From positions 1 to 64,000 of the forward strand of contig CACPKQ010000002.1 in assembly GCA_902634455.1 (NCBI GenBank): a stretch of DNA of 64,000 nucleotides, read 5' to 3'. This document shows positions 1 through 64,000 of the stretch, in pieces. Every line of letters starts with the position of its first letter. Within the stretch, counting starts at the first letter, position 1. A model generated the notes under the pieces. That model worked only from the letters and a program-made list of their open reading frames with translations. It was not told the DNA's origin and ran no database searches. A program made the translations under genes and the position numbers. Source of the DNA: an uncultured Pelagibacteraceae bacterium. GTDB lineage: Bacteria; Pseudomonadota; Alphaproteobacteria; Pelagibacterales; Pelagibacteraceae.

Positions 1-1
1 T

Positions 2-205
2 GATCATTCCTTAATCAAAAATATAAAAACTAACCTAAAAGTTATGATAGCTGGAAACATTAAACATAATGATAAACTTGAAAAATTTAATGAAATAGCT
101 GATATTATAGATATATCCGGAGGACTTGAAACTCATGGAAAAAAAGATATTTCGAAAATAAAAATTTTTTTAAACAATTTAAATAAAATAAAAAATGAAA
201 ATTAG
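2..205 (+). CDS. trpF: Phosphoribosylanthranilate isomerase, C-terminal part (5' end outside window)
   Basis: The open frame enters from the left edge and ends at TAG 203-205, giving about 67 C-terminal residues. A glycine-containing strand (MIAGNI) is followed by DISGGLET-GKKD-KI, which matches the end of the TrpF (beta/alpha)8 barrel where the substrate phosphate is bound. TrpF converts N-(5-phosphoribosyl)anthranilate to the ribulose form in tryptophan synthesis. The frame overlaps trpB by 11 bases, and trpF-trpB-trpA is the usual alphaproteobacterial order. The catalytic N-terminal half is not visible, so the call rests on the C-terminal motif and the context. Confidence 0.82.
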   Translation, partial: DHSLIKNIKTNLKVMIAGNIKHNDKLEKFNEIADIIDISGGLETHGKKDISKIKIFLNNLNKIKNEN

Positions 206-1430
206 AAAAAACATACCTTTAATAGATCAACATGATAAAAATGGTTTTTGGGGGAAAAAATTTGGAGGAAGCTTTATTCCTGAAACGCTAAAAAAACCTG
301 TAGAAGATCTAACAATATTGTTTGGAAAACTAAGAAAAAACAAAAAATTTATTAAAGAAAGAGATTATTACTTTAAAAACTGGATTGGTGCTCCTACTCC
401 ATTCATAAAACTAGAAAACTTATCAAATTATTTAGGTGGTGCACAAATATGGGCAAAAGTTGTGTCTGAAGCAAATGGTGGAGCGCATAAAATTTATAAC
501 GCAACGGTTCACTGTCTAATTGCCAAAAAAGCAGGAAAAAAATATGTTGTTGGCGACACTGGAGCTGGATATGCAGGAAAAATGTTAAGCATGGCGGCAA
601 AAAAATTTGGTCTTAAGTGTAAAATATTTATGGGAGCAAAAGATATTAAAAGACAAAAACCTAACTGTGATGCTATGAGAAAAAATGGTGCAGAAATAGT
701 ACCCGTATATACAGGTAGTCAAACACTTATTGATGCTGTAAGCGAATGTATGAGATATTGGGTTTCAAACTGTGATACTACCCATATGTGTGTCGGCTCT
801 ACCGTAGGTCCAAATATATTTGTTAAAATTTGTGGATGGAGTACATCACAAATCTCAAGAGAACTCGTTGTACAAATAAAAAAAGAATTTGGTAAAATTC
901 CAAAAAAATTAAAGTTATTTAATTGTGTGGGTGGAGGTAGTTCAAGTTTTGGGTTTTGGAACGAATTCATGCACTATAATAAAAATCATGTTGAATTTAT
1001 TGGAGTGGAGGCTGGCGGACCAAAAAACTCAAAAAAACATGCTGCTCCCTTAACTAAAAATTCTAAAATTGGAGTCTTGCACGGTGCTATGCAGTACGTT
1101 GTTCAGAATGCCGAGGGACAAATAGAAGAAACTGAGTCAATTTCTGCAGGCCTAGACTATAGTGGTGTAAGCCCACTACATTGTTTTTTAAAAGATACAA
1201 AAAGAGCTAGATACACTTCAGCAACAGATGAAGAAGCATTAAGTGCTTATAAACTAGTATCTTCTTTGGAAGCTATTAGTCCTTCATTAGAACCAAGTCA
1301 TGCTTTTGCCGAAGCTATAAAGATTGCACCACACTTTGATGAAAATACTGTATTTTGTGTAAACTCTTGTGGAGACAGTTACAAAGATAAAGACATTATA
1401 AAAAGTAGATTAGGAAAATATATTAGATGA
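195..1430 (+). CDS. trpB: Divergent tryptophan synthase beta subunit
   Basis: PLP enzyme of fold type II, 411 residues (usual about 400), predicted to join indole and serine. The GGAHK motif carries the presumed Schiff-base Lys99, and SISAGLDY and GAKDIKRQ are typical TrpB blocks. Several normally fixed positions differ. The catalytic-loop ETGAGQHG reads DTGAGYAG (121-128), so Glu109 (Salmonella numbering) becomes Asp and Gln114/His115 become Tyr/Ala. The PLP-phosphate loop GGGSNA is GGGSSS (246-251). The GRGDKD end motif is replaced by CGDSYKDKD, and the KREDLNHTG segment before the Lys is lost. It overlaps trpA by 4 bases. Position and length support TrpB; the altered loops leave activity or substrate open. 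Confidence 0.85.
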   Translation: MKIRKNIPLIDQHDKNGFWGKKFGGSFIPETLKKPVEDLTILFGKLRKNKKFIKERDYYFKNWIGAPTPFIKLENLSNYLGGAQIWAKVVSEANGGAHKIYNATVHCLIAKKAGKKYVVGDTGAGYAGKMLSMAAKKFGLKCKIFMGAKDIKRQKPNCDAMRKNGAEIVPVYTGSQTLIDAVSECMRYWVSNCDTTHMCVGSTVGPNIFVKICGWSTSQISRELVVQIKKEFGKIPKKLKLFNCVGGGSSSFGFWNEFMHYNKNHVEFIGVEAGGPKNSKKHAAPLTKNSKIGVLHGAMQYVVQNAEGQIEETESISAGLDYSGVSPLHCFLKDTKRARYTSATDEEALSAYKLVSSLEAISPSLEPSHAFAEAIKIAPHFDENTVFCVNSCGDSYKDKDIIKSRLGKYIR

Positions 1431-2227
1431 ATAAAAATATAAGTTTAGCTTTTGATAAGTGCAAAAAAGAAAATAGACCAGCATTGCTTACCTACACAGT
1501 TGCTGGTGATAATAATAAAATTAAATCTATCGAAATACTAAAATCTATTTCAAATTATATAGACATTTGTGAAATTGGTTTTGCTCACAACACTCCAATA
1601 GCTGACGGAGGACAAATTCAAACAAGTACACATCGAGCTTTGAAAAATGGAACAAAAATAAAAGATGTTTTTCAAATAGTAAATGAATTTAAAAAATTTC
1701 AAAACTCAAAACCAGTAATTCTAATGGGTTATTATAATATCATTTGTCAGTATGGTGAAAATAAATTCATCAATTCTTGCAAAAATGTAGGCGTTGATGG
1801 TTTGATAGTTGTTGATTTACCTTATCCAGAAAATAAGTATTTTGCAAAAAAATGTAAGAAAAGAAAAATTAGTTTTATTCAACTATTGTCTCCAACTACT
1901 TCAAATAGCAGAATGAAAAAAATAATAAAAGATTCTCATAATATGATTTATTATATAAGCATGCTGTCAACTACTGGTGGAAAGCTTAAAGTGTCTCCTA
2001 AAAAAATATTAAAAAATTATTATAAAATAAAAAAAATAAATAAATCTAAAAATCTAGTAATAGGTTTTGGTATTACTGTTGAAACAATTTCAGCTTTAAA
2101 AAAAGCTGATGGTTTGGTGGTAGGGAGCGCATTATGCAAAGAAATTTCAAAATCTCTAAGTAATAGACAAAATCCTGTCACAAATGTAACTAAGATGGTA
2201 TCATTGTTAAAAAATAAAATATCATGA
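1427..2227 (+). CDS. trpA: Divergent tryptophan synthase alpha subunit
   Basis: TIM-barrel lyase, 266 residues, expected to release indole from indole-3-glycerol phosphate and pass it to TrpB. Catalytic Glu49 and Asp60 are present, as are Tyr175 and Thr183-Gly184, and VILMGYYN and DGLIVVDLP are standard blocks. Loop 2, usually PFSDPLADGP, reads AHNTPIADGG (53-62), so the interface residue Asp56 is Thr. Loop 6, usually SVTGVTG, is SMLSTTGG. Its start overlaps the trpB stop (ATGA-type overlap at 1427-1430), which implies coupled translation and a stoichiometric complex. Catalytic residues suggest an active lyase, whereas the subunit-communication surface has been rebuilt together with TrpB. Confidence 0.88.
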   Translation: MNKNISLAFDKCKKENRPALLTYTVAGDNNKIKSIEILKSISNYIDICEIGFAHNTPIADGGQIQTSTHRALKNGTKIKDVFQIVNEFKKFQNSKPVILMGYYNIICQYGENKFINSCKNVGVDGLIVVDLPYPENKYFAKKCKKRKISFIQLLSPTTSNSRMKKIIKDSHNMIYYISMLSTTGGKLKVSPKKILKNYYKIKKINKSKNLVIGFGITVETISALKKADGLVVGSALCKEISKSLSNRQNPVTNVTKMVSLLKNKIS

Positions 2228-3156
2228 ACTGGCTAACTAAAGCTATAAATTTTAGTGAAAAAATAAAAAAAGTTTTTAAAAAACGTTCGTCAAAAAAAGA
2301 ATTAGAAAATTCTGACTGGACTAGTTGCTGCAAAGGGCCCATTTTAAAAAAAGACCTTGAAGAAAATTTATGGGTTTGTCATGATTGTGGAAAACATCAT
2401 AGAATTAGCTGTAAACAAAGATTTGATATTTTTTTTGGAAAAAATGCTTATCAAATTCTTGAAACACCACAACCCATTGATGACCCACTAAACTGGGAAG
2501 ATACAAAAACATATAAGGATAGACTAAAAGAGGCTAGAAAAAAAACAAAACAAAATTGTGCAGTAATGATAGCAAAAGGAATGGTTAACGATATTGAAAT
2601 AACTGTTGGAGCAATAAATTTTGATTTTATAGGTGGCTCTATCGGTGCAGCTGAAGGTGAAGCCATAATCTATGGAGTCCAACATGCAATAGATAATAAA
2701 ACACCATATGTTTTTTTTCCATGCGGTGGTGGACAACGAATGTTTGAATCGCCAATTGCTTTAGCAAATATGACCAGAACTTCGCTTGCAATAAATGAAT
2801 TAAAAAATAATAATTTGCCTTATATTGTTTGTTTTACGGATCCAACAGCGGGAGGAATAACTGCATCATTTGCAATGCTTGGGGATATTCATTTGGCTGA
2901 ACCTGGATGCTTAATTGCATTTGCCGGAAAAAGAGTAATCCAAGCTACTGTTAAAGAAGAATTGAGTCCAGACTTTCAAACAGCAGAGTTTGTAGAAAAG
3001 CATGGGTTTGTAGATAAAGTTGTTCATAGAAAGAATTTAAAAGATCAGATAAGTTTACTATTATCGATATTGCTTAAGAAAAATTCTGAAGTAAAATCAG
3101 AAATATCAAATGAAACTTCAGAAGATATTAAATCGATTACAAAAACTGCATCCTAA
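2224..3156 (+). CDS. accD: Acetyl-CoA carboxylase carboxyltransferase, beta subunit (atypical)
   Basis: Carboxyltransferase beta half that, with AccA, moves CO2 from biotin to acetyl-CoA for fatty-acid synthesis; 310 residues with a crotonase-like core (FDFIGGSIGAAEGE, DPTAGGITASFAMLGD, AEPGCLIAFAG). The N-terminal zinc ribbon is unusual: the first Cys pair is adjacent (C35-C36) rather than C-x2-C, while the second is normal (C52, C55). The conserved GGARMQEG turn reads GGQRMFES (169-176). The N-terminal 30 residues are basic. It starts inside the trpA stop (4-base overlap) and its last 47 bases are shared with folC. Family assignment is firm; zinc binding by this ribbon is uncertain. Confidence 0.9.
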   Translation: MNWLTKAINFSEKIKKVFKKRSSKKELENSDWTSCCKGPILKKDLEENLWVCHDCGKHHRISCKQRFDIFFGKNAYQILETPQPIDDPLNWEDTKTYKDRLKEARKKTKQNCAVMIAKGMVNDIEITVGAINFDFIGGSIGAAEGEAIIYGVQHAIDNKTPYVFFPCGGGQRMFESPIALANMTRTSLAINELKNNNLPYIVCFTDPTAGGITASFAMLGDIHLAEPGCLIAFAGKRVIQATVKEELSPDFQTAEFVEKHGFVDKVVHRKNLKDQISLLLSILLKKNSEVKSEISNETSEDIKSITKTAS

Positions 3157-4381
3157 AAAAATAGATTTAAGTTTAAATAGAATTAAAAATCTTTGTAAAA
3201 AACTAAAAAATCCACAAAAAAACATTAAATCAATTTCTGTCGTTGGAACAAATGGAAAAAATTCTACTATTCAAACAATAAGATCAATACTAATCGCAGC
3301 TGGTATAAAATGTAATGCTTACATAAGCCCACATATACAAAAAATTAATGAAAGATTTATATATAATAACAAAGAAGTTGAAGATGAAGAATTATACAAA
3401 ATTTTGTCTGAAGTAGAAGAAATAAATAATGGTGAAAAAATTACTTACTTTGAAATATTAACTGCAGCATTTTTTTTGGGAGCAAAAAAGTTTAAAGATA
3501 ACATAAATATAATTGAATCTGGTCTTTTTCACAGATTCGATGCTACAAACATTATTGATGCAAATTTAGCATCCATAATAACTCCAATAGGAATTGATCA
3601 TACTGATTGGCTTCCAAAAAATGAGAAAACAATTGATAAAATAATTTTTGAAAAAACCTCATCATTATTAAAATCTAAGATAATCGTTTCAAAGCAATAT
3701 GATGAAGAAACACAAAAAAAAATAAAAAAATCTCTTAAATCAAATAGTTCAAAAAAAATATTTTTTAATGATCTTTACTCATTTTCTTTAAAAGAAAATA
3801 ACTTTTTTTATTATGAAGATGAATATGGTGGATTAAAATTACCAATGCCTAATCTTATTGGTGAATTTCAAATAACAAATGTTGCAACAGCTATTGCTAC
3901 ACTTAGAAATATTGATGAATTAAAAATTTCTGAAAATCAAATTAAAGAAGGAATTACCAATATTCAAAGTATTGCTAGATTACAAGAAATAAAATTCGGT
4001 AAGCTTAAAAGTATAGTTAAAAATAACAAACTTTTTGTTGATGGTTCACATAATCCACTTGGTGCAAAAGTATTAACGGATTACTTAGACACAATTCATT
4101 ATAATAAACATCTTATTGTTGGAATGATGTTAAACAAAGAACATCAAGAATATATCAACTTTTTTAAAAATAAAATTAATTCAATAACAACTGTAGATAT
4201 TCCTAATCATCCTAATTCAATAAAAGGCCAAGATTTAAAAAATAAAATTAATGGTTTTGGAAGAGTTAAATATAAAAGCTCAATTCAAGAAGCATTAAAA
4301 TCTTTAAAACTTGATGAAGGGGATATAATACTTATTACTGGTTCATTATATCTTGCTGGTGAAGTTTTAAATCTGAATTAA
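3110..4381 (+). CDS. folC: Bifunctional folylpolyglutamate / dihydrofolate synthase
   Basis: Mur-ligase-family enzyme that adds glutamate to dihydropteroate and to folates, 423 residues. The ATP loop is GTNGKNS (46-52) rather than the usual [17 protein letters not shown] and [11 protein letters not shown] match FolC, as does DGSHNPLGA in the C-terminal domain. The usually invariant EVGLGGRLDATN reads [12 protein letters not shown] (136-147). The chosen ATG lies 47 bases inside accD; the IDLSLNRI stretch near residue 18 is typical of the FolC N-terminus, so the overlap looks real. It is last in the trp-acc-fol run and ends in a 4-base convergent overlap with trxA. Confidence 0.9.
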
Positions 4382-4698
4382 AGATTTTCTTCAATCCAAG
4401 ATTTAAGATTTGATTTGGTAGTTGCTCCAACTTTGGTTGATTTAAGTTCTCCATCTTTAAACATTAGCATAGTAGGTATTCCTCTTACACCAAATTTTGT
4501 CGGTGTATTAGGTTCCTCATCAATATTATGTTTTGCGATTGTAACTTTGTCAGATAGTTCATCTGAAAGTTCCTCTAATATTGGGCCGATCATTTTGCAA
4601 GGTCCGCACCATTCTGCCCAAAAATCTACAACGACTGGTTTTCCGGATTTAACAACTTCTGTTTCAAAATTTTCATCTGTCACTTTTACTGTAGCCAT
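4378..4698 (-). CDS. trxA: Thioredoxin
   Basis: Cytoplasmic disulfide reductase of 106 residues, the standard size for TrxA. The active site WAEWCGPCK places the redox cysteines at 31 and 34, and the cis-proline segment [13 protein letters not shown] is canonical. There is no signal peptide. It stands alone between folC (convergent, 4 shared bases) and the ExoI-like gene, with a 63-base A+T-rich leader that may hold its promoter. Confidence 0.97.
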
Positions 4699-4761
4699 AT
4701 ACTCTATATATATAAATAAATATTATTAAATCAACTGGTAAAATATTATTTTTTATCCACA

Positions 4762-6192
4762 TTAAAAATTTTTATATTTTCTTTCAATTGACATTACAAA
4801 ATTATTAAGTTGGTCGAGAAACTTCAATTTCTCTTCATTATTTTCATTAGTATATTTTTCTCTCAAATTGTCGCATTCAAAATAAAATTCTTTACAAGTC
4901 CACCATTTTTCTTTTCTTTCACTTAAAATTCTTTTAGCAATATCTCTTTGAATTTCTTTAAGCATATTTTCTGGTAAATTTTCTGGAGACTCTTGATAGA
5001 TAATTTTTTTTCCAAAGCCAACCAATCTATCGTCCTCAAATTTATCAAGCATTTTAAGCTTATCTTTCCATGAAGCAGAGTGCCAAACTTGAAAAAGATT
5101 AGTATCTTTATTCGGTGTAAATTTTTTATAAATACTTTCCTCTGGTAAAATATCTTCCTGGGAACTTGTTTGTTCCTTTTCTTCTGCAACCTCTCTTAAA
5201 ACAGTCATAATATTTTGTGCAAACTTTTCATCATTTTTTATTAAATCAGCCCTTTTTTTTATCAAAATTGGGTCCATGGTATTGTATGGCTCTGCTTTCA
5301 TGCCGTAACTTTGGTCAAGAATTATTGGTGCTTTATTTGACCTTATTGTTCTTAAAAACTTTGGCGTTTTTTTCATTTCTAATTTTAGATCATTTATAGA
5401 AAGATTTAATAAAGGTTCAACATCTACTCTTAAATCAACAGCTTGCCCCCATTGATAAATAGGGTGAATACAATGTTTTGGATGCAATGGCGCACATAAG
5501 TACAATCTAGATTTTCCATAAAAGTATTCGTTTAATGTAATTATTTTTTCTTTTTTAAATATCGTTTCAGTATCTAATTTACTAGATGTCTTAAAAAAAC
5601 TTTCCCAAGTATTTGGCTGTTTTTTCTTTATCAAACCTAAAACTTTCATAGTTAATTCAGCATCAAACAAAGCAGAATGTGCACCAGAAACCTCAAATCC
5701 ATTCATTCTTGCAAGGGACTCTAATTTCATAACTGCATTGCCCTTTTCATTAATTTCTGTTTTTAAAATATTGTTATCTATAGCATAAGCGGCTCTAGCA
5801 ATATTTAATCCATCATGTCTTTTATTTGGGGAAGAATTAGTAATATAAGGGTATCTGATACCTTTAAAAAATTCTTTTCTAATCATTTCATCATCGAATC
5901 CTACGTTGGACCAACCAATAAAAATTGCGGGACTCCACTTTTTGAATATTTTTTCTACCTCTGTTAACATTTGATAGTGACTTAAGTTAGCTTTTGTTAA
6001 CATATCCACTGAAGTACGATTTACTATAAGAGCCATACATTGAGGAATTTCTCCCTCTGGTAACCTACATCTTAAATTAAAACGATCTTTTTCTTTGAAG
6101 TTTCCATCAACTAGAATGCCACCGATTTCTATAATACTTCCAAAGTCAGTATTGGCATTTGATGATTCAATGTCCCAAATGGCTAAATTCAA
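4762..6192 (-). CDS. sbcB: Exodeoxyribonuclease I-like 3'-5' exonuclease
   Basis: DnaQ/DEDD-fold exonuclease of 476 residues, the length of E. coli ExoI (475). The N-terminal exonuclease motif WDIES supplies Asp7 and Glu9, GWSNVGFDD is motif II, and HSALFDAELT is motif III with the general-base His and metal Asp. The C-terminal half has SH3-like and helical ExoI regions (LYLCAPLHPKH, LIGWGKK-like segment). The family digests single-stranded DNA 3' to 5' in repair. The start is TTG at 6190-6192, chosen because a strong Shine-Dalgarno AAAGGAGAA lies 5 bases upstream. It leads a group with a second nuclease and RmuC on the same strand. Confidence 0.85.
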   Translation of the reverse strand: MNLAIWDIESSNANTDFGSIIEIGGILVDGNFKEKDRFNLRCRLPEGEIPQCMALIVNRTSVDMLTKANLSHYQMLTEVEKIFKKWSPAIFIGWSNVGFDDEMIRKEFFKGIRYPYITNSSPNKRHDGLNIARAAYAIDNNILKTEINEKGNAVMKLESLARMNGFEVSGAHSALFDAELTMKVLGLIKKKQPNTWESFFKTSSKLDTETIFKKEKIITLNEYFYGKSRLYLCAPLHPKHCIHPIYQWGQAVDLRVDVEPLLNLSINDLKLEMKKTPKFLRTIRSNKAPIILDQSYGMKAEPYNTMDPILIKKRADLIKNDEKFAQNIMTVLREVAEEKEQTSSQEDILPEESIYKKFTPNKDTNLFQVWHSASWKDKLKMLDKFEDDRLVGFGKKIIYQESPENLPENMLKEIQRDIAKRILSERKEKWWTCKEFYFECDNLREKYTNENNEEKLKFLDQLNNFVMSIERKYKNF

Positions 6193-6294
6193 CTTTTCTC
6201 CTTTATTTTAATGCTAAATGTAAGGGAATTATAAGAAACTCGCATCAGAACATGTAGCAAAGTTATTTTTTAAGTATACTAATTTTTATTAAAG

Positions 6295-6984
6295 TCAAAC
6301 TTTTTTTCTTAATTGATTATAAAATTGTTCAACCCTATCAAGAAATTTATTTTGAAAATCTATTAGTTCATTTCCTTCAATTTTAAAATCTTGAAATAGT
6401 CCATCTACAGTGCAAAGAAGAATTACTCCTTGAGTAATTTTAGAATTGTAAACTATGTTGTGTGCTAAAGAGTATGCTCCAATTTGTAAAAAATAATCCT
6501 CAATATATTTTTCTTTTTTTGGTTTATTACTCTGCTTAAAATCTAAAATAGTTTCTTTTTCTTCATAGATACCAATGCAATCCGCTGTTCCAGCATATTT
6601 ACCAGGATAGTATACTATAGCTTCAGCTCCCCAAATCTCAGAAAGTTTATTTTTTAATCCATTATCTATTATCTCTGTGGCCATTTTTTTCGACTTATTG
6701 TTTTCTTCCAATAAATCTAAATTAAATTTGCCTAATAAAAATTGTTCAATATATAAATGCATTGAACTTCCCCTATTTGAAGCTTCATTTTTAATTCTTT
6801 CAGCTTCTTTATGCCCTACTCTCTCTTTCCAAGCCGCAATACCTGCTCTATCTTCTTCGCTTTGTGTTGCCTTAAGTATGGTTGTAACACTGGGTAGGTG
6901 AGAGTCATCTAAAGCATAGTGTCTGGATCCATTAATAATAGATCGGCTAGATTTAGGATAATTAAATTTATTATTCCACTCCAT
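6295..6984 (-). CDS. PD-(D/E)XK nuclease (RecB/MGME1-like exonuclease)
   Basis: About 229 residues from the Met chosen here. The nuclease core is visible in order: a Glu-rich helix (WGAEAIVYY), GTADCIG with the metal Asp, ILDFKQS as D-x-K, and YFLQIGAYSLAHN as the QxxxY helix. This is the RecB-like/MGME1 pattern, so single-strand DNA processing is likely but the substrate is not known. The frame extends to 7053, but that would place 32 bases inside rmuC; the internal ATG at 6982-6984 (MEWNNKFNYPKSSRS) leaves a 37-base gap and is preferred. Neither start has a clear Shine-Dalgarno. Confidence 0.75.
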   Translation of the reverse strand: MEWNNKFNYPKSSRSIINGSRHYALDDSHLPSVTTILKATQSEEDRAGIAAWKERVGHKEAERIKNEASNRGSSMHLYIEQFLLGKFNLDLLEENNKSKKMATEIIDNGLKNKLSEIWGAEAIVYYPGKYAGTADCIGIYEEKETILDFKQSNKPKKEKYIEDYFLQIGAYSLAHNIVYNSKITQGVILLCTVDGLFQDFKIEGNELIDFQNKFLDRVEQFYNQLRKKV

Positions 6985-7021
6985 ATAGTTATTTATAAAA
7001 GTATTTGGATTAAAATTAAAA

Positions 7022-8077
7022 TTAATTTTTAAGCTGTTTAGAATGGTTAACAAACTTTTCTACATTTTCTGTCTTAGCAGCTATTTCAACTTGCTCCGGA
7101 TCTTTTATATTTTCTAATGTTCTTGTAATTGATCTTGCATCTTTTCCAAAACTATCTACGACACCCATTGCTTCTTCAAGTTTTTTTCGAAGAACAAGTA
7201 CGTTTTCAAAATGTTTAGAAAATCTTGTACTTATCATTTTTAAATGATCATATATCTCTGTTGCATGTTTTTGAACTTTAAGAGTTTGAAAGCCCATGTG
7301 CAAAGATTGTAAATAAGCTGAAAGAGTATTGGGACCTAATATTACAATTTTATATTTTTTCATTAATTCCTGAGTTAATAATTCTTTAGTGCTTGGGTCT
7401 TGATAGGAGCTTAGTTCTGAGAACAAACTTTCAGTTGGAGCATATACAATTGCAAAGTCGGTAGTTTTTGGAGGAACAATATATTTTTCATTCACACTCT
7501 TAGCTTTATCTTTAAAGGCTCTTGCTAATTTTGTTCTTGCATCTGCCGCAGCTTTTTTATCATCTGCTTGATAAGCATCATCAATGGCTTTAAATTTTTC
7601 TACAGGGAAATGGCTATCTAATGGAACTAAAACTCCATCTTGAAGTTTAATGGCAAATTCAACATTTTCAGATGTATCTTCTTTCATTTTTGCATTCGAA
7701 ATAAATTGAGAGGCAGGCAATAAATCTTTTAATAAAGACGCCAAACTAAATTCAGCTAAGGTTCCATATTTTTTAACCCCAGCTAAAATCTTATTAATTC
7801 CTTCTTGGCTTTTATTTAAATTTTCAACTTGTGTATTAAAAACAGAAACTTTTTCGTTAACTGAAGTTAAAGTTTGCGCCATATCTCTTGTCACATCTTT
7901 TGACAAACTATTGAATGAGGCAGACATAGTATTAAATGAGTTATTGATGCTTTCTTTTAAATTATTAAACTCTTCAATGTTGCTTTTGGGTTCCTCTTTG
8001 TTTTTACGCTGAGCAATCAATAGATAAATAACGACACCTATTAGCACTAAAATTACATATAATAGCGAATCTTGCAT
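7022..8077 (-). CDS. rmuC: DNA recombination protein RmuC homolog
   Basis: 351 residues: an N-terminal membrane anchor (about 3-22), a long coiled coil (about 30-110, rich in N, S, E and K), then the RmuC domain with KKYGTLAEFSLASLLKDLLP, VPLDSHFPVEKF, PPKTTDFAIVYAPTE and LGPNTLSAYLQSLHMGFQTLKVQKHA. RmuC limits DNA inversions at short inverted repeats and is thought to be nuclease-like. It is slightly shorter than the E. coli protein. It sits immediately upstream of the PD-(D/E)XK gene and two genes before the ExoI-like gene, which suggests a small repair cluster. Confidence 0.92.
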   Translation of the reverse strand: MQDSLLYVILVLIGVVIYLLIAQRKNKEEPKSNIEEFNNLKESINNSFNTMSASFNSLSKDVTRDMAQTLTSVNEKVSVFNTQVENLNKSQEGINKILAGVKKYGTLAEFSLASLLKDLLPASQFISNAKMKEDTSENVEFAIKLQDGVLVPLDSHFPVEKFKAIDDAYQADDKKAAADARTKLARAFKDKAKSVNEKYIVPPKTTDFAIVYAPTESLFSELSSYQDPSTKELLTQELMKKYKIVILGPNTLSAYLQSLHMGFQTLKVQKHATEIYDHLKMISTRFSKHFENVLVLRKKLEEAMGVVDSFGKDARSITRTLENIKDPEQVEIAAKTENVEKFVNHSKQLKN

Positions 8078-8100
8078 AATGGTTAAGATTTTAAAATAAA

Positions 8101-8790
8101 TTATCTTCTTAGCAAGTTTATAATTTTTTTAATTCTAGATTTTTTTAAAGAAAGTTTTGATATCATTAAACAAGCTTGTGATTTTAAAATTTCACCATCC
8201 TTTAAAATTCTTAAATTATTAGCTTTTAATGTTGATCCTGTGCTTGTTATATCTGATATAATTTCTGCTGTTCCTGTAAATGGAGCTACTTCAGTACTTC
8301 CTAAGCTTTTGACCAATTGAAATTGGGTAACACCTTTTGAAAACAAAAATTGCCTTGTTAAATTTGGATACTTTGTTGCAACTCTTAAAAGTTTTTTTTT
8401 CTTTTTTTTAAACTCATCTGCCACTTCATCTAAATCTAATAAAGTTTGAACATCTATCCAAAAATCTGGGATTGCTAGTACTAAATTTGCATTTCCAAAA
8501 TTATACCTTTTATTGATTAAAATTTTATTTTGTACATTAACTTCGCTCTCTTTAAATAAATCATATCCAGAAAAACCAATATCAATGTTGCCCAACGATA
8601 ATTGTTCAATACACTCTCTAGCATGTAAATAAATAATTTTAACATTTGGAAGTTTTTTAATATATCCAAATAAATCTCTTTCTCCTCTTTCAGAAAAAAG
8701 ATTTAATTTATTTTTTTTAAAAATATTAATCGTATCATGTTTTAATCTTCCTTTTGATGGAAGCCCTATATTAATAATATTTTCAATCAT
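8101..8790 (-). CDS. hisG: ATP phosphoribosyltransferase, short-form catalytic subunit
   Basis: First enzyme of histidine synthesis, joining ATP and PRPP. At 229 residues it is the short HisG form, which lacks the C-terminal His-binding domain and needs HisZ. GLPSKGRL near the N-terminus, GNIDIGFSGYDLF and the PRPP-type loop GTAEIISDITSTGSTL (about 173-188) are characteristic. It overlaps the hisZ end by 8 bases, fitting translational coupling of the two subunits. It is last in the tRNA-His, hisS, hisZ, hisG run, so any upstream His-responsive leader would also control it. Confidence 0.95.
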   Translation of the reverse strand: MIENIINIGLPSKGRLKHDTINIFKKNKLNLFSERGERDLFGYIKKLPNVKIIYLHARECIEQLSLGNIDIGFSGYDLFKESEVNVQNKILINKRYNFGNANLVLAIPDFWIDVQTLLDLDEVADEFKKKKKKLLRVATKYPNLTRQFLFSKGVTQFQLVKSLGSTEVAPFTGTAEIISDITSTGSTLKANNLRILKDGEILKSQACLMISKLSLKKSRIKKIINLLRR

Positions 8791-9832
8791 ATAAATTCAT
8801 GTTTACCGCAGCACCTACTGCAGAAACTTTTCTAAATCCTAAATTAGCTGTCAAATGATCATATCTTCCTCCTGATATGAAGTTCTTAAATTTCGATTTT
8901 ATTTTGACTTCAACTGAAAAAATCATTGAACTATAAAATTCAACTTCCCTTCCATTATAAGCAGAAAATTCTACTTTAAAATTTTTATTTTTAATTAAAG
9001 GAAAAAAACCTTTTCCAACAACTATATTAATTCCATTTTCTTTAAAAAAAGAATTTAAAATTTTTGGTGCTTTTTCTAATGGACATTTTATTTTTAAAAA
9101 TCGCTTTATTATATTTGTATTTTTTTTTCCTGTTGAAGTTTTTCTTGGATCTTTAATTTTCATATTAAATCTATCCAAAATTTCTTTGTAAGTTCTTCCT
9201 GCAATAATTTTATTTTTATCTTCCTTTTTCATTTTTTGATATATCGATTTATCTGTTGCAACAAAAATTGGATCTATATCTGAATTTGTTTCTAATCTTT
9301 TTAATAGTTCATTAAAATAATTTTTATTCCAATAATACTTTTTAAGTCTATTTTTCCATCTTCTTGGAATATCTAATTTTTCGATTAATAAATTAAACAA
9401 TTCAATGTTTCCTATTTTTAAAGCTCCTTTTTTAAAATTGCTATTTTTTAAAATTTTTACGGCCGTATCAATAATCTCTTTGTCATCTTTCTGTTTATTT
9501 TTAGAACCTAAAATTTCATATCCTATTTGATTTTTTATAATACTATCTTTTTTTTGGTAAGTTTTTCTGAAAGCTTCACCACTATAATAAACTTTTTCTC
9601 TATTATCTTTCTTATTTTGAATAAATCTTATTACTGATGAAATTGTAAGATCTGGTCTTAAACAAAGTTCTTTTCCATTAAGATCATAAAATGAAAATAA
9701 AAATTTTTTTAAATTCTCACCTGATCTTTGAAGAATATATTTAGTCTCAATAACTGGATCTAGCGTAATATTATTAAAACCCCTAGACTTAATAGATCTA
9801 AGAATTTTTTCAGATAATTTTTTTGATTTCAT
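8783..9832 (-). CDS. hisZ: ATP phosphoribosyltransferase regulatory subunit
   Basis: HisRS-like paralog (349 residues) that forms a complex with short HisG and carries histidine feedback control; it does not charge tRNA. Class II synthetase-like blocks are seen: LDPVIETKYILQRSGE, LCLRPDLTISSVIRFIQ (motif-2-like) and SGGRYDHLTANLG at the C-terminus. It lacks the anticodon-binding domain found in the neighbouring hisS. It overlaps hisS by 23 bases and hisG by 8 bases, so all three are probably one transcript. Confidence 0.9.
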   Translation of the reverse strand: MKSKKLSEKILRSIKSRGFNNITLDPVIETKYILQRSGENLKKFLFSFYDLNGKELCLRPDLTISSVIRFIQNKKDNREKVYYSGEAFRKTYQKKDSIIKNQIGYEILGSKNKQKDDKEIIDTAVKILKNSNFKKGALKIGNIELFNLLIEKLDIPRRWKNRLKKYYWNKNYFNELLKRLETNSDIDPIFVATDKSIYQKMKKEDKNKIIAGRTYKEILDRFNMKIKDPRKTSTGKKNTNIIKRFLKIKCPLEKAPKILNSFFKENGINIVVGKGFFPLIKNKNFKVEFSAYNGREVEFYSSMIFSVEVKIKSKFKNFISGGRYDHLTANLGFRKVSAVGAAVNMNLYD

Positions 9833-11144
9833 TGACTAAATTTTCAATTTTTACAGATGATTCATCTCCTGTTTTAAGATTTCTTAATTTAACTTCAGAT
9901 TTTTTTACCTCATCACTGCCATAAAAAATTACGCAAGAAGATTTTATTTTATTCGCATATTCCATTTGTTTTTTTAATTTACCTTCTCCTGGGTAAATCT
10001 CCGAACTTATATTGGATAATCTAAGTTTGTTTAATATTTCAACATATTGTTTGATATTATTTTGATCAAACACACATATAACCACTGGCCTCGTAACTTT
10101 TATATTAAAATTCTTTTTTTGCATTAAAGCAAATACAAGTCTATCTAAACCGATTGATATTCCAGTTGCTGGATAATCAAGATTTCCAAAGTTTCCAACA
10201 AGATTGTCATATCTACCGCCTCCACCTATTGAACCAAATTGAATAGTTTGTCCTTTTATATTTTTTACTTCAAAGTTTAAATTAACCTCAAAAATCGGCC
10301 CTGTATAATATTCTAGGCCTCGTATTACCGATGGATCAAATTTATAATTTTTAAAATTATAAGCTTCAAATATTTTGGTAATTTCTAAAATATCTTCGCT
10401 ATCAGGCGTGTCTATCTTTAAAGCATTTTCTATTCCTTTAATCTGTTCTTTTTTTAGGTTTGCACCTTTTGTAAAATCTCCCGATTTGTCTTTCCTTCCT
10501 TCGCCTAACAGTTTTTGTGCTTCACTCCAACCAAGTCTATCAATTTTATCGAGAGCACGAAGAGTAATTGATATCTGTTCTTTTGATTTAATATCTAATT
10601 TTTTAAATAATTTATCTGTGAATTTTCTAGAAGAAATTTTTAAAGTATAATCTGCTTTATTTAATCCACATCTTTCTAATATCTCAGATATTAAAATACA
10701 AAGTTCAGCATCAGCTTGCAAATTTTTTGTACCTACATAGTCTGCATCGAATTGAAGAAATTCTCTATACCTTCCAGGTCCTGGTTTTTCATTTCTCCAA
10801 ACTGTACCTAGCTGATATCGTTTAAAAGGTTTTGGAATTTCATTAAAATTCTTAGCAACATATCTTGCTAATGGAGCTGTTAGGTCATATCTGAGTGATA
10901 ACCATTTGTTCTCATCTTTAAATGAAAAAACTCCTTCTCCTGGCCTATCTTTATCAGGCAAAAATTTGCCAATACTTTCTGTATACTCAAAACTAGGTGT
11001 TTCAAGATATTGAAAACCATAATTGATCATAACTTCTTTAATTTTAGAAATTACAAAATCTCTAATTAATAGTTCTTTTTCTTTTCTATCTTCAAAACCT
11101 GAGGGTAATTCCTTTGAAGGTTTTATTTTTTTTTCTTTTTCCAT
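9810..11144 (-). CDS. hisS: Histidyl-tRNA synthetase
   Basis: Class II aminoacyl-tRNA synthetase, 444 residues from the Met used here. Motif 1 region (YGFQYLETPSFEYTESIGK), motif 2 (FKRYQLGTVWRNEKPGPGRYREFLQFDAD), the HisA motif RGLEYYTGPIFE, GGGGRYDNLVG and motif 3 (GISIGLDRL) are all present, followed by the anticodon-binding domain. The frame is open 66 bases further upstream but that part lies in tRNA-His; ATG 11142-11144, just after the tRNA, gives the normal MEKEKK-IKPSKELPSGFED beginning. It lies 4 bases downstream of the CCA end of tRNA-His, so enzyme and substrate are probably co-transcribed. Confidence 0.96.
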   Translation of the reverse strand: MEKEKKIKPSKELPSGFEDRKEKELLIRDFVISKIKEVMINYGFQYLETPSFEYTESIGKFLPDKDRPGEGVFSFKDENKWLSLRYDLTAPLARYVAKNFNEIPKPFKRYQLGTVWRNEKPGPGRYREFLQFDADYVGTKNLQADAELCILISEILERCGLNKADYTLKISSRKFTDKLFKKLDIKSKEQISITLRALDKIDRLGWSEAQKLLGEGRKDKSGDFTKGANLKKEQIKGIENALKIDTPDSEDILEITKIFEAYNFKNYKFDPSVIRGLEYYTGPIFEVNLNFEVKNIKGQTIQFGSIGGGGRYDNLVGNFGNLDYPATGISIGLDRLVFALMQKKNFNIKVTRPVVICVFDQNNIKQYVEILNKLRLSNISSEIYPGEGKLKKQMEYANKIKSSCVIFYGSDEVKKSEVKLRNLKTGDESSVKIENLVNEIKKII

Positions 11145-11148
11145 TTTT

Positions 11149-11225
11149 TGGTACACGGGGACAGATTCGAACTGTCGACCTTCGGTTCCACAAACCGCTG
11201 CTCTAACCAACTGAGCTACCCGTGC
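11149..11225 (-). tRNA. tRNA-His (GUG)
   Basis: A 77-nt cloverleaf with CCA encoded. Acceptor GCACGGG pairs with CCCGTGT (one G-U), the D-stem is GCTC/GAGC, the anticodon loop TTGTGGA carries GUG, and the T-arm is GACAG-TTCGAAT-CTGTC. The anticodon stem has a G27-A43 mismatch. The base before G1 is A, so no G-1 is encoded, and the discriminator is A73. This matches the unusual alphaproteobacterial tRNA-His identity rather than the G-1/C73 rule of other bacteria. It lies directly upstream of hisS on the same strand. Confidence 0.95.
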
Positions 11226-11276
11226 TCCTAACTTTGTTTTATACTAATTGTGTTTAACTTTAAATTTATAAAATAA

Positions 11277-11351
11277 TTAAATTGCTAGCGTGCAGCCAGC
11301 ATGAAAATGATGTCTGTGTGAATTTACTGATACTTTAACTTTCTTAATCAT
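11277..11351 (-). CDS. Putative histidine leader peptide (24 codons)
   Basis: A short frame from ATG 11349-11351 to TAA 11277-11279. It reads MIKKVKV, then SVNSHRHHFHAGC, then TLAI. Codons 12-17 are His-Arg-His-His-Phe-His, so four of six are histidine (CAC, CAT, CAT, CAT). It sits upstream of tRNA-His, hisS, hisZ and hisG on the same strand. A GC-rich hairpin begins at the last His codon. His-rich short ORFs ahead of his genes are the classic sign of ribosome-mediated attenuation. There is no clear Shine-Dalgarno, and the peptide is too short to judge by coding statistics, so the role is inferred from composition and position. Confidence 0.6.
   Translation of the reverse strand: MIKKVKVSVNSHRHHFHAGCTLAI
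11283..11301 (-). promoter_or_regulatory. Candidate attenuator hairpin overlapping the His-rich leader ORF
   Basis: On the minus strand TGCTGGC and GCTAGCA pair over 7 bp (one G-U) around a 5-base loop, TGCAC. This is the most GC-rich spot in an otherwise A+T-rich spacer. The 5' arm starts at the last base of the fourth His codon and the 3' arm ends at codon 23. The following bases are U-rich but interrupted by A (ATTTAATTATTTTAT), a weak intrinsic-terminator tail. A ribosome stalled on the His codons would cover the 5' arm, which suggests readthrough when charged tRNA-His is scarce. Confidence 0.45.
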
Positions 11352-11395
11352 CGTGAGTTAAATAACACTTATTTTTATAAATGCAAGTGAGTTTA

Positions 11396-11443
11396 TGTAT
11401 AGGAAATAAAAAGCCTTATAGTTGCTTTTTATATCCCTATACA
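11396..11443 (-). terminator. Extended hairpin, probable terminator after the cold-shock gene
   Basis: Two stacked perfect stems: an outer 8-bp stem (TGTATAGG with CCTATACA) and an inner 9-bp stem (ATAAAAAGC with GCTTTTTAT), separated by a small internal loop and closed by a 9-base loop. The inner arm supplies a T-run in either direction, so it could work bidirectionally. It begins about 20 bases past the cold-shock stop codon and separates that gene from the His leader unit. A small structured RNA is an alternative reading. Confidence 0.6.
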
Positions 11444-11461
11444 ATTGTGTTTGAATTAGAA

Positions 11462-11671
11462 TTAAGAGGTTTTTTGCAATTTTACTGCTGCAGGACCTTT
11501 TTGTCCATCTTCAACTTCGAATGTAATTTCGTCACCTTCGTTTAAATATCTTAAACCCGCATCTCTTACAGCAGAAGCGTGTACGAATACATCTTTTTCC
11601 TTATCTTCACGTTCAATGAAACCATAGCCTTTTTTGCCATTGTACCATTTTACTTTACCTTTTAGACTCAT
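11462..11671 (-). CDS. Cold-shock domain protein (CspA family)
   Basis: A 69-residue single cold-shock domain, the full length of the CspA family. RNP1 is visible as KGYGFIER and RNP2 as DVFVHASAV, the nucleic-acid-binding strands of the OB fold. These proteins bind single-stranded RNA/DNA and melt mRNA structure. It is monocistronic by layout, with a 112-base leader after tRNA-Phe, a GAAAGAG ribosome site before the ATG, and a strong hairpin downstream. Which Csp paralog it is cannot be told. Confidence 0.96.
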
Positions 11672-11700
11672 TGTTACTCTTTCTTTTGTTGTTTTACTTT

Positions 11701-11715
11701 AGCTAAAAATTAGCT
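11701..11715 (-). promoter_or_regulatory. Small hairpin in the cold-shock mRNA leader
   Basis: AGCTAA and TTAGCT form a perfect 6-bp stem around three T in the minus-strand leader, about 30 bases before the cold-shock start. Upstream there is a possible promoter (TTGCAA, 17 bases, TAATTA). Cold-shock leaders are often structured, but this stem is weak and short. Confidence 0.3.
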
Positions 11716-11783
11716 GGTGTTTAATTATTAGATTTTAATATTTATTGCAAGCTAAATTGAAAATTATTTTAAAGCATAATTGG

Positions 11784-11858
11784 TGGTGGCCTTGGTTTGA
11801 ATCGCACAAACGACACATACCTTTTCAGGGTACTGCTCTACTACTGAGCTACAAGGCC
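11784..11858 (-). tRNA. tRNA-Phe (GAA) with unusual elbow
   Basis: A 75-nt cloverleaf with CCA encoded: acceptor GGCCTTG/CAAGGCC, D-stem GCTC/GAGC, anticodon stem GTACC/GGTAT, loop CTGAAAA with GAA, T-stem GTTTG/CAAAC. The D-loop is AGTAGTA, so only one of the two usual Gs is present (A at 18, G at 19). The T-loop is TGCGATT, with G in place of the nearly universal U55. Both partners of the 18-55 elbow pair are therefore changed while 19-56 is kept. It starts one base after the infA stop codon, so it is probably processed from that transcript. Confidence 0.9.
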
Positions 11859-11859
11859 A

Positions 11860-12075
11860 TTAGAATCTAAATATAATTCTACCCTTTGTTAAATCGTAAG
11901 GAGTAACTTCTACAGTAACATTATCACCTTGTAAAACACGAATTCTATTTTTTCTTAACTTGCCAGCAGTGTGTGCGGTAACTATATGATTATTTTCTAA
12001 TTGTACCCGGAACATTGCATTTGGAAGTAAATCAATTACTTTACCTTTGAATTCAAGTGTATCCTGTTTTGCCAA
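11860..12075 (-). CDS. infA: Translation initiation factor IF-1
   Basis: 71 residues, the standard length. The single OB-fold S1-like domain reads [60 protein letters not shown], closely matching the IF-1 consensus. IF-1 binds the 30S A site during initiation. The gene is 2 bases after the hisD stop and 1 base before tRNA-Phe, so it is in the middle of an operon. Confidence 0.98.
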
Positions 12076-12077
12076 AT

Positions 12078-13343
12078 CTAATCACTCCTTATTCTTGATT
12101 TAATACTAAGAGCATGTCCAATTAAACCTTCGTATTTCGCAAGAGTTATAGCTTTCTTGCCAATAACTTCAATCCCTTTTTTTGACAATTTTATTTGGCT
12201 AATTTTTTTATAAAATTCGTTTACATTTAATCCTGAAGAAAATTTTGCAGAACCTAGAGTTGGAAGTACATGATTTGTTCCAACGTTGTAATCACTAACT
12301 GCCATAGCTGAATATCTACCAATACATATACTTCCAACATTAAATATTTTTTTTAATATTTTTTTGTAATTTTTTATATTTAGTTCTAAATGTTCTGGAG
12401 CAATTTCATTAATAATATCTATTATTTGATTGTCACTATAAGCTTTTATAATTAATCCATTATTTTTTAGACTTTTTTGAACAATTTTTTTTCTAGATAA
12501 AAAGTTTAAATTTTTAAAAATTGTTTTCTTAACAGAATTAATTAAATTTTGATTTTTTGTTACTAAAATACTTTGAGAATTAATATCATGTTCTGCTTGA
12601 CCAATTAGTGAAGTCACTACTTCATCAATTATAGTTAAGCCATCAGCTACAACAGTAATTTCACTTGGCCCAGCAATCATACCTTCTACACCGACATCAC
12701 CAAAAATTTCTTTTTTAGCCCTAGTTACAAATTCATTTCCAGGACCTATAATTTTATTAACTTTTTGAATATATGCTAAGCTTGCTATTGCCTGTGCTCC
12801 ACCCATTGAATAAATTTCTTTAATTTTTAATTTTTTCGCAGCATAAAGAACTGCGGGATTTAATTTTCCATTTAGTTTTGGATTTGCTAAAACTATTCTT
12901 TTAACCTTTGCTAATCTTGCAGGTATAGCATTCATCAATAAAGTACTTGGTAAATTTGCAGGTACATAAATACCAACTGATTCTATTGGAATATATTTAT
13001 ATTGAAGTACGTTATTTAATTTATCTTTAAAATAGATATTTTTTGTTATTTGTTTTGAGTGGAATTTAAAAATTCTATTGAAAGCAAAATCAATTGCTTT
13101 TTTTACTTTAGGATCAAGTTTTTTAATAATTTTTGAAATTTTTTTTTTACTTATTTTTATTTCTTTATTATTGCCAAATTTTTTTTCATATTTTAATAAA
13201 GCACTGTATTTTTTTTTTTTAATATCATTTAAAATTTTTAAAACTACATTAGTATTAATTTTTTTGTATGTCCTTCTTTTTTCGAGAAATGAGACTAAAT
13301 TGGATTTGTAATTTTTATTTTTGCAATCTAATACTTTAATCAT
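12078..13343 (-). CDS. hisD: Histidinol dehydrogenase
   Basis: 421 residues, usual length about 430. Catalyses the last two steps of histidine synthesis, histidinol to histidine with NAD and zinc. Blocks seen in order: [79 protein letters not shown] (catalytic Glu-His) and APEHLELN near the C-terminus. It overlaps the DUF2948 gene by 8 bases. It is apart from hisG/hisZ, so histidine genes are split over two units in this window. Confidence 0.97.
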
Positions 13344-13737
13344 TTTTTAACTCATTTTGATCTTCTAAAGTTACTTCCAATATTTCAGTTGAGAGTGTTA
13401 TAAACGCATTATCTTTAAATAAAAGTGTTATATCATAGCTATTTTCTTTTTTAAAAAAATCAATTGCCAATAATTCAAGAACTTTACCTTTATTATTTTG
13501 ATCTATATTTTTAGATTTTACACTATCTACAAATTCAAACTTACAAATGCTATTTATCTTCATTTTCTTATTATTTTTCTCATGGCTAGTTCTTTCAAGT
13601 AAAATCAAAAAAATTTTATTTTTTTTTAAAAATTTAATTTCATCAATCTTAACTTTAGATTCAAAACAATATGCTGATATTAATTGAAGACCCTGAACAT
13701 CTTTAGCAATAATTTTTGCAAGATATTTTTTTTTCAT
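13336..13737 (-). CDS. DUF2948 family protein
   Basis: 133 residues, no signal peptide or membrane segment. The N-terminal AKIIAKDVQGLQLISAYCFESKVKIDEI resembles the DUF2948 pattern of alphaproteobacterial proteins encoded between murA and hisD, and that is the position here. The C-terminal part alternates short strands and is acidic. Function is unknown. The ATG directly follows the murA stop, and the end overlaps hisD by 8 bases. The family name rests on the gene order and the N-terminal motif. Confidence 0.7.
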   Translation of the reverse strand: MKKKYLAKIIAKDVQGLQLISAYCFESKVKIDEIKFLKKNKIFLILLERTSHEKNNKKMKINSICKFEFVDSVKSKNIDQNNKGKVLELLAIDFFKKENSYDITLLFKDNAFITLSTEILEVTLEDQNELKND

Positions 13738-14997
13738 TTAAGAAATTCTTCTTATTTTTGCACCAATTTTTCTTAATTTTTTTTCAATTTTCTCATATCC
13801 TCTATCAAGATGATAAATTCTACTTATTATTGATTTTTCTTTTGCTGTTAATGCAGCAATTATCAGTGAAACAGAGGCTCGTAGATCGGTTGCCATTAGT
13901 TCTGCTCCTCTAAATTTTGTATTTCCGTTAATTATAGCTTTATTTTTTTTTATTATTATTTTTGCTCCCATTCTATTTAATTCACTAACATGCATAAATC
14001 TGTTTTCGAATATTTTTTCTTGAATTACTGAATATTTTTCTGCTTTACACAAAAGCACCATTAACTGAGCTTGTAAATCTGAAGGAAAACCTGGATAAGG
14101 AGCAGTCTTTATGTTTATTCCTTTAATTTTTTTGCTTCCTGAAATTATAATTTGATCTTTAGATAAAATTATTTTTGCACCAATTTTTTTTAAAATATCT
14201 ATTTCTGTTTTAATTATTTTAGGATTAATTCCTTGGATTTTTAAAACACCTTCTGACATTGCGCCTAATATCAGATATGTTCCAGCTTCAATTCTATCTG
14301 ACATAACTTTATAATAAACATCATTAAACTTATTAACTCCATAAATTCTAACTGTTCTTTTGCCTATCCATCTAATTTTACCACCCATTGCATTTATAAA
14401 ATTAACTAAATCTTTAATTTCAGGTTCAATTGCACAATTTGTCAAAATACTAGTTCCTTCAGCCATACTGCAAGCAATAATTAGGTTTTCAGTTGCACCA
14501 ACAGAAATTTTGGGAAATTTTATTTTCGTTCCTTTTAGTTTTTTTTTTACAAAAGCGTGTACATAGCCATCTACTATCTTATATTTTACTCCTAACTTGG
14601 CTAATGATTTTAAATGTATATCAACCGGTCTTGTTCCTATACTACATCCACCGGGCAAAGAAACTTTAGCTTTTCCAAATCTGGCCAACATTGGCCCTAG
14701 GACCAGTATTCCTGCTCGCATTGTTTTAACCAAATTGTAGGGTGCATAAGTTTTTATTTTTTTATTTTTTTCAATTAATATTGATTTTCTTTTTTTTGAT
14801 AATTTAAAAGTTAAACCTATTGATTTTAAAAGCTTTATCATTGTTTCGATATCCTTTACATTTGGTAAATTTGATAAATATATTTTTTTGTCTGATAAAA
14901 TAGTTGATGCCAAAATTGGCAAGGAAGCATTTTTGGATCCTGAAATTCTAATTTGGCCTTTGAGCTTATTTGCTCCAAAGACTTCTAGTCTATCCAT
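13738..14997 (-). CDS. murA: UDP-N-acetylglucosamine 1-carboxyvinyltransferase
   Basis: First committed step of peptidoglycan synthesis, transferring enolpyruvate from PEP to UDP-GlcNAc; 419 residues, usual length. SGSKNASLPILA near the N-terminus supplies the Lys of the active site. LPGGCSIGTRPVDIHL carries the catalytic/fosfomycin-target Cys118. YPGFPSDLQAQ and GAELMATDLRASVSLIIAAL are also canonical. The protein is very lysine-rich, in line with the A-rich codon use. It starts 2 bases after the dcd stop. Confidence 0.97.
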   Translation of the reverse strand: MDRLEVFGANKLKGQIRISGSKNASLPILASTILSDKKIYLSNLPNVKDIETMIKLLKSIGLTFKLSKKRKSILIEKNKKIKTYAPYNLVKTMRAGILVLGPMLARFGKAKVSLPGGCSIGTRPVDIHLKSLAKLGVKYKIVDGYVHAFVKKKLKGTKIKFPKISVGATENLIIACSMAEGTSILTNCAIEPEIKDLVNFINAMGGKIRWIGKRTVRIYGVNKFNDVYYKVMSDRIEAGTYLILGAMSEGVLKIQGINPKIIKTEIDILKKIGAKIILSKDQIIISGSKKIKGINIKTAPYPGFPSDLQAQLMVLLCKAEKYSVIQEKIFENRFMHVSELNRMGAKIIIKKNKAIINGNTKFRGAELMATDLRASVSLIIAALTAKEKSIISRIYHLDRGYEKIEKKLRKIGAKIRRIS

Positions 14998-14999
14998 TA

Positions 15000-15554
15000 T
15001 TAAACTTTTGGTAAAGTTACTCCTTTTTGTCCCATATACTTACCGTTTCTATCTGCATAGGTAATCTCAGGCACTTCATTGCCTTTAAGAAAAATAAATT
15101 GTGAAACTCCTTCATTTGCATATATTTTAGCTGGTAACGGTGTCGTATTTGAAAACTCTAGAGTAACATGTCCTTCCCAACCTGGCTCTAAAGGAGTAAC
15201 ATTAACTATTATTCCACATCTTGCATAGGTAGATTTTCCAAGGCAAATCACCAAAACATCTTTGGGAATTTTAAAATATTCAACAGTACTAGCAAGAACA
15301 AAGGAATTTGGAGGAATAATACATTCTGGAGATTTTTTAGAAACAAAACTTGTTGATTTAAAATTTTTTGGATCAACTATTTCAGAGTTTACATTTGTAA
15401 AAACTTTAAATTCATCAGACACTCTTGCATCGTATCCATAAGACGAAACTCCAAAAGAAATTTTATCTGCTCTCACCTGTTTTTCTTCAAAAGGTGAAAT
15501 CATGGAATAATCTTTCACCATTTTTTTTATCCATTTATCAGATTGTACTGTCAT
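15000..15554 (-). CDS. dcd: dCTP deaminase
   Basis: 184 residues. Deaminates dCTP to dUTP, feeding dTTP synthesis; homotrimer. [51 protein letters not shown] contains the phosphate-binding Ser/Arg and the catalytic Glu of [11 protein letters not shown]. The [12 protein letters not shown]-terminal block is also standard. Its ATG overlaps the stop of an upstream 33-codon frame (ATGA), which suggests coupling to that small ORF. Confidence 0.95.
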
Positions 15555-15652
15555 TTATTTTTCTTTTTATTTTTTTTTCTAAAAATTTTTCTTTTTATTA
15601 AATTCTTTCTTAATGCAATTTCTAACTTGCTAAATTTTTCTTTTTTAGTCAT
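15551..15652 (-). CDS. Very small basic ORF (33 residues), unknown function
   Basis: The frame runs from ATG 15650-15652 to TGA 15551-15553. It begins [18 protein letters not shown] and ends in a run of Lys, Arg and Asn, giving a strongly basic product. The ATG directly follows the stop of the 64-residue upstream gene (TAAATG), and its TGA overlaps the dcd ATG. Exact abutment on both sides in the reading direction of the operon is the main reason to believe it is translated. In A-rich sequence a lysine-rich frame can arise by chance, so confidence is moderate. Confidence 0.45.
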
Positions 15653-15847
15653 TTACTTCTTATTTGGATTTGTAAGATGATCTAAGGTAATTACTTGATC
15701 TAAAGGAATGGTATTGTCTTTCTTCTTTTCAATACCTAATTTCGCCTGTTTTTTTGCCCTTCTATCAGCAAGCTTTTTCTCTCTTTTAGCTTGCTTCTCC
15801 ATAGCTTTTGCTCCGCGAGTGGATTTATAATCGTAATGAATGCCCAA
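15653..15847 (-). CDS. Small basic protein (64 residues), unknown function
   Basis: Begins GIHYDYKSTRGAKAMEKQAKREKK, then a highly charged helix rich in K, R and A (about 15-45), then a less charged tail IPLDQVITLDHLTNP. No family is recognised with certainty. The start is TTG 15845-15847: a strong GGAGG lies 6 bases upstream and no in-frame ATG precedes it. It is the first gene of the run with the 33-residue ORF, dcd, murA and onward, and diverges from tRNA-Thr. A nucleic-acid-associated role is only a guess from its charge. Confidence 0.75.
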   Translation of the reverse strand: MGIHYDYKSTRGAKAMEKQAKREKKLADRRAKKQAKLGIEKKKDNTIPLDQVITLDHLTNPNKK

Positions 15848-15903
15848 AACATACCTCCAAAAAATAGATATAACCTATTTTTAAAAAAAATTAAGGCAAT
15901 AAT

Positions 15904-15932
15904 TTGAAAAATTTTATTTTATACACTAATGT
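15904..15932 (+). promoter_or_regulatory. Probable promoter of tRNA-Thr
   Basis: TTGAAA (15904-15909), a 17-base spacer and TAATGT (15927-15932) form a sigma-70-like pair. The -10 box ends 13 bases before the tRNA 5' end, leaving room for a short leader. In such A+T-rich DNA chance matches are common. Confidence 0.45.
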
Positions 15933-15945
15933 TAAGATCAAATTT

Positions 15946-16019
15946 GCCCCTATAGTTAAATGGTATAACGTGACCATGGTAAGGTTAAATTTCAAGTTCG
16001 ATTCTTGATGGGGGCACCA
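15946..16019 (+). tRNA. tRNA-Thr (GGU)
   Basis: A 74-nt cloverleaf with CCA encoded. Acceptor GCCCCTA pairs with TGGGGGC (one G-U), the D-stem is GTTA/TAAC with loop AATGGTA, the anticodon stem TGACC/GGTTA has loop ATGGTAA giving GGU, and the T-arm is TCAAG-TTCGATT-CTTGA. The discriminator is A. Its 3' end lies one base from the stop codon of the convergent glycosyltransferase gene, with no room for a separate terminator. Confidence 0.93.
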
Positions 16020-16020
16020 A

Positions 16021-16737
16021 TTATTTTTGGAATTTTTTTAAAAATAAAAAAATTAAATTTTTTAAAGTTCTAAAAATTTCAACTTTTGGAATTTTTGAGA
16101 CACCTTTGTTTCTATCTTTAAAAATAATTGGAATTTCTTTTATCTGAAATCCTTTATTTGCAATTTCGAATACTGTTCCCATAAAAAAACTATAACCTTT
16201 ATTTTTTACTAAGTTTAAATTGAATCCAGAAAGCAAATTTAAATTAAAACCTCTGTAAGAGTTGGTATATTCATGAGAATTTATTTTTAGTAAAAATTTA
16301 ATTATTTTATTTCCATATTTGCTAAAAATTAATCTTCTACCTTTCATTAAGCATTTTCCCCCTTCAACATATCTTGAACCAATTACAAATGGGAATTTTT
16401 CTAAATTAAATATGAAATTTTTTATTTCTTTTGGATCATGAGATAAATCAGCATCCATAGTAATTAAATAATCATAATTATTTTTAATAGCATAATCATA
16501 AGCATACTTATGTGCCGTATCTAATCCCAGTTTTGATTTTCTATTAAATAAATAAATATTTTCGTATTTTTTTTGTAATTGCTGGATTTTTTCAAAGGTT
16601 TTATCAGGAGAATTATCATCAATTATAAGAATATCTACACTCGAATAACTATTTTTAATTAAGTTAATTAATATTTCAATATTTGCAACTTCGTTATAAG
16701 TTGCAGTAAAAATCAATATTTTTTTATTATTAGTCAT
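16021..16737 (-). CDS. Family 2 glycosyltransferase (polyprenyl/dolichol-phosphate mannosyltransferase-like)
   Basis: About 238 residues with a GT-A fold: ILIFTATYNEVANIE (nucleotide-binding strand), DILIIDDNSPDKT, KLGLDTAHKYAYDYAI, the metal motif MDADLSHDP, and GSRYVEGG. This order is typical of DPM1-like enzymes, which load a sugar onto a polyprenyl phosphate at the membrane. It lacks the C-terminal transmembrane pair of larger homologs. An upstream in-frame start exists, but MTNNKKIL at 16735-16737 fits the family N-terminus. It is divergent from the dehydratase-like gene with only 15 bases between starts. Confidence 0.85.
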   Translation of the reverse strand: MTNNKKILIFTATYNEVANIEILINLIKNSYSSVDILIIDDNSPDKTFEKIQQLQKKYENIYLFNRKSKLGLDTAHKYAYDYAIKNNYDYLITMDADLSHDPKEIKNFIFNLEKFPFVIGSRYVEGGKCLMKGRRLIFSKYGNKIIKFLLKINSHEYTNSYRGFNLNLLSGFNLNLVKNKGYSFFMGTVFEIANKGFQIKEIPIIFKDRNKGVSKIPKVEIFRTLKNLIFLFLKKFQK

Positions 16738-16752
16738 TATATAAATATATAT

Positions 16753-17709
16753 ATGAATAAATCTGTTGCAATAATTGTGGGTGGAACAGGACAATTTGGG
16801 GTAATTCTTTCAAAAAAACTTGTAAAAAAAAATTATAAAGTAATTATTACAACTCGATCTTTGGCTAAAGCTAAATTAATATTTAAAACAAATAAAAGCT
16901 TATTATTAAAAAAATTAGACGTACTTAAAAAAGATAAAATAAAATCCTTGTTATTAGAATTTGATCCGAAAATAATATTTTATTTTGCAGGAGAGAGTTC
17001 ACCAAAAAAATCTTTTATAAAAAAAAAACAAACTTATTTAAGTAATTTTGTAGGATGTAAAAACTTCCTTGAAGTAATTTTTAAAAATAAAATTAAAAGT
17101 AAATTTTTAAATGCCACATCATGCGAAATATATGCTAATACAAAAAAAAAAATTAATTTAGATGCAAAAAAAAATCCTATTAGTCCTTATGGAATTTCTA
17201 AACTAAAATCATACAATATAACAAGAAAATATAGATCCGAATATAATCTATCAAGTTACAATGCAGTTATATTTAATACTGAATCAACATTAAGAAAAAA
17301 ATACTATTTAATACCAAAAATTTGTTTAGCAGCAATTAAAGCTAAAAAATTTGGTAAAAAAACTAAATTTGGAAATCTTGAAATAGCTAGAGAATGGAAT
17401 TGGTGTGATGAACAGTGTGAATATTTATTAAAATTTTTAGAAAAAAAACCTCAAGATTTTATCTTATCAAATGGAAAGTTATTTACAGCAACTCAAATGA
17501 TAAAATTTGCTTTTAATTACTTTAAAATTAATTATGAAAACTATACTACAATAGATAGAAAATTTTTTAGAAAATGTGATTTTAATTTAAGAAAATCTAA
17601 TTTTAAAAAATGTCTAGCAAGAAATAATATTAAAGGAAAACATTTAATTTATGGAAAAAAAATAATATATAAACTTATAAAACATTATCTAAATGAAAAT
17701 AAATTATAA
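16753..17709 (+). CDS. NAD-dependent sugar epimerase/dehydratase (GDP-mannose 4,6-dehydratase-like)
   Basis: Extended short-chain dehydrogenase, 318 residues. VGGTGQFG near the N-terminus binds NAD(P), LNATSCEIY matches the catalytic Ser/Thr strand, and SPYGISK gives the Tyr-x3-Lys pair. NLEIAREWNWCDE resembles the NLDAKRDWGHARD block of GDP-mannose dehydratases. It probably makes a deoxysugar nucleotide for surface glycan. It is flanked by a glycosyltransferase and a polytopic membrane protein and overlaps the latter by 17 bases. The sugar specificity cannot be read. Confidence 0.78.
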   Translation: MNKSVAIIVGGTGQFGVILSKKLVKKNYKVIITTRSLAKAKLIFKTNKSLLLKKLDVLKKDKIKSLLLEFDPKIIFYFAGESSPKKSFIKKKQTYLSNFVGCKNFLEVIFKNKIKSKFLNATSCEIYANTKKKINLDAKKNPISPYGISKLKSYNITRKYRSEYNLSSYNAVIFNTESTLRKKYYLIPKICLAAIKAKKFGKKTKFGNLEIAREWNWCDEQCEYLLKFLEKKPQDFILSNGKLFTATQMIKFAFNYFKINYENYTTIDRKFFRKCDFNLRKSNFKKCLARNNIKGKHLIYGKKIIYKLIKHYLNENKL

Positions 17710-18892
17710 TAGATGCTTCTTAATCTACTTAACAACATTATTTTTATTTTCTGTTTTTTTCTTATATCATAAACATTATGTAGCAAATGACTCTACTATT
17801 TCAGAATGGTTAATAAATTATACGGGTGGATTTACTAAAAGAGGACTTATTGGGCAAATATGTATTTGGTTTGCAGAAAATTTAAACTCAAATTTAAGAT
17901 TTGTTATATTTATTTTTCAATCAATTATTTTATTTGTTTATTTTAGTTTATTATTTATATTTATTAACAATTTTAAAGATAATAAAATATTTTTATTATC
18001 AATATTTGTACCTATTTTTATTTTATATCCAGTTGCTGAAATTGAAGTTTTAGCAAGAAAAGAGTTATTTGTTTTTTCTTTTTTTTTAATTTATCTATTA
18101 ATAAAAACTATAGCAATTAAATCAGTATTTATTTTTTTATTTCTTCCTGTAACTATATTAATATGGGAACCAGTAGTTTTTTTCTTACCCTTCTTGATCG
18201 CTTTAGAAATAATTAATAATAAATATAAAAGTTTTAAAGAATTATTTTTTAAAAAATTATATATATTTATCCCAACAATTTTAATTGTAATTTTGATTAT
18301 TTTAAATCCAATATCTCCTGAAAATCATGAAATAATGAAAAATTATCTAAAAATAAATTTTAATGAAGATTGTTACATGTCATGCGCATTGTTGAAAAGT
18401 AAATCTACTATTTATCAGCAATTCAACCCATTAAATGCTTACAATTTTGAAGTTGTTATTAGATATATTTTAATAATGATTATTGGATTTGGTCCCTTAT
18501 TATTTTTAACTCATTTCAGTAAATTAAAAATAAAAAATTTATTTTTTTTTAATCATTTTAACAATCTATTAGCTCCAATAATAATATTAGTTTCGCCAGT
18601 TATACTTTTGTTTGCAATGGGATATGATTGGGGTAGATGGGTAAATATAAGCTATACATTCTCATTTCTATTTTATTATTATCTTTATAAAAATAATTTA
18701 ATCACAATTAAAATTATTTACCCAATTTTTTTAAAAAGAATTATTAATAAAAAAAAATTATTTATTTTTATATTTATTATTTTTTGTTTTGGATGGAATC
18801 CAAAAACAACTATAACTGGAGATGTTGCTTCATTTCCTGGATACAGAATCCCAGTTAAAATAATTAACAAAATATTATTTGATCATTATTGA
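17693..18892 (+). CDS. Polytopic membrane protein of unknown function (possible GT-C-like)
   Basis: 399 residues with about ten or eleven hydrophobic segments spread through the length. Polar motifs stand out: NYTGGFTKRGLIGQ (about 43-56) before the second segment, ARKELF (about 121-126) and GYDWGRWVN in a late loop. The GGFxxRGLxG motif is known from uncharacterised membrane proteins encoded with surface-glycan genes. Together with a dehydratase and a GT2 neighbour this suggests a lipid-linked sugar transferase or polymerase, but that is inference. Base composition is even more A+T-rich than nearby core genes. Confidence 0.7.
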   Translation: MKINYNRCFLIYLTTLFLFSVFFLYHKHYVANDSTISEWLINYTGGFTKRGLIGQICIWFAENLNSNLRFVIFIFQSIILFVYFSLLFIFINNFKDNKIFLLSIFVPIFILYPVAEIEVLARKELFVFSFFLIYLLIKTIAIKSVFIFLFLPVTILIWEPVVFFLPFLIALEIINNKYKSFKELFFKKLYIFIPTILIVILIILNPISPENHEIMKNYLKINFNEDCYMSCALLKSKSTIYQQFNPLNAYNFEVVIRYILIMIIGFGPLLFLTHFSKLKIKNLFFFNHFNNLLAPIIILVSPVILLFAMGYDWGRWVNISYTFSFLFYYYLYKNNLITIKIIYPIFLKRIINKKKLFIFIFIIFCFGWNPKTTITGDVASFPGYRIPVKIINKILFDHY

Positions 18893-19608
18893 TCACTAAA
18901 AAAAAATTTTTTCAATATTATTGCTAATATGAGCAAAACAATAAAGGCTAATATTGGAACAAAAATTTCAGTAGATGTTAACAATTCTTTAAAAGTAGGT
19001 GCTTTTAAATTTTGATCTATTATTTTTTCTAATCCATCGCCTAAAGAAGACCATATAAATATTTGAGGAACTAAACCAAATAATGAACCCAAAAAATAAT
19101 TTTTTACTTTAACATTAAATAAAACTGGTAAAATATTTTGAATTTGAAAAGGAATGCCTCCAATAAAACGATACAAAGTAAAATAAGTAAATTCATTTTT
19201 TTTAAATTTTTTATTTATCCAATCAAATTTTTTACCAAATTTTTCTTCAATTAAATCTTTTAAAAAATAATTTACAAATAAATATAAAAGTGTTGCCCCT
19301 AATGAAAAACTTATTGCGGTTAATATAGTTCCTATCCATTTTCCAAACATAAAGCCTGCAAGTAAGATTATTGGACTTGCAAATCCTAAAAGAAAAATCC
19401 AAATAATAGTAAATACAATAAATAAAATCGTAGTTAAAAAATAACTGTTATCTACAAAATTTATCAAATAGTTTCTATTATTTTTTATAAAATCATAACT
19501 TGTAATTTCGCTTAAGGAAAATTTGCTAAATAAAACCCATAAAAAAAATGTTAAAATTACTAAATATATCAACCCTAGGTATATTTTAATTTTTTTATCT
19601 TTTTTCAT
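18886..19608 (-). CDS. TVP38/TMEM64 (DedA-like, SNARE-associated) family membrane protein
   Basis: 240 residues with one N-terminal anchor (about 8-28) and further segments around 55-75, 85-110 and 205-235. The VTT-domain pattern is visible: ASPIILLAGFMFGKWIGTILTAISFSLGATLLYLF, then LYRFIGGIPFQIQNILPVLFNVKVKNYFLGSLFGLVPQIFIW. The family acts in membrane lipid handling or scrambling; the bacterial role is not settled. It converges on the previous membrane-protein gene with a 7-base overlap. Confidence 0.85.
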   Translation of the reverse strand: MKKDKKIKIYLGLIYLVILTFFLWVLFSKFSLSEITSYDFIKNNRNYLINFVDNSYFLTTILFIVFTIIWIFLLGFASPIILLAGFMFGKWIGTILTAISFSLGATLLYLFVNYFLKDLIEEKFGKKFDWINKKFKKNEFTYFTLYRFIGGIPFQIQNILPVLFNVKVKNYFLGSLFGLVPQIFIWSSLGDGLEKIIDQNLKAPTFKELLTSTEIFVPILAFIVLLILAIILKKFFFSDQ

Positions 19609-19692
19609 ATATTAAGATTTAAAATTAACTGTACTTTATTATACTTATTTCTTATAACTACCGAAATTTTAATTACAATATATTAACTTATT

Positions 19693-19827
19693 ATGAAAAG
19701 AACGTACCAACCAAGTAGACTAGTTAGAAAAAGGCGGCATGGTTTTAGATCCAAAATGAGAACCAAGGGAGGAAGGAAACTTTTAGCTAGAAGAAGAAAA
19801 AAAGGAAGAAAAAAACTTACTGTTTAA
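19693..19827 (+). CDS. rpmH: Ribosomal protein bL34
   Basis: 44 residues, starting [18 protein letters not shown] and ending in basic residues, a direct match to L34 of the large subunit. Its TAA shares a base with the rnpA ATG (TAATG). The order rpmH-rnpA-yidD-yidC is widely conserved. In many bacteria dnaA and the origin lie next to rpmH, but neither is seen here. Confidence 0.98.
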
Positions 19828-20162
19828 TGAAAAATAGAATATTAAGTCTATCAAAAAATGATGATTTTAAATCTATTTTAACTGGAAAGAAAATAACAAA
19901 CAAATACTTAACAATTTTTTTTAAAAAAATACCAAGCAAAAATATTAAAAAATTAAATTTAAGTATAATAACAAAAAAGAAAATTGGAAATGCTGTTTTA
20001 AGAAATAAAATTAAAAGAAGGCTTAAAAATATTATGAATGATTTATCTGATAAGTTAAATTTACATTATTCATATTTATTAATTGCAAAAAAAACAGTTC
20101 TTATTGATAAATTTCAAACAATAAAAAAAACTGTGTTTAGTGATTTTGAAAGTATAAAATAA
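19827..20162 (+). CDS. rnpA: Ribonuclease P protein component
   Basis: 111 residues, usual length. The RNR-type signature is KKKIGNAVLRNKIKRRLKNI, which forms the conserved basic helix that binds the RNase P RNA. The N-terminal LSLSKNDDFKSILTGKK matches the family. It helps the catalytic RNA mature tRNA 5' ends. It overlaps rpmH and yidD by one base each, so translation is likely coupled. Confidence 0.96.
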   Translation: MKNRILSLSKNDDFKSILTGKKITNKYLTIFFKKIPSKNIKKLNLSIITKKKIGNAVLRNKIKRRLKNIMNDLSDKLNLHYSYLLIAKKTVLIDKFQTIKKTVFSDFESIK

Positions 20163-20407
20163 TGAAAACTTTATCTTACTTGCTAATTAAAATTATAAAA
20201 ATATATCAATTATTAATATCGCCCTATTTGGGAAACAATTGTAGATATTTGCCTACATGCTCAGAATATTTTGTTGATAGTTTAAAAGAATTCGGTTTTT
20301 TTCAGGGATCTATTAATGGAATTAAAAGAATACTTTCTTGTCATCCAATAAAATTTTTAGGCGGTGGACAAGGTTTTGATCCAGTAAAAAAAAAGGTTAA
20401 AGAATAG
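20162..20407 (+). CDS. yidD: Membrane protein insertion efficiency factor YidD
   Basis: 81 residues. The N-terminal amphipathic/hydrophobic helix (IIKIYQLLISPYLGNNCRYLPTCSEY) and the three-cysteine pattern CRYLPTCSEY ... CHP define the YidD family. A C-terminal FDPVKKK is typical. It assists YidC-dependent insertion of membrane proteins. It shares one base with rnpA and its TAG shares a base with the yidC GTG. Confidence 0.96.
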   Translation: MKTLSYLLIKIIKIYQLLISPYLGNNCRYLPTCSEYFVDSLKEFGFFQGSINGIKRILSCHPIKFLGGGQGFDPVKKKVKE

Positions 20408-22086
20408 TGGAACCAAAAAATATAATAGCAGCAATTTCTCTTAGTGCAGCTGTAATAATTTTGTATGGACTTTTTTTTGCACCAGATCCTCAAGAAATAA
20501 AAAAAATTCAAGAAGAAAAAAAAGAAATAGTGCAAAATTCAGAAGCACCAAAACTTGACCAAAATCAAGAATATTCTGAAATTACAAGAGAAGAAGCGAT
20601 TAAAGATAGTAAAAGAGTTGCTTTTGAAAATAATAATATTAAGGGTTCTTTATCATTAAAAGGTGGAATTGTTGATGATTTAATATTTAAAAAATATACT
20701 AAAAGTTTAAATGGCAATGATAACATAGTTTTACTAAACCCTAAAAAATCAAAAAATGGTTACTACGTTGAAACAGGTTGGGCAACAAATAACAAAAATA
20801 TTGATGTTCCAAATTCAGAAACAAATTGGAAACTCATAGGAAGCAATAAACTCACACCTAATAGTCCAATAAAACTTTTTTGGATTAATGATCAAGGAAT
20901 AAAATTTGAAAAGAATATAAATATTGATGATAAATTTTTATTTACTGTTGAACAAAAAATTATAAACAACTCAGAAAAAACCTATAATTTTTATCCATAT
21001 GGTCAAATAATAAGAAACTCTGCGCCAGAAGTTACTAATTTTTATATACTTCATGAAGGATTACTTGGTGTATTTAATGATCAATTAGTTGAGAAAGATT
21101 ACGAAGATATTGAAGAAAAAAAATTTTCAGTGAATGCAGAATCCGGTTGGCTTGGTATTACTGATAAATACTGGATTACAAGTCTGATTCCAGAAAAAAA
21201 CAAAAATTTCAGAAGTGACTTTGACTTTAAAAACAAATTTAAAGCAAATTTTATAGAAACTCAATCTACAGAGGTTGGTGCTAATGAAACTAAATCTAAT
21301 GAAATAAAAATAATTATTGCTGCTAAAGAAGTTCAAATAATAGATGGATATGCTGAAAATTTAAACATAAGTAAATATGATCTGGCAATAGATTGGGGTT
21401 GGTTTTATTTTATAGTTAAACCATTATTTTTTGCTATTGATTATTTTTTTAAAATTAGTGGAAATTTTGGAATTGCAATAATAGCTATCACATTTTGTAT
21501 CAGAATAGCTTTTTTTCCTTTAGCCAATTATTCATTTAGATCTATGGCAAAGATGAAAGCTCTCCAGCCAGAAATGGCAAGATTAAAATCTTTATATGGT
21601 GATAAAGATAAAGTGAAACTGCAACAAGAAATGATGGCCTTATATAAAAAAGAAAAAGTAAATCCTGTTTCTGGGTGTTTGCCAATTTTAATTCAAATAC
21701 CTTTCTTTTTTGCTATCTACAAAATGTTATTTGTAACAATCGAAATGAGACATCAACCGTTTTTTGGCTGGATAAAAGATTTATCAGAAAGAGACCCTAC
21801 ATCTTTATTTAATTTATTTGGACTAATTCCTTGGGATCCACCTTCCTTTTTAATTATAGGTGCTTGGCCATGTTTAATGGGACTAACAATGTACCTACAA
21901 CAAAAATTAAACCCTGCACCACCCGATCCAATTCAAGCAAAAATATTTATGTTTTTTCCGCTATTCTTAACAGTCATACTTGCACCATTTCCTTCAGGTT
22001 TGGTAATTTACTGGACAGTTAATAACATTTTAACAATGGCACAACAGGTTGTCATAATGAAAAGAACTACTATCAAGACAAAATAA
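20407..22086 (+). CDS. yidC: Membrane protein insertase YidC
   Basis: 559 residues of the long Gram-negative form: an N-terminal membrane anchor (about 5-21), a large periplasmic beta domain (about 60-320), then the conserved insertase core with segments near 340-370, 420-440, 470-500 and 520-545. NFGIAIIAITFCIRIAFFPLANYSFRSMAKMKALQPEM carries the hydrophilic-groove Arg, and NPVSGCLPILIQIPFFFAIYK follows. The start is GTG 20407-20409, coupled to the yidD stop; no closer ATG precedes the anchor. Confidence 0.97.
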   Translation: MEPKNIIAAISLSAAVIILYGLFFAPDPQEIKKIQEEKKEIVQNSEAPKLDQNQEYSEITREEAIKDSKRVAFENNNIKGSLSLKGGIVDDLIFKKYTKSLNGNDNIVLLNPKKSKNGYYVETGWATNNKNIDVPNSETNWKLIGSNKLTPNSPIKLFWINDQGIKFEKNINIDDKFLFTVEQKIINNSEKTYNFYPYGQIIRNSAPEVTNFYILHEGLLGVFNDQLVEKDYEDIEEKKFSVNAESGWLGITDKYWITSLIPEKNKNFRSDFDFKNKFKANFIETQSTEVGANETKSNEIKIIIAAKEVQIIDGYAENLNISKYDLAIDWGWFYFIVKPLFFAIDYFFKISGNFGIAIIAITFCIRIAFFPLANYSFRSMAKMKALQPEMARLKSLYGDKDKVKLQQEMMALYKKEKVNPVSGCLPILIQIPFFFAIYKMLFVTIEMRHQPFFGWIKDLSERDPTSLFNLFGLIPWDPPSFLIIGAWPCLMGLTMYLQQKLNPAPPDPIQAKIFMFFPLFLTVILAPFPSGLVIYWTVNNILTMAQQVVIMKRTTIKTK

Positions 22087-22095
22087 GATTATCTA

Positions 22096-22944
22096 ATGGA
22101 ACTAAAAAAAATACTTCCACATGATGGTCCTGCTATTAATGAGGTCGAAAAGTATATTAATAAATACACTGACGAATTAATAGTGATTAAATGCGGAGGA
22201 AGTGTTTTGTTAGATAAAAATTTATTTAATCAATTTATTAACGATATATCCGTAATCAATAAGCTTGGTTTAAATTCCATAGTTATCCACGGTGGTGGAA
22301 AAAAAATAAAAAAAAAATTAGAAGGGCTAAATATTGAAAGTAAGTTTATTGATGGTTTACGAATTACCGATTCCAAAACAATAAAAATAGTTGAAGAAGC
22401 TTTAACAGAAATAAATTCTGAAATAATTGAAAAATTAAAATTCTGTAATTGCAAAGCTCAACCAATAACAACAAAAAAAAATAATACCATTACAGTAATT
22501 CCTGAGAAAAAAGAATTAGGATTTGTAGGTAGTCCAAAAAAAATAAAGAAAGAAATTATTTTACAGATTGTCGAAAAAAAAGAAGTGCCTATAATTATTC
22601 CTATGGGCAACGACGAAAATCAAATACCATACAATATAAATGCAGATATAGCTGCTGGGGCAGTCGCAAAAGTCTTAAATTCAAGAAGATTACTTTTAAT
22701 GACTGATGTCGAGGGAGTTTTGGACAAAAATAAAAAAATAATTACAGAAATTAATTCAGATAAAGCTAATGAAATGTTGATAGATGGTACTATAACTGGT
22801 GGAATGATACCTAAGATAAAAACTTGTCTAGATGCTGTAAATAATGGTGTTACTGGTGTTGTAATTGTTGATGGAAGAAAACCTCATTCAATTTTATTTG
22901 AATTATTTTCTGACAAAGGTGCTGGTACATTAATAAGAAAATGA
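22096..22944 (+). CDS. argB: Acetylglutamate kinase
   Basis: 282 residues, amino-acid kinase fold; phosphorylates N-acetylglutamate in arginine synthesis. VIKCGGSVL near the N-terminus binds ATP phosphates, VIHGGGKKI is the second glycine loop, NINADIAAGAVA and LLLMTDVEGVLD follow, and GGMIPKIKTCLDAVNNGV is the C-terminal signature. It starts 9 bases after yidC and overlaps the HAD gene by 4 bases. Confidence 0.96.
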   Translation: MELKKILPHDGPAINEVEKYINKYTDELIVIKCGGSVLLDKNLFNQFINDISVINKLGLNSIVIHGGGKKIKKKLEGLNIESKFIDGLRITDSKTIKIVEEALTEINSEIIEKLKFCNCKAQPITTKKNNTITVIPEKKELGFVGSPKKIKKEIILQIVEKKEVPIIIPMGNDENQIPYNINADIAAGAVAKVLNSRRLLLMTDVEGVLDKNKKIITEINSDKANEMLIDGTITGGMIPKIKTCLDAVNNGVTGVVIVDGRKPHSILFELFSDKGAGTLIRK

Positions 22945-23612
22945 AAGAATTAAAAAATATCAAATATTTTATATTTGACTTGGATGGTACTTGCTATCTT
23001 CAGCTTGAAGAAGTTTTTGGTCAAGTTAGTAAAAAAATGGGTGAATTCATTTCAAAAAAACTAAACGTTAATTTAAAAAAAGCGAAGAAAATTCAAAGAG
23101 AATACTTTCATAAATACAATACAACACTTAATGGTTTAATTTTAAAGCATAAAGTAGAACCACATGAATTTCTCAAGTATGTTCATGATATTGACATAAG
23201 TTTTTTACAAAAAGATAAAACCTTAAGGGAAGAATTAATAAAACTAAAAGCAAAAAAATATATTTTTACTAATGGTTCTCATGATCATGTTTTAAATGTA
23301 ACAAAACATCTTGGAATAGAAGATCTTTTTGATGGCGTGTGGGACATAGTAGACTCTAATTTTAAACCAAAACCATTGATTGAACCTTATAATATGTTAA
23401 TTAAAAAATTTGATATAAATCCAGACTTAGCAATATTTATAGATGATATAGCTCAAAATTTAGAACCGGCAAAAAAAATCGGTATGAAAACAGCTTGGTT
23501 AATTAATAATGAATATTGGGGAAAAAAAGATGCTAACAAATCATATATTGATTACAGGATTCAAAGCTTGCCTTCTTTCCTTCAAGAAATTAATGTATTA
23601 AAAGCAGCTTAG
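22941..23612 (+). CDS. HAD-family hydrolase (pyrimidine 5'-nucleotidase-like)
   Basis: 223 residues. Motif I is FDLDGTCY with the nucleophile Asp, motif II is FTNGS, and motif IV is FIDDIAQNLEPAKKIGMKTAWL. The helical cap after motif I and the sequence order resemble the SDT1/pyrimidine 5'-nucleotidase group that dephosphorylates UMP or CMP. It overlaps argB by 4 bases and precedes dapD by 4 bases. The substrate is inferred from subfamily resemblance only. Confidence 0.8.
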   Translation: MKELKNIKYFIFDLDGTCYLQLEEVFGQVSKKMGEFISKKLNVNLKKAKKIQREYFHKYNTTLNGLILKHKVEPHEFLKYVHDIDISFLQKDKTLREELIKLKAKKYIFTNGSHDHVLNVTKHLGIEDLFDGVWDIVDSNFKPKPLIEPYNMLIKKFDINPDLAIFIDDIAQNLEPAKKIGMKTAWLINNEYWGKKDANKSYIDYRIQSLPSFLQEINVLKAA

Positions 23613-23616
23613 AAAA

Positions 23617-24447
23617 ATGAAAAATCTTGAAAATATAATTAATGATGCTTGGGAAAAAAAAGACCAGGTTAGTAAAAATTCTGACAAATCCCTTATTGAT
23701 ACAATAAATCAAATAATTGAAGATCTGGATAAAGGAAAAGTAAGAGTTGCTGAAAAAATTAATGGAGAATGGATTACTCACCAACATATTAAGAAGGCTA
23801 TTATGCTAAGTTTTAGAATACATGGAATGGAGACTTTGCAGGGCCCTTATAGTTCATGGCATGATAAAGCTCATCTACTAAAAGGAAAAACTTCAGGTTG
23901 GACCAAAGAAGAGTTTGAAAAGGCTGGATTTAGAATGGTTCCCAATTCTCCTGTAAGAAAAGGATCTTACATTGGAAAAAATGTTGTTTTAATGCCATGT
24001 TTTGTAAACATAGGTGCATACATTGATGAAGGAACTATGATGGATACTTTTAGCCGGGCTGGAAGTTCATGCCAGATTGGAAAAAATTGTCATATTTCAG
24101 CAGGTTCTGGAGTGGGTGGAGTCTTAGAGCCAGCACAAGCTCTACCAACAATTATTGAGGATAATGTTTTTTTAGGTGCAATGTCTGAAGTAGTTGAAGG
24201 AGTTATTGTTGGTGAAGGATCAGTTCTAAGTATGGGTATGTATATCGGTCAATCAACAAAAATAGTGGATAGAAAAACTGGAGAAATTATATATGGAAAA
24301 ATACCACCTTATTCCGTTGTTGTACCTGGTTCATTACCGGATAAAAAAAATCCTAACGCGCCTTCATTAAACTGTGCCGTTATAATTAAACAAGTAGATG
24401 AAAGAACAAGATCTAAAACTTCAATAAATGATCTTTTGAGAGATTAA
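23617..24447 (+). CDS. dapD: Tetrahydrodipicolinate N-succinyltransferase
   Basis: 276 residues. Left-handed beta-helix acyltransferase of the DAP/lysine pathway, transferring succinyl from succinyl-CoA. PNSPVRKGSYIGKNVVLMPCFVNIGAYIDEGTMMDTFSRAGSSCQIGKNCHISAGSGVGGVLEP shows the hexapeptide repeats and the conserved DxGxMMD-type active-site segment. It is immediately followed by dapE, the enzyme two steps later, one base after its stop. Confidence 0.97.
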   Translation: MKNLENIINDAWEKKDQVSKNSDKSLIDTINQIIEDLDKGKVRVAEKINGEWITHQHIKKAIMLSFRIHGMETLQGPYSSWHDKAHLLKGKTSGWTKEEFEKAGFRMVPNSPVRKGSYIGKNVVLMPCFVNIGAYIDEGTMMDTFSRAGSSCQIGKNCHISAGSGVGGVLEPAQALPTIIEDNVFLGAMSEVVEGVIVGEGSVLSMGMYIGQSTKIVDRKTGEIIYGKIPPYSVVVPGSLPDKKNPNAPSLNCAVIIKQVDERTRSKTSINDLLRD

Positions 24448-24448
24448 A

Positions 24449-25609
24449 ATGAAAACTTATAATGAATTACAATTAGCTAAAGAGCTAATGAGATTTCAAA
24501 GTGTTACTCCGGTAGATGCTGGTGTAATGAAATTTTTATCAAAAAAACTTTCAGGTTTAGGATTTAAATGTAAAATTTTAGAATTTAAATCAAAAAATAC
24601 CAAATCTGTTAAAAATTTATATGCAAAATTAGGTAAATCCAGACCTAATTTTTGCTACGCAGGTCATACGGATGTTGTTCCACCTGGAAATTTAAGTGAC
24701 TGGACTGTAAATCCATTTAAACCAGAGATAAAAGGAAAATATCTTATTGGAAGAGGTGCCAATGATATGAAGGCATCTATTGCGTGCTTTATTGCTGCTG
24801 TAAGTAGATTTAAAAAAAAATTTGATGGGTCAATCAGTTTATTAATTACAGGGGATGAAGAAGGAATGGCAGTAAATGGAACAAAAAAAGTTGTTGAATA
24901 TTTAAAAAAGAAAAAAGAAAAAATTGATTTTTGTTTGGTTGGCGAACCTACTTGTGTAAAAAATCTAGGAGACATGATAAAAAATGGTAGAAGAGGAAGC
25001 ATTACGGGACATCTTAAAATAAGTGGAGTTCAAGGACATGTGGCCTACCCAAATCGAGCAAATAATCCTTCTCCGATTATGACAAAAATATTAAATCAAA
25101 TTACGAATATGAAGCTCGACAGAGGTTCAAAAAATTTCCAAGCATCAAATTTAGAAATAGTTAGAATAAACATTGATAATAATGCTGATAATGTCATTCC
25201 ATCAAATGTAACAGCAACTTTTAATATTAGATTCAGTGACAAACACTCATCAGGCTCTTTAAAAAAAAAACTAAATAATGTTTTTAAAAAAATTTGTAAA
25301 AAAAGTAAGTGCAGTTATAAAATATCTTATTATGTACAAGGAGAGTCTTTTTTGACAAAATCAAATAAAACAACAAAAATGATTCAAAATACAATTCAAA
25401 AAATAACCAAAATAAAAACAAAAATATCAACAACTGGAGGAACTTCAGATGCTAGATTTATCAGAAAAATATCCCCATGCATTGAATTTGGTCTTGTCGG
25501 AGCTAGAAAAAAAGGTGGAATGCATAAAGTAGACGAGTCTGTGTCTCTTTATGATCTAAAAAAATTAACTATTATTTACCAAAAAGTTTTAGAAAATTAT
25601 TTTAAGTGA
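24449..25609 (+). CDS. dapE: Succinyl-diaminopimelate desuccinylase
   Basis: 386 residues, M20 zinc peptidase family. CYAGHTDVVPPG gives the first metal His and Asp, GRGANDMKASIACF the bridging Asp, TGDEEG the catalytic and metal Glu, and EFGLVGARKKGGMHKVDE the C-terminal metal His. The substrate-binding TGGTSDARF is typical of DapE. It releases L,L-diaminopimelate for peptidoglycan and lysine. Its stop overlaps the GTG of the deacetylase-like gene. Confidence 0.96.
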   Translation: MKTYNELQLAKELMRFQSVTPVDAGVMKFLSKKLSGLGFKCKILEFKSKNTKSVKNLYAKLGKSRPNFCYAGHTDVVPPGNLSDWTVNPFKPEIKGKYLIGRGANDMKASIACFIAAVSRFKKKFDGSISLLITGDEEGMAVNGTKKVVEYLKKKKEKIDFCLVGEPTCVKNLGDMIKNGRRGSITGHLKISGVQGHVAYPNRANNPSPIMTKILNQITNMKLDRGSKNFQASNLEIVRINIDNNADNVIPSNVTATFNIRFSDKHSSGSLKKKLNNVFKKICKKSKCSYKISYYVQGESFLTKSNKTTKMIQNTIQKITKIKTKISTTGGTSDARFIRKISPCIEFGLVGARKKGGMHKVDESVSLYDLKKLTIIYQKVLENYFK

Positions 25610-26535
25610 AAACAGCAATTATAACAACAGACACTTATTTAAATCACAATACAGGACAAGGACACCCAGAGAGTGCTGATAGAGTTTCTGTTGTAATAGA
25701 GAATTTAAAAAAAAAGTATAAAAATTTTGTTTGGAAAAAACCAAAAAAATTTGATTCTAAGTATTTGAAAATCACTCATAATCCAAATTATGTAAATGAG
25801 GTTGAAAAATCATTTCCAAAAAAAGGATTATTTTTTTTAGATGGAGATACAATTGTATCCCCTGGTAGCAAAGAGGCTTCATCAGATGCGGTTGGTTCAA
25901 TTATAAGTGCTATTGATGGTGTGCAAAATAAACAATTTAAAAATGCCTTTTGTGCAGTAAGACCGCCTGGACATCACGCAGAAAAAAATAAAGCTATGGG
26001 ATTTTGTATTTATAATAATGTAGCTGTAGGAGCTAATTATTTAATTAAAAAATATAAATTTAAAAAAATAGCTATTATTGACTTTGATGTTCATCATGGC
26101 AACGGAACCCAAGATATTTTCTACGACAATGAAAAAGTTCTATACATATCAACTCACCAGTATCCTTACTACCCAGGATCGGGCAACAATAGTGAAAAAG
26201 GTAAACACAACAATGTTTTAAATATTCCTTTACCTGCTGGAACAAATTCAGAAGAATATTTAAATGCTTATGAGCATGTTCTAAAAAAATTAAAACAATT
26301 TGCGCCAGAATTTATTCTTTTTTCTGCAGGTTTTGATGCACATAAAGATGATCCATTAGCTCAACTACAATTAAAAACTGAAGACTTTTACGATCTAACA
26401 AAAAGAACTCTTGAAATTGTAAAATCAACTTGTAAAGGAAACGTTGTTTCAATTCTAGAAGGTGGATATGACTTAAATGCTTTAAAGGAAAGCACTGAAA
26501 TGCACATCAATGCCCTTTTGGAAGATAATGATTAA
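25606..26535 (+). CDS. Histone-deacetylase-family (HDAC-like) amidohydrolase
   Basis: 309 residues, zinc deacetylase fold. GQGHPESADRV at the N-terminus, RPPGHHAEKNKAMGFCIYNNVAVGA (charge-relay His pair), IIDFDVHHGNGTQDIF (metal Asp/His), FSAGFDAHKDDPLAQL (metal Asp) and EGGYDL complete the active site. Bacterial members deacetylate small acyl-amides or polyamines; the substrate is unknown here. The start is GTG overlapping the dapE stop (GTGA), so it belongs to the dap transcript. That position hints at an acyl-amine substrate, which is inference. Confidence 0.9.
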   Translation: MKTAIITTDTYLNHNTGQGHPESADRVSVVIENLKKKYKNFVWKKPKKFDSKYLKITHNPNYVNEVEKSFPKKGLFFLDGDTIVSPGSKEASSDAVGSIISAIDGVQNKQFKNAFCAVRPPGHHAEKNKAMGFCIYNNVAVGANYLIKKYKFKKIAIIDFDVHHGNGTQDIFYDNEKVLYISTHQYPYYPGSGNNSEKGKHNNVLNIPLPAGTNSEEYLNAYEHVLKKLKQFAPEFILFSAGFDAHKDDPLAQLQLKTEDFYDLTKRTLEIVKSTCKGNVVSILEGGYDLNALKESTEMHINALLEDND

Positions 26536-26553
26536 TGATATATTTAAAATGAT

Positions 26554-27408
26554 ATGAGCATAGTAACTGATATATTTTTACCTTTAGCTTTGGCTTTTAT
26601 TATGTTTGCTCTTGGTTTGGGACTTACCGGTGCAGATTTTTTAAGAGTTATTAAACAACCGAAAGATTTTTTTGTTGGTGCTATTAGTCAAATTATCTTA
26701 CTTCCAATAATCGCATTTATTTTAGTTTCGATTTGGCCTATATCACCAGAGCTAGCTATAGGAGTAATGATAATTGCTGCTGCGCCTGGTGGGGTAACTT
26801 CAAACATACTAACTTCATTTGCCAAAGGCGATGTTGCTCTCTCAGTATCACTTACTGCAATTATTAGTTTGCTGTGTGTTATAACAGTTCCTTTTATTAT
26901 TGTTACTTCATTAAACCTATTAAATTTAGATAATATAACTCATAATATTTCTCTAACTAGTATGGCAATCAGCATGTTTTTAATTGTTACAGTACCTGTA
27001 ATTATTGGAATGGTATTCAGAAAATTTGCATCAAACATAGCACTAAAATTTGAACCAATTGCTAAAAAAATTTCTATGATTTTGTTTGTAATTGTCTTAC
27101 TCGGAGCTATTTTAGCAGAAAAAAATAATATTGTTTCTTATTTTGCTGATGCTGGACTAATAACATTGGCATTAAATGTTGTGATGATGATTGTTGCTTT
27201 TTACGTTGCGCATTTACTAGGTACGGGTAGCCCTCAAAAAAAATGTATTGCTATAGAATGTGGTTTACAAAATGGAACTCTAGCAATTTTCGTAGGTACA
27301 ACATTATTTGGAGGTGGAACATATGTTATACCTGCTGCGACTTATAGCTTAATAATGTTTGCAACTTCTTTAATTTTTGTGTTTTTTTTAAGAAAAACTA
27401 ATAATTAA
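26554..27408 (+). CDS. Bile acid:sodium symporter family (BASS) transporter
   Basis: 284 residues with about nine hydrophobic segments. FIMFALGLGLTGADFLRVIKQPKDFFVGAISQIILLPIIAF, the Pro/Gly-rich crossover AAAPGGVTSNILTSFAKGDVALSVSLTAI, and IECGLQNGTLAIFV are characteristic. BASS proteins take up organic anions with sodium (pantoate, pyruvate, 2-keto acids in known cases). Its 3' end overlaps truA by 11 bases in convergent orientation. The substrate cannot be read from the sequence. Confidence 0.92.
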   Translation: MSIVTDIFLPLALAFIMFALGLGLTGADFLRVIKQPKDFFVGAISQIILLPIIAFILVSIWPISPELAIGVMIIAAAPGGVTSNILTSFAKGDVALSVSLTAIISLLCVITVPFIIVTSLNLLNLDNITHNISLTSMAISMFLIVTVPVIIGMVFRKFASNIALKFEPIAKKISMILFVIVLLGAILAEKNNIVSYFADAGLITLALNVVMMIVAFYVAHLLGTGSPQKKCIAIECGLQNGTLAIFVGTTLFGGGTYVIPAATYSLIMFATSLIFVFFLRKTNN

Positions 27409-28138
27409 CTTTTAATAAATAAAGACCATGAGCCGGTGCTGGGGGCGCACAAAGTTTTCTTTTTTTTGATTTTAATACGTTCTCAAATTTTTTTAAGCTC
27501 CACTTTTTTTGTCCTACATACACTAGACAACCAACCATAGATCTCACTTGATTTCTTAGAAAAGACTTAGATTTAAAATGAAATATAATTTTTTTATCTC
27601 TTTTTTTTATAATAATTTTTTTCAATGTTTTTACAGAGGTAATTGAATAACAATTAGAAGCCTGAAAAGTTTTAAAATCTTTTTTACCTGAAAGTTTCTG
27701 AGAAGCTTTTTTAATTAATTTCAGATCCAACTTTTTTCTAATATACCAAACCTTATTTTTATCTATTGAAGGAGAGGCAAATCTATTAAGAACAACATAT
27801 TCATAAATTCTTTCTCTAGCAGAATATCGTGCATGAAAACTTAATTTTTTTTTTTTAATTTCTATTATAGATATTAGATTTTTATTTAAAAAAAAGTTCA
27901 AAGAATTAATGAGTTTTCCAGTATTATTAATTATTTTTTTTGAATCAAAATGAGCTGTTTGACCCCATGCATGAACTCCGGCGTCAGTTCTGCCAGAACC
28001 AATTATTTTTATTTTTTCTTTTAAAATTTTTGAAATAGTAGATTGAACTAATTGTTGAACAGTATTGTTTTTTTTTTGTATCTGAAATCCATGTAAATCA
28101 GTTCCATCATATTCAATAATAATCTTGTACCTATACAT
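27398..28138 (-). CDS. truA: tRNA pseudouridine synthase A
   Basis: 246 residues. Makes pseudouridine at tRNA positions 38-40. GSGRTDAGVHAWGQTAHFD carries the catalytic Asp, YEYVVLNR and FKSKSFLRNQVRSMVG are further family blocks. It starts 8 bases inside the end of fmt, and def-fmt-truA is the conserved alphaproteobacterial order. Confidence 0.96.
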   Translation of the reverse strand: MYRYKIIIEYDGTDLHGFQIQKKNNTVQQLVQSTISKILKEKIKIIGSGRTDAGVHAWGQTAHFDSKKIINNTGKLINSLNFFLNKNLISIIEIKKKKLSFHARYSARERIYEYVVLNRFASPSIDKNKVWYIRKKLDLKLIKKASQKLSGKKDFKTFQASNCYSITSVKTLKKIIIKKRDKKIIFHFKSKSFLRNQVRSMVGCLVYVGQKKWSLKKFENVLKSKKRKLCAPPAPAHGLYLLKVNY

Positions 28139-29060
28139 CTTTGAGATTTGTTCCTTTTTTCATTTGGGTTCCAAGAATAAATTCTTTAATTTTTTGAACT
28201 TTTTTTCCTTCTTTTTGTATTTCCAAAACTTTTATGGAACCCACTCCACAACCAATTTCAAAATTATCATTTAAAATTAAACCTTCCTTCCCATTTAAAT
28301 TTGAAAATTCGGCCTTTAAAATTTTATACCTCTCACCTTTAAATAAAAAAAAAGCACCTGGAAATGGATACAAACCATTAATTTTTCCAATAACTTTTTT
28401 TGCACTGTCGTCCCAAGAAATCTTTCCTTCTGATTTATCAATTTTATTAGCATAGGTAGCTTTAACATGATCTTGCTCTTTAAAAACAGCGTTTCCTTCA
28501 AAAATATCATCGATATTTTCTAAAATTTTCTCAGCTGCTAATAAAGAAAGTCTTTCTGATAAACTTTCCATATTTTCATTTTCTAAAATATCTAATTTAT
28601 AAGAATTACATACTGGTCCGGTGTCAAGTTTTTCTGTAATCTTCATAATACTTATACCAATCTGTTTATCTAAATTCATTATAGATCTTGAAATAGGAGC
28701 AGCTCCTCGCCAATAAGGAAGTAATGATGCATGAACATTAATAAAACCATTTTTTGTAAGTTCTAACATTTCTTTTGGAATTAAGTTCCCGTAAGCTACC
28801 ACTATTGCCAAATCTGCATTTAAATTTTTAAAATAATCGTATTCTTCTTTATTATTTTTTAGTGATACTGGCCTTCTACATTCAATGTTCAATGTTTCTG
28901 ATAAACTATGTACTGGCGTTCGATTTATTCCCATTCCTCTTTTTGATTTTTTTTCTGGCTGGGTAAAAACCACAGAAATTGGATATCCATTTTGATATAA
29001 TGATTTAAGAATAGGCACTGCAAATAAGGGCGTACCCATAAAAACAATTTTTCTACTCAT
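28131..29060 (-). CDS. fmt: Methionyl-tRNA formyltransferase
   Basis: 309 residues. Adds formyl to initiator Met-tRNA. FMGTPLFAVPILKSL at the N-terminus, NVHASLLPYWRGAAPI (catalytic Asn-His with the SLLP folate loop) and ISIMKITEKLDTGPV with the catalytic Asp are present, followed by the C-terminal OB domain. It is 3 bases downstream of def, the enzyme that later removes the formyl group. Confidence 0.97.
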   Translation of the reverse strand: MSRKIVFMGTPLFAVPILKSLYQNGYPISVVFTQPEKKSKRGMGINRTPVHSLSETLNIECRRPVSLKNNKEEYDYFKNLNADLAIVVAYGNLIPKEMLELTKNGFINVHASLLPYWRGAAPISRSIMNLDKQIGISIMKITEKLDTGPVCNSYKLDILENENMESLSERLSLLAAEKILENIDDIFEGNAVFKEQDHVKATYANKIDKSEGKISWDDSAKKVIGKINGLYPFPGAFFLFKGERYKILKAEFSNLNGKEGLILNDNFEIGCGVGSIKVLEIQKEGKKVQKIKEFILGTQMKKGTNLKDV

Positions 29061-29063
29061 TGT

Positions 29064-29585
29064 CTAAACGACTATTCTATCTATTTTTTTTTGTTTAGAT
29101 AATTTTTTAATGATCATTGATTTCTTAAGTTTAGAAAGATAATCAATAAACAATATACCTTCTAAATGATCCATTTCATGTTGAATGCAAGTTGCCAATA
29201 ATCCTTCTGCTTTTATCTTTTTTTTATTTCCATAATAGTCTAAATACTCAACTTCACATGTACTTGGTCTATCAATTTCAGCAAATTGATTAGGAACAGA
29301 CAAACATCCTTCTTCGTAAGTTGAAAAGTTTAAATTCTTTTTTTGAATAACAGGGTTAACAAAAAACATCGGTTCTTTGTTATTTTCTTCTTTAGAAATA
29401 TCCATTACAATTATTCTTAACGGAACTCCTATTTGAATTGCGGCAAGTCCAATACCTCTTGCGTGATACATTGTTTCAAGCATATCATCCATGAGTTTTT
29501 GTTGGTCTTTTTCTACTTTTTCTAATGGTTTGGATATTTGCCTTAATATTGGATTTGGTTCAGTAAGTATTGTTCTAATAGCCAT
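29064..29585 (-). CDS. def: Peptide deformylase
   Basis: 173 residues, class I deformylase. All three motifs are present: GIGLAAIQIG, EEGCLSVP (metal Cys) and QHEMDHLEGILF (metal His pair with catalytic Glu). Removes N-formyl from nascent proteins. First gene of the def-fmt-truA run; it lies 21 bases downstream of a putative exported protein gene on the same strand. Confidence 0.97.
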   Translation of the reverse strand: MAIRTILTEPNPILRQISKPLEKVEKDQQKLMDDMLETMYHARGIGLAAIQIGVPLRIIVMDISKEENNKEPMFFVNPVIQKKNLNFSTYEEGCLSVPNQFAEIDRPSTCEVEYLDYYGNKKKIKAEGLLATCIQHEMDHLEGILFIDYLSKLKKSMIIKKLSKQKKIDRIVV

Positions 29586-29606
29586 AGATAGATTTTAATA
29601 CAATTT

Positions 29607-31367
29607 TTAAACTTTTAAAGGAAGAACTTTTAATAATATTCTATTTCTTAAGTTATCCATATCAATTAAATTTAATGTATTAACTATAAAATTTAAAGTT
29701 TCTGTTCCTAAATCTTCTAAATCATCTTCGCCTATAATTTCTACAAGACGCAATAATACCATTCCAGTTTCATAATTTTTTATAAAAAGCTGAATATCAT
29801 AAGGTATATCTGAATTTGGTTTGTACAAACTATCATATTTATCTAATATCTCTATACCATCTGATTTTAATGACTCTAACAACATCATATCTTTAGTCGT
29901 AAAAACATATTTTTTATTTTTTTTTATTTTTTTTAAATAATCATTTAATTCTTTTTCAACTTTGGTTTTTTCAGACTTTCCTAAAAAATAATTAATTAAC
30001 TTTGACTGATGTACAATCTTATTGTTATATTTTATGTTTTTCTTTTTATTTTTTACCGTAATTAAATTATTTTCATAAAAGGTTGAAAAGTTAGATGGTA
30101 CTTCTTCATATTGAATTTTATTTAATATTTTAGATAATTCTTCAGTAAAAATATTTTCCAAACCATCATTAATAAAGGACTTTTTTAATTTAGAACATAA
30201 ATCTAATTTATCTTCTATATCAGTGGTTAGAAGTAATCTTTGATAAAGCAAGGCTCTTCCTTGAAACGTTGGTAAAAGTTTATATGTATCCTCAACATTT
30301 AAAAGTTGATTTATATTAAATTGGAATCTTTTATATAATTCAAATAATTCTCTTTCTTTATAATTTTTGTCATTAGTAGCTTTTTCAATAAACTTGATTT
30401 TTTCTACATCTTCTAAATCTATAAGATCAATTTTTTCTAATAAATTAGATGAAGACAAATATTTCCAAATATTTTTTGGTGTTTTTTCATTTGGTATATA
30501 TGAAAAATTAGGATTAGTTCTATGCGATAAATGAAAATCTAAAATATTTTTTTCCGATACTTCATTAGCATTATTAGAAACATAACCCATTAATAAATTA
30601 AATTTTTTCTCAAAAAAAATATCTTTGAATCCAAGTTCTTTTTTTAAATCAAATAAAAGCTGTGCCTCTTCTCTTTTTTCTTGATTTATTAAACAATAAA
30701 TTTTAAATTTTGATAAATAATCATCTTTAAATAATAAATCTATATCTTCAAATATAGAGCATGCACTTTTCAAATCTGAAACCGACAAATATTCATTGAG
30801 AAAAAATTTTAAAAGTAAATCATTGTTTGGAATTCCTTTATTATTTATTAAATATTTTTTAATTAAATCTAAATCTTGAATTTTTATTAAATAGTCAGTT
30901 TTAAATTTTGAAAATTCTTCAATAGTAATTTTATTTTTTGGAAAATAAGAATTTGTAAGAAGGGCTATATCCAAAATTTCGTTTGCATCAGAAGATAAAT
31001 CCATTGAATTAATTTTATTAAATAAAGATTTAATTCTTTCTCCATTTGAATTTGACCACATATCAATTTTTAATCCATTTTTTTCTGGATCATAAAGACC
31101 TGAAACTATAATAATATTACTTTGCAAATATTCATCTTTTAAAATTTCAAACTCATTATTTAATTTTTGTTTTATTTTAAATATAGATTCCGTCTCGCCT
31201 TCTAAATTTTCAGTTTTAATTTTTATATCACTATTTGATTTGTTTTTTTTTTCTAGATTCCAAATGTCAACGGGTTGTTCCTGGGCATTTACAAAACTTA
31301 ACAAAAAAATTGTTGAAACAAAAAAAATAGATAAAAAAATTTTATTTAACAACTTTAAAATTTTCAT
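29607..31367 (-). CDS. Exported helical protein of unknown function (586 residues)
   Basis: The N-terminus has a clear signal peptide: lysines, a hydrophobic stretch about 10-27 and VNAQEQP with likely cleavage after Ala. The mature part is almost wholly helical with repeated Leu/Ile/Phe spacing and alternating charge, consistent with TPR- or HEAT-like repeats, but no strict repeat consensus was found. No catalytic motif is seen. It overlaps a 61-residue membrane ORF by 26 bases and precedes def. A periplasmic scaffold role is a guess. No family was recognised. Confidence 0.8.
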   Translation of the reverse strand: MKILKLLNKIFLSIFFVSTIFLLSFVNAQEQPVDIWNLEKKNKSNSDIKIKTENLEGETESIFKIKQKLNNEFEILKDEYLQSNIIIVSGLYDPEKNGLKIDMWSNSNGERIKSLFNKINSMDLSSDANEILDIALLTNSYFPKNKITIEEFSKFKTDYLIKIQDLDLIKKYLINNKGIPNNDLLLKFFLNEYLSVSDLKSACSIFEDIDLLFKDDYLSKFKIYCLINQEKREEAQLLFDLKKELGFKDIFFEKKFNLLMGYVSNNANEVSEKNILDFHLSHRTNPNFSYIPNEKTPKNIWKYLSSSNLLEKIDLIDLEDVEKIKFIEKATNDKNYKERELFELYKRFQFNINQLLNVEDTYKLLPTFQGRALLYQRLLLTTDIEDKLDLCSKLKKSFINDGLENIFTEELSKILNKIQYEEVPSNFSTFYENNLITVKNKKKNIKYNNKIVHQSKLINYFLGKSEKTKVEKELNDYLKKIKKNKKYVFTTKDMMLLESLKSDGIEILDKYDSLYKPNSDIPYDIQLFIKNYETGMVLLRLVEIIGEDDLEDLGTETLNFIVNTLNLIDMDNLRNRILLKVLPLKV

Positions 31368-31527
31368 TAGGTATTACTTTTTCAATAATTTTAATTGGAG
31401 ATGGAAAATCAATTCTATCAATTAAAATGAATACAATTACCAAAAATAATAATAGTAATAATATTTTAATTGATAATTTAATTATTGTATTTATATTTCC
31501 AGCTCTTGTTTTTCTTTCAAATTGCAT
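31342..31527 (-). CDS. Small single-span membrane protein (61 residues)
   Basis: Starts MQFERKTRAGNINTIIK, then one long hydrophobic helix (about 18-38, mostly Ile and Leu), then a polar tail ending PNENFKVVK. The basic N-terminus and following helix predict N-in, C-out topology. It ends 26 bases inside the exported 586-residue gene on the same strand, so the two are likely translated together. Opposite-strand coding is not supported. No family recognised; a membrane partner for the exported protein is the simplest reading. Confidence 0.65.
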   Translation of the reverse strand: MQFERKTRAGNINTIIKLSIKILLLLLFLVIVFILIDRIDFPSPIKIIEKVIPNENFKVVK

Positions 31528-31583
31528 ATACCGTTGAATAATTTCAAATTAAGACATATTTGTGTTTTTTCAATAAAGAACAT

Positions 31584-32096
31584 ATGAAATCAAAAAAAAA
31601 TCTTGTTTTATTAGGCATGATGGGTTCAGGAAAATCAACAATTGGACAACTTTTGTCCAAAAAACTAGATTTAGAATTTCATGATATTGACAAGCATATA
31701 GAAAAAAAAGAAGGACGTAAAATATCGGAAATTTTTAAAATAGAAGGAGAAATTTTTTTCAGAAAAATTGAAGAAAAAATTACTATTAAAGTACTAAAAT
31801 TAAACAATAAAATTATATCTTTGGGTGGTGGTGCTTTTCTAAATGAGAATATTAGAAAAGAAGTTTTATCGAACAATATATCGTTTTGGTTAAATTGGAA
31901 AAGCTCTACATTAATAAGACGTATTAAAAGAAATAAAAAAAGACCCATCGCATATAATTCCAATGAAAATGAAATAAAAAAATTAATTTCTGAAAGATTA
32001 AAAATATATTCTATGGCAGACTTCAAAATAAATTGTGAAAAATTTAACAAAAATGAGATAGTAAATAAGATTATAAATATTTATGAAAAAAATTAA
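31584..32096 (+). CDS. aroK: Shikimate kinase
   Basis: About 170 residues from ATG 31584. P-loop GMMGSGKST, the shikimate-binding DIDKHIE, GEIFFRKIEE and the Walker-B-like ISLGGGAF are all standard. Phosphorylates shikimate on the way to chorismate. An earlier ATG at 31560 adds eight residues (MCFFNKEH) that do not resemble the family, so the later one is chosen. It overlaps aroB by 14 bases, the usual pair. Confidence 0.96.
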   Translation: MKSKKNLVLLGMMGSGKSTIGQLLSKKLDLEFHDIDKHIEKKEGRKISEIFKIEGEIFFRKIEEKITIKVLKLNNKIISLGGGAFLNENIRKEVLSNNISFWLNWKSSTLIRRIKRNKKRPIAYNSNENEIKKLISERLKIYSMADFKINCEKFNKNEIVNKIINIYEKN

Positions 32097-33189
32097 ATTA
32101 ATTGTAAAAACAAATTCTAAAAAATATCCATTAATTATTGGATCAAATATTTTAAAAAATTCATCAAAAATTATTAGATCAAACAAAATCAAATTTCAAA
32201 AGTGTATGATTGTTGTGGATAGAAAAATACCAAAAAAAAAATTATTAGAATTAAAAAAAAATATTTCATGCAAAAAAAAAATAATTCATTTGTTTAATCC
32301 GAATGAAAAAAATAAAAATTTAAAAAGTGTAAATATTATTTTGGATAAACTTTTTAAAGATAATTTTAATAGAAATGACTGTATAATTTCTCTTGGTGGA
32401 GGTATTACCGGTGATGTTGTTGGTTTTGCAGCAAGCACATTTAAAAGGGGTATTAAATTTATTAATTTTCCCACCACTTTGCTTGCCCAAGTGGACTCCT
32501 CTATCGGGGGAAAAACAGGAATTAACAATAAATATGGAAAAAACTTAATTGGTACTTTTTTTCAACCAGATTTAGTTGTATCCGATATAAACTTTTTAAA
32601 AACACTTCCAAAAAGAGAAATTATTTGTGGATATGCAGAAATTCTCAAGCATTCATTAATTGCCGGAAAGAAATATTTTTCTTTCCTAGATAAAAATAAA
32701 TTTAAAATTTTAAAATTAAAAACTCCTTATATTGAAAAAGCAATCAAAGATAGTTGCAAAATTAAAAAACAAATTGTTGAACTTGATGAAAAGGAAAAAA
32801 ATCATAGAAAATTACTAAATTTAGGTCATACTTTTGCTCATGCATATGAGGCAGAAACAAAATATTCAAAAAAACTAAATCATGGAGAAGCTGTAATTTT
32901 GGGAATTAAAAGTGCAGCAAAATTCAGCTTATCAATTAAATTATTATCAGAAAAAAAATATTTCAAAATTATATCTCATATGAATCTTTTAAATTTGCCC
33001 AACGATTTGAATTTTTTTTTCAAGAAAAAAAATATTAATTCAATATTAAATTTTATGAGATCTGATAAAAAAAACAATTCAGCTAAAATAAATTTAATTT
33101 TATTAAAAGATATAGGTAGGCCAATAAGTAATTTATTTTTTAAAAAAAATAATTTGCGTAATTTTTTTACTAAAGAATTAATTAATTAA
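32083..33189 (+). CDS. aroB: 3-dehydroquinate synthase
   Basis: 368 residues. NAD- and metal-dependent cyclisation of DAHP in the shikimate pathway. ISLGGGITGDVVGFAASTFKRGI (NAD loop), FPTTLLAQVDSSIGGKTGIN, GYAEILKHSLI (metal Glu and Lys) and LNLGHTFAHAYEAE with NHGEAV (metal His residues) are all present. The C-terminus overlaps the convergent bolA gene by 12 bases. Confidence 0.97.
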   Translation: MKKIKLIVKTNSKKYPLIIGSNILKNSSKIIRSNKIKFQKCMIVVDRKIPKKKLLELKKNISCKKKIIHLFNPNEKNKNLKSVNIILDKLFKDNFNRNDCIISLGGGITGDVVGFAASTFKRGIKFINFPTTLLAQVDSSIGGKTGINNKYGKNLIGTFFQPDLVVSDINFLKTLPKREIICGYAEILKHSLIAGKKYFSFLDKNKFKILKLKTPYIEKAIKDSCKIKKQIVELDEKEKNHRKLLNLGHTFAHAYEAETKYSKKLNHGEAVILGIKSAAKFSLSIKLLSEKKYFKIISHMNLLNLPNDLNFFFKKKNINSILNFMRSDKKNNSAKINLILLKDIGRPISNLFFKKNNLRNFFTKELIN

Positions 33190-33438
33190 AATTTGTATTG
33201 AATGAATATATTTTTCCAATTCATCTTTAAGAACTTTATGAATTACTTTTGATGATTCAATTTTCTTCATTTTTTTTAAATATAAAGAGTTGATTTTTAT
33301 TTTTATATGAAATTTATCAGTTTGAAAATTTTGATGACCTCTGTGTAAAAAAGTTTTATCTTCAATTTCAATTTTTTCGCAATTTACATTTTGCTTAATT
33401 TTTTTTTTTACAACTTCTAATAATTGATTTATATCCAT
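33178..33438 (-). CDS. BolA family protein
   Basis: 86 residues. The class II KH-like fold is indicated by the FLHRGHQN segment, FHIKIKINSLYL, SKVIHKVLKDELEKYIHSIQI, which follow the BolA pattern (conserved His near 34 and the C-terminal IHSI). BolA proteins work with monothiol glutaredoxins in iron-sulfur trafficking or as regulators. It converges on aroB and diverges from the J-domain gene, with 23 bases between the latter two starts. Confidence 0.82.
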   Translation of the reverse strand: MDINQLLEVVKKKIKQNVNCEKIEIEDKTFLHRGHQNFQTDKFHIKIKINSLYLKKMKKIESSKVIHKVLKDELEKYIHSIQILIN

Positions 33439-33461
33439 AAATTGTATTAATATAATATACT

Positions 33462-33983
33462 ATGAAAAATATTTGTGATTGGAAAAATTGTTCTAAAATT
33501 GCCAATTATAAGGCTCCTGTAGAGAAAGATAATAGCAAGAAATATAGGTTACTTTGTTTGGAACATGTAAAAGAGTTTAATAAAAATTGGAATTATTTTT
33601 CAGGTATGAATGATGATGAAATATGTGAGTTCATAAAATCAGATGAAACATGGCACAAACCTACACAAAGTTTTAGCTCTTCCGATAATTTTTTTAAAAT
33701 TCTTTGGAACAACACTCTTCATAATGAGGGAAATAAATTTAAGTTTAATGATACATTCGGGCAAAAAAATCAATTAAAATTTAATCATAACGATATAAAA
33801 GCTTTTAGTATTCTTGAGCTATCAGTCGGGTTAAAGTGGGAAAAAATACAAAAAAAATTTAAAAAACTTGTTAAAAAATTTCACCCTGATATTAATTTAG
33901 GAAATAAAAAATATGAGGATAGACTTAAAGTAATTACTCTAGCTTATACTCAATTGAAGAATACTTATAGGATTAAAAATTGA
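33462..33983 (+). CDS. J-domain protein (DnaJ-like)
   Basis: 173 residues. The C-terminal 60 residues form a J domain: helix [18 protein letters not shown] with the HPD tripeptide, then helix [15 protein letters not shown]. The N-terminal part has CDWKNC...CLEH, a possible zinc site with Cys/His, but no G/F or DnaJ zinc-finger region. J domains stimulate Hsp70 ATPase. Its TGA overlaps the TTG of cobS, so it is likely co-translated with cobS-cobT, a linkage common in alphaproteobacteria. Confidence 0.88.
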
Positions 33984-34954
33984 CACCAAACTTAAATATA
34001 AAACCAGATATTAAAGTATCAGTTAAGCAAACTTTTGGTATTGATAGCCAAATGGAAGTAAGTGGTTTTTCAAAAAAAAATGAATTTGTACCAGAAATAG
34101 ATAAAGATTATAAATTTGATAAAGATACAACATTGGCAATTTTAAGTGGTTTTAAATTTAACAAAAAAGTTATTGTTCATGGTTATCATGGTACTGGAAA
34201 AAGTACCCATATAACACAAGTAGCTGCTAGATTAAATTGGCCATGTTTAAGAATAAACCTTGATTCACATATAAGTAGAATTGATCTTATAGGAAAAGAT
34301 GCAATCGTAATTAAAAATGAAAAACAAATTACAGAGTTTAAAGAAGGAATTTTACCATGGGCTTTTCAAAATCCTGTTGCATTAGTTTTTGATGAATATG
34401 ATGCTGGTCGTCCAGATGTGCTTTTTGTGCTTCAAAGAATTCTTGAAAGCGATGGTTATTTTACTCTATTAGATAAAAATAAAGTTGTAAAACAAAATGA
34501 AAATTTTAGATTGTTCGCAACAGCAAATACAATAGGATTGGGAGATACAACCGGTTTATACACTGGCACTCAACAAATCAATCAGGCTCAAATGGATAGA
34601 TGGAATATTGTTACTACTTTAAATTATTTAAGTTTGGAAAAAGAAATGGATATAATTCTTGCAAAAAATAAAAATTTAAACAATACAAAGGGTAAGGAAA
34701 AAGTTGTAAATATGATTAAAGTTGCATCTTTAACTAGAAAAGGATTTATTGCTGGAGACATATCAACGGTAATGAGTCCAAGAACAGTACTACATTGGGC
34801 AGAAAATTCAGAAATATTTCATGATACAGGATATGCTTTTAGAGTAACTTTTCTAAATAAATGTGACGAAATAGAAAAAAATACAATTGCTGAATATTAT
34901 CAAAGATGTTTTGGTGAAGATTTGCCAGAATCATTGATTAATAATCACGGCTAA
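33980..34954 (+). CDS. cobS: CobS-like AAA+ ATPase (cobaltochelatase CobS)
   Basis: 324 residues, the usual CobS length. The N-terminal [28 protein letters not shown] is the CobS signature, Walker A is GYHGTGKST (68-76), Walker [11 protein letters not shown], and sensor region [34 protein letters not shown]. In the aerobic B12 pathway CobS and CobT form an ATPase ring that drives CobN to insert cobalt. The start is TTG 33980-33982, overlapping the J-domain stop; the family N-terminus supports it. No CobN or other B12 gene is in the window. Confidence 0.95.
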
Positions 34955-36750
34955 TGAACAAAGAAGATAATCATAAAGAAAAATTTAAACAAGCACTTAT
35001 TTCTACAGTTAAAGTAATATCGGATGATCATAGGGCTAGAACCCAATCAAAAGACAATTTAAGCTCTAAAAATTACAACTTTTTTGAACTAGATAATCTT
35101 ACTAGCAAACATGATTATATCAAACTAAGAGCTGAAACAGATTCTGAAGCATTAAAAAGAAAATTTTCTAATAAAGAAATATATAAAAAAAACTTACCGA
35201 AAAATTCATCCTGTAAATTGCTTTATGATATTTCAGAAAAATTTAGATATGAATTGTTGGGTAAAAAAATGCTGAAAGGAATAGCAAAAAACTTAGATGA
35301 AAATTACAACTATCAAATAACTGTTAAACGTAAAGACCAGCTTAAAAATAAAGAAGATGTTAATATTTCAGAGGCTTTTGAGCTTTATATGTTGAAAAAT
35401 TTTTTTAATATAAGTCTAAATTCTTTATCAAAAAAAATTCTAAATTTTTGGGAAAATGACTTTAAATCAAAACTTGACGAACATTTAGAATTTTTAATTA
35501 AAAATCTAGAAAATCAGGATGTATATAATTCAAAATTTTCTAAAATATTACAGGAAATGGATATTTTTGAATCGGATAATGAAAATGAAAATCAAAACCA
35601 ACAAAACGACAACGAAAAAGACAATGATCCTAACAAACAACAAGATGATTCGCAAAATGAACAAGAAAAAAGACAAGAAGAACAAGATCAAAATGGAATA
35701 GATGGAGATTATGACTTTAGTGATTATAAAATGGATGAACAGCTTGTTGATACTGATTCAAATAAAGAAAGTTTAGAAAAAATAACTCAAAAAAGAAATA
35801 ATAGTTTTGGAGAAAAAGAATATAAAATTTTTACTAGTGAATTTGACGAGATAGCTAAAGCGGAAAATTTAGAAAATATTGAAGAAATATCTAAGTTAAG
35901 AAAAAATTTGGATCAACAATTAATTAGCTTTCAGGACTTAATAATAAAGCTTGCAAATAAACTTCAAAGAAAACTATTAGCAAAACAGAATAGGTCTTGG
36001 GAATTTGATTTAGAAGAAGGTCTTCTAGATAGTTCAAAATTAACTAGAATTATAATTGATCCTTTTAATTCTTTATCTTTCAAAAAAGAAAAAGATTTAG
36101 ATTTCAAAGATACAGTTGTTACACTTTTAATAGACAATTCTGGATCTATGAGAGGAAGACCAATTACAATAGCTGCACTCTGTGCAGATATTTTGTCAAG
36201 AACTTTGGAAAGATGTTCTGTTAAAGTAGAAATATTAGGCTTTACAACAAAAAATTGGAAAGGAGGAAAAAGCAGAGAAGAATGGAACAAAAAAAATAAA
36301 CCAAAAAATCCAGGTAGACTAAACGATTTAAGACATATTATATATAAAAGTGCAGATACTCATTGGAGACAATCTAAAAAAAATTTAGGTTTAATGTTAA
36401 AAGAAGGTTTACTTAAAGAAAATATTGATGGTGAAGCAATTTCATGGGCATTTAATAGATTAAAAAAAAGAAAAGAAGAAAGAAAAGTATTAATGGTTAT
36501 TTCAGATGGAGCACCTGTGGATGATTCAACTTTATCAGTTAATTCTGGTGATTTCCTAGAAAAGCACTTAAAAAAAACTGTAAAATTAATTGAAAGCAAA
36601 AGTAATATTGAAATTTTAGCTATTGGAATTGGTCATGATGTTTCTAGATATTATAAAAAAGCAATAAAAATTACTGATGTTCAGGAATTAGGCGATGTAA
36701 TGATTAGTAAACTAAGTGAATTATTCGACAACAAAAAAAAACTTCATTAA
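34954..36750 (+). CDS. cobT: CobT-like protein with vWA domain (cobaltochelatase CobT)
   Basis: 598 residues. N-terminal helical region (about 1-200), an acidic Asn/Gln/Asp/Glu-rich linker (about 205-260), then a C-terminal von Willebrand A domain with MIDAS motif [42 protein letters not shown] and MVISDGAP with VDDST following. It pairs with CobS (one-base overlap). The vWA MIDAS normally docks onto the chelatase large subunit. It ends in a 4-base convergent overlap with the RegB-like gene. Confidence 0.94.
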
Positions 36751-38036
36751 ATTAATGATAAATCTTTGTTTTTCCATCTAATTATCACTTGAGCACCGCC
36801 TCCTGAATGATTTGAGTTTTTAAAAATAATATTTGCATAGTTTTTTTCTAAAAGAGTTTTTCCTATAAAAGTTCCTAAGCCTAAACCATATTTAGAAATA
36901 TGTTCTGGGTTAGTAGTTCTAATGTATGGTTCACCTAATTTATCTTTTTCGATAAGATCTTTAGGAAATCCCGGCCCATCATCTTTAATTACTATTTCTG
37001 TATCTCTGTTATTACTTTTTAAAAAAACTTCTATTTTATTTTTGCTATATTTGTTTGCATTACCAATAAAATTTCTTAAACCATAAATTATCTCTGCAGA
37101 TTTTGATGTTTTTAAATGATTTTTGTAGTTTTCAGTATTAAATATAAATTTTTTATTACTAATTTCCTTATATGAGTTTATTATTTCATTAAGATAATCG
37201 TAAAGTTCTAGGTTTGACTCTAAAAATCCATCATTAATTTTTGGATTCATTGTCAATTTTTTTAAAATTTCTCGACATCTATTGCTTTGACTTACTAATA
37301 AATCTAAATCCTTACTAATTTTATTATTGTCACCAAGTTCTTTCTTAAGCTCGGATACAGTTAACAAAATTGTTGATAATGGTGTGCCAAGAGAATGTGC
37401 AGCAGCCGCTGCTTGTCCACCTAAAGATATTAATTCATTTTCCTTAGCCATTAATTCTTGAATTTTATCATATGCTTTTTGTCTTATTCTAGTTTCTTCA
37501 CCAAATTTAACTCCAAAATAAACTAAAAATATTAATCCAGTTATAATAGATATGGGTATAGCATACATATAGTAGTCTGGGGCATGAAAGTGTAGATTAC
37601 CAGGATGTGGGAGATCAAAATAAAAAAAACTTAGTAAAATTAAAATTAAGATAATTAGTAAAACTAATAAAACAGAACTATAGATATTTAAATATTGAGA
37701 TGAAAATACTGCTGGAACTATTATCAAAAATATAAAAGGATTTGAAATACCCCCAGTTAAAAAAAACAAAATTCCTAACTGCAATATATCATAGCTTAAA
37801 TATATTGTAGAAACTAAATTACTTAATTGATTATCTTTAATTTTAAAATGCAAATAAAGATTAGTTAATATGCTAAGTAATATTATAGATGTACAGGTAA
37901 AATAATTAAATTTGTAATTTAATATAAATTGAACAAAAAAAATTGCAATCAATTGTCCTATATAAGCAATCCACCTTAATTTAACATATGTAGATTTATT
38001 TAGAGAGTAGGGATTTGAAGCTTTTAAAAACTTCAT
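36747..38036 (-). CDS. regB: RegB/PrrB-type redox sensor histidine kinase
   Basis: 429 residues. Six hydrophobic segments (about 20-180), with the quinone-binding GGISNPF (95-101) in the sensor region. The H-box is [15 protein letters not shown] with His214; RegB normally has HELGTPL. Cys254 in [11 protein letters not shown] matches the redox-active Cys of RegB. The ATPase domain shows [10 protein letters not shown] (N-box), DDGPGFP and [14 protein letters not shown]. It probably couples respiratory redox state to gene expression, yet no RegA regulator lies nearby. It starts 2 bases after gyrB ends. Confidence 0.88.
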
Positions 38037-38038
38037 TG

Positions 38039-40135
<2,097 letters not shown>

Positions 40136-40278
40136 CTAATAAAAAAATTAATAAAACCTATGTTTAAGCGAACATTAAATTAACGTTGATAATTAATAGT
40201 TATTAGTAAAATAATTTCTTATTTTTGTGTTTTTTTAATTTATCTAAAAAAAAGTGTTTTTTGGGTGCTTTAATAGCA

Positions 40279-40368
40279 TGGCGGAGAGAGTGGGATTCGA
40301 ACCCACGGTACCTGTGAGGGTACACACACTTTCCAAGCGTGCGCCTTAAACCGCTCGGCCATCTCTCC
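40279..40368 (-). tRNA. tRNA-Ser (GGA)
   Basis: A 90-nt class II tRNA with CCA encoded. Acceptor GGAGAGA/TCTCTCC, anticodon stem CACGC/GTGTG with loop TTGGAAA (GGA), a long variable arm TACC-CTCACA-GGTA, T-arm GTGGG-TTCGAAT-CCCAC, discriminator G. Its first base is also the last base of the TAG stop of the upstream DUF4422 gene, so the tRNA 5' end must be cut from that mRNA or from a promoter inside it. Confidence 0.97.
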
Positions 40369-41165
40369 TAATTTTTTAGAGTTATCCAAGGATATTCTTT
40401 ATATTTTGTGTATTTTTTAAACCAAAAAGATAAATATCTTTCTGCTAAATATGCATATAATCTAGTGAAATCATATCCAGTTAATTTATCAAATCCAAAT
40501 TCGTTTTCACATCTTTCTAGCCATGGAAATAATGTATCAAACCATTTATCAGCAACATAAGGTTTGGCTATAAACATAATATGTGGATTAAAATAATCTC
40601 TGTCTTTTATATATTTTTTAAAATCTTTTTTGTCATCATCATTTAGCAAATCTGAAGCTTTATCTAAATTTTTATATCCATGATGCATATCAAAATGTAA
40701 AGATATATTTTCTCTATTTTTATCAAATAATATTAAAGGATCAGTGATCAAATTTCTCCATGCTCTTTTAATAATTTTTATTTTTTTTGCTCCTGAAATT
40801 TTTATAGGTTTACAAATAATACTTTCAAAATCATTACTCTCAGAAGTTATATCTGTCAAAAGATGGTCACTTAGATTTTTAGAATTTATTTCTAAATTTA
40901 TTGAATCTGGCTTAATCCAAAATCTTCTTTTTTGACAAAAACCAATCCACTCACTTTTTGTAGTTTTTAGCTTATTTCTCCAATACCAATAATGAAAGGT
41001 TAATTCAGAATAATTTTTTTCTTTATGATATATGTTATTATCTTTATCACATCTTATATATTCTTCTGTAAAGGATGAACTACCAACTGCAGCTAAATTG
41101 TAAGGAATTTTTTCTAAATAGGATATTTTTTTATTTGTCACACAATACATTTCAATTTTTTTCAT
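40368..41165 (-). CDS. DUF4422 family protein (putative glycosyltransferase)
   Basis: 265 residues. ELTFHYWYWRNKLKTTKSEWIGFCQKRRFW matches the DUF4422 pattern (a W-K-N block followed by IGLCHYRRYF-like), and NPHIMFIAKPYVADKWFDTLFPWLERCENEF plus YLAERYLSFWFKKY near the C-terminus is the second family block. DUF4422 proteins occur in capsule or LPS clusters and are thought to be glycosyltransferases. It overlaps the next GT-like gene by 4 bases and ends in the first base of tRNA-Ser. Confidence 0.78.
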   Translation of the reverse strand: MKKIEMYCVTNKKISYLEKIPYNLAAVGSSSFTEEYIRCDKDNNIYHKEKNYSELTFHYWYWRNKLKTTKSEWIGFCQKRRFWIKPDSINLEINSKNLSDHLLTDITSESNDFESIICKPIKISGAKKIKIIKRAWRNLITDPLILFDKNRENISLHFDMHHGYKNLDKASDLLNDDDKKDFKKYIKDRDYFNPHIMFIAKPYVADKWFDTLFPWLERCENEFGFDKLTGYDFTRLYAYLAERYLSFWFKKYTKYKEYPWITLKN

Positions 41166-42007
41166 TTATGCAATAACCTTTTTAAATTTTTTTTTTGTCT
41201 ATTTATAAATCTTTTTATTAAATTAAATTTTTTATCTCTTTTAGCCAATATTGGAAAATTATTTAGATGATTCCAAGTTCTGGTTTTCTTATGTACTGCC
41301 CATTCACACTCTGATGCGGAAAGGTTATATATATTATTTTTTTTACATAATATAGAAAAAATGCTTTGATCGTGGCGATGCTCTTCAAATAAATTATGGT
41401 TTTTTGATTTTGAAGGACTATCATCAATTAAATAATTAATTTTTGTAAGATTATACCATTCATTTACAATTTTTTTTGATTTCAGATTATTTTTGAAAAA
41501 AAAAGATCCTGACCATATCTGTTCACTATTAAGAATTTTTGAATCATTTTTAATTTTCATAAATCTCCAAACATCTCCTTTGGTAAATTGATATTCAAAA
41601 TATTCCTGATACTTATATCCTTTAAAATTCTTCCATTCTGGTAATCTATATTGAAATGTAAGTGCATTTTTTTTGTTACATAAATCTACATACTGCCAAA
41701 GTTTGTTTTTACCATTAATATTAAAATGACAACCAATATCTGAATATTGAAGAATAGAATTTTTTGGAATTTGATTAAGATATGTTTTTATTACATATGG
41801 TTTCCAGCATGCATAACCAAATAACCTTTTATTTTTTACTGGGTAGGAAAAAGAATTAATTTGCTTAACTAATTCTTCTGACAAATCTTTTATTCTAAAA
41901 ATTTTAATATCTTCATAAAACATTAGATTTTTTGATTGATTTATAAATCTTTTCACGCTCAAATCCAAATCTGGACTGGCAAACGAGCATAAATATACTT
42001 TGGTCAT
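41162..42007 (-). CDS. Putative glycosyltransferase (GT-A-like)
   Basis: 281 residues. RLFGYACWKPYVIKTYLNQIPKNSILQYSDIGCHFN resembles a group of surface-sugar transferases in which GYxxWKPY is followed by a YxDxG metal-binding strand. HRHDQSIFSILCKKNN gives a late His-Asp block, as in related GT-A enzymes. The basic tail RFINRQKKNLKRLL may touch the membrane. It is translationally linked to the DUF4422 gene (4-base overlap) and diverges from an FkbM gene. Activity and sugar are not known. Confidence 0.65.
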   Translation of the reverse strand: MTKVYLCSFASPDLDLSVKRFINQSKNLMFYEDIKIFRIKDLSEELVKQINSFSYPVKNKRLFGYACWKPYVIKTYLNQIPKNSILQYSDIGCHFNINGKNKLWQYVDLCNKKNALTFQYRLPEWKNFKGYKYQEYFEYQFTKGDVWRFMKIKNDSKILNSEQIWSGSFFFKNNLKSKKIVNEWYNLTKINYLIDDSPSKSKNHNLFEEHRHDQSIFSILCKKNNIYNLSASECEWAVHKKTRTWNHLNNFPILAKRDKKFNLIKRFINRQKKNLKRLLHK

Positions 42008-42099
42008 ACAAATAAATTTTATTTTTTATTATCTAACTATATTTTATGTGAATATAATTATAATTAATATATTTATTATTAAAAAAACAAAATTTAAAT

Positions 42100-42849
42100 A
42101 TGAAACATAAACTTTTAAAAAAATTCGTTGGTTGGTTTGGTTATAAACTTGTAGAAAAAAGAGAAATAAAGAACGATCGATTATTAACTAAAAAAACTTA
42201 TATAAATATTCACAATATTATAAATTTTTTAATTAAAAAAAATGAAATTAGAACAATAATACAAATTGGAGCTAATGATGGAAAAAAATTTGATGATTTA
42301 AGTAACTATATAAAAAAAAATAATATAAAAAGTATATTAGTAGAGCCAATAGTCGAAAATTTTGAAAAGTTAAAAAAAAATTATGAAAATTTAGATAATG
42401 TAATATTTGAAAATTCTGCAGTTTCAATCAATAATGAAATCAATTTATTGTATAAAGTAGATGAAAAATATTTAAAATTTTATGATGATTATGCTAGTGG
42501 TATAACATCTTTTAAAATTCAACATTTAATAAAACATGGGATAAAACAAAATCATATTTCATCCGTAAATGTTAACTCTATTTCAATTAAAGATTTATTA
42601 ATAAAGTATAAAATAGAAAATCTAGATTTACTTTATGTTGATACCGAAGGATATGATGGTCAAATAGTTAACAATTTTGTTTCAAATTTTTCTTTGAGAT
42701 CTTACATTGTATTTGAATATATCCATATAAACGAGAATGATTTTAATAGTGTAATTGAAAGTTTATTATTGGCAAAATATAATTTTTTTCCAATTAACGA
42801 AAATATTTTTTGTTTTCCTGAGGAAAAAAAACATTTATTTATTTCATAA
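42100..42849 (+). CDS. FkbM-family methyltransferase
   Basis: 249 residues. IIQIGANDGKKFDDL is the SAM-binding glycine loop, SILVEPIVENFEKLKKNY the acidic second strand, and LDLLYVDTEGYDGQIVNNF the DTEGxD motif that defines FkbM. These O-methyltransferases often modify glycans or lipids. It is the only plus-strand gene in this glycan block, and its end overlaps the GT17 gene by 11 bases. Confidence 0.88.
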   Translation: MKHKLLKKFVGWFGYKLVEKREIKNDRLLTKKTYINIHNIINFLIKKNEIRTIIQIGANDGKKFDDLSNYIKKNNIKSILVEPIVENFEKLKKNYENLDNVIFENSAVSINNEINLLYKVDEKYLKFYDDYASGITSFKIQHLIKHGIKQNHISSVNVNSISIKDLLIKYKIENLDLLYVDTEGYDGQIVNNFVSNFSLRSYIVFEYIHINENDFNSVIESLLLAKYNFFPINENIFCFPEEKKHLFIS

Positions 42850-43651
42850 TCCAATCATTAAATTTATTTATATTATTTAATATATATTTTGGATAAGTTT
42901 CATTTATATTAACTTTTTTAAAAATATCATCTCTTCCTATTATGTCTTGCCCAGTATTAACTCTTTTGATTATTTCATTTAAATTTAAAAATTTCTCATC
43001 AATTTTTTCATTAAAATGTATAGGGTCATTTGTTTCACATAAATTTTTATATTTATATAAAAGCTCTTCTGGTGTCTTTAAATTGCAAAAATGCCAACCT
43101 CCCTCTTCTATAATATTATTTAAACGATATTTATCTATTCTCCAAAAAGGTCTCCTTTTAAATTTTAAATCTCTTAGCCATTGAGGTGATTTTAAATATT
43201 TTTTTACACAAATTCTACTACCTAGCCAAAAAGGATTTTTTTCACTCTGCAGATTTAACTTATAATAAAAGTGTCTTTGCTTAAGAACAGCATAACGCAT
43301 TTTAATATTAAAATTTTTTATAGCTTTAGGATTTGGTATCTCATCTAAATCAGATATAATTATTAGATCATTTTGATTTGAATTTTTTAAACCTTTTAAA
43401 ATTGAATTTCTTTGATAATTTTCTCTTAAATAAGGATCATCTCCATCGGGCATGTCTTCAACAGGTATATAGATTATTTTATTTTTAAATTTTTTATAAT
43501 TATCAAAATTAAATCTTAATTTCTTCGGATTATTTTGCCACGTTTTGTTTCCTTCAACTATAATAAAAAAATCAACATATTCATTGAGTAAGTTTAATCT
43601 TAAATCTAAAAGCAAATCTTCATCCCAATATGAAAAACAGTCGTATATCAT
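42839..43651 (-). CDS. Glycosyltransferase family 17-like protein
   Basis: 270 residues. MIYDCFSYWDEDLLLDLRLNLLNEYVDFFIIVEGNKTW opens as in GT17 (beta-1,4-GlcNAc transferase) proteins, with DLIIISDLDEIPNP as the metal motif, the SRICVKKYL segment, and GGWHFCNLKTPEELLYKY further on. It lies 3 bases downstream of lepA on the same strand, so it may be read as the last gene of the thrS-to-lepA run. It probably adds a sugar to a surface polymer. Confidence 0.85.
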   Translation of the reverse strand: MIYDCFSYWDEDLLLDLRLNLLNEYVDFFIIVEGNKTWQNNPKKLRFNFDNYKKFKNKIIYIPVEDMPDGDDPYLRENYQRNSILKGLKNSNQNDLIIISDLDEIPNPKAIKNFNIKMRYAVLKQRHFYYKLNLQSEKNPFWLGSRICVKKYLKSPQWLRDLKFKRRPFWRIDKYRLNNIIEEGGWHFCNLKTPEELLYKYKNLCETNDPIHFNEKIDEKFLNLNEIIKRVNTGQDIIGRDDIFKKVNINETYPKYILNNINKFNDWIMK

Positions 43652-43654
43652 TTT

Positions 43655-45463
43655 TTATTTTTCTTTATTTATTTTAAGCACTCCTATAAATGCTTCTTGA
43701 GGTATTTCTACTCTTCCAAATTGTTTGGCTCTTGACTTTCCTTTTTTTTGTTTATCTAGTAATTTTCTTTTTCTGTCTCTTGCTCCTCCGCCATGTATTT
43801 TTGTTAATACATCTTTTTTGAATCCTTTAATTGTTTCTCTAGCAATTATTTTACCACCAATAGCTGCTTGCACAGGTATCATAAAATTATGTCGTGGAAT
43901 TAAATCTTTTAATTTTTCACAAACCTCTCGACCTATAGATTGTGCAAAGTCTTTGTGGACCATCATTGAAAGAGCGTCGACCGATTCTGAATTAACTAAA
44001 ATTCCTAGCTTAACTAAATCTCCTTGTTTATGATCTATAATTTCATAGTCAAAACTAGCATATCCGCTGGAAATTGATTTTAACCTGTCATTAAAATCAA
44101 AGACAACTTCATTTAGCGGAATCTCATAATTTAAAATTGCTCTATTTCCTGAATAACTCAAATTTTTTTGTATTCCTCTTTTATTCTGACATATTTTTAT
44201 TATTGAACCAAGGTATTGGTCCGGAGTTATAATTGTTGCTCTAATCCAAGGCTCTTCAATAAATTTAATGTGTGTAGGATCAGGTAAATTTGAAGGATTT
44301 TGCAATTCTACTATCTCTCCTGTATTTAAATGCACCTTATAAACTACACCTGGAGTAGTAGTTAATAAATTAATATCAAATTCTCTTTCTAGTCTTTCAG
44401 TGATTATTTCTAAATGTAGAAGGCCTAAAAAACCACATCTAAATCCTAAACCGAGAGCAGATGAAGATTCTGCTTCGTAAGAGAAACTTGAATCATTTAA
44501 TTGAAGTTTTGCTAGCCCATCTTTTAATTTTTGGTACTCTGAGCTATCTACTGGAAATAGACCACAAAAGACTACTGGTTTGCTTGGTTTAAAACCTGGA
44601 AGAGGTAGTGTTAAAGGTTTATATGCATCACAAATAGTGTCACCTACCTTTGTTTCAGATAAGTTTTTAATTCCAGTTATAATAAATCCTATTTCTCCTG
44701 AGTTTAGTTCATTTACATCTTTAGGTTTTGGAGTAAAAATACCAACTTTTTCTACTATATACTCTTGATTGTTAGACATCATTTTAATTTTCATATTTTT
44801 AAAAATTTTTCCATCAATTACTCTAATCAATATAACTACTCCAAGATATGAATCGTACCAACTATCTACCAATAAACATTTTAAAATTTCATTTTTTTTA
44901 CCCTTTGGCGATGGTAACACTTTAATTATTTGTTCTAATATTTCTTCAATTCCTTCGCCAGTTTTTCCAGAACATGGAACTGCATTATTAGTTTCAATAC
45001 CAATAACTTCTTCTATTTGTTTTTTAGTTTTATCTAAATCTGAAGCTGCTAAATCAATTTTATTTATAACTGGAATAATTTCATGATTAATATCGAGTGC
45101 CTGATAAACATTAGCCAGCGTCTGAGCTTCTACGCCTTGAGTGCTATCAACAATTAGAATTGATCCTTCACATGCAGACAGCGATCTGCTTACCTCATAA
45201 CTAAAATCTACATGTCCTGGGGTATCAATTATATTTAAAACATAATTCTTTCCATTCTTTGCTTGGTAATTAAGTTTAACTGTTTGAGCTTTAATTGTTA
45301 TTCCTCTTTCCCTTTCGATATCCATTGAATCTAAAACCTGTTCTTTCATTTCTCTATCAGATAGACCTCCACATCTTTGGATAATCCTGTCAGCGATTGT
45401 CGACTTTCCATGATCTATATGTGCAATGATTGCAAAGTTTCTAATTTGCTCTATTTCACTCAT
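43655..45463 (-). CDS. lepA: Elongation factor 4 (LepA)
   Basis: 602 residues, standard length. GTPase motifs [23 protein letters not shown] and NKIDL are present with the LepA-specific C-terminal block [54 protein letters not shown]4 back-translocates stalled ribosomes. It shares one base with pheT. Confidence 0.98.
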
Positions 45464-47811
45464 TATGATCTTAACTTGGCACTAGCTTTTTCTTCAACAT
45501 TGGAAATAATTTTCTGTGAAATTTCATTTAAATCTTTTTCATTTAAAGTTTTAAAATCTGATTGAATAGTTACTTTTAAGGCTATCGACTTTTTATCAGA
45601 TGGTATATTACCTCCTTGATAAACATCAAAAATTTTTACTTTTTTTATTAATGAACTATCAACTTTTGATATAATCTCTATTAAATCTTGAGCTTTTAAG
45701 TCTTTTTGAACTACAAAAGCAAAGTCTCTATCTGATTTTTGATAATCTGAAAAAGTTATTGTAGGTTTATCTTTTTTGTTTTGACTTTTATAATTAACCA
45801 AATTTTCTAAGAAAATTTCAAAACCAAAAGTTTTATTAATTATTTTTGGATTAATTTCACCGAAGTAAGCTAGCAATTTTTGATCTGTTTTTGTTACTAT
45901 CGAGCCAGATCTTCCTGGATGATAATAATTAGGGGTTTTAATTACTATAGTAGTTTCATTTTTACCTATTCCCAGCTCAACCAGAGTTTTGACAACATCT
46001 TTTTTAATATCATAAATATCTAAAAAATGTTCTTTTTTAATACCGCAAATAACCGTTATTTGCTGGCCAGGTTTCTTTCCTGTAAAAACAGGCCCAATTT
46101 CAAAAATTGATTGATTTTCAAAACCTCTATCAATATTTTTTTTTAAAAAAAAAATTAAATTTGGATAAAGCGAACTTCTTAAAACATTTAAATCAGAGCT
46201 TATTGGATTGATAATTTTTACTTCCGGTATATTTTCCCTAAAATTATTATTAATTTTTTCATCTGTGAATGACCAGGTAATTGCTTCTAAATAACCCTTG
46301 GAGGCTACAGAACGCTGAGCTAAATGAAAGTGTCTTTGAAAAAAATCTAAAGTCGGTTTTAATCTTTTTTTTTCAGGTTCTACTGATTGAATTTTATCAA
46401 ATCCTTTAATTCTTATTACCTCTTCAACTAAATCAATTTGATCATGTATGTCTGGTCTCCAACTTGGAATTTCTACACTAAGTGATTTACTTTTTTTTGT
46501 AATTTTAAATCCTAAATCTCGTAAAATTTTAATTATTTCATTATTTTTTATTTTTATTCCGATTGTTTTGGATACTATAATAGGATCGAATAATATTTTT
46601 TTAATTTCTATTTTTTTTGTTGATTGAATATCTAATTTTGATATTTCACCCCCACAAATTTTAATTATCATTTCAGAAGCTTTTTCGAGTCCCATTTTGA
46701 TAGAATTTGGATCAATTCCTCGCTCAAATCTAAACTTTGCATCACTATTTAATTCTAATTTTTTTGCAGTTTTTCTGGTTATCTCTGGATCAAAATATGC
46801 GGATTCTAACAAAATATTTTTTGTATTTAACTCTGTTCCAGATTTTATTCCACCTATTATCCCTCCTAAACCTAATACTTCTTGATGATCAGAAATAACA
46901 CACATACCACCATCTAAGTTGTATTCTTTATTATCTAAAGCTTTAAATTTTTCACCTTTTTTAGAATTTCTAACAATTATCCCTTGATTTATTTTGTCTA
47001 GATCGTAGGCGTGAAGTGGTCTATTCAAATCATACATTATATAATTTGTTACATCAACTACCGCTGAAATTGGTCTTAAACCTAATGAGAGAATTCTTTT
47101 TTTTAACCAATCAGGACTTTCTTGGTTTTTAATATTTTTAATAATACAACTGCCAAATATTGTACAAGCCTGTGTTTTGCCTTTTTCAATCGTTACTTTT
47201 AAAGTTTGTTTGCCAGTTTTTTTTATTTTACTAATTTTATTATCTATCAACTTTCCAAATCCACTAGCAGAAAGATCTCTTGCAATTCCTCTAATGCCTA
47301 AACAGTCGGGTCTATTTGGAGTTATTGATAATTCTATAACATTATCTGAGTTGCTCTTAAAATACCTTTTTCCTATTTTTGTTTTATAGTTTTGATCTAA
47401 TTCAATAATACCTTCACTTTCGTTTGATAAGTTAAGTTCTGACTCTGAGCAAAGCATTCCATAAGATATTTCTCCCCTAATTTTTGAAACTTCTAATTTC
47501 ATATTATTTTTTGGAATTATCGAACCAGGTGGGGCATAAATCGTTAATAAATTATCTTTGGCATTTGGTCCACCACATACAACTTTTACTAATTTCTTTT
47601 GTCCAATATCAACATGGCATAACTTTAATCTGTCAGCATTTGGATGCTTTTCTGCTTTAATGATTTTTGCAATAATAAAATCGCCTAATTCATTTTTCTC
47701 TGACTCAACCTTTTCTACTTCTAAACCAATATTATTTAATTTTTCAATAATTTGTGCTTCGGTTTTGTTTGTTTTTAAATGATCCTTAAGCCAATCTTTT
47801 GTAAATTTCAT
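45463..47811 (-). CDS. pheT: Phenylalanyl-tRNA synthetase beta subunit
   Basis: 782 residues, usual about 790. EMAP-like tRNA-binding domain at the N-terminus ([28 protein letters not shown]), B3/B4 editing domain, B5 domain with [25 protein letters not shown], and the C-terminal anticodon-binding FDX domain ([15 protein letters not shown]). Forms an alpha2-beta2 enzyme with PheS and overlaps pheS by 4 bases. Confidence 0.97.
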
Positions 47812-48875
47812 TTGCTGAGACCTCGATAGTTTGTTGGAACATCCAAAGGGTCAAAACCATAATAATTTAACCATCTATAATCGCATTCAAAAAAAGATCT
47901 TAAATCATTGATTCCATACTTTAACATAGCCAATCTATCTATACCTATGCCAAATGCGAAACCTTGAAATTTATTTGGATCAACTTTAGAGTTTTTTAAA
48001 ACATTGGGGTGAACCATTCCACAGCCCAGTATTTCTAACCATTTATCTCCTTCTCCAATTACAATTTTATTATTTTCAATTTTATATCCAATATCAACTT
48101 CTGCAGAAGGTTCTGTGAATGGGAAGTGACTAGGACGAAATCTCATCTTAATTTTATTAACTTCAAAAAACTCTTTTATAAAATAATTTAAGCAACCCTT
48201 TAAATGGCCCATAGTTATATTTTTATCTATATGAAGTCCTTCTAATTGATGAAACATAGGAGTATGTGTTTGATCACTATCACTTCTATATGTTCTGCCT
48301 GGTGCTATGATTTTAAATGGTGGTTTTCCTTTTAACATTGTTCTCACTTGAACCGGAGAAGTGTGTGTCCTCAATAATGTTTTCATATTTTCTTCAATAT
48401 AAAAAGTGTCATGCATGTCTTTTGCTGGATGATTTTCAGGTGTATTAAGTGCAGTAAAATTATAATATTCAGTTTCAACATCAGGTCCTTCTTCAACGCT
48501 AAAACCAATTTCTGAAAATATAGATGAAATTTCATCAATTACCTGAGATACAGGATGTATTTTTCCAATTTCAAAGTCTTTTTCAGGGAGAGTTACATCA
48601 TCTTTTTCTTTTTTAATTCTTTGATCTATTTCATCATCTATTAACTTTGTAACTTTATTGTTAAATAGTTTTGTTAACTCTTGTTTTGCACTATTTATTT
48701 CTGAAGCTACTTTTTTTTTATCTTCTGGAGATAATGATCCAAGTTTTTTAAACTCTAAGTTTATTAATCCATTTTTTCCAAAAATCTCAGTTCTTATAAC
48801 ATCTACTTCTTTAGAATTTTGAGCTTTAGTAAGTTTATTTTTTAATTCATCTCTTAATTTTGCAAAATCTGACAT
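47808..48875 (-). CDS. pheS: Phenylalanyl-tRNA synthetase alpha subunit
   Basis: 355 residues. N-terminal coiled coil (about 1-85), then the class II core: [89 protein letters not shown] (motif 2) and [22 protein letters not shown] (motif 3). A 43-base gap separates it from rplT; no Phe-rich leader ORF was found there. Confidence 0.98.
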
Positions 48876-48887
48876 TTTTACAGATTA

Positions 48888-48904
48888 TTTCTTAACTTAA
48901 GAAA
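48888..48904 (-). promoter_or_regulatory. Palindrome between rplT and pheS
   Basis: TTTCTTAA and TTAAGAAA flank a single C, a perfect 8-base dyad in the 43-base rplT-pheS gap, 12 bases before the pheS start. As RNA it can form a 7-bp A+U-rich hairpin. It could be an operator or a weak processing/attenuation stem; no supporting T-run or leader ORF is present. Confidence 0.3.
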
Positions 48905-48918
48905 AACAATAGTGAAGA

Positions 48919-49275
48919 TTAATTTAATGCTGCTTGTGCTTTTTTTACTATAGTTTTAAAGGCTTCTGGATTATCATAAGCTATTTCAGCTAGAGTTTTT
49001 CTGTCTAGTTTCACTCCACACTTATTTAGTCCATTGATAAATTTTGAATAAGTTAAACCCTCTGCTCTTACTCCTGCATTAATTCTTTGTATCCAAAGAG
49101 ATCTAAAATCTCTCTTTTTATTTCTTCGATCTCTATATGCATACTGCATAGCCTTTTCCATAGCTTGTTTCGCTACTCTAATTGTATTTTTTCTTCTTCC
49201 CCACTGACCTTTTACAGCTTTAAGAACTTTTTTATGTTTAGCTCTACTTGTAACTCCTCTTTTGACTCTAGCCAT
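48919..49275 (-). CDS. rplT: Ribosomal protein bL20
   Basis: 118 residues, the standard length. [38 protein letters not shown] and [34 protein letters not shown] match L20. Assembles early on 23S rRNA and can repress its own operon. It starts one base after the rpmI stop. Confidence 0.98.
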
Positions 49276-49276
49276 T

Positions 49277-49483
49277 TTATCCTCTTAAATTATAGGGCAT
49301 GTAAGACTTAACTATTTTGCTATCTTGTTTTGACATAATAGTTGTTCCTTTTTGTTTTCTAATTTGTGAATTTGTTCTTTTAATCATTCCATGTCTTTTA
49401 CCAGCTTGTGCCATAACTACTTTTCCTTTTGAAGTAATTTTAAATCTTTTTTTTGCTGAACTTTTAGTTTTTAATTTAGGCAT
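49277..49483 (-). CDS. rpmI: Ribosomal protein bL35
   Basis: 68 residues. [33 protein letters not shown] is the L35 signature. It is the middle gene of infC-rpmI-rplT, with a 53-base spacer from infC in which no obvious repressor fold was recognised. Confidence 0.97.
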
Positions 49484-49536
49484 AGTTGAGAGGGGTTATA
49501 CAAATATTAATATTGTTTTACAACTACATTTATTAA

Positions 49537-50079
49537 CTATAAAGGATGAATAACCATAATCATTTGTTTTCCATCGAATTTTGGTTCCAGTTCTACTCTT
49601 CCAAGTTCTTGCATATCTTGCTTTATTTTATCCATTAATTTATGACCAAGATCTGAGTGCTGAAGTTCTCTACCTTTAAATTTAATTGTAAACTTTACCT
49701 TGTCTCCTTTTGTCAAAAATTTTTGTGCATTTTTAATTTTAAACGTATAATCATGAATCTCTGTGACTGGTCTAAGTTTTATTTCTTTTAACTCCATTTT
49801 TTTTTGTTTTTTTTTAGCTTTATTAGCTTTTTTTTGTTGGTCATATTTAAATTTACCCATATCCATTATTTTACAGACTGGAGGATTTGCATTTGGAGAG
49901 ATTTCAATTAAATCTAAACCATTATCTTTTGCTTGTGATATGGCTTGATTTAAATTTAAAATTCCTAAATTATTTCCATCAGCCGTAATAACTTGTACCT
50001 CTGGAGATTTAATACTAAAGTTTGTGCGAGGTCCCTTATGTTTTTTTCTTTGAAAATATTGATTGTTTTTATTTGGCAC
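49537..50079 (-). CDS. infC: Translation initiation factor IF-3
   Basis: 180 residues. GPRTNFSIKSPEVQVITADGNNLGILNLNQAISQAKDNGLDLIEISPNANPPVCKIMDMGKFKY is the N-domain signature, followed by the lysine-rich linker and C-domain. It prevents premature subunit joining and checks the initiator codon. The start used is GTG 50077-50079, directly after the thrS TAA. Many bacteria start infC with AUU for autoregulation; here no AUU near the family N-terminus is needed. Confidence 0.96.
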   Translation of the reverse strand: MPNKNNQYFQRKKHKGPRTNFSIKSPEVQVITADGNNLGILNLNQAISQAKDNGLDLIEISPNANPPVCKIMDMGKFKYDQQKKANKAKKKQKKMELKEIKLRPVTEIHDYTFKIKNAQKFLTKGDKVKFTIKFKGRELQHSDLGHKLMDKIKQDMQELGRVELEPKFDGKQMIMVIHPL

Positions 50080-51996
50080 TTATTTTGATGGTACTTTGCT
50101 TAAAGCAGAAAATTTTTCTAAAAATTTATCAAGATCCATATTTTCTTGTTTATTTGAATCCAATCTTCTAATAGTTACTGTATTACTGTCAACTTCTTTT
50201 TTACCACAAATAAGCAAAATTGGTATTTTTAACAAAGAATGCTCCCTTATTTTGTAATTTAAATTATGATTTTTTAAATCAACTTCACAAGTTATGCCAG
50301 TTTTTTTTATTTTATTGTAAACTTCCTTTGCATAACCATCAAAGTCATTAGAAACAGGAATAACAATTGTTTGCAAAGGAGATATCCAAAAAGGAAGTTT
50401 TCCAGAGTAGTGCTCAATTAATATTCCTATAAATCTTTCCAATGATCCAAATAATGCCCTATGCAGCATTACAGGAACCTTTTTACTACCATCCTTTTCA
50501 ACATAAGAAGCTCCAAGTCTTTGTGGTAGGTTTAGATCAACTTGTAAAGTTCCACACTGCCAATCCCTGCCAATTGCATCTTTTAAAACATATTCTATTT
50601 TTGGACCATAAAAAGCACCTTCACCTTTGTTTATACTATATTCTAATTTTGTACTCCTTATTGCTTCTAGTAATGCAGATTCTGCTTTATCCCAAATATG
50701 ATCTTCTCCAACCCTCTGATCGGGTCTATCAGAGTATTTTAAAATAATATTTTCAAAACCTAAATCTTTATAAATATCTAAAATTAAATTCGTGACAGAG
50801 ACACATTCTTGTGTAATTTGATCCTCAGTACAAAAGATATGAGCATCGTCTTGGGTAAATGCTCTTACTCTTAACAATCCATGAAGTGCCCCTGAAGGTT
50901 CATAACGATGTACCTTTCCAAATTCAGACATTTTCAATGGCAAATCTCTATAACTTTTTAAACCTTGATTAAAAACCTGGACACATCCTGGACAATTCAT
51001 TGGTTTTATTGCAAAGACTTTCTCATCTGGTGTTTCTGAGGTATACATATTTACTCCAAACTTTTCCCAATGACCTGATTTTTCCCATAATGATTTATCT
51101 AAAATTTCTGGAGTATTTATTTCTTTATATCCAGCTTCATCTTGCCTATTTCTCATATAAGAAATTAATTTTTGAAAAAGATTCCATCCTTTTTCATGCC
51201 AAAAAACTGCACCTGGACTTTCCTCTCTAAAATGAAAAAGATCCATTTCTTTTCCTAATTTTCTATGGTCTCTTTTTTCTGCTTCTTCAATTCTTTTTAA
51301 ATGTTGATCAAGTTCTTTTTTAGATGGCCATGATGTTCCATAAATTCTTTGCAACATTTCATTATTTGAATTACCTCTCCAATAAGCTCCTGCAACTTTA
51401 GTTAATTTAAAATTTTTACCAATTTTACCTGTTGAGGTTAGATGGGGACCCCGACACAGATCGTGCCATTTTCCATGAAAGTAAATTGAAACTTCCTCTC
51501 CTTTTGGAATATCTTTAATAATTTCTGATTTATATTTTTCCCCAATTTTTTTAAAATGCGATATGGCTTTTTCCCGATCCCAAACCTCTCTCGTGGTAGG
51601 CTCGTCTCTATCAACTATTTCTGCCATCTTTTTTTCAATTTTTATTAAATCACTCTCCGTAAAAGGTTCTTTTCTTGAAAAATCATAATAAAAACCATTT
51701 TCAATAGTTGGTCCAATGGTTACTTGAGTACCTGGAAATAGCTCTTGAACTGCCATAGCTAAAATATGTGCAGTATCATGTCTTATTGTTTCTAAGCCCT
51801 CATTATCTTTAGAAGTAAAAATTTTAACTGAAGAGTCTTTTTCTATTTCATAAGTTAAATCCTTTAAATTTCCGTTAACACTCATTACAAGTGCCTCTTT
51901 AAGAAGAGACTTACTTATTTTTTCGGCTATTTGTATTCCAGTAACTTTCTGCTTAAAATTCAGTTTGTTCCCATCTGGTAAAGTTATATTTAACAT
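50080..51996 (-). CDS. thrS: Threonyl-tRNA synthetase
   Basis: 638 residues, full length: TGS domain (about 1-60), editing domain with HDTAHILAMAVQELFPG and its HxxxH zinc-like site, catalytic core with KPMNCPGCVQVF (zinc Cys), MSEFGKVHRYEPSGALHGLLRVRAFTQDDAHIF (motif 2) and HRALFGSLERFIGILIEH (motif 3), then the anticodon domain. Its ATG directly follows the stop of an upstream glycosyltransferase gene. infC follows with no gap. Confidence 0.98.
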   Translation of the reverse strand: MLNITLPDGNKLNFKQKVTGIQIAEKISKSLLKEALVMSVNGNLKDLTYEIEKDSSVKIFTSKDNEGLETIRHDTAHILAMAVQELFPGTQVTIGPTIENGFYYDFSRKEPFTESDLIKIEKKMAEIVDRDEPTTREVWDREKAISHFKKIGEKYKSEIIKDIPKGEEVSIYFHGKWHDLCRGPHLTSTGKIGKNFKLTKVAGAYWRGNSNNEMLQRIYGTSWPSKKELDQHLKRIEEAEKRDHRKLGKEMDLFHFREESPGAVFWHEKGWNLFQKLISYMRNRQDEAGYKEINTPEILDKSLWEKSGHWEKFGVNMYTSETPDEKVFAIKPMNCPGCVQVFNQGLKSYRDLPLKMSEFGKVHRYEPSGALHGLLRVRAFTQDDAHIFCTEDQITQECVSVTNLILDIYKDLGFENIILKYSDRPDQRVGEDHIWDKAESALLEAIRSTKLEYSINKGEGAFYGPKIEYVLKDAIGRDWQCGTLQVDLNLPQRLGASYVEKDGSKKVPVMLHRALFGSLERFIGILIEHYSGKLPFWISPLQTIVIPVSNDFDGYAKEVYNKIKKTGITCEVDLKNHNLNYKIREHSLLKIPILLICGKKEVDSNTVTIRRLDSNKQENMDLDKFLEKFSALSKVPSK

Positions 51997-53151
51997 TTAA
52001 TTAAGTAGTTTTTTGTACTCTGAATATGTAGAAAAACACATTTTTTCAACATTAAATTTTTTAATTACATTTTTTCTTCCTTCGGCACCCATTCCATTTA
52101 ATGTTAAATCACTCAAATTTAATACTTCAGCTATTTTTTCACTTAATTTATTAGGATTTCCGGCTTCAAATAAAAAACCAGTTTTATTGTCAATTACTGT
52201 TTCAATAGAACCGCCTATATTACTTGCAATAATAGGTTTTTCCATTGATTGTGCCTCTACAGAAACTCTTCCAAAAGCTTCTGGCTCAATCGAACATGAA
52301 ACTACAATATCTGAAATTTTGTATGCTATAGGCATTATATTAAAATTTTCTATAAACAATACTTCGTTATTTAAACGATACTGTTCAACCAATCTTTCAA
52401 GTTTTTTTTTGTATATTTTTCTTCCTTGATCATTGCCCAAAATAATTGCTGTAAAATTATTATCAGGATTCTTTTTTTTTAATATACTTAAAGATTCAAT
52501 AAACATTTCTTGACCTTTCCAAGCTGTTAATCTTCCTGGAAAAAGGATAATTTTATTATCCTTATTTAAATTCCATTTCTTTATCAGTTTTTTCTCATCA
52601 GAAAGATTTATTTTTTTCCCATGAAAATAATCAACGTTAATTCCTCTAAAAATGCACAATAATCTTTTTTTGGAGTCAAGGTACTTATTATATTTTTCTT
52701 TTATATGAGAAAAAATAAAATTTGAACCAGCAATTATCAAATCTGATCTAAGCATTATTGAATTATAAAATTTCTTTATAGAGTTATTAAAATTATATGT
52801 TCCATGAAAAGTAGTAACGAATTTTCTACCAGTAACCTTTGTTGCAATAAAACATGACCAAGCAGGGGCTCTGCTTCTTGCATGAACTATATTAATATTA
52901 AAAAATAAAATGATTATTGATAAAATAATAGAATTTAAAATTATAAGTAGAGGGTTTTTACTTTGAACAGGGAGTCTAATAAGTTTAACTTTTTTTCTAT
53001 CAATATATTTAATAAGTGCTCCTCCACTTGTAGCTATAAAAGAAGAACACCCCTGTTCACTAAGATAGTGAGCTAAATCATAACATCCTGTTTCAGCACC
53101 ACCATAGCCTAACTTTGGAATTACCTGTAAAACTTTTATTTTAGATGGCAT
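51997..53151 (-). CDS. Glycosyltransferase family 4
   Basis: 384 residues, GT-B fold. VLQVIPKLGYGGAETGCYDLAHYL is the acceptor-side N-terminus, ILFPGRLTAWKGQEMFIESL begins the donor domain, and PEAFGRVSVEAQSMEKPIIASNIGGSIETVIDNKTGFLFE is the EX7E sugar-nucleotide motif. Probably builds a surface glycan. Unusually, it abuts thrS, so it appears to head the thrS-infC-rpmI-rplT-pheS-pheT-lepA run. Confidence 0.92.
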   Translation of the reverse strand: MPSKIKVLQVIPKLGYGGAETGCYDLAHYLSEQGCSSFIATSGGALIKYIDRKKVKLIRLPVQSKNPLLIILNSIILSIIILFFNINIVHARSRAPAWSCFIATKVTGRKFVTTFHGTYNFNNSIKKFYNSIMLRSDLIIAGSNFIFSHIKEKYNKYLDSKKRLLCIFRGINVDYFHGKKINLSDEKKLIKKWNLNKDNKIILFPGRLTAWKGQEMFIESLSILKKKNPDNNFTAIILGNDQGRKIYKKKLERLVEQYRLNNEVLFIENFNIMPIAYKISDIVVSCSIEPEAFGRVSVEAQSMEKPIIASNIGGSIETVIDNKTGFLFEAGNPNKLSEKIAEVLNLSDLTLNGMGAEGRKNVIKKFNVEKMCFSTYSEYKKLLN

Positions 53152-53192
53152 TTAATAGTTGTTTATATTATCACATAAATTAATTAAATTTT

Positions 53193-53948
53193 ATGAGTAA
53201 ATTTAAATTTTTAAAAATATATAGATCAAAAAAAATAAGATACTTAAGTTTAAATACTTATTCAGACTTATTTGTAGTTTTTCTTCATGGATTTATGTCT
53301 GATTTAGAAGGTGATAAACCAAAAACTTTCCAAAGTTATTGCAAAAAAAACAATATAGGATTCCTTGCTTTAGAGTATTCTGGACACGGAAAATCTTCAG
53401 GAAAATTTACTGAAGGAAACATAACCAAATGGACCAAAGAAACAAAAATAATTATAAAAAAAATAGTTAAAAAGAAAAATTTTATTCTAATTGGTTCTAG
53501 TATGGGCGCATGGATATCTTTAAATCAATTTAAATTTTTTAAAAAACAAATTAAAGGTTTTTTGGGCATTGGTTCTGCTCCAGAATTTTTAGAAAGATTG
53601 ATGTGGAAAAAATTTACAAAAAAAATGAAGAGAGAAACTAAAAGAAAAGGAATATATAATTTAAAGCATGGGGATTATGAATATCCAATTTCATACCAAT
53701 TAATAAAAGATGGAAGAAAAAATAAAGTATTTAATAAAAAAATAAAATTAAATTGTTCCGTAACAATGATACATGGAAGTGAAGATGAAGTGGTTCCTGT
53801 ATTTTTTTCAAAAAAAATTTTATCTTTGTTTAGCAGTAAAAATAAAAAATTAGTAATCATTAAAAAAGGAGACCATAGTCTTTCATCCAATAAAAATTTG
53901 AAAATTTTATTAAAAGAGTTAAATTCAATTCTTAAAACTATACATTAA
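53193..53948 (+). CDS. Alpha/beta-hydrolase
   Basis: 251 residues. FLHGFMSDLEGDK provides the oxyanion region, LIGSSMGAWISL the nucleophile Ser elbow (GSSMG), MIHGSEDEVVP the acid Asp and KKGDHSLSS the catalytic His. This arrangement resembles ABHD10-type thioesterases/palmitoyl hydrolases, though the substrate is uncertain. It is divergent from the GT4 gene (41-base gap) and converges on gltB with a 4-base overlap. Confidence 0.86.
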   Translation: MSKFKFLKIYRSKKIRYLSLNTYSDLFVVFLHGFMSDLEGDKPKTFQSYCKKNNIGFLALEYSGHGKSSGKFTEGNITKWTKETKIIIKKIVKKKNFILIGSSMGAWISLNQFKFFKKQIKGFLGIGSAPEFLERLMWKKFTKKMKRETKRKGIYNLKHGDYEYPISYQLIKDGRKNKVFNKKIKLNCSVTMIHGSEDEVVPVFFSKKILSLFSSKNKKLVIIKKGDHSLSSNKNLKILLKELNSILKTIH

Positions 53949-56900
53949 CTAGCAACACCTATAATTTTTTTATTTGATAAAGGATTTTCTAATTTATCTA
54001 CCATTTCTTTAGGACAAATTTGGTAAAAATTTTTAATTTCTTTATCAAAACTATCAAATATTTTTTTTGCATTTATTGAGTTTGTTTCTTCAATATATTT
54101 TAAAATTAAATTTTTAAGAAAATCTTTCCAATACTTAGTTTCGGGTCTTTGCCAAATTACTGTTTCTGGATTAACTTTTTTTTCGAATTCTTCTTTTAAA
54201 TCATAAACAAAAGCCATACCTCCAGTCATTCCTGCTGCAAAATTATCACCGACTCTACCAAGAATAATTACTGTACCACCAGTCATATATTCACAACCGT
54301 TAGAACCACAACCTTCAATTACTGATACTGCACCAGAGTTTCTTACTGCAAACCTATCACCAGCTTGCCCAGAAGCAAAAAGGAAACCAGAGGTGGCTCC
54401 ATAGAGAACTGTATTTCCAACAATTGTATTCTCATTGGAAATCAAATTACTATCATAGGGAAATTTTATAGATAAAGTAGCTCCGGAAAGCCCCTTTCCT
54501 ACATAATCATTAGCATCTCCCTTTAAATTAAGCTTTAAACCCTTGATGGCAAATGAGCCGAAAGATTGGCCCGCAGAACCTCTAAAATTTAAAGAAATAA
54601 AATTTTCTTTAAGCTTATTATTTCCAAATTTTTTATATAACTCATATGAAATTCTTGTACCAACAGCTCTATTTGTATTTTTAATTAAAAATTCTTTTTC
54701 AATTTTTTTATTTTCATAAATTTTTTTATTGATTTCTGGCCAAATTTTTTGATCTAAAGTATCCGGAACATAATTGATAATTGGCTTTTCACAATATCTT
54801 TTATTTTTTCCTGGGTCCGCTTGTACAAATAATGGATTTAAATCTAGATCATCCAAATCAGATGATCCTTTACTTATTTGCTTTAAAAGATCTGTTCTTC
54901 CAATGATTTCATTTAAATTTTTAAAACCTAATTTTGCTAATATTTCTCTAACTTCCTCAGCAACAAATTTAAATAAATTAACTACTTTATCTGGAGATCC
55001 TGTAAATTTTTCTCTTAATTTTTTATCTTGTGTACAAACTCCAACTGGACAAGTATTAGAATGGCACTGTCTTACCATAATACATCCCATTGCAATTAAA
55101 GCTGTAGTTGCCAAACCATATTCTTCTGCACCCATCATTGCGGCAATAACAACATCTCTTCCAGTTTTAATTCCTCCATCAGTCCTTAAAGTAACTTTAT
55201 GCCTAAGGTTGTTTAATGTAAGAACTTGATTTGTCTCTGTTAATCCCATTTCCCAAGGTATACCCACATATTTTACACTCGTTTGTGGAGTTGCACCTGT
55301 CCCCCCGGAATGTCCTGAAATTAAAATAATATCTGCTTTAGCTTTAGCTACACCTGCTGCTATAGTTCCAACACCTGATGAGGCAACTAGTTTTACTCCA
55401 ATTCTTGCACTAGGATTGATTTGTTTTAAATCATAAATTAGTTGAGCCAAATCCTCAATTGAGTAAATATCATGGTGGGGTGGTGGAGAAATTAAAGTAA
55501 CTCCTGGTGTTGAATGCCTTAATTTTGCTATCTCATTAGTTACTTTAAAACCAGGAAGCTGACCTCCCTCTCCTGGCTTTGCCCCTTGTGCAATTTTAAT
55601 CTCAATTTCATTACAATTATTTAAATAATTGATTGTCACTCCAAATCTTGCCGAAGCAATTTGTTTAACTCTAGAATTTGCACTATCTCCATTTGGCATA
55701 AATTTAAATCTATCTTCATTTTCTCCACCTTCTCCGCTACAAGATGCTCCTTTAATTCTATTCATGCCAATGGCTAGTGTTTCATGTGCTTCTTTAGATA
55801 AAGCACCATGAGACATACTTCCGCTTCCAAACCTTTTTAAAATTTTACTAATTGGTTCCACTTCTTTAATATCTATTGGATTTCTTTTTTTAAAATCTAT
55901 TAAATCTCTTAAATTTATTGGTGAAAGTTCATAATTTTGTTTTGAATATTTCTTGTACAAATCATATGAATTATTTGTTACCGCACTTTGAAGTAAATGA
56001 ATTAACATTCCCTCATTCTGATGTTTTTCTCCATTTTTTCTGTATCTATATAGACCTCCTATGGGGAGAATATTTAAATTATTTTCAAAAGCCTCTTTAT
56101 GAATATTTTTAATTTTTTTTTCTATTCCACTTAAACCTATGCCTGAAATCTTTGAAACAATACCTGGAAAGAACTCATTAACAATTGTTCTACTTAAACC
56201 TACTGTTTCAAAATTACAACCACCTCTATAAGAACTAATCACCGAAATACCCATTTTAGACATGATTTTTAATAGTCCTAAATTTACTGATTTTATATAT
56301 TTTTTAACACATTCATCGAAATCAAAACTTTGAAACAACTTCTTTTCAAATCTTTGGTGAAGACTATCTAGTGCCAAATATGGATTTACAGTTGTTGCTC
56401 CAACTCCAATTAAAGTTGCAAATGAATGAGTATCAAGGGCCTCTCCTGTTTGTACATTTATAGAAACATAACCTCTCAAATCTAAATTTATCAAATGTGA
56501 ATTTATTGCACCAATGCATAAAAGCATTGGAATTGCACATCTTTTTTCTCCTATATTTTTATCTGATAAAATTAGTTGAGTTACTCCTTTTCTAACTGCA
56601 ATTTCTGATTCAAGTCGTATTTTTTTTAAAGCAGATTCTATGTTTTCTTCATACAAAAATGTACAGTCAATAGTTTGATAATTTTTACCAAAAAAAGATA
56701 TAAACTTACTAAATTGAGAATTTGATAAAATAGGACTCTCCAGTACATAAATATTTTCTTTAGTTAAATTTTCAAAATTTAGAATATTTCCGAGATTTCC
56801 AAATCTAGTCTTTAAACTCATAACCTTATTTTCTCTTAAAGAATCAATAGGAGGGTTTGTAACCTGACTAAAATTTTGTCTAAAAAAATGATTAAGTGGT

Positions 56901-58441
56901 CTATATTTATCTGATAGTACAGCTAAAGGAGTATCATCTCCCATTGATCCAATAGCTTCTTTGCCTTCTTCAGCCATTGGATGTAAAATAAGCTCTAAAT
57001 CTTCAATACTATATCCAAAAGCATGTTGTCTTTTTCTCAATTCAATTTTATCATAGATTTTTTTTTCTTTTCCTATTGGAAATTTTTTATCAAGATCGAT
57101 AATTTGGTTGTTAAATTTTTTAAAATCTTTTGCTAAATAGTCCTTAATTTCATTATTTTTATAAATTTTTCCTTTTTCAATCCTAACACCAATTATATCG
57201 CCTGGGCCCAACCTTCCTTTTGAAATAATTTTTTTGTGCTCAATATCAATCATTCCAGTTTCAGATCCGATAAATAAAAGATCATCACTAGTAATTGTAT
57301 ATCTTAAAGGCCTTAATCCATTTCTATCATTGCCAGCAATCACCCATTCATTATCTGTTGCAGCTATAGCTGCTGGACCATCCCAAGGTTCCATGGTGCT
57401 GTTTAAAAAATTAAATAACTTTAGGTGATCTCTTGATAAAATTTTATTTTTTTTTGACCAAGCATCTGGAATTAACATTAACTTTGCAAGAGGTGCTGAC
57501 TTGCCTGATATATTTAGAAGTTCAAAAACATTGTCTAAAGAGGCAGAGTCGGAATTACCTAAAGGAATAACGGGCTTTATATTTTCGATATCATCAAAAA
57601 AATTACTAGACATTTCTTGCTCATGAACTTTCATCCAGTTTATATTTCCTTTTAAGGTATTTATTTCACCGTTGTGGGCAAGAACTCTAAATGGTTGTGC
57701 TAAATCCCAACTTGGCGCTGTATTAGTAGAAAATCTTTGATGAAATATTGCATATCTAGAAATAAATCTTTCATCTTTTAAATCAAAATAAAAATCAGAA
57801 AGACTTTCTGCAAGAAACATTCCTTTATAAATTATTGATTTCGAACTAAATGAACAAACATAAAAACCTTTTATTTGATTTTTTGTAATCTCTTTTTCTA
57901 TCTTTCTTCTTGTTTCATATAGTTTTATTTCTAATGATTTATTTTTTAATAATTTGTCGTTAGATCTAAAAATTACTTGAACAATTTCAGGTCTTGTAAT
58001 TTCTGCTTTTTCTCCAAGTACACTTGTATTAATTGGAACTTGTCTCCATCTATAAATGTTGTAATTATTTTTTAAAAGTTCTGTTTCGATTAATGTTTTA
58101 CACTTTTCTTGAGCTTCATAGTTATTTCTAGGTAGAAAAATCATTCCTACACAAATCTCTGCATCATCATATTGACGACCATAATTTTCAATTTTTTCTT
58201 TAAAAAAACTCTTTGATATTTCTATGTGAATTCCAGCACCATCACCTGTTTTACCATCAGCATCCACAGCACCACGATGCCAAACTGCTTTAAGTGCTTC
58301 AATACCATATTCAACAACTTTTCTTAATTTTTTACCTTTAGTCGAAGCAATAAATCCAACACCACAAGCATCATGCTCCATGGATTTTGAATAAATATTA
58401 CTTTTCTCTAATAAATTTAAATTATTAATGTATCTGTTCAT
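53945..58441 (-). CDS. gltB: Glutamate synthase (NADPH) large subunit
   Basis: 1498 residues, usual about 1500. The N-terminal class II amidotransferase begins after a short propeptide at Cys26 (EHDACGVGF). The central domain is followed by the FMN-binding synthase domain (HSGGTGATPQTSVKYVG, LRTDGGIKTGRDVVIAAMMGAEEYG), the 3Fe-4S cysteines CIMVRQCHSNTCPVGVC, and the C-terminal GXGXG beta-helix (GGTVIILGRVGDNFAAGMTGG). Makes glutamate from glutamine and 2-oxoglutarate. It shares one base with gltD. Confidence 0.98.
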   Translation of the reverse strand: MNRYINNLNLLEKSNIYSKSMEHDACGVGFIASTKGKKLRKVVEYGIEALKAVWHRGAVDADGKTGDGAGIHIEISKSFFKEKIENYGRQYDDAEICVGMIFLPRNNYEAQEKCKTLIETELLKNNYNIYRWRQVPINTSVLGEKAEITRPEIVQVIFRSNDKLLKNKSLEIKLYETRRKIEKEITKNQIKGFYVCSFSSKSIIYKGMFLAESLSDFYFDLKDERFISRYAIFHQRFSTNTAPSWDLAQPFRVLAHNGEINTLKGNINWMKVHEQEMSSNFFDDIENIKPVIPLGNSDSASLDNVFELLNISGKSAPLAKLMLIPDAWSKKNKILSRDHLKLFNFLNSTMEPWDGPAAIAATDNEWVIAGNDRNGLRPLRYTITSDDLLFIGSETGMIDIEHKKIISKGRLGPGDIIGVRIEKGKIYKNNEIKDYLAKDFKKFNNQIIDLDKKFPIGKEKKIYDKIELRKRQHAFGYSIEDLELILHPMAEEGKEAIGSMGDDTPLAVLSDKYRPLNHFFRQNFSQVTNPPIDSLRENKVMSLKTRFGNLGNILNFENLTKENIYVLESPILSNSQFSKFISFFGKNYQTIDCTFLYEENIESALKKIRLESEIAVRKGVTQLILSDKNIGEKRCAIPMLLCIGAINSHLINLDLRGYVSINVQTGEALDTHSFATLIGVGATTVNPYLALDSLHQRFEKKLFQSFDFDECVKKYIKSVNLGLLKIMSKMGISVISSYRGGCNFETVGLSRTIVNEFFPGIVSKISGIGLSGIEKKIKNIHKEAFENNLNILPIGGLYRYRKNGEKHQNEGMLIHLLQSAVTNNSYDLYKKYSKQNYELSPINLRDLIDFKKRNPIDIKEVEPISKILKRFGSGSMSHGALSKEAHETLAIGMNRIKGASCSGEGGENEDRFKFMPNGDSANSRVKQIASARFGVTINYLNNCNEIEIKIAQGAKPGEGGQLPGFKVTNEIAKLRHSTPGVTLISPPPHHDIYSIEDLAQLIYDLKQINPSARIGVKLVASSGVGTIAAGVAKAKADIILISGHSGGTGATPQTSVKYVGIPWEMGLTETNQVLTLNNLRHKVTLRTDGGIKTGRDVVIAAMMGAEEYGLATTALIAMGCIMVRQCHSNTCPVGVCTQDKKLREKFTGSPDKVVNLFKFVAEEVREILAKLGFKNLNEIIGRTDLLKQISKGSSDLDDLDLNPLFVQADPGKNKRYCEKPIINYVPDTLDQKIWPEINKKIYENKKIEKEFLIKNTNRAVGTRISYELYKKFGNNKLKENFISLNFRGSAGQSFGSFAIKGLKLNLKGDANDYVGKGLSGATLSIKFPYDSNLISNENTIVGNTVLYGATSGFLFASGQAGDRFAVRNSGAVSVIEGCGSNGCEYMTGGTVIILGRVGDNFAAGMTGGMAFVYDLKEEFEKKVNPETVIWQRPETKYWKDFLKNLILKYIEETNSINAKKIFDSFDKEIKNFYQICPKEMVDKLENPLSNKKIIGVAS

Positions 58442-59874
58442 TAAGCTACTTTTTGTTTTTGTTTTAATTCAAGATAATTTTCAATATTTTTTGAAACCTC
58501 TCTTCCATCTTTAATAGCCCAGACAACTAAAGAAGCTCCTCTAATAATATCTCCTGCTGCAAATACTCCAGGTATATTTGTTTCCATAGTATCAAAATTA
58601 GTTTTAATTGTTCCCCACTTAGTCAACTGAAGTTTCTCTTCATTAAATAATTTTGGTAGTTCCTCTGGGTCAAATCCTAATGCTTTTATTACCATATCTG
58701 CTTCTATTTCAAATTCAGAATTATCTTTTATAACCGGCTTTCTTCTTCCACTTTCATCTGGTTCACCTAGTTTCATTTTGTTCACAATTATTGATTCAAT
58801 TTTATTAGTTCCTTTAAATTCTTTAGGATTAGATAACCAAATAAACTCTACTCCTTCTTCTTCTGCATTAAGAACTTCTCTGGCAGAACCAGGCATATTT
58901 TCTTTATCTCTTCTATATAAACACTTAACAGATTTTGCATTTTGTCTTACTGAAGTTCGAACACAATCCATCGCTGTATCTCCACCTCCAATTACAACAA
59001 CATTTTTTCCTGCAGAATTTAATATTCCGTTGTCAAATTTTTCTACATTGTCACCTAAGCCTTTTTTATTTGATGTAGTTAAAAATTCTAGTGCGGGAAA
59101 AATGTTTCCCAATTTTTTTCCAGGAATATCAACTTCTTTTGGTTTATAAACACCTGTGGCAATTAAAATTGCGTCATGTTTTTTTCTTAATTCTTTTAAT
59201 GTTGCGTTTTTTCCTACTTCATAATTTTGAATAAATTTAATACCACTTTTTTTAAGTAAATTTGTTCTTCTTTCAACTACGAACTTCTCTAATTTAAAAT
59301 TTGGAATTCCATAAATCATTAGACCTCCCGCGCGATCATAACGATCATAAATGGTAATTTGATAACCTTTTTTTCTTAATTCCTCTCCGCACGCGAGTCC
59401 TGCTGGTCCCGCACCAATTATCCCTATACTCTGATTTTTCTCTTTATTAACATTTATATGTTTAACCCAACCATTAGACCATGCATTTTCAGTTAAAAAT
59501 TTTTCAATCGATCCAATAGTAACTGTTCCATGTCCTGATTGTTCAATTACACAATTACCTTCACATAATCTATCTTGTGGGCAAATCCTTCCACATATTT
59601 CAGGCATATTGTTAGTGCTTTGAGATAATTGATAAGCTTCTTCCAATCTTCCTTCTGCCGTAAGTTTTAACCAGTCAGGAATATTATTGCCCAAAGGACA
59701 ATGAACTTGACAAAATGGTACACCACACTGCGAGCATCTACTTGACTGCTGTTTTGCAGTTTTATTAATATATTCTTTGTATATCTCGTTAAAATCTACT
59801 TTCCTCTCAAAAATTTCTCTTTTAGGCGGTGTTTGTTTATCAATTTTTACAAATTTAAGCATTTTTTCAGACAT
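58441..59874 (-). CDS. gltD: Glutamate synthase (NADPH) small subunit
   Basis: 477 residues. N-terminal Fe-S domain with CSQCGVPFCQVHCPLGNNIPDW and CGRICPQDRLCEGNCV, then FAD-binding GIIGAGPAGLACGEELRKKGY, NADPH-binding VVIGGGDTAMDCVRTSVR and a C-terminal GVFAAGDIIRGASLVVWAI. Feeds electrons to GltB. In this window gltD precedes gltB, and their common promoter should lie in the 180-base region before uppP. Confidence 0.98.
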   Translation of the reverse strand: MSEKMLKFVKIDKQTPPKREIFERKVDFNEIYKEYINKTAKQQSSRCSQCGVPFCQVHCPLGNNIPDWLKLTAEGRLEEAYQLSQSTNNMPEICGRICPQDRLCEGNCVIEQSGHGTVTIGSIEKFLTENAWSNGWVKHINVNKEKNQSIGIIGAGPAGLACGEELRKKGYQITIYDRYDRAGGLMIYGIPNFKLEKFVVERRTNLLKKSGIKFIQNYEVGKNATLKELRKKHDAILIATGVYKPKEVDIPGKKLGNIFPALEFLTTSNKKGLGDNVEKFDNGILNSAGKNVVVIGGGDTAMDCVRTSVRQNAKSVKCLYRRDKENMPGSAREVLNAEEEGVEFIWLSNPKEFKGTNKIESIIVNKMKLGEPDESGRRKPVIKDNSEFEIEADMVIKALGFDPEELPKLFNEEKLQLTKWGTIKTNFDTMETNIPGVFAAGDIIRGASLVVWAIKDGREVSKNIENYLELKQKQKVA

Positions 59875-59919
59875 AGATCGTGAAAGATATAACAGGAATA
59901 ACCGAACTAAAAGGATAAC

Positions 59920-59940
59920 TAGGTCAATATTTATGACCTA
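59920..59940. promoter_or_regulatory. Inverted repeat upstream of gltD (possible operator)
   Basis: TAGGTCA and TGACCTA are perfect 7-base arms 7 bases apart (ATATTTA), centred about 55 bases before the gltD start. GC-containing dyads are rare in this A+T-rich DNA. On the gltD strand the right arm contains a TTGACC that could act as a -35 box. A dimeric regulator site for gltDB is the likely reading, but the protein is unknown. Confidence 0.45.
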
Positions 59941-59982
59941 AAAATATAAAAAACCAATGATATAAGGCTTTTTTTTAGTATT

Positions 59983-59999
59983 TGCATATCTATTATGCA
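59983..59999. promoter_or_regulatory. Second inverted repeat in the gltD-uppP divergent region
   Basis: TGCATA and TATGCA form 6-base arms separated by TCTAT. It lies about 55 bases before uppP and 115 before gltD. It may be a regulator site or chance in A+T-rich DNA. Between the two repeats is a CC...GG stem flanked by A/T runs (about 59946-59976). Confidence 0.25.
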
Positions 60000-60053
60000 T
60001 ACACGTTATTGCTTTAATTTAAGTTTAATTTATTTAGTAAATAATAATCTTTG

Positions 60054-60821
60054 ATGCTGTCTAATTATATTGAAACATTTGCTTTATCTTTAATTCAAGG
60101 AATATTTGAATTTTTACCAATAAGTTCTTCGGCTCATCTTTTAATAACGTCTGAGATTTTTAATTTTAAATCTAGCTCATTAATAATTGATATTAGTCTA
60201 CATTTGGGCTCTCTTCTTGCAATAATATTTTATTTTAGAAAAGATTTAGTAAATTTTTTTAAAAAAAAAAACCTAGCATTACTTATAATAGTAGGCTCTA
60301 TACCATTAATTGTTTTTGGTTTTTTATTATATAAAACTAATTTAATTTACTACCTAAGAAATATTGAAACTATAGCTTGGGCAACTTTAATTTTTGGAAT
60401 AATTTTATACTTTTCTGATAAAATCAAAGTAAAAAAAAAATTTGATGATGATTTAAATTTTAAAAATATTTTAATAATTGGTATCTTACAAATTTTTGCA
60501 TTAATACCAGGCGCAAGTAGGTCTGGTGTAGCAATTACTGCAGGTAGATTCCTAAATTTTGATAGGTATGATTCATCAAAAATTTCTTTTTATTTATCTA
60601 TACCCGCATTAGCAGGTGCAAGCACCCTAGGAATAAAAGATGCATTTGATAAAGGTATAGAATTTAATATTTTGGTAATATTTTCGGTAATTTTTTCTTT
60701 TTTATTTTCTTATTTGACAATCAAATATTTTTTAGTTTATGTAAAAAAATTTAATTTAAATATTTTTGTTTATTATAGAATGTTATTAGCTGGAATATTA
60801 TTAATTGTAGTATATGTTTAA
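60054..60821 (+). CDS. uppP: Undecaprenyl-diphosphatase
   Basis: 255 residues, about eight membrane segments. LIQGIFEFLPISSSAHLLI is the first catalytic block and LIPGASRSGVAITAGRFL the second, with the Arg/Ser of the PGxSRSG motif. It recycles the lipid carrier for peptidoglycan and surface glycans. A TTG lies one codon before the ATG; the ATG is chosen. The end overlaps the EamA transporter by 4 bases. Confidence 0.96.
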   Translation: MLSNYIETFALSLIQGIFEFLPISSSAHLLITSEIFNFKSSSLIIDISLHLGSLLAIIFYFRKDLVNFFKKKNLALLIIVGSIPLIVFGFLLYKTNLIYYLRNIETIAWATLIFGIILYFSDKIKVKKKFDDDLNFKNILIIGILQIFALIPGASRSGVAITAGRFLNFDRYDSSKISFYLSIPALAGASTLGIKDAFDKGIEFNILVIFSVIFSFLFSYLTIKYFLVYVKKFNLNIFVYYRMLLAGILLIVVYV

Positions 60822-61708
60822 TTTTTAGATTGATATATCGGTACAAGTTGAGAAAATAAAACACCACCAAGTATAAGAACACATCCAATAATATTATTAA
60901 ATCCTAAAATTTGGCTTAAGATAATCCATGCAGAGATAGTTGCAAAAACACCTTCCAATGACATAACTATTGCTGCAGGGGCTGCAGGAATATGTCTTTG
61001 GCCAAAAAGTTGTAGCACAAAAGCTAATCCACCAGATAAAATTCCAGCATATAATATTTCATATGTTTCTAATATTATTTTATTAAAATCAATGTGTTCA
61101 AAAATAAGAACTAGAAAAAAAGATAATACAGCCACTACTAAATTTTGTAATAACGCAATAAAAAAAGGTAAATTGAATTCTGTAACCAATTTTCCAATAT
61201 AAATTATATGTAGCGCCCAAAATACTGCGCCTAATAACACAATTCCATCTCCTAATCTTACATCAGCATCATTAAAATCAGACAAGAAATATCCACCTAA
61301 AACACACACAAATACTGAGGGCCACACTGACCAGTGTGGAATATCGGAAAATAAAAAATAGATTAAAATAGGTACCAACGGGACATAAAAAATTGTAAAA
61401 AAAGCGGAATTTGCAACGTCAGTATAAAGTAAAGAAATTTGTTGTAATTGCGTTCCTAAAAATAGAGATAATCCAACTGGTATCATTAATTTTATAAATA
61501 ATTTTTTTTCTGGCTTTACATATTTAATAATTTTCTCTTTTTCAAAAATAAATACGAATGGTATTACCACTAGGAATGCTACAAAAAATCTTGTTGCATT
61601 GAATGTAAATGGACCAATATGATCCATTCCAGTATCTTGAGCTATAAATGTTGTACCCCAAATTAAAGTACAGGTTATTAGACAGATAAATGCAATAACT
61701 CTTTTCAT
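60818..61708 (-). CDS. EamA/DMT-family transporter
   Basis: 296 residues with ten hydrophobic segments in two repeated halves. CTLIWGTTFIAQDTGMDHIGPFTFNATRFFVAFLVV in the first half and GAVFWALHIIYIGKLV near the start of the second are EamA signatures, with PAAPAAIVMSLEGVFATISAWIILSQILGFNNIIGCVLILGGVL in the second. Exports or imports a small metabolite not identifiable here. It follows the E2 gene by 8 bases on the same strand. Confidence 0.92.
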   Translation of the reverse strand: MKRVIAFICLITCTLIWGTTFIAQDTGMDHIGPFTFNATRFFVAFLVVIPFVFIFEKEKIIKYVKPEKKLFIKLMIPVGLSLFLGTQLQQISLLYTDVANSAFFTIFYVPLVPILIYFLFSDIPHWSVWPSVFVCVLGGYFLSDFNDADVRLGDGIVLLGAVFWALHIIYIGKLVTEFNLPFFIALLQNLVVAVLSFFLVLIFEHIDFNKIILETYEILYAGILSGGLAFVLQLFGQRHIPAAPAAIVMSLEGVFATISAWIILSQILGFNNIIGCVLILGGVLFSQLVPIYQSKN

Positions 61709-61716
61709 CCAGAATT

Positions 61717-62643
61717 TTATATTGCTAATTTATAGGCAAAATTTTTGCCCAAACTATTTTTAATTTCGTTACAGAACCTTGCGGCTTCTGCACCGTCAAT
61801 TATCCTATGATCATAAGATAATGATAATGGAAGCATAACCCTTTTTTGGAAAGAATTATCAATCAAAACTTGTTTATAATAAGTTCTACCAATCCCTAGA
61901 ATTGCAACTTCCGGATGATTAATAATAGGAGTAAAAAAAGATCCACCTATTCCTCCTAAACTTGTTATTGTAATTGAACCACCAAAAAATTCTTTTTTAT
62001 CAATTTTTAATTTTCTGCACTTTTCACTTATATCTCTCAGTTCTTCACTTAATTGGTTAATATTTTTTTCATTGGCATTTCTTATTTTTGGTACCATTAA
62101 ACCATGCTCTGTATCAACAGCTATGCCTATATGAAAATATTTTTTTAAAGTTATTTTTCCATTTTCAATATCATCAATCGAAGAGTTAAAATTTTGATAT
62201 TTTTTTAAAGCTAAAACTAAAGATTTAATTATAAAGACCAAAGGAGTAATTTTTTTAAGTTTACCGGTATCTATATCTGTTAATGAAGTTCTAAATTGCT
62301 CAAGCTCTGTAACATCTGCCTCATCATGATGAGTAACATGGGGAATTCTAGTCCAAGAATTCACTAGATGTGGTGCGGCTATTTTTTTAACTCTTGGTAT
62401 ATCTTTCACTTCTACTTCACCAAAATCAGAATGATTAAATTCACTTTCTATCTTTTTAGATTCTCGACTATTTTGGTTTATTTTTTGAGACCGATTTAAT
62501 TTTTCATTTACAAAATTTTTTACATCTTCCTCAGTTATTCTACCTTTTCTCTCTGATCCTCCTATCAACCTTATATTTGCTCCAAGTTCTCTAGCAAACT
62601 TTCTTACCTTAGGTGTTGTAAAAATTTTTTTATCTTTTGACAT
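61717..62643 (-). CDS. aceF: Dihydrolipoamide acetyltransferase (pyruvate dehydrogenase E2) lacking a lipoyl domain
   Basis: 308 residues. It begins directly with the peripheral-subunit-binding domain (TTPKVRKFARELGANIRLI, RKGRITEEDVKNFV; about 9-48), then a charged linker and the trimeric catalytic domain ending in LSLSYDHRIIDGAEAARFCNEI with the HxxxDG active site. E2 proteins normally carry one to three lipoyl domains (DKA motif) first; here none is encoded, since aceE ends 3 bases upstream. The acyl swing-arm must come from elsewhere, for example an E3 with an N-terminal lipoyl domain. Catalytic residues are intact. Confidence 0.9.
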   Translation of the reverse strand: MSKDKKIFTTPKVRKFARELGANIRLIGGSERKGRITEEDVKNFVNEKLNRSQKINQNSRESKKIESEFNHSDFGEVEVKDIPRVKKIAAPHLVNSWTRIPHVTHHDEADVTELEQFRTSLTDIDTGKLKKITPLVFIIKSLVLALKKYQNFNSSIDDIENGKITLKKYFHIGIAVDTEHGLMVPKIRNANEKNINQLSEELRDISEKCRKLKIDKKEFFGGSITITSLGGIGGSFFTPIINHPEVAILGIGRTYYKQVLIDNSFQKRVMLPLSLSYDHRIIDGAEAARFCNEIKNSLGKNFAYKLAI

Positions 62644-62646
62644 ATT

Positions 62647-64000
62647 TTATAATTTTGCTGGAAAAGGTTTGTTCTTATCAATATTATATTTTTTTATAGC
62701 TTCTTTTGCCAGTTTTGAAGGTATTAGTTGTTCTTTAGCTAAAACACTTAACGAATAGACAACTAAGTGTTCTTTATCTATTTCAAAAAACTTTCTTAAA
62801 TTTTTTCTAGTATCACTTCTTCCATATCCGTCAGTCCCAAATGAATAAAAACTCTTTCTAACAAAAGGTCGTATTTGGTCTGAATTTAACCTTATATAAT
62901 CAGAAGCAGAAACTACCGGCCCTTCCATTGAAGATAAACATTCTTCTACATAGCTTTTTTGAGGCTTTTGATCTGGATTTAACAAATTATATCTTTCTAC
63001 TTCCAAAGCTTGATTTCTTAGTTCACTAAAACTAGTAACACTCCATACATTGCTATCTATTTTATAATCTTTTTGTAAAATTTCAGCTGCAGCAATCATT
63101 TCTCTTAGAATTGTACCTGATCCCAATAGTTGAATTTTTGTTTTCTTATAATTTTTAAACTCTTTAAAAAGATACATTCCCTTTAATATTCCTTCTTCAA
63201 CAGATTTATCCTTTGGCATCTCTGGATGAGTATAATTCTCATTCATGGTTGTTATATAATAAAAAATGTTTTCTTGCTTTTCATACATTCTTCTAAGGCC
63301 TTCACGAAAAATAGTAGCTAACTCATATCCAAAAGTAGGATCATAAGATTTACAATTTGGAATAACGGAAGACATTATATGGCTATGTCCATCAGCATGT
63401 TGTAAACCTTCCCCTGCAAGAGTTGTTCTTCCTGCAGTCGCTCCTATTAAAAAACCTCTTGTTTGGTTATCACCAGCGGCCCAAGCAAAATCTCCTGTTC
63501 TTTGAAATCCAAACATTGAATAAAATAAATAAATTGGAATCATAGAAATATCATGATTAGAATATGAAGTTCCTGCTGCTATCCATGAAGACATTGCTCC
63601 GGCTTCAGTAATACCTTCTTCTAAAACCTGGCCTTTAATATCTTCTCTATAAGAACTTAATTGTTCAACATCTACAGGTTCATATTTTTGTCCTTCATGA
63701 GCATATATGCCAATTTTTTGAAAAAAACCCTCCATTCCAAATGTCCTTGCTTCATCGGGGATAATTGGAACTAATCTTGGAGCTACACTCTTATCTCTTA
63801 ATAAATTTGTTAACATCCTTACTAATATCATTGTTGTGGACATTTCTTTTTCACCAGTAGACTCTTTCATGGTCTTAAAAATATCTGCTGGAGGTGTTTT
63901 TAATGGTTTTGCAAATGAACTTCTCTCTGGCAAGTTTCCACCTAATTTTAATCTGCATTCTTTCAAATACTTCATTTCTGGTGAGTTTTCTGGGGGTTTA
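62647..64000 (-). CDS. aceE: Pyruvate dehydrogenase E1, homodimeric type (5' part outside window)
   Basis: At least 450 C-terminal residues; the frame stays open to the right edge (KPPENSPE before an internal Met). KYLKECRLKLGGNLPER, VRMLTNLLRDKSVAPRLVPIIPDEARTFGMEGFF, SMFGFQRTGDFAWAAGDNQTRGFLIGATAGRTTLAGEGLQHADGHSH and YYITTMNENYTHP match E. coli AceE closely. It decarboxylates pyruvate with thiamine diphosphate and reductively acetylates the E2 lipoyl arm. It is followed within 3 bases by an E2 with no lipoyl domain. The N-terminal thiamine-binding region is not visible. Confidence 0.95.
   Translation of the reverse strand, partial: KPPENSPEMKYLKECRLKLGGNLPERSSFAKPLKTPPADIFKTMKESTGEKEMSTTMILVRMLTNLLRDKSVAPRLVPIIPDEARTFGMEGFFQKIGIYAHEGQKYEPVDVEQLSSYREDIKGQVLEEGITEAGAMSSWIAAGTSYSNHDISMIPIYLFYSMFGFQRTGDFAWAAGDNQTRGFLIGATAGRTTLAGEGLQHADGHSHIMSSVIPNCKSYDPTFGYELATIFREGLRRMYEKQENIFYYITTMNENYTHPEMPKDKSVEEGILKGMYLFKEFKNYKKTKIQLLGSGTILREMIAAAEILQKDYKIDSNVWSVTSFSELRNQALEVERYNLLNPDQKPQKSYVEECLSSMEGPVVSASDYIRLNSDQIRPFVRKSFYSFGTDGYGRSDTRKNLRKFFEIDKEHLVVYSLSVLAKEQLIPSKLAKEAIKKYNIDKNKPFPAKL

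Follow-up and report, generated by a model that had tools for sequence, protein, structure and literature searches.

The window analysed here, a stretch of 64,000 nucleotides, is from Pelagibacter (SAR11), and on its minus strand the order of features is hisD, infA, tRNA-Phe, a cold-shock gene, a hairpin, a short leader, a second hairpin, tRNA-His, hisS, hisZ and hisG (Table 1). The hairpin in front of the leader is probably the 3' end of the upstream cold-shock gene. A sequence-only reading had placed tRNA-His, hisS, hisZ and hisG behind the leader on the same strand, and all four were found there, hisZ at the score level indicated in the table. The hisS ATG is located 4 nt 3' of the CCA end of tRNA-His (window positions 11142-11149, minus strand), so that tRNA 3' processing would make the hisS mRNA nearly leaderless. 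In 20 Pelagibacter loci (L031, L033, L034, L046, L087, L088 and 14 others) ARAGORN reported no tRNA-His just 3' of the hairpin. The first four of these carry at that place a tRNA-like sequence with a GUG anticodon and a T-arm (GTAGGAGCGTAACCTAC) without the usual TTCRA loop, and the sequence missed by ARAGORN is possibly a divergent tRNA-His.

Table 1. Positions of the leader, its hairpin and neighbouring features in the window
Feature	Position	Strand	Remark
Hairpin 3' of cold-shock gene, TGTATAGG...CCTATACA	11396..11443	-	U-run terminators instead in some relatives
Putative -35 box TTGCAT, leader promoter	11381..11386	-	TTG at -35 to -33 conserved
Putative -10 box TATTTA, leader promoter	11359..11364	-	predicted start at most about 5 nt from ATG
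Leader ORF, MIKKVKVSVNSHRHHFHAGCTLAI, then stop	11277..11351	-	kept in 185/185 Pelagibacter loci
Sensor codons H-R-H-H-F-H	11301..11318	-	His positions vary almost only CAT/CAC
Covarying 7-bp hairpin, TGCTGGC-tgcac-GCTAGCA	11283..11301	-	about -9.3 kcal/mol
AU-rich hairpin tail (ATTTAATTATTTTATAAATT...), ORF stop codon inside	11250..11282	-	5 U among first 8 nt
Putative second -10 box TATAAA, between hairpin and tRNA-His	11238..11243	-	conserved TAGTATAAAAC / TAATATAAAA block
tRNA-His (GUG)	11149..11225	-	
hisS, histidyl-tRNA synthetase	9810..11144	-	
hisZ, ATP phosphoribosyltransferase regulatory subunit	8783..9832	-	best-scoring model HisZ, under curated cut-off
hisG, ATP phosphoribosyltransferase	8101..8790	-	

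The 24-codon frame with four His among six codons that had been pointed out before is present and reads, on the minus strand, ATG ATT AAG AAA GTT AAA GTA TCA GTA AAT TCA CAC AGA CAT CAT TTT CAT GCT GGC TGC ACG CTA GCA ATT TAA, the His codons being located at 11316-11318, 11310-11312, 11307-11309 and 11301-11303. The hairpin begins with the T of the last CAT codon (stem TGCTGGC/GCTAGCA). Its 7 bp and its start at the last His codon agree with the earlier description, but the hairpin does not follow the ORF as had been stated; it sits within it, and the stop codon is found closely 3' of the hairpin. Coding words of the type H-x-H-H-x-H occur just 9 times in the 1.09-Mb genome; apart from the leader, one is part of a long ORF and the others belong to short stop-to-stop frames, and no HAG-type hairpin ending was noticed at these other short frames. 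When the window was scanned, the leader at 11277-11351 was the sole combination of leader-like ORF and hairpin, and no leaders for other amino acids were detected in the window plus 400 kb of a Pelagibacter genome by a strict-rule scan whose rule misses leaders with two His.

Conservation of the leader within and beyond the genus

Regions upstream of hisS were studied in three partly overlapping samples, none of them chosen by leader presence, namely 25 members of the genus (sample 1), 80 out of 141 hisS-bearing genomes, each at least 88% complete (sample 2), and 80 named loci (sample 3). The sequence-only reading had staked itself on conservation of the frame among relatives, and a leader ORF is present in 185/185 Pelagibacter hisS upstream regions, including 80/80 in the sample of genomes at least 88% complete; a few leaders (e.g., L044, L046, L114, L134) were missed by the automatic rule and recognised by eye. 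The 165 distinct sequences form five groups by hairpin type, which are group A with the window (..HRHHFHAG..), group B (..VHSHFHAG, then stop), group C (..THRxCFHSL, then stop), group D (..HSHRVHARLLLS and ..AKHHFAHARLLLS, each followed by a stop) and a mixed group E. The number of His among the final six codons ranges from 1 to 4; it is usually 3 or 4, and in group C usually 2 (e.g., STHRLCFHSL). Because the anchor was defined as CAT or CAC, the last codon is always one of these two. At codon -3, group A has CAT in 42 cases, CAC in 21 and CAA in 1, codon -4 of group B is CAC (13), CAT (11) or AGA (2), and codon -5 of group C is CAT (15) or CAC (12), with one CGT and one AAT. The third base of the His codons switches almost only between T and C and the amino acid rarely changes. 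The N-terminal part of the leader is under weak constraint, with a crude synonymous rate that is clearly above the nonsynonymous rate in groups A, C and D and only just above it in group B, and the ATG and the open frame are retained in every group.

In 184/185 loci a stem of at least 5 bp was found whose start lies at -2 to 0 nt relative to the 3' end of the last His codon. The remaining locus, L244, has a comparable stem in which one pair is mismatched, as judged by reading the sequence. Hairpins of -6 kcal/mol or below occur at this position in 98% of the loci versus 0.46% of shuffled segments. There are 23 distinct stems, with versions that include GCTGGC/GCTAGC, GCTAAGC/GCTTAGC, AGCC/GGCT, AGCTG/CAGCT, GGCT/AGCC, GCAAGC/GCTTGC and GGTAGC/GCTATC, and positions 0 to +5 have all changed on both sides. 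Alignment across relatives had been proposed as a check, and in it the His codons are kept and an RNA hairpin near them is backed by compensatory changes. What persists in the genus is a coding leader, the identity of its His residues and a hairpin that covaries and keeps its place at the last His codon. Because of this conservation, the CAT/CAC wobble and the compensatory stem changes, the core idea of the earlier reading is strongly supported, namely that tRNA-His-hisS-hisZ-hisG is preceded by a conserved leader with His codons as the sensor, in which a hairpin sits at the last of these codons and the multi-hairpin layout is lacking.

In L136 and L035 hisS is only about 46% identical to that of the window (9810-11225 compared), yet leader and hairpin are of the same type. 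The genus seems to hold markedly different pairs of hisS and tRNA-His.

Among 29 loci of more distant relatives there was one clear further case, from the same family: L247, which represents a different genus, has the leader HTHHHTHAKHGLGN, followed by a stop, and retains hairpin and tRNA-His. A different His leader was also detected in 23/23 loci of the sister family (e.g., MFKFKHHHYHI or MIVFTHHHIHI, each before a stop), where it is followed by a stem of variable sequence and stands directly before hisS with no tRNA-His between. Sister-family loci (L008-L030) have in addition a conserved ACCCC(C)T run and then a T-rich or TA stretch a few nt past the stem. No comparable leader was found in 28 loci of other alphaproteobacteria, where a few His-containing frames occur without such a context, so that, as far as this sample goes, the device seems restricted to the order.

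Promoter-like boxes, hairpin tails and alternative pairings

When upstream sequences were aligned at the ATG, TTG at -35 to -33 and TAA at -13 to -11 were common to 157 distinct sequences. The spacing of these boxes fits a sigma-70 promoter with a start at most about 5 nt from the ATG, from which we infer that the leader mRNA is leaderless or nearly so. Between hairpin and tRNA-His, a block ending in TAGTATAAAAC or TAATATAAAA is located just 5' of tRNA-His in most loci and farther off where sequence has been inserted. This TATAAAA block looks like a promoter of tRNA-His itself, in which case the leader would control only transcription from the upstream promoter and a basal supply of tRNA-His and hisS would be kept. 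An earlier remark had concerned a loop that contains the very tRNA that it senses. Such a tRNA-His is indeed encoded downstream on the same strand, but the conserved TATAAAA box between hairpin and tRNA suggests that tRNA-His is only partly within the feedback loop. Just 5' of this box, a perfect DnaA-box-like TTATCCACA is seen in L005, L032, L154 and similar loci; in other species it has decayed to ATCCACA or less.

As a comparison set for terminators, nine convergent gene pairs only, from a 400-kb sample of a Pelagibacter genome, were used, of which 4/9 showed clear terminators of -16 to -19 kcal/mol with mostly U-rich tails. With -5 to -10 kcal/mol, the leader hairpin is weaker than those terminators. 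The U fraction in the 8 nt after the stem amounted to 0.56 in group A, 0.74 in group C and 0.55 in group E, in contrast to 0.38 in group B and 0.33 in group D (background 0.33). The hairpin as a terminator, proposed from the sequence at first reading, has the tails of groups A, C and E in its favour and its weakness and the tails of groups B and D against it. In group A, that of the window, a modest intrinsic terminator is plausible; a mechanism common to every group could not depend on a U-tract and might, for example, act by pausing.

A second hairpin, over the His codons, is strong in group D and in some group C loci only, and it resembles a pause hairpin. Examples are CACTCT-cac-AGAGTG and CATTCT-cac-AGAATG, found in group D (L189, L216) and in group C loci with ..AACAGATTGCACGCAATCTGTT...

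It is conceivable that the leader senses histidine while its hairpin is a pause or processing element instead of a terminator. A ribosome stalled at the last His codon would then prevent pausing at the hairpin, Rho-dependent termination where the AU-rich stretch is not translated, or cleavage by an RNase, and the outcome would be a changed amount of tRNA-His-hisSZG RNA. Such a role would fit the hairpins that groups B and D keep without a U-rich tail, the pause-like second hairpin and the position of hisS 4 nt past the tRNA 3' end, which means that the mRNA must be cut from the tRNA; however, tails of groups A, C and E are U-rich as an intrinsic terminator requires, and we consider this explanation rather unlikely.

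No antiterminator was found, as the duplex energy between the 5' arm and upstream sequence was no better than for shuffled sequences in the five groups, and mean pairing probabilities revealed no helix competing for the 5' arm. This favours direct masking of the hairpin by a stalled ribosome. With one hairpin and no antiterminator pairing found, the layout differs from the multi-hairpin enterobacterial form, just as had been noted beforehand. Long-range pairing between the ATG region (AUGAUUAA) and the tail (UUAAUCAU) surpassed that with shuffled tails in groups A and E; it is not claimed here because tails taken from fellow group members gave nearly as good results and because it is absent from groups B and D.

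Competing explanations and proposed working of the leader

If the ORF is real, translation might be arrested by the nascent peptide or by free histidine and not by codon-specific starvation. In its favour, Arg and Phe beside His are also conserved in several groups (H-R-x-x-F-H) and group C has two His only, but the one residue common to all groups is His; in group D the last His follows V, M or A and the residues are ordered differently (HSHRVHA, AKHHFAHA), and the sister family has HHHYHI, which makes this explanation improbable. Even less credit can be given to the idea that only a DNA or RNA hairpin or an operator palindrome is conserved and that the His codons are a by-product. The hairpin sequence does overlap the end of the ORF, but this idea is contradicted by the CAT/CAC pattern, as the His codons, mostly outside the hairpin, vary between CAT and CAC and rarely change the amino acid; furthermore, ATG and open frame are retained in all groups and both arms shift to unrelated sequences, unlike an operator. 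A chance ORF without function, although short ORFs are common, is refuted for practical purposes by its conservation in 185/185 loci together with a covarying hairpin and promoter-like boxes.

We therefore favour, with a probability of about 0.6, a compact ribosome-mediated histidine attenuator of tRNA-His-hisS-hisZ-hisG. RNA polymerase would start at or just 5' of the leader ATG, as judged from the promoter-like boxes, and a ribosome would initiate on the leaderless leader mRNA. With His-tRNA charged, the ribosome would clear the His codons and exit at the stop in or just past the hairpin, whereupon the hairpin could form and would stop or slow RNA polymerase ahead of tRNA-His and hisS. When charged His-tRNA is scarce, the ribosome would stall on the His codons and, at the last one, would cover the 5' arm, so that no hairpin forms and transcription proceeds into tRNA-His, hisS, hisZ and hisG. 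From the arrangement of codons and stem we infer that ribosomes stall, that they mask the hairpin and that RNA polymerase otherwise terminates or pauses there. An antiterminator would be unnecessary in this scheme, and the second promoter-like box probably adds a basal supply of tRNA-His and hisS. Against the attenuator we count the weak hairpin, the tails of groups B and D without U enrichment, the two sensor His in some species (group C) and the promoter-like box 3' of the hairpin as a possible bypass. The full combination, in which a minimal leaderless attenuator works without an antiterminator, a stalled ribosome masks the hairpin and the unit includes the sensed tRNA-His, all in an abundant, genome-streamlined marine lineage, is put forward more tentatively, at slightly worse than even odds.

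Relation to known systems and meaning for SAR11

His-rich leader peptides control the his operons of enterobacteria by attenuation, and the antiterminator is a defining feature of this classical form. Like the enterobacterial his attenuator (HisL, RF00514), the SAR11 leader is a short ORF with clustered His before genes of the His pathway, with a hairpin downstream and proposed readthrough on starvation. In contrast to HisL, it has one hairpin that overlaps the last His codon, is predicted to be leaderless, has no antiterminator pairing found, is directed at tRNA-His-hisS-hisZ-hisG and not at a large his operon, and does not keep its U-tail genus-wide. Nor does it have an Rfam match: the covariance model of the His_leader (RF00514) gave no match in the window at E up to 10, and searches of Rfam at gathering and permissive thresholds (E up to 10) returned only tRNAs, one sub-threshold match to cspA and one to a snoRNA. 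The hisS T-box riboswitch of Firmicutes likewise couples charging of tRNA-His to hisS expression; unlike the SAR11 leader, a T-box binds the tRNA directly, and the T-box covariance model had no match in the window.

In Bacillus, His-leader attenuators precede hisS*/hisZ (Naville and Gautheret, 2010; PMC2965389), and in other Firmicutes his genes have His leaders with terminator and antiterminator hairpins (PMC9413887). In these cases, too, a His leader peptide controls a histidyl-tRNA synthetase paralogue, hisZ or his genes; however, the hosts are unrelated and, in the parts of these reports considered here, no tRNA gene is described in the regulated unit (PMC2965389, PMC9413887). Mycobacteria possess leaderless polycysteine short ORFs (Canestrari et al., 2020, cited in PMC9031893), which resemble the SAR11 leader in being leaderless (as predicted for SAR11) and in a run of codons for one amino acid that slows ribosomes when this amino acid is scarce and regulates the genes behind; they differ in that they sense cysteine, belong to unrelated bacteria and are described as acting on downstream translation (PMC9031893). 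In the SAR11 leader, the codons for one amino acid, His, are clustered and partly consecutive. A covarying hairpin tied to the last sensor codon is, to our knowledge, absent from mycobacterial polycysteine ORFs. A survey of structured RNAs in Pelagibacter (PMC2704228) does not mention hisS, histidine or tRNA-His, and no report of such a leader in SAR11 was found in the literature searched. The best reading is a working like that of a his attenuator, the unusual points being one hairpin that overlaps the sensor codons, a predicted leaderless mRNA and no antiterminator found.

SAR11 bacteria (Pelagibacter) are among the most abundant marine bacteria; they possess few transcription factors, and their genomes are strongly streamlined. 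The leader probably switches on the genes for making, carrying and loading histidine when histidine is short. If this is true, an amino-acid sensor fits into about 75 nt, in which ORF and hairpin overlap and the promoter probably borders directly on the start codon, a tRNA gene is placed inside an operon controlled by a leader peptide, and the large set of natural variants makes masking of the hairpin directly testable. Biosynthesis of histidine and charging of its tRNA would then be regulated with almost no DNA.
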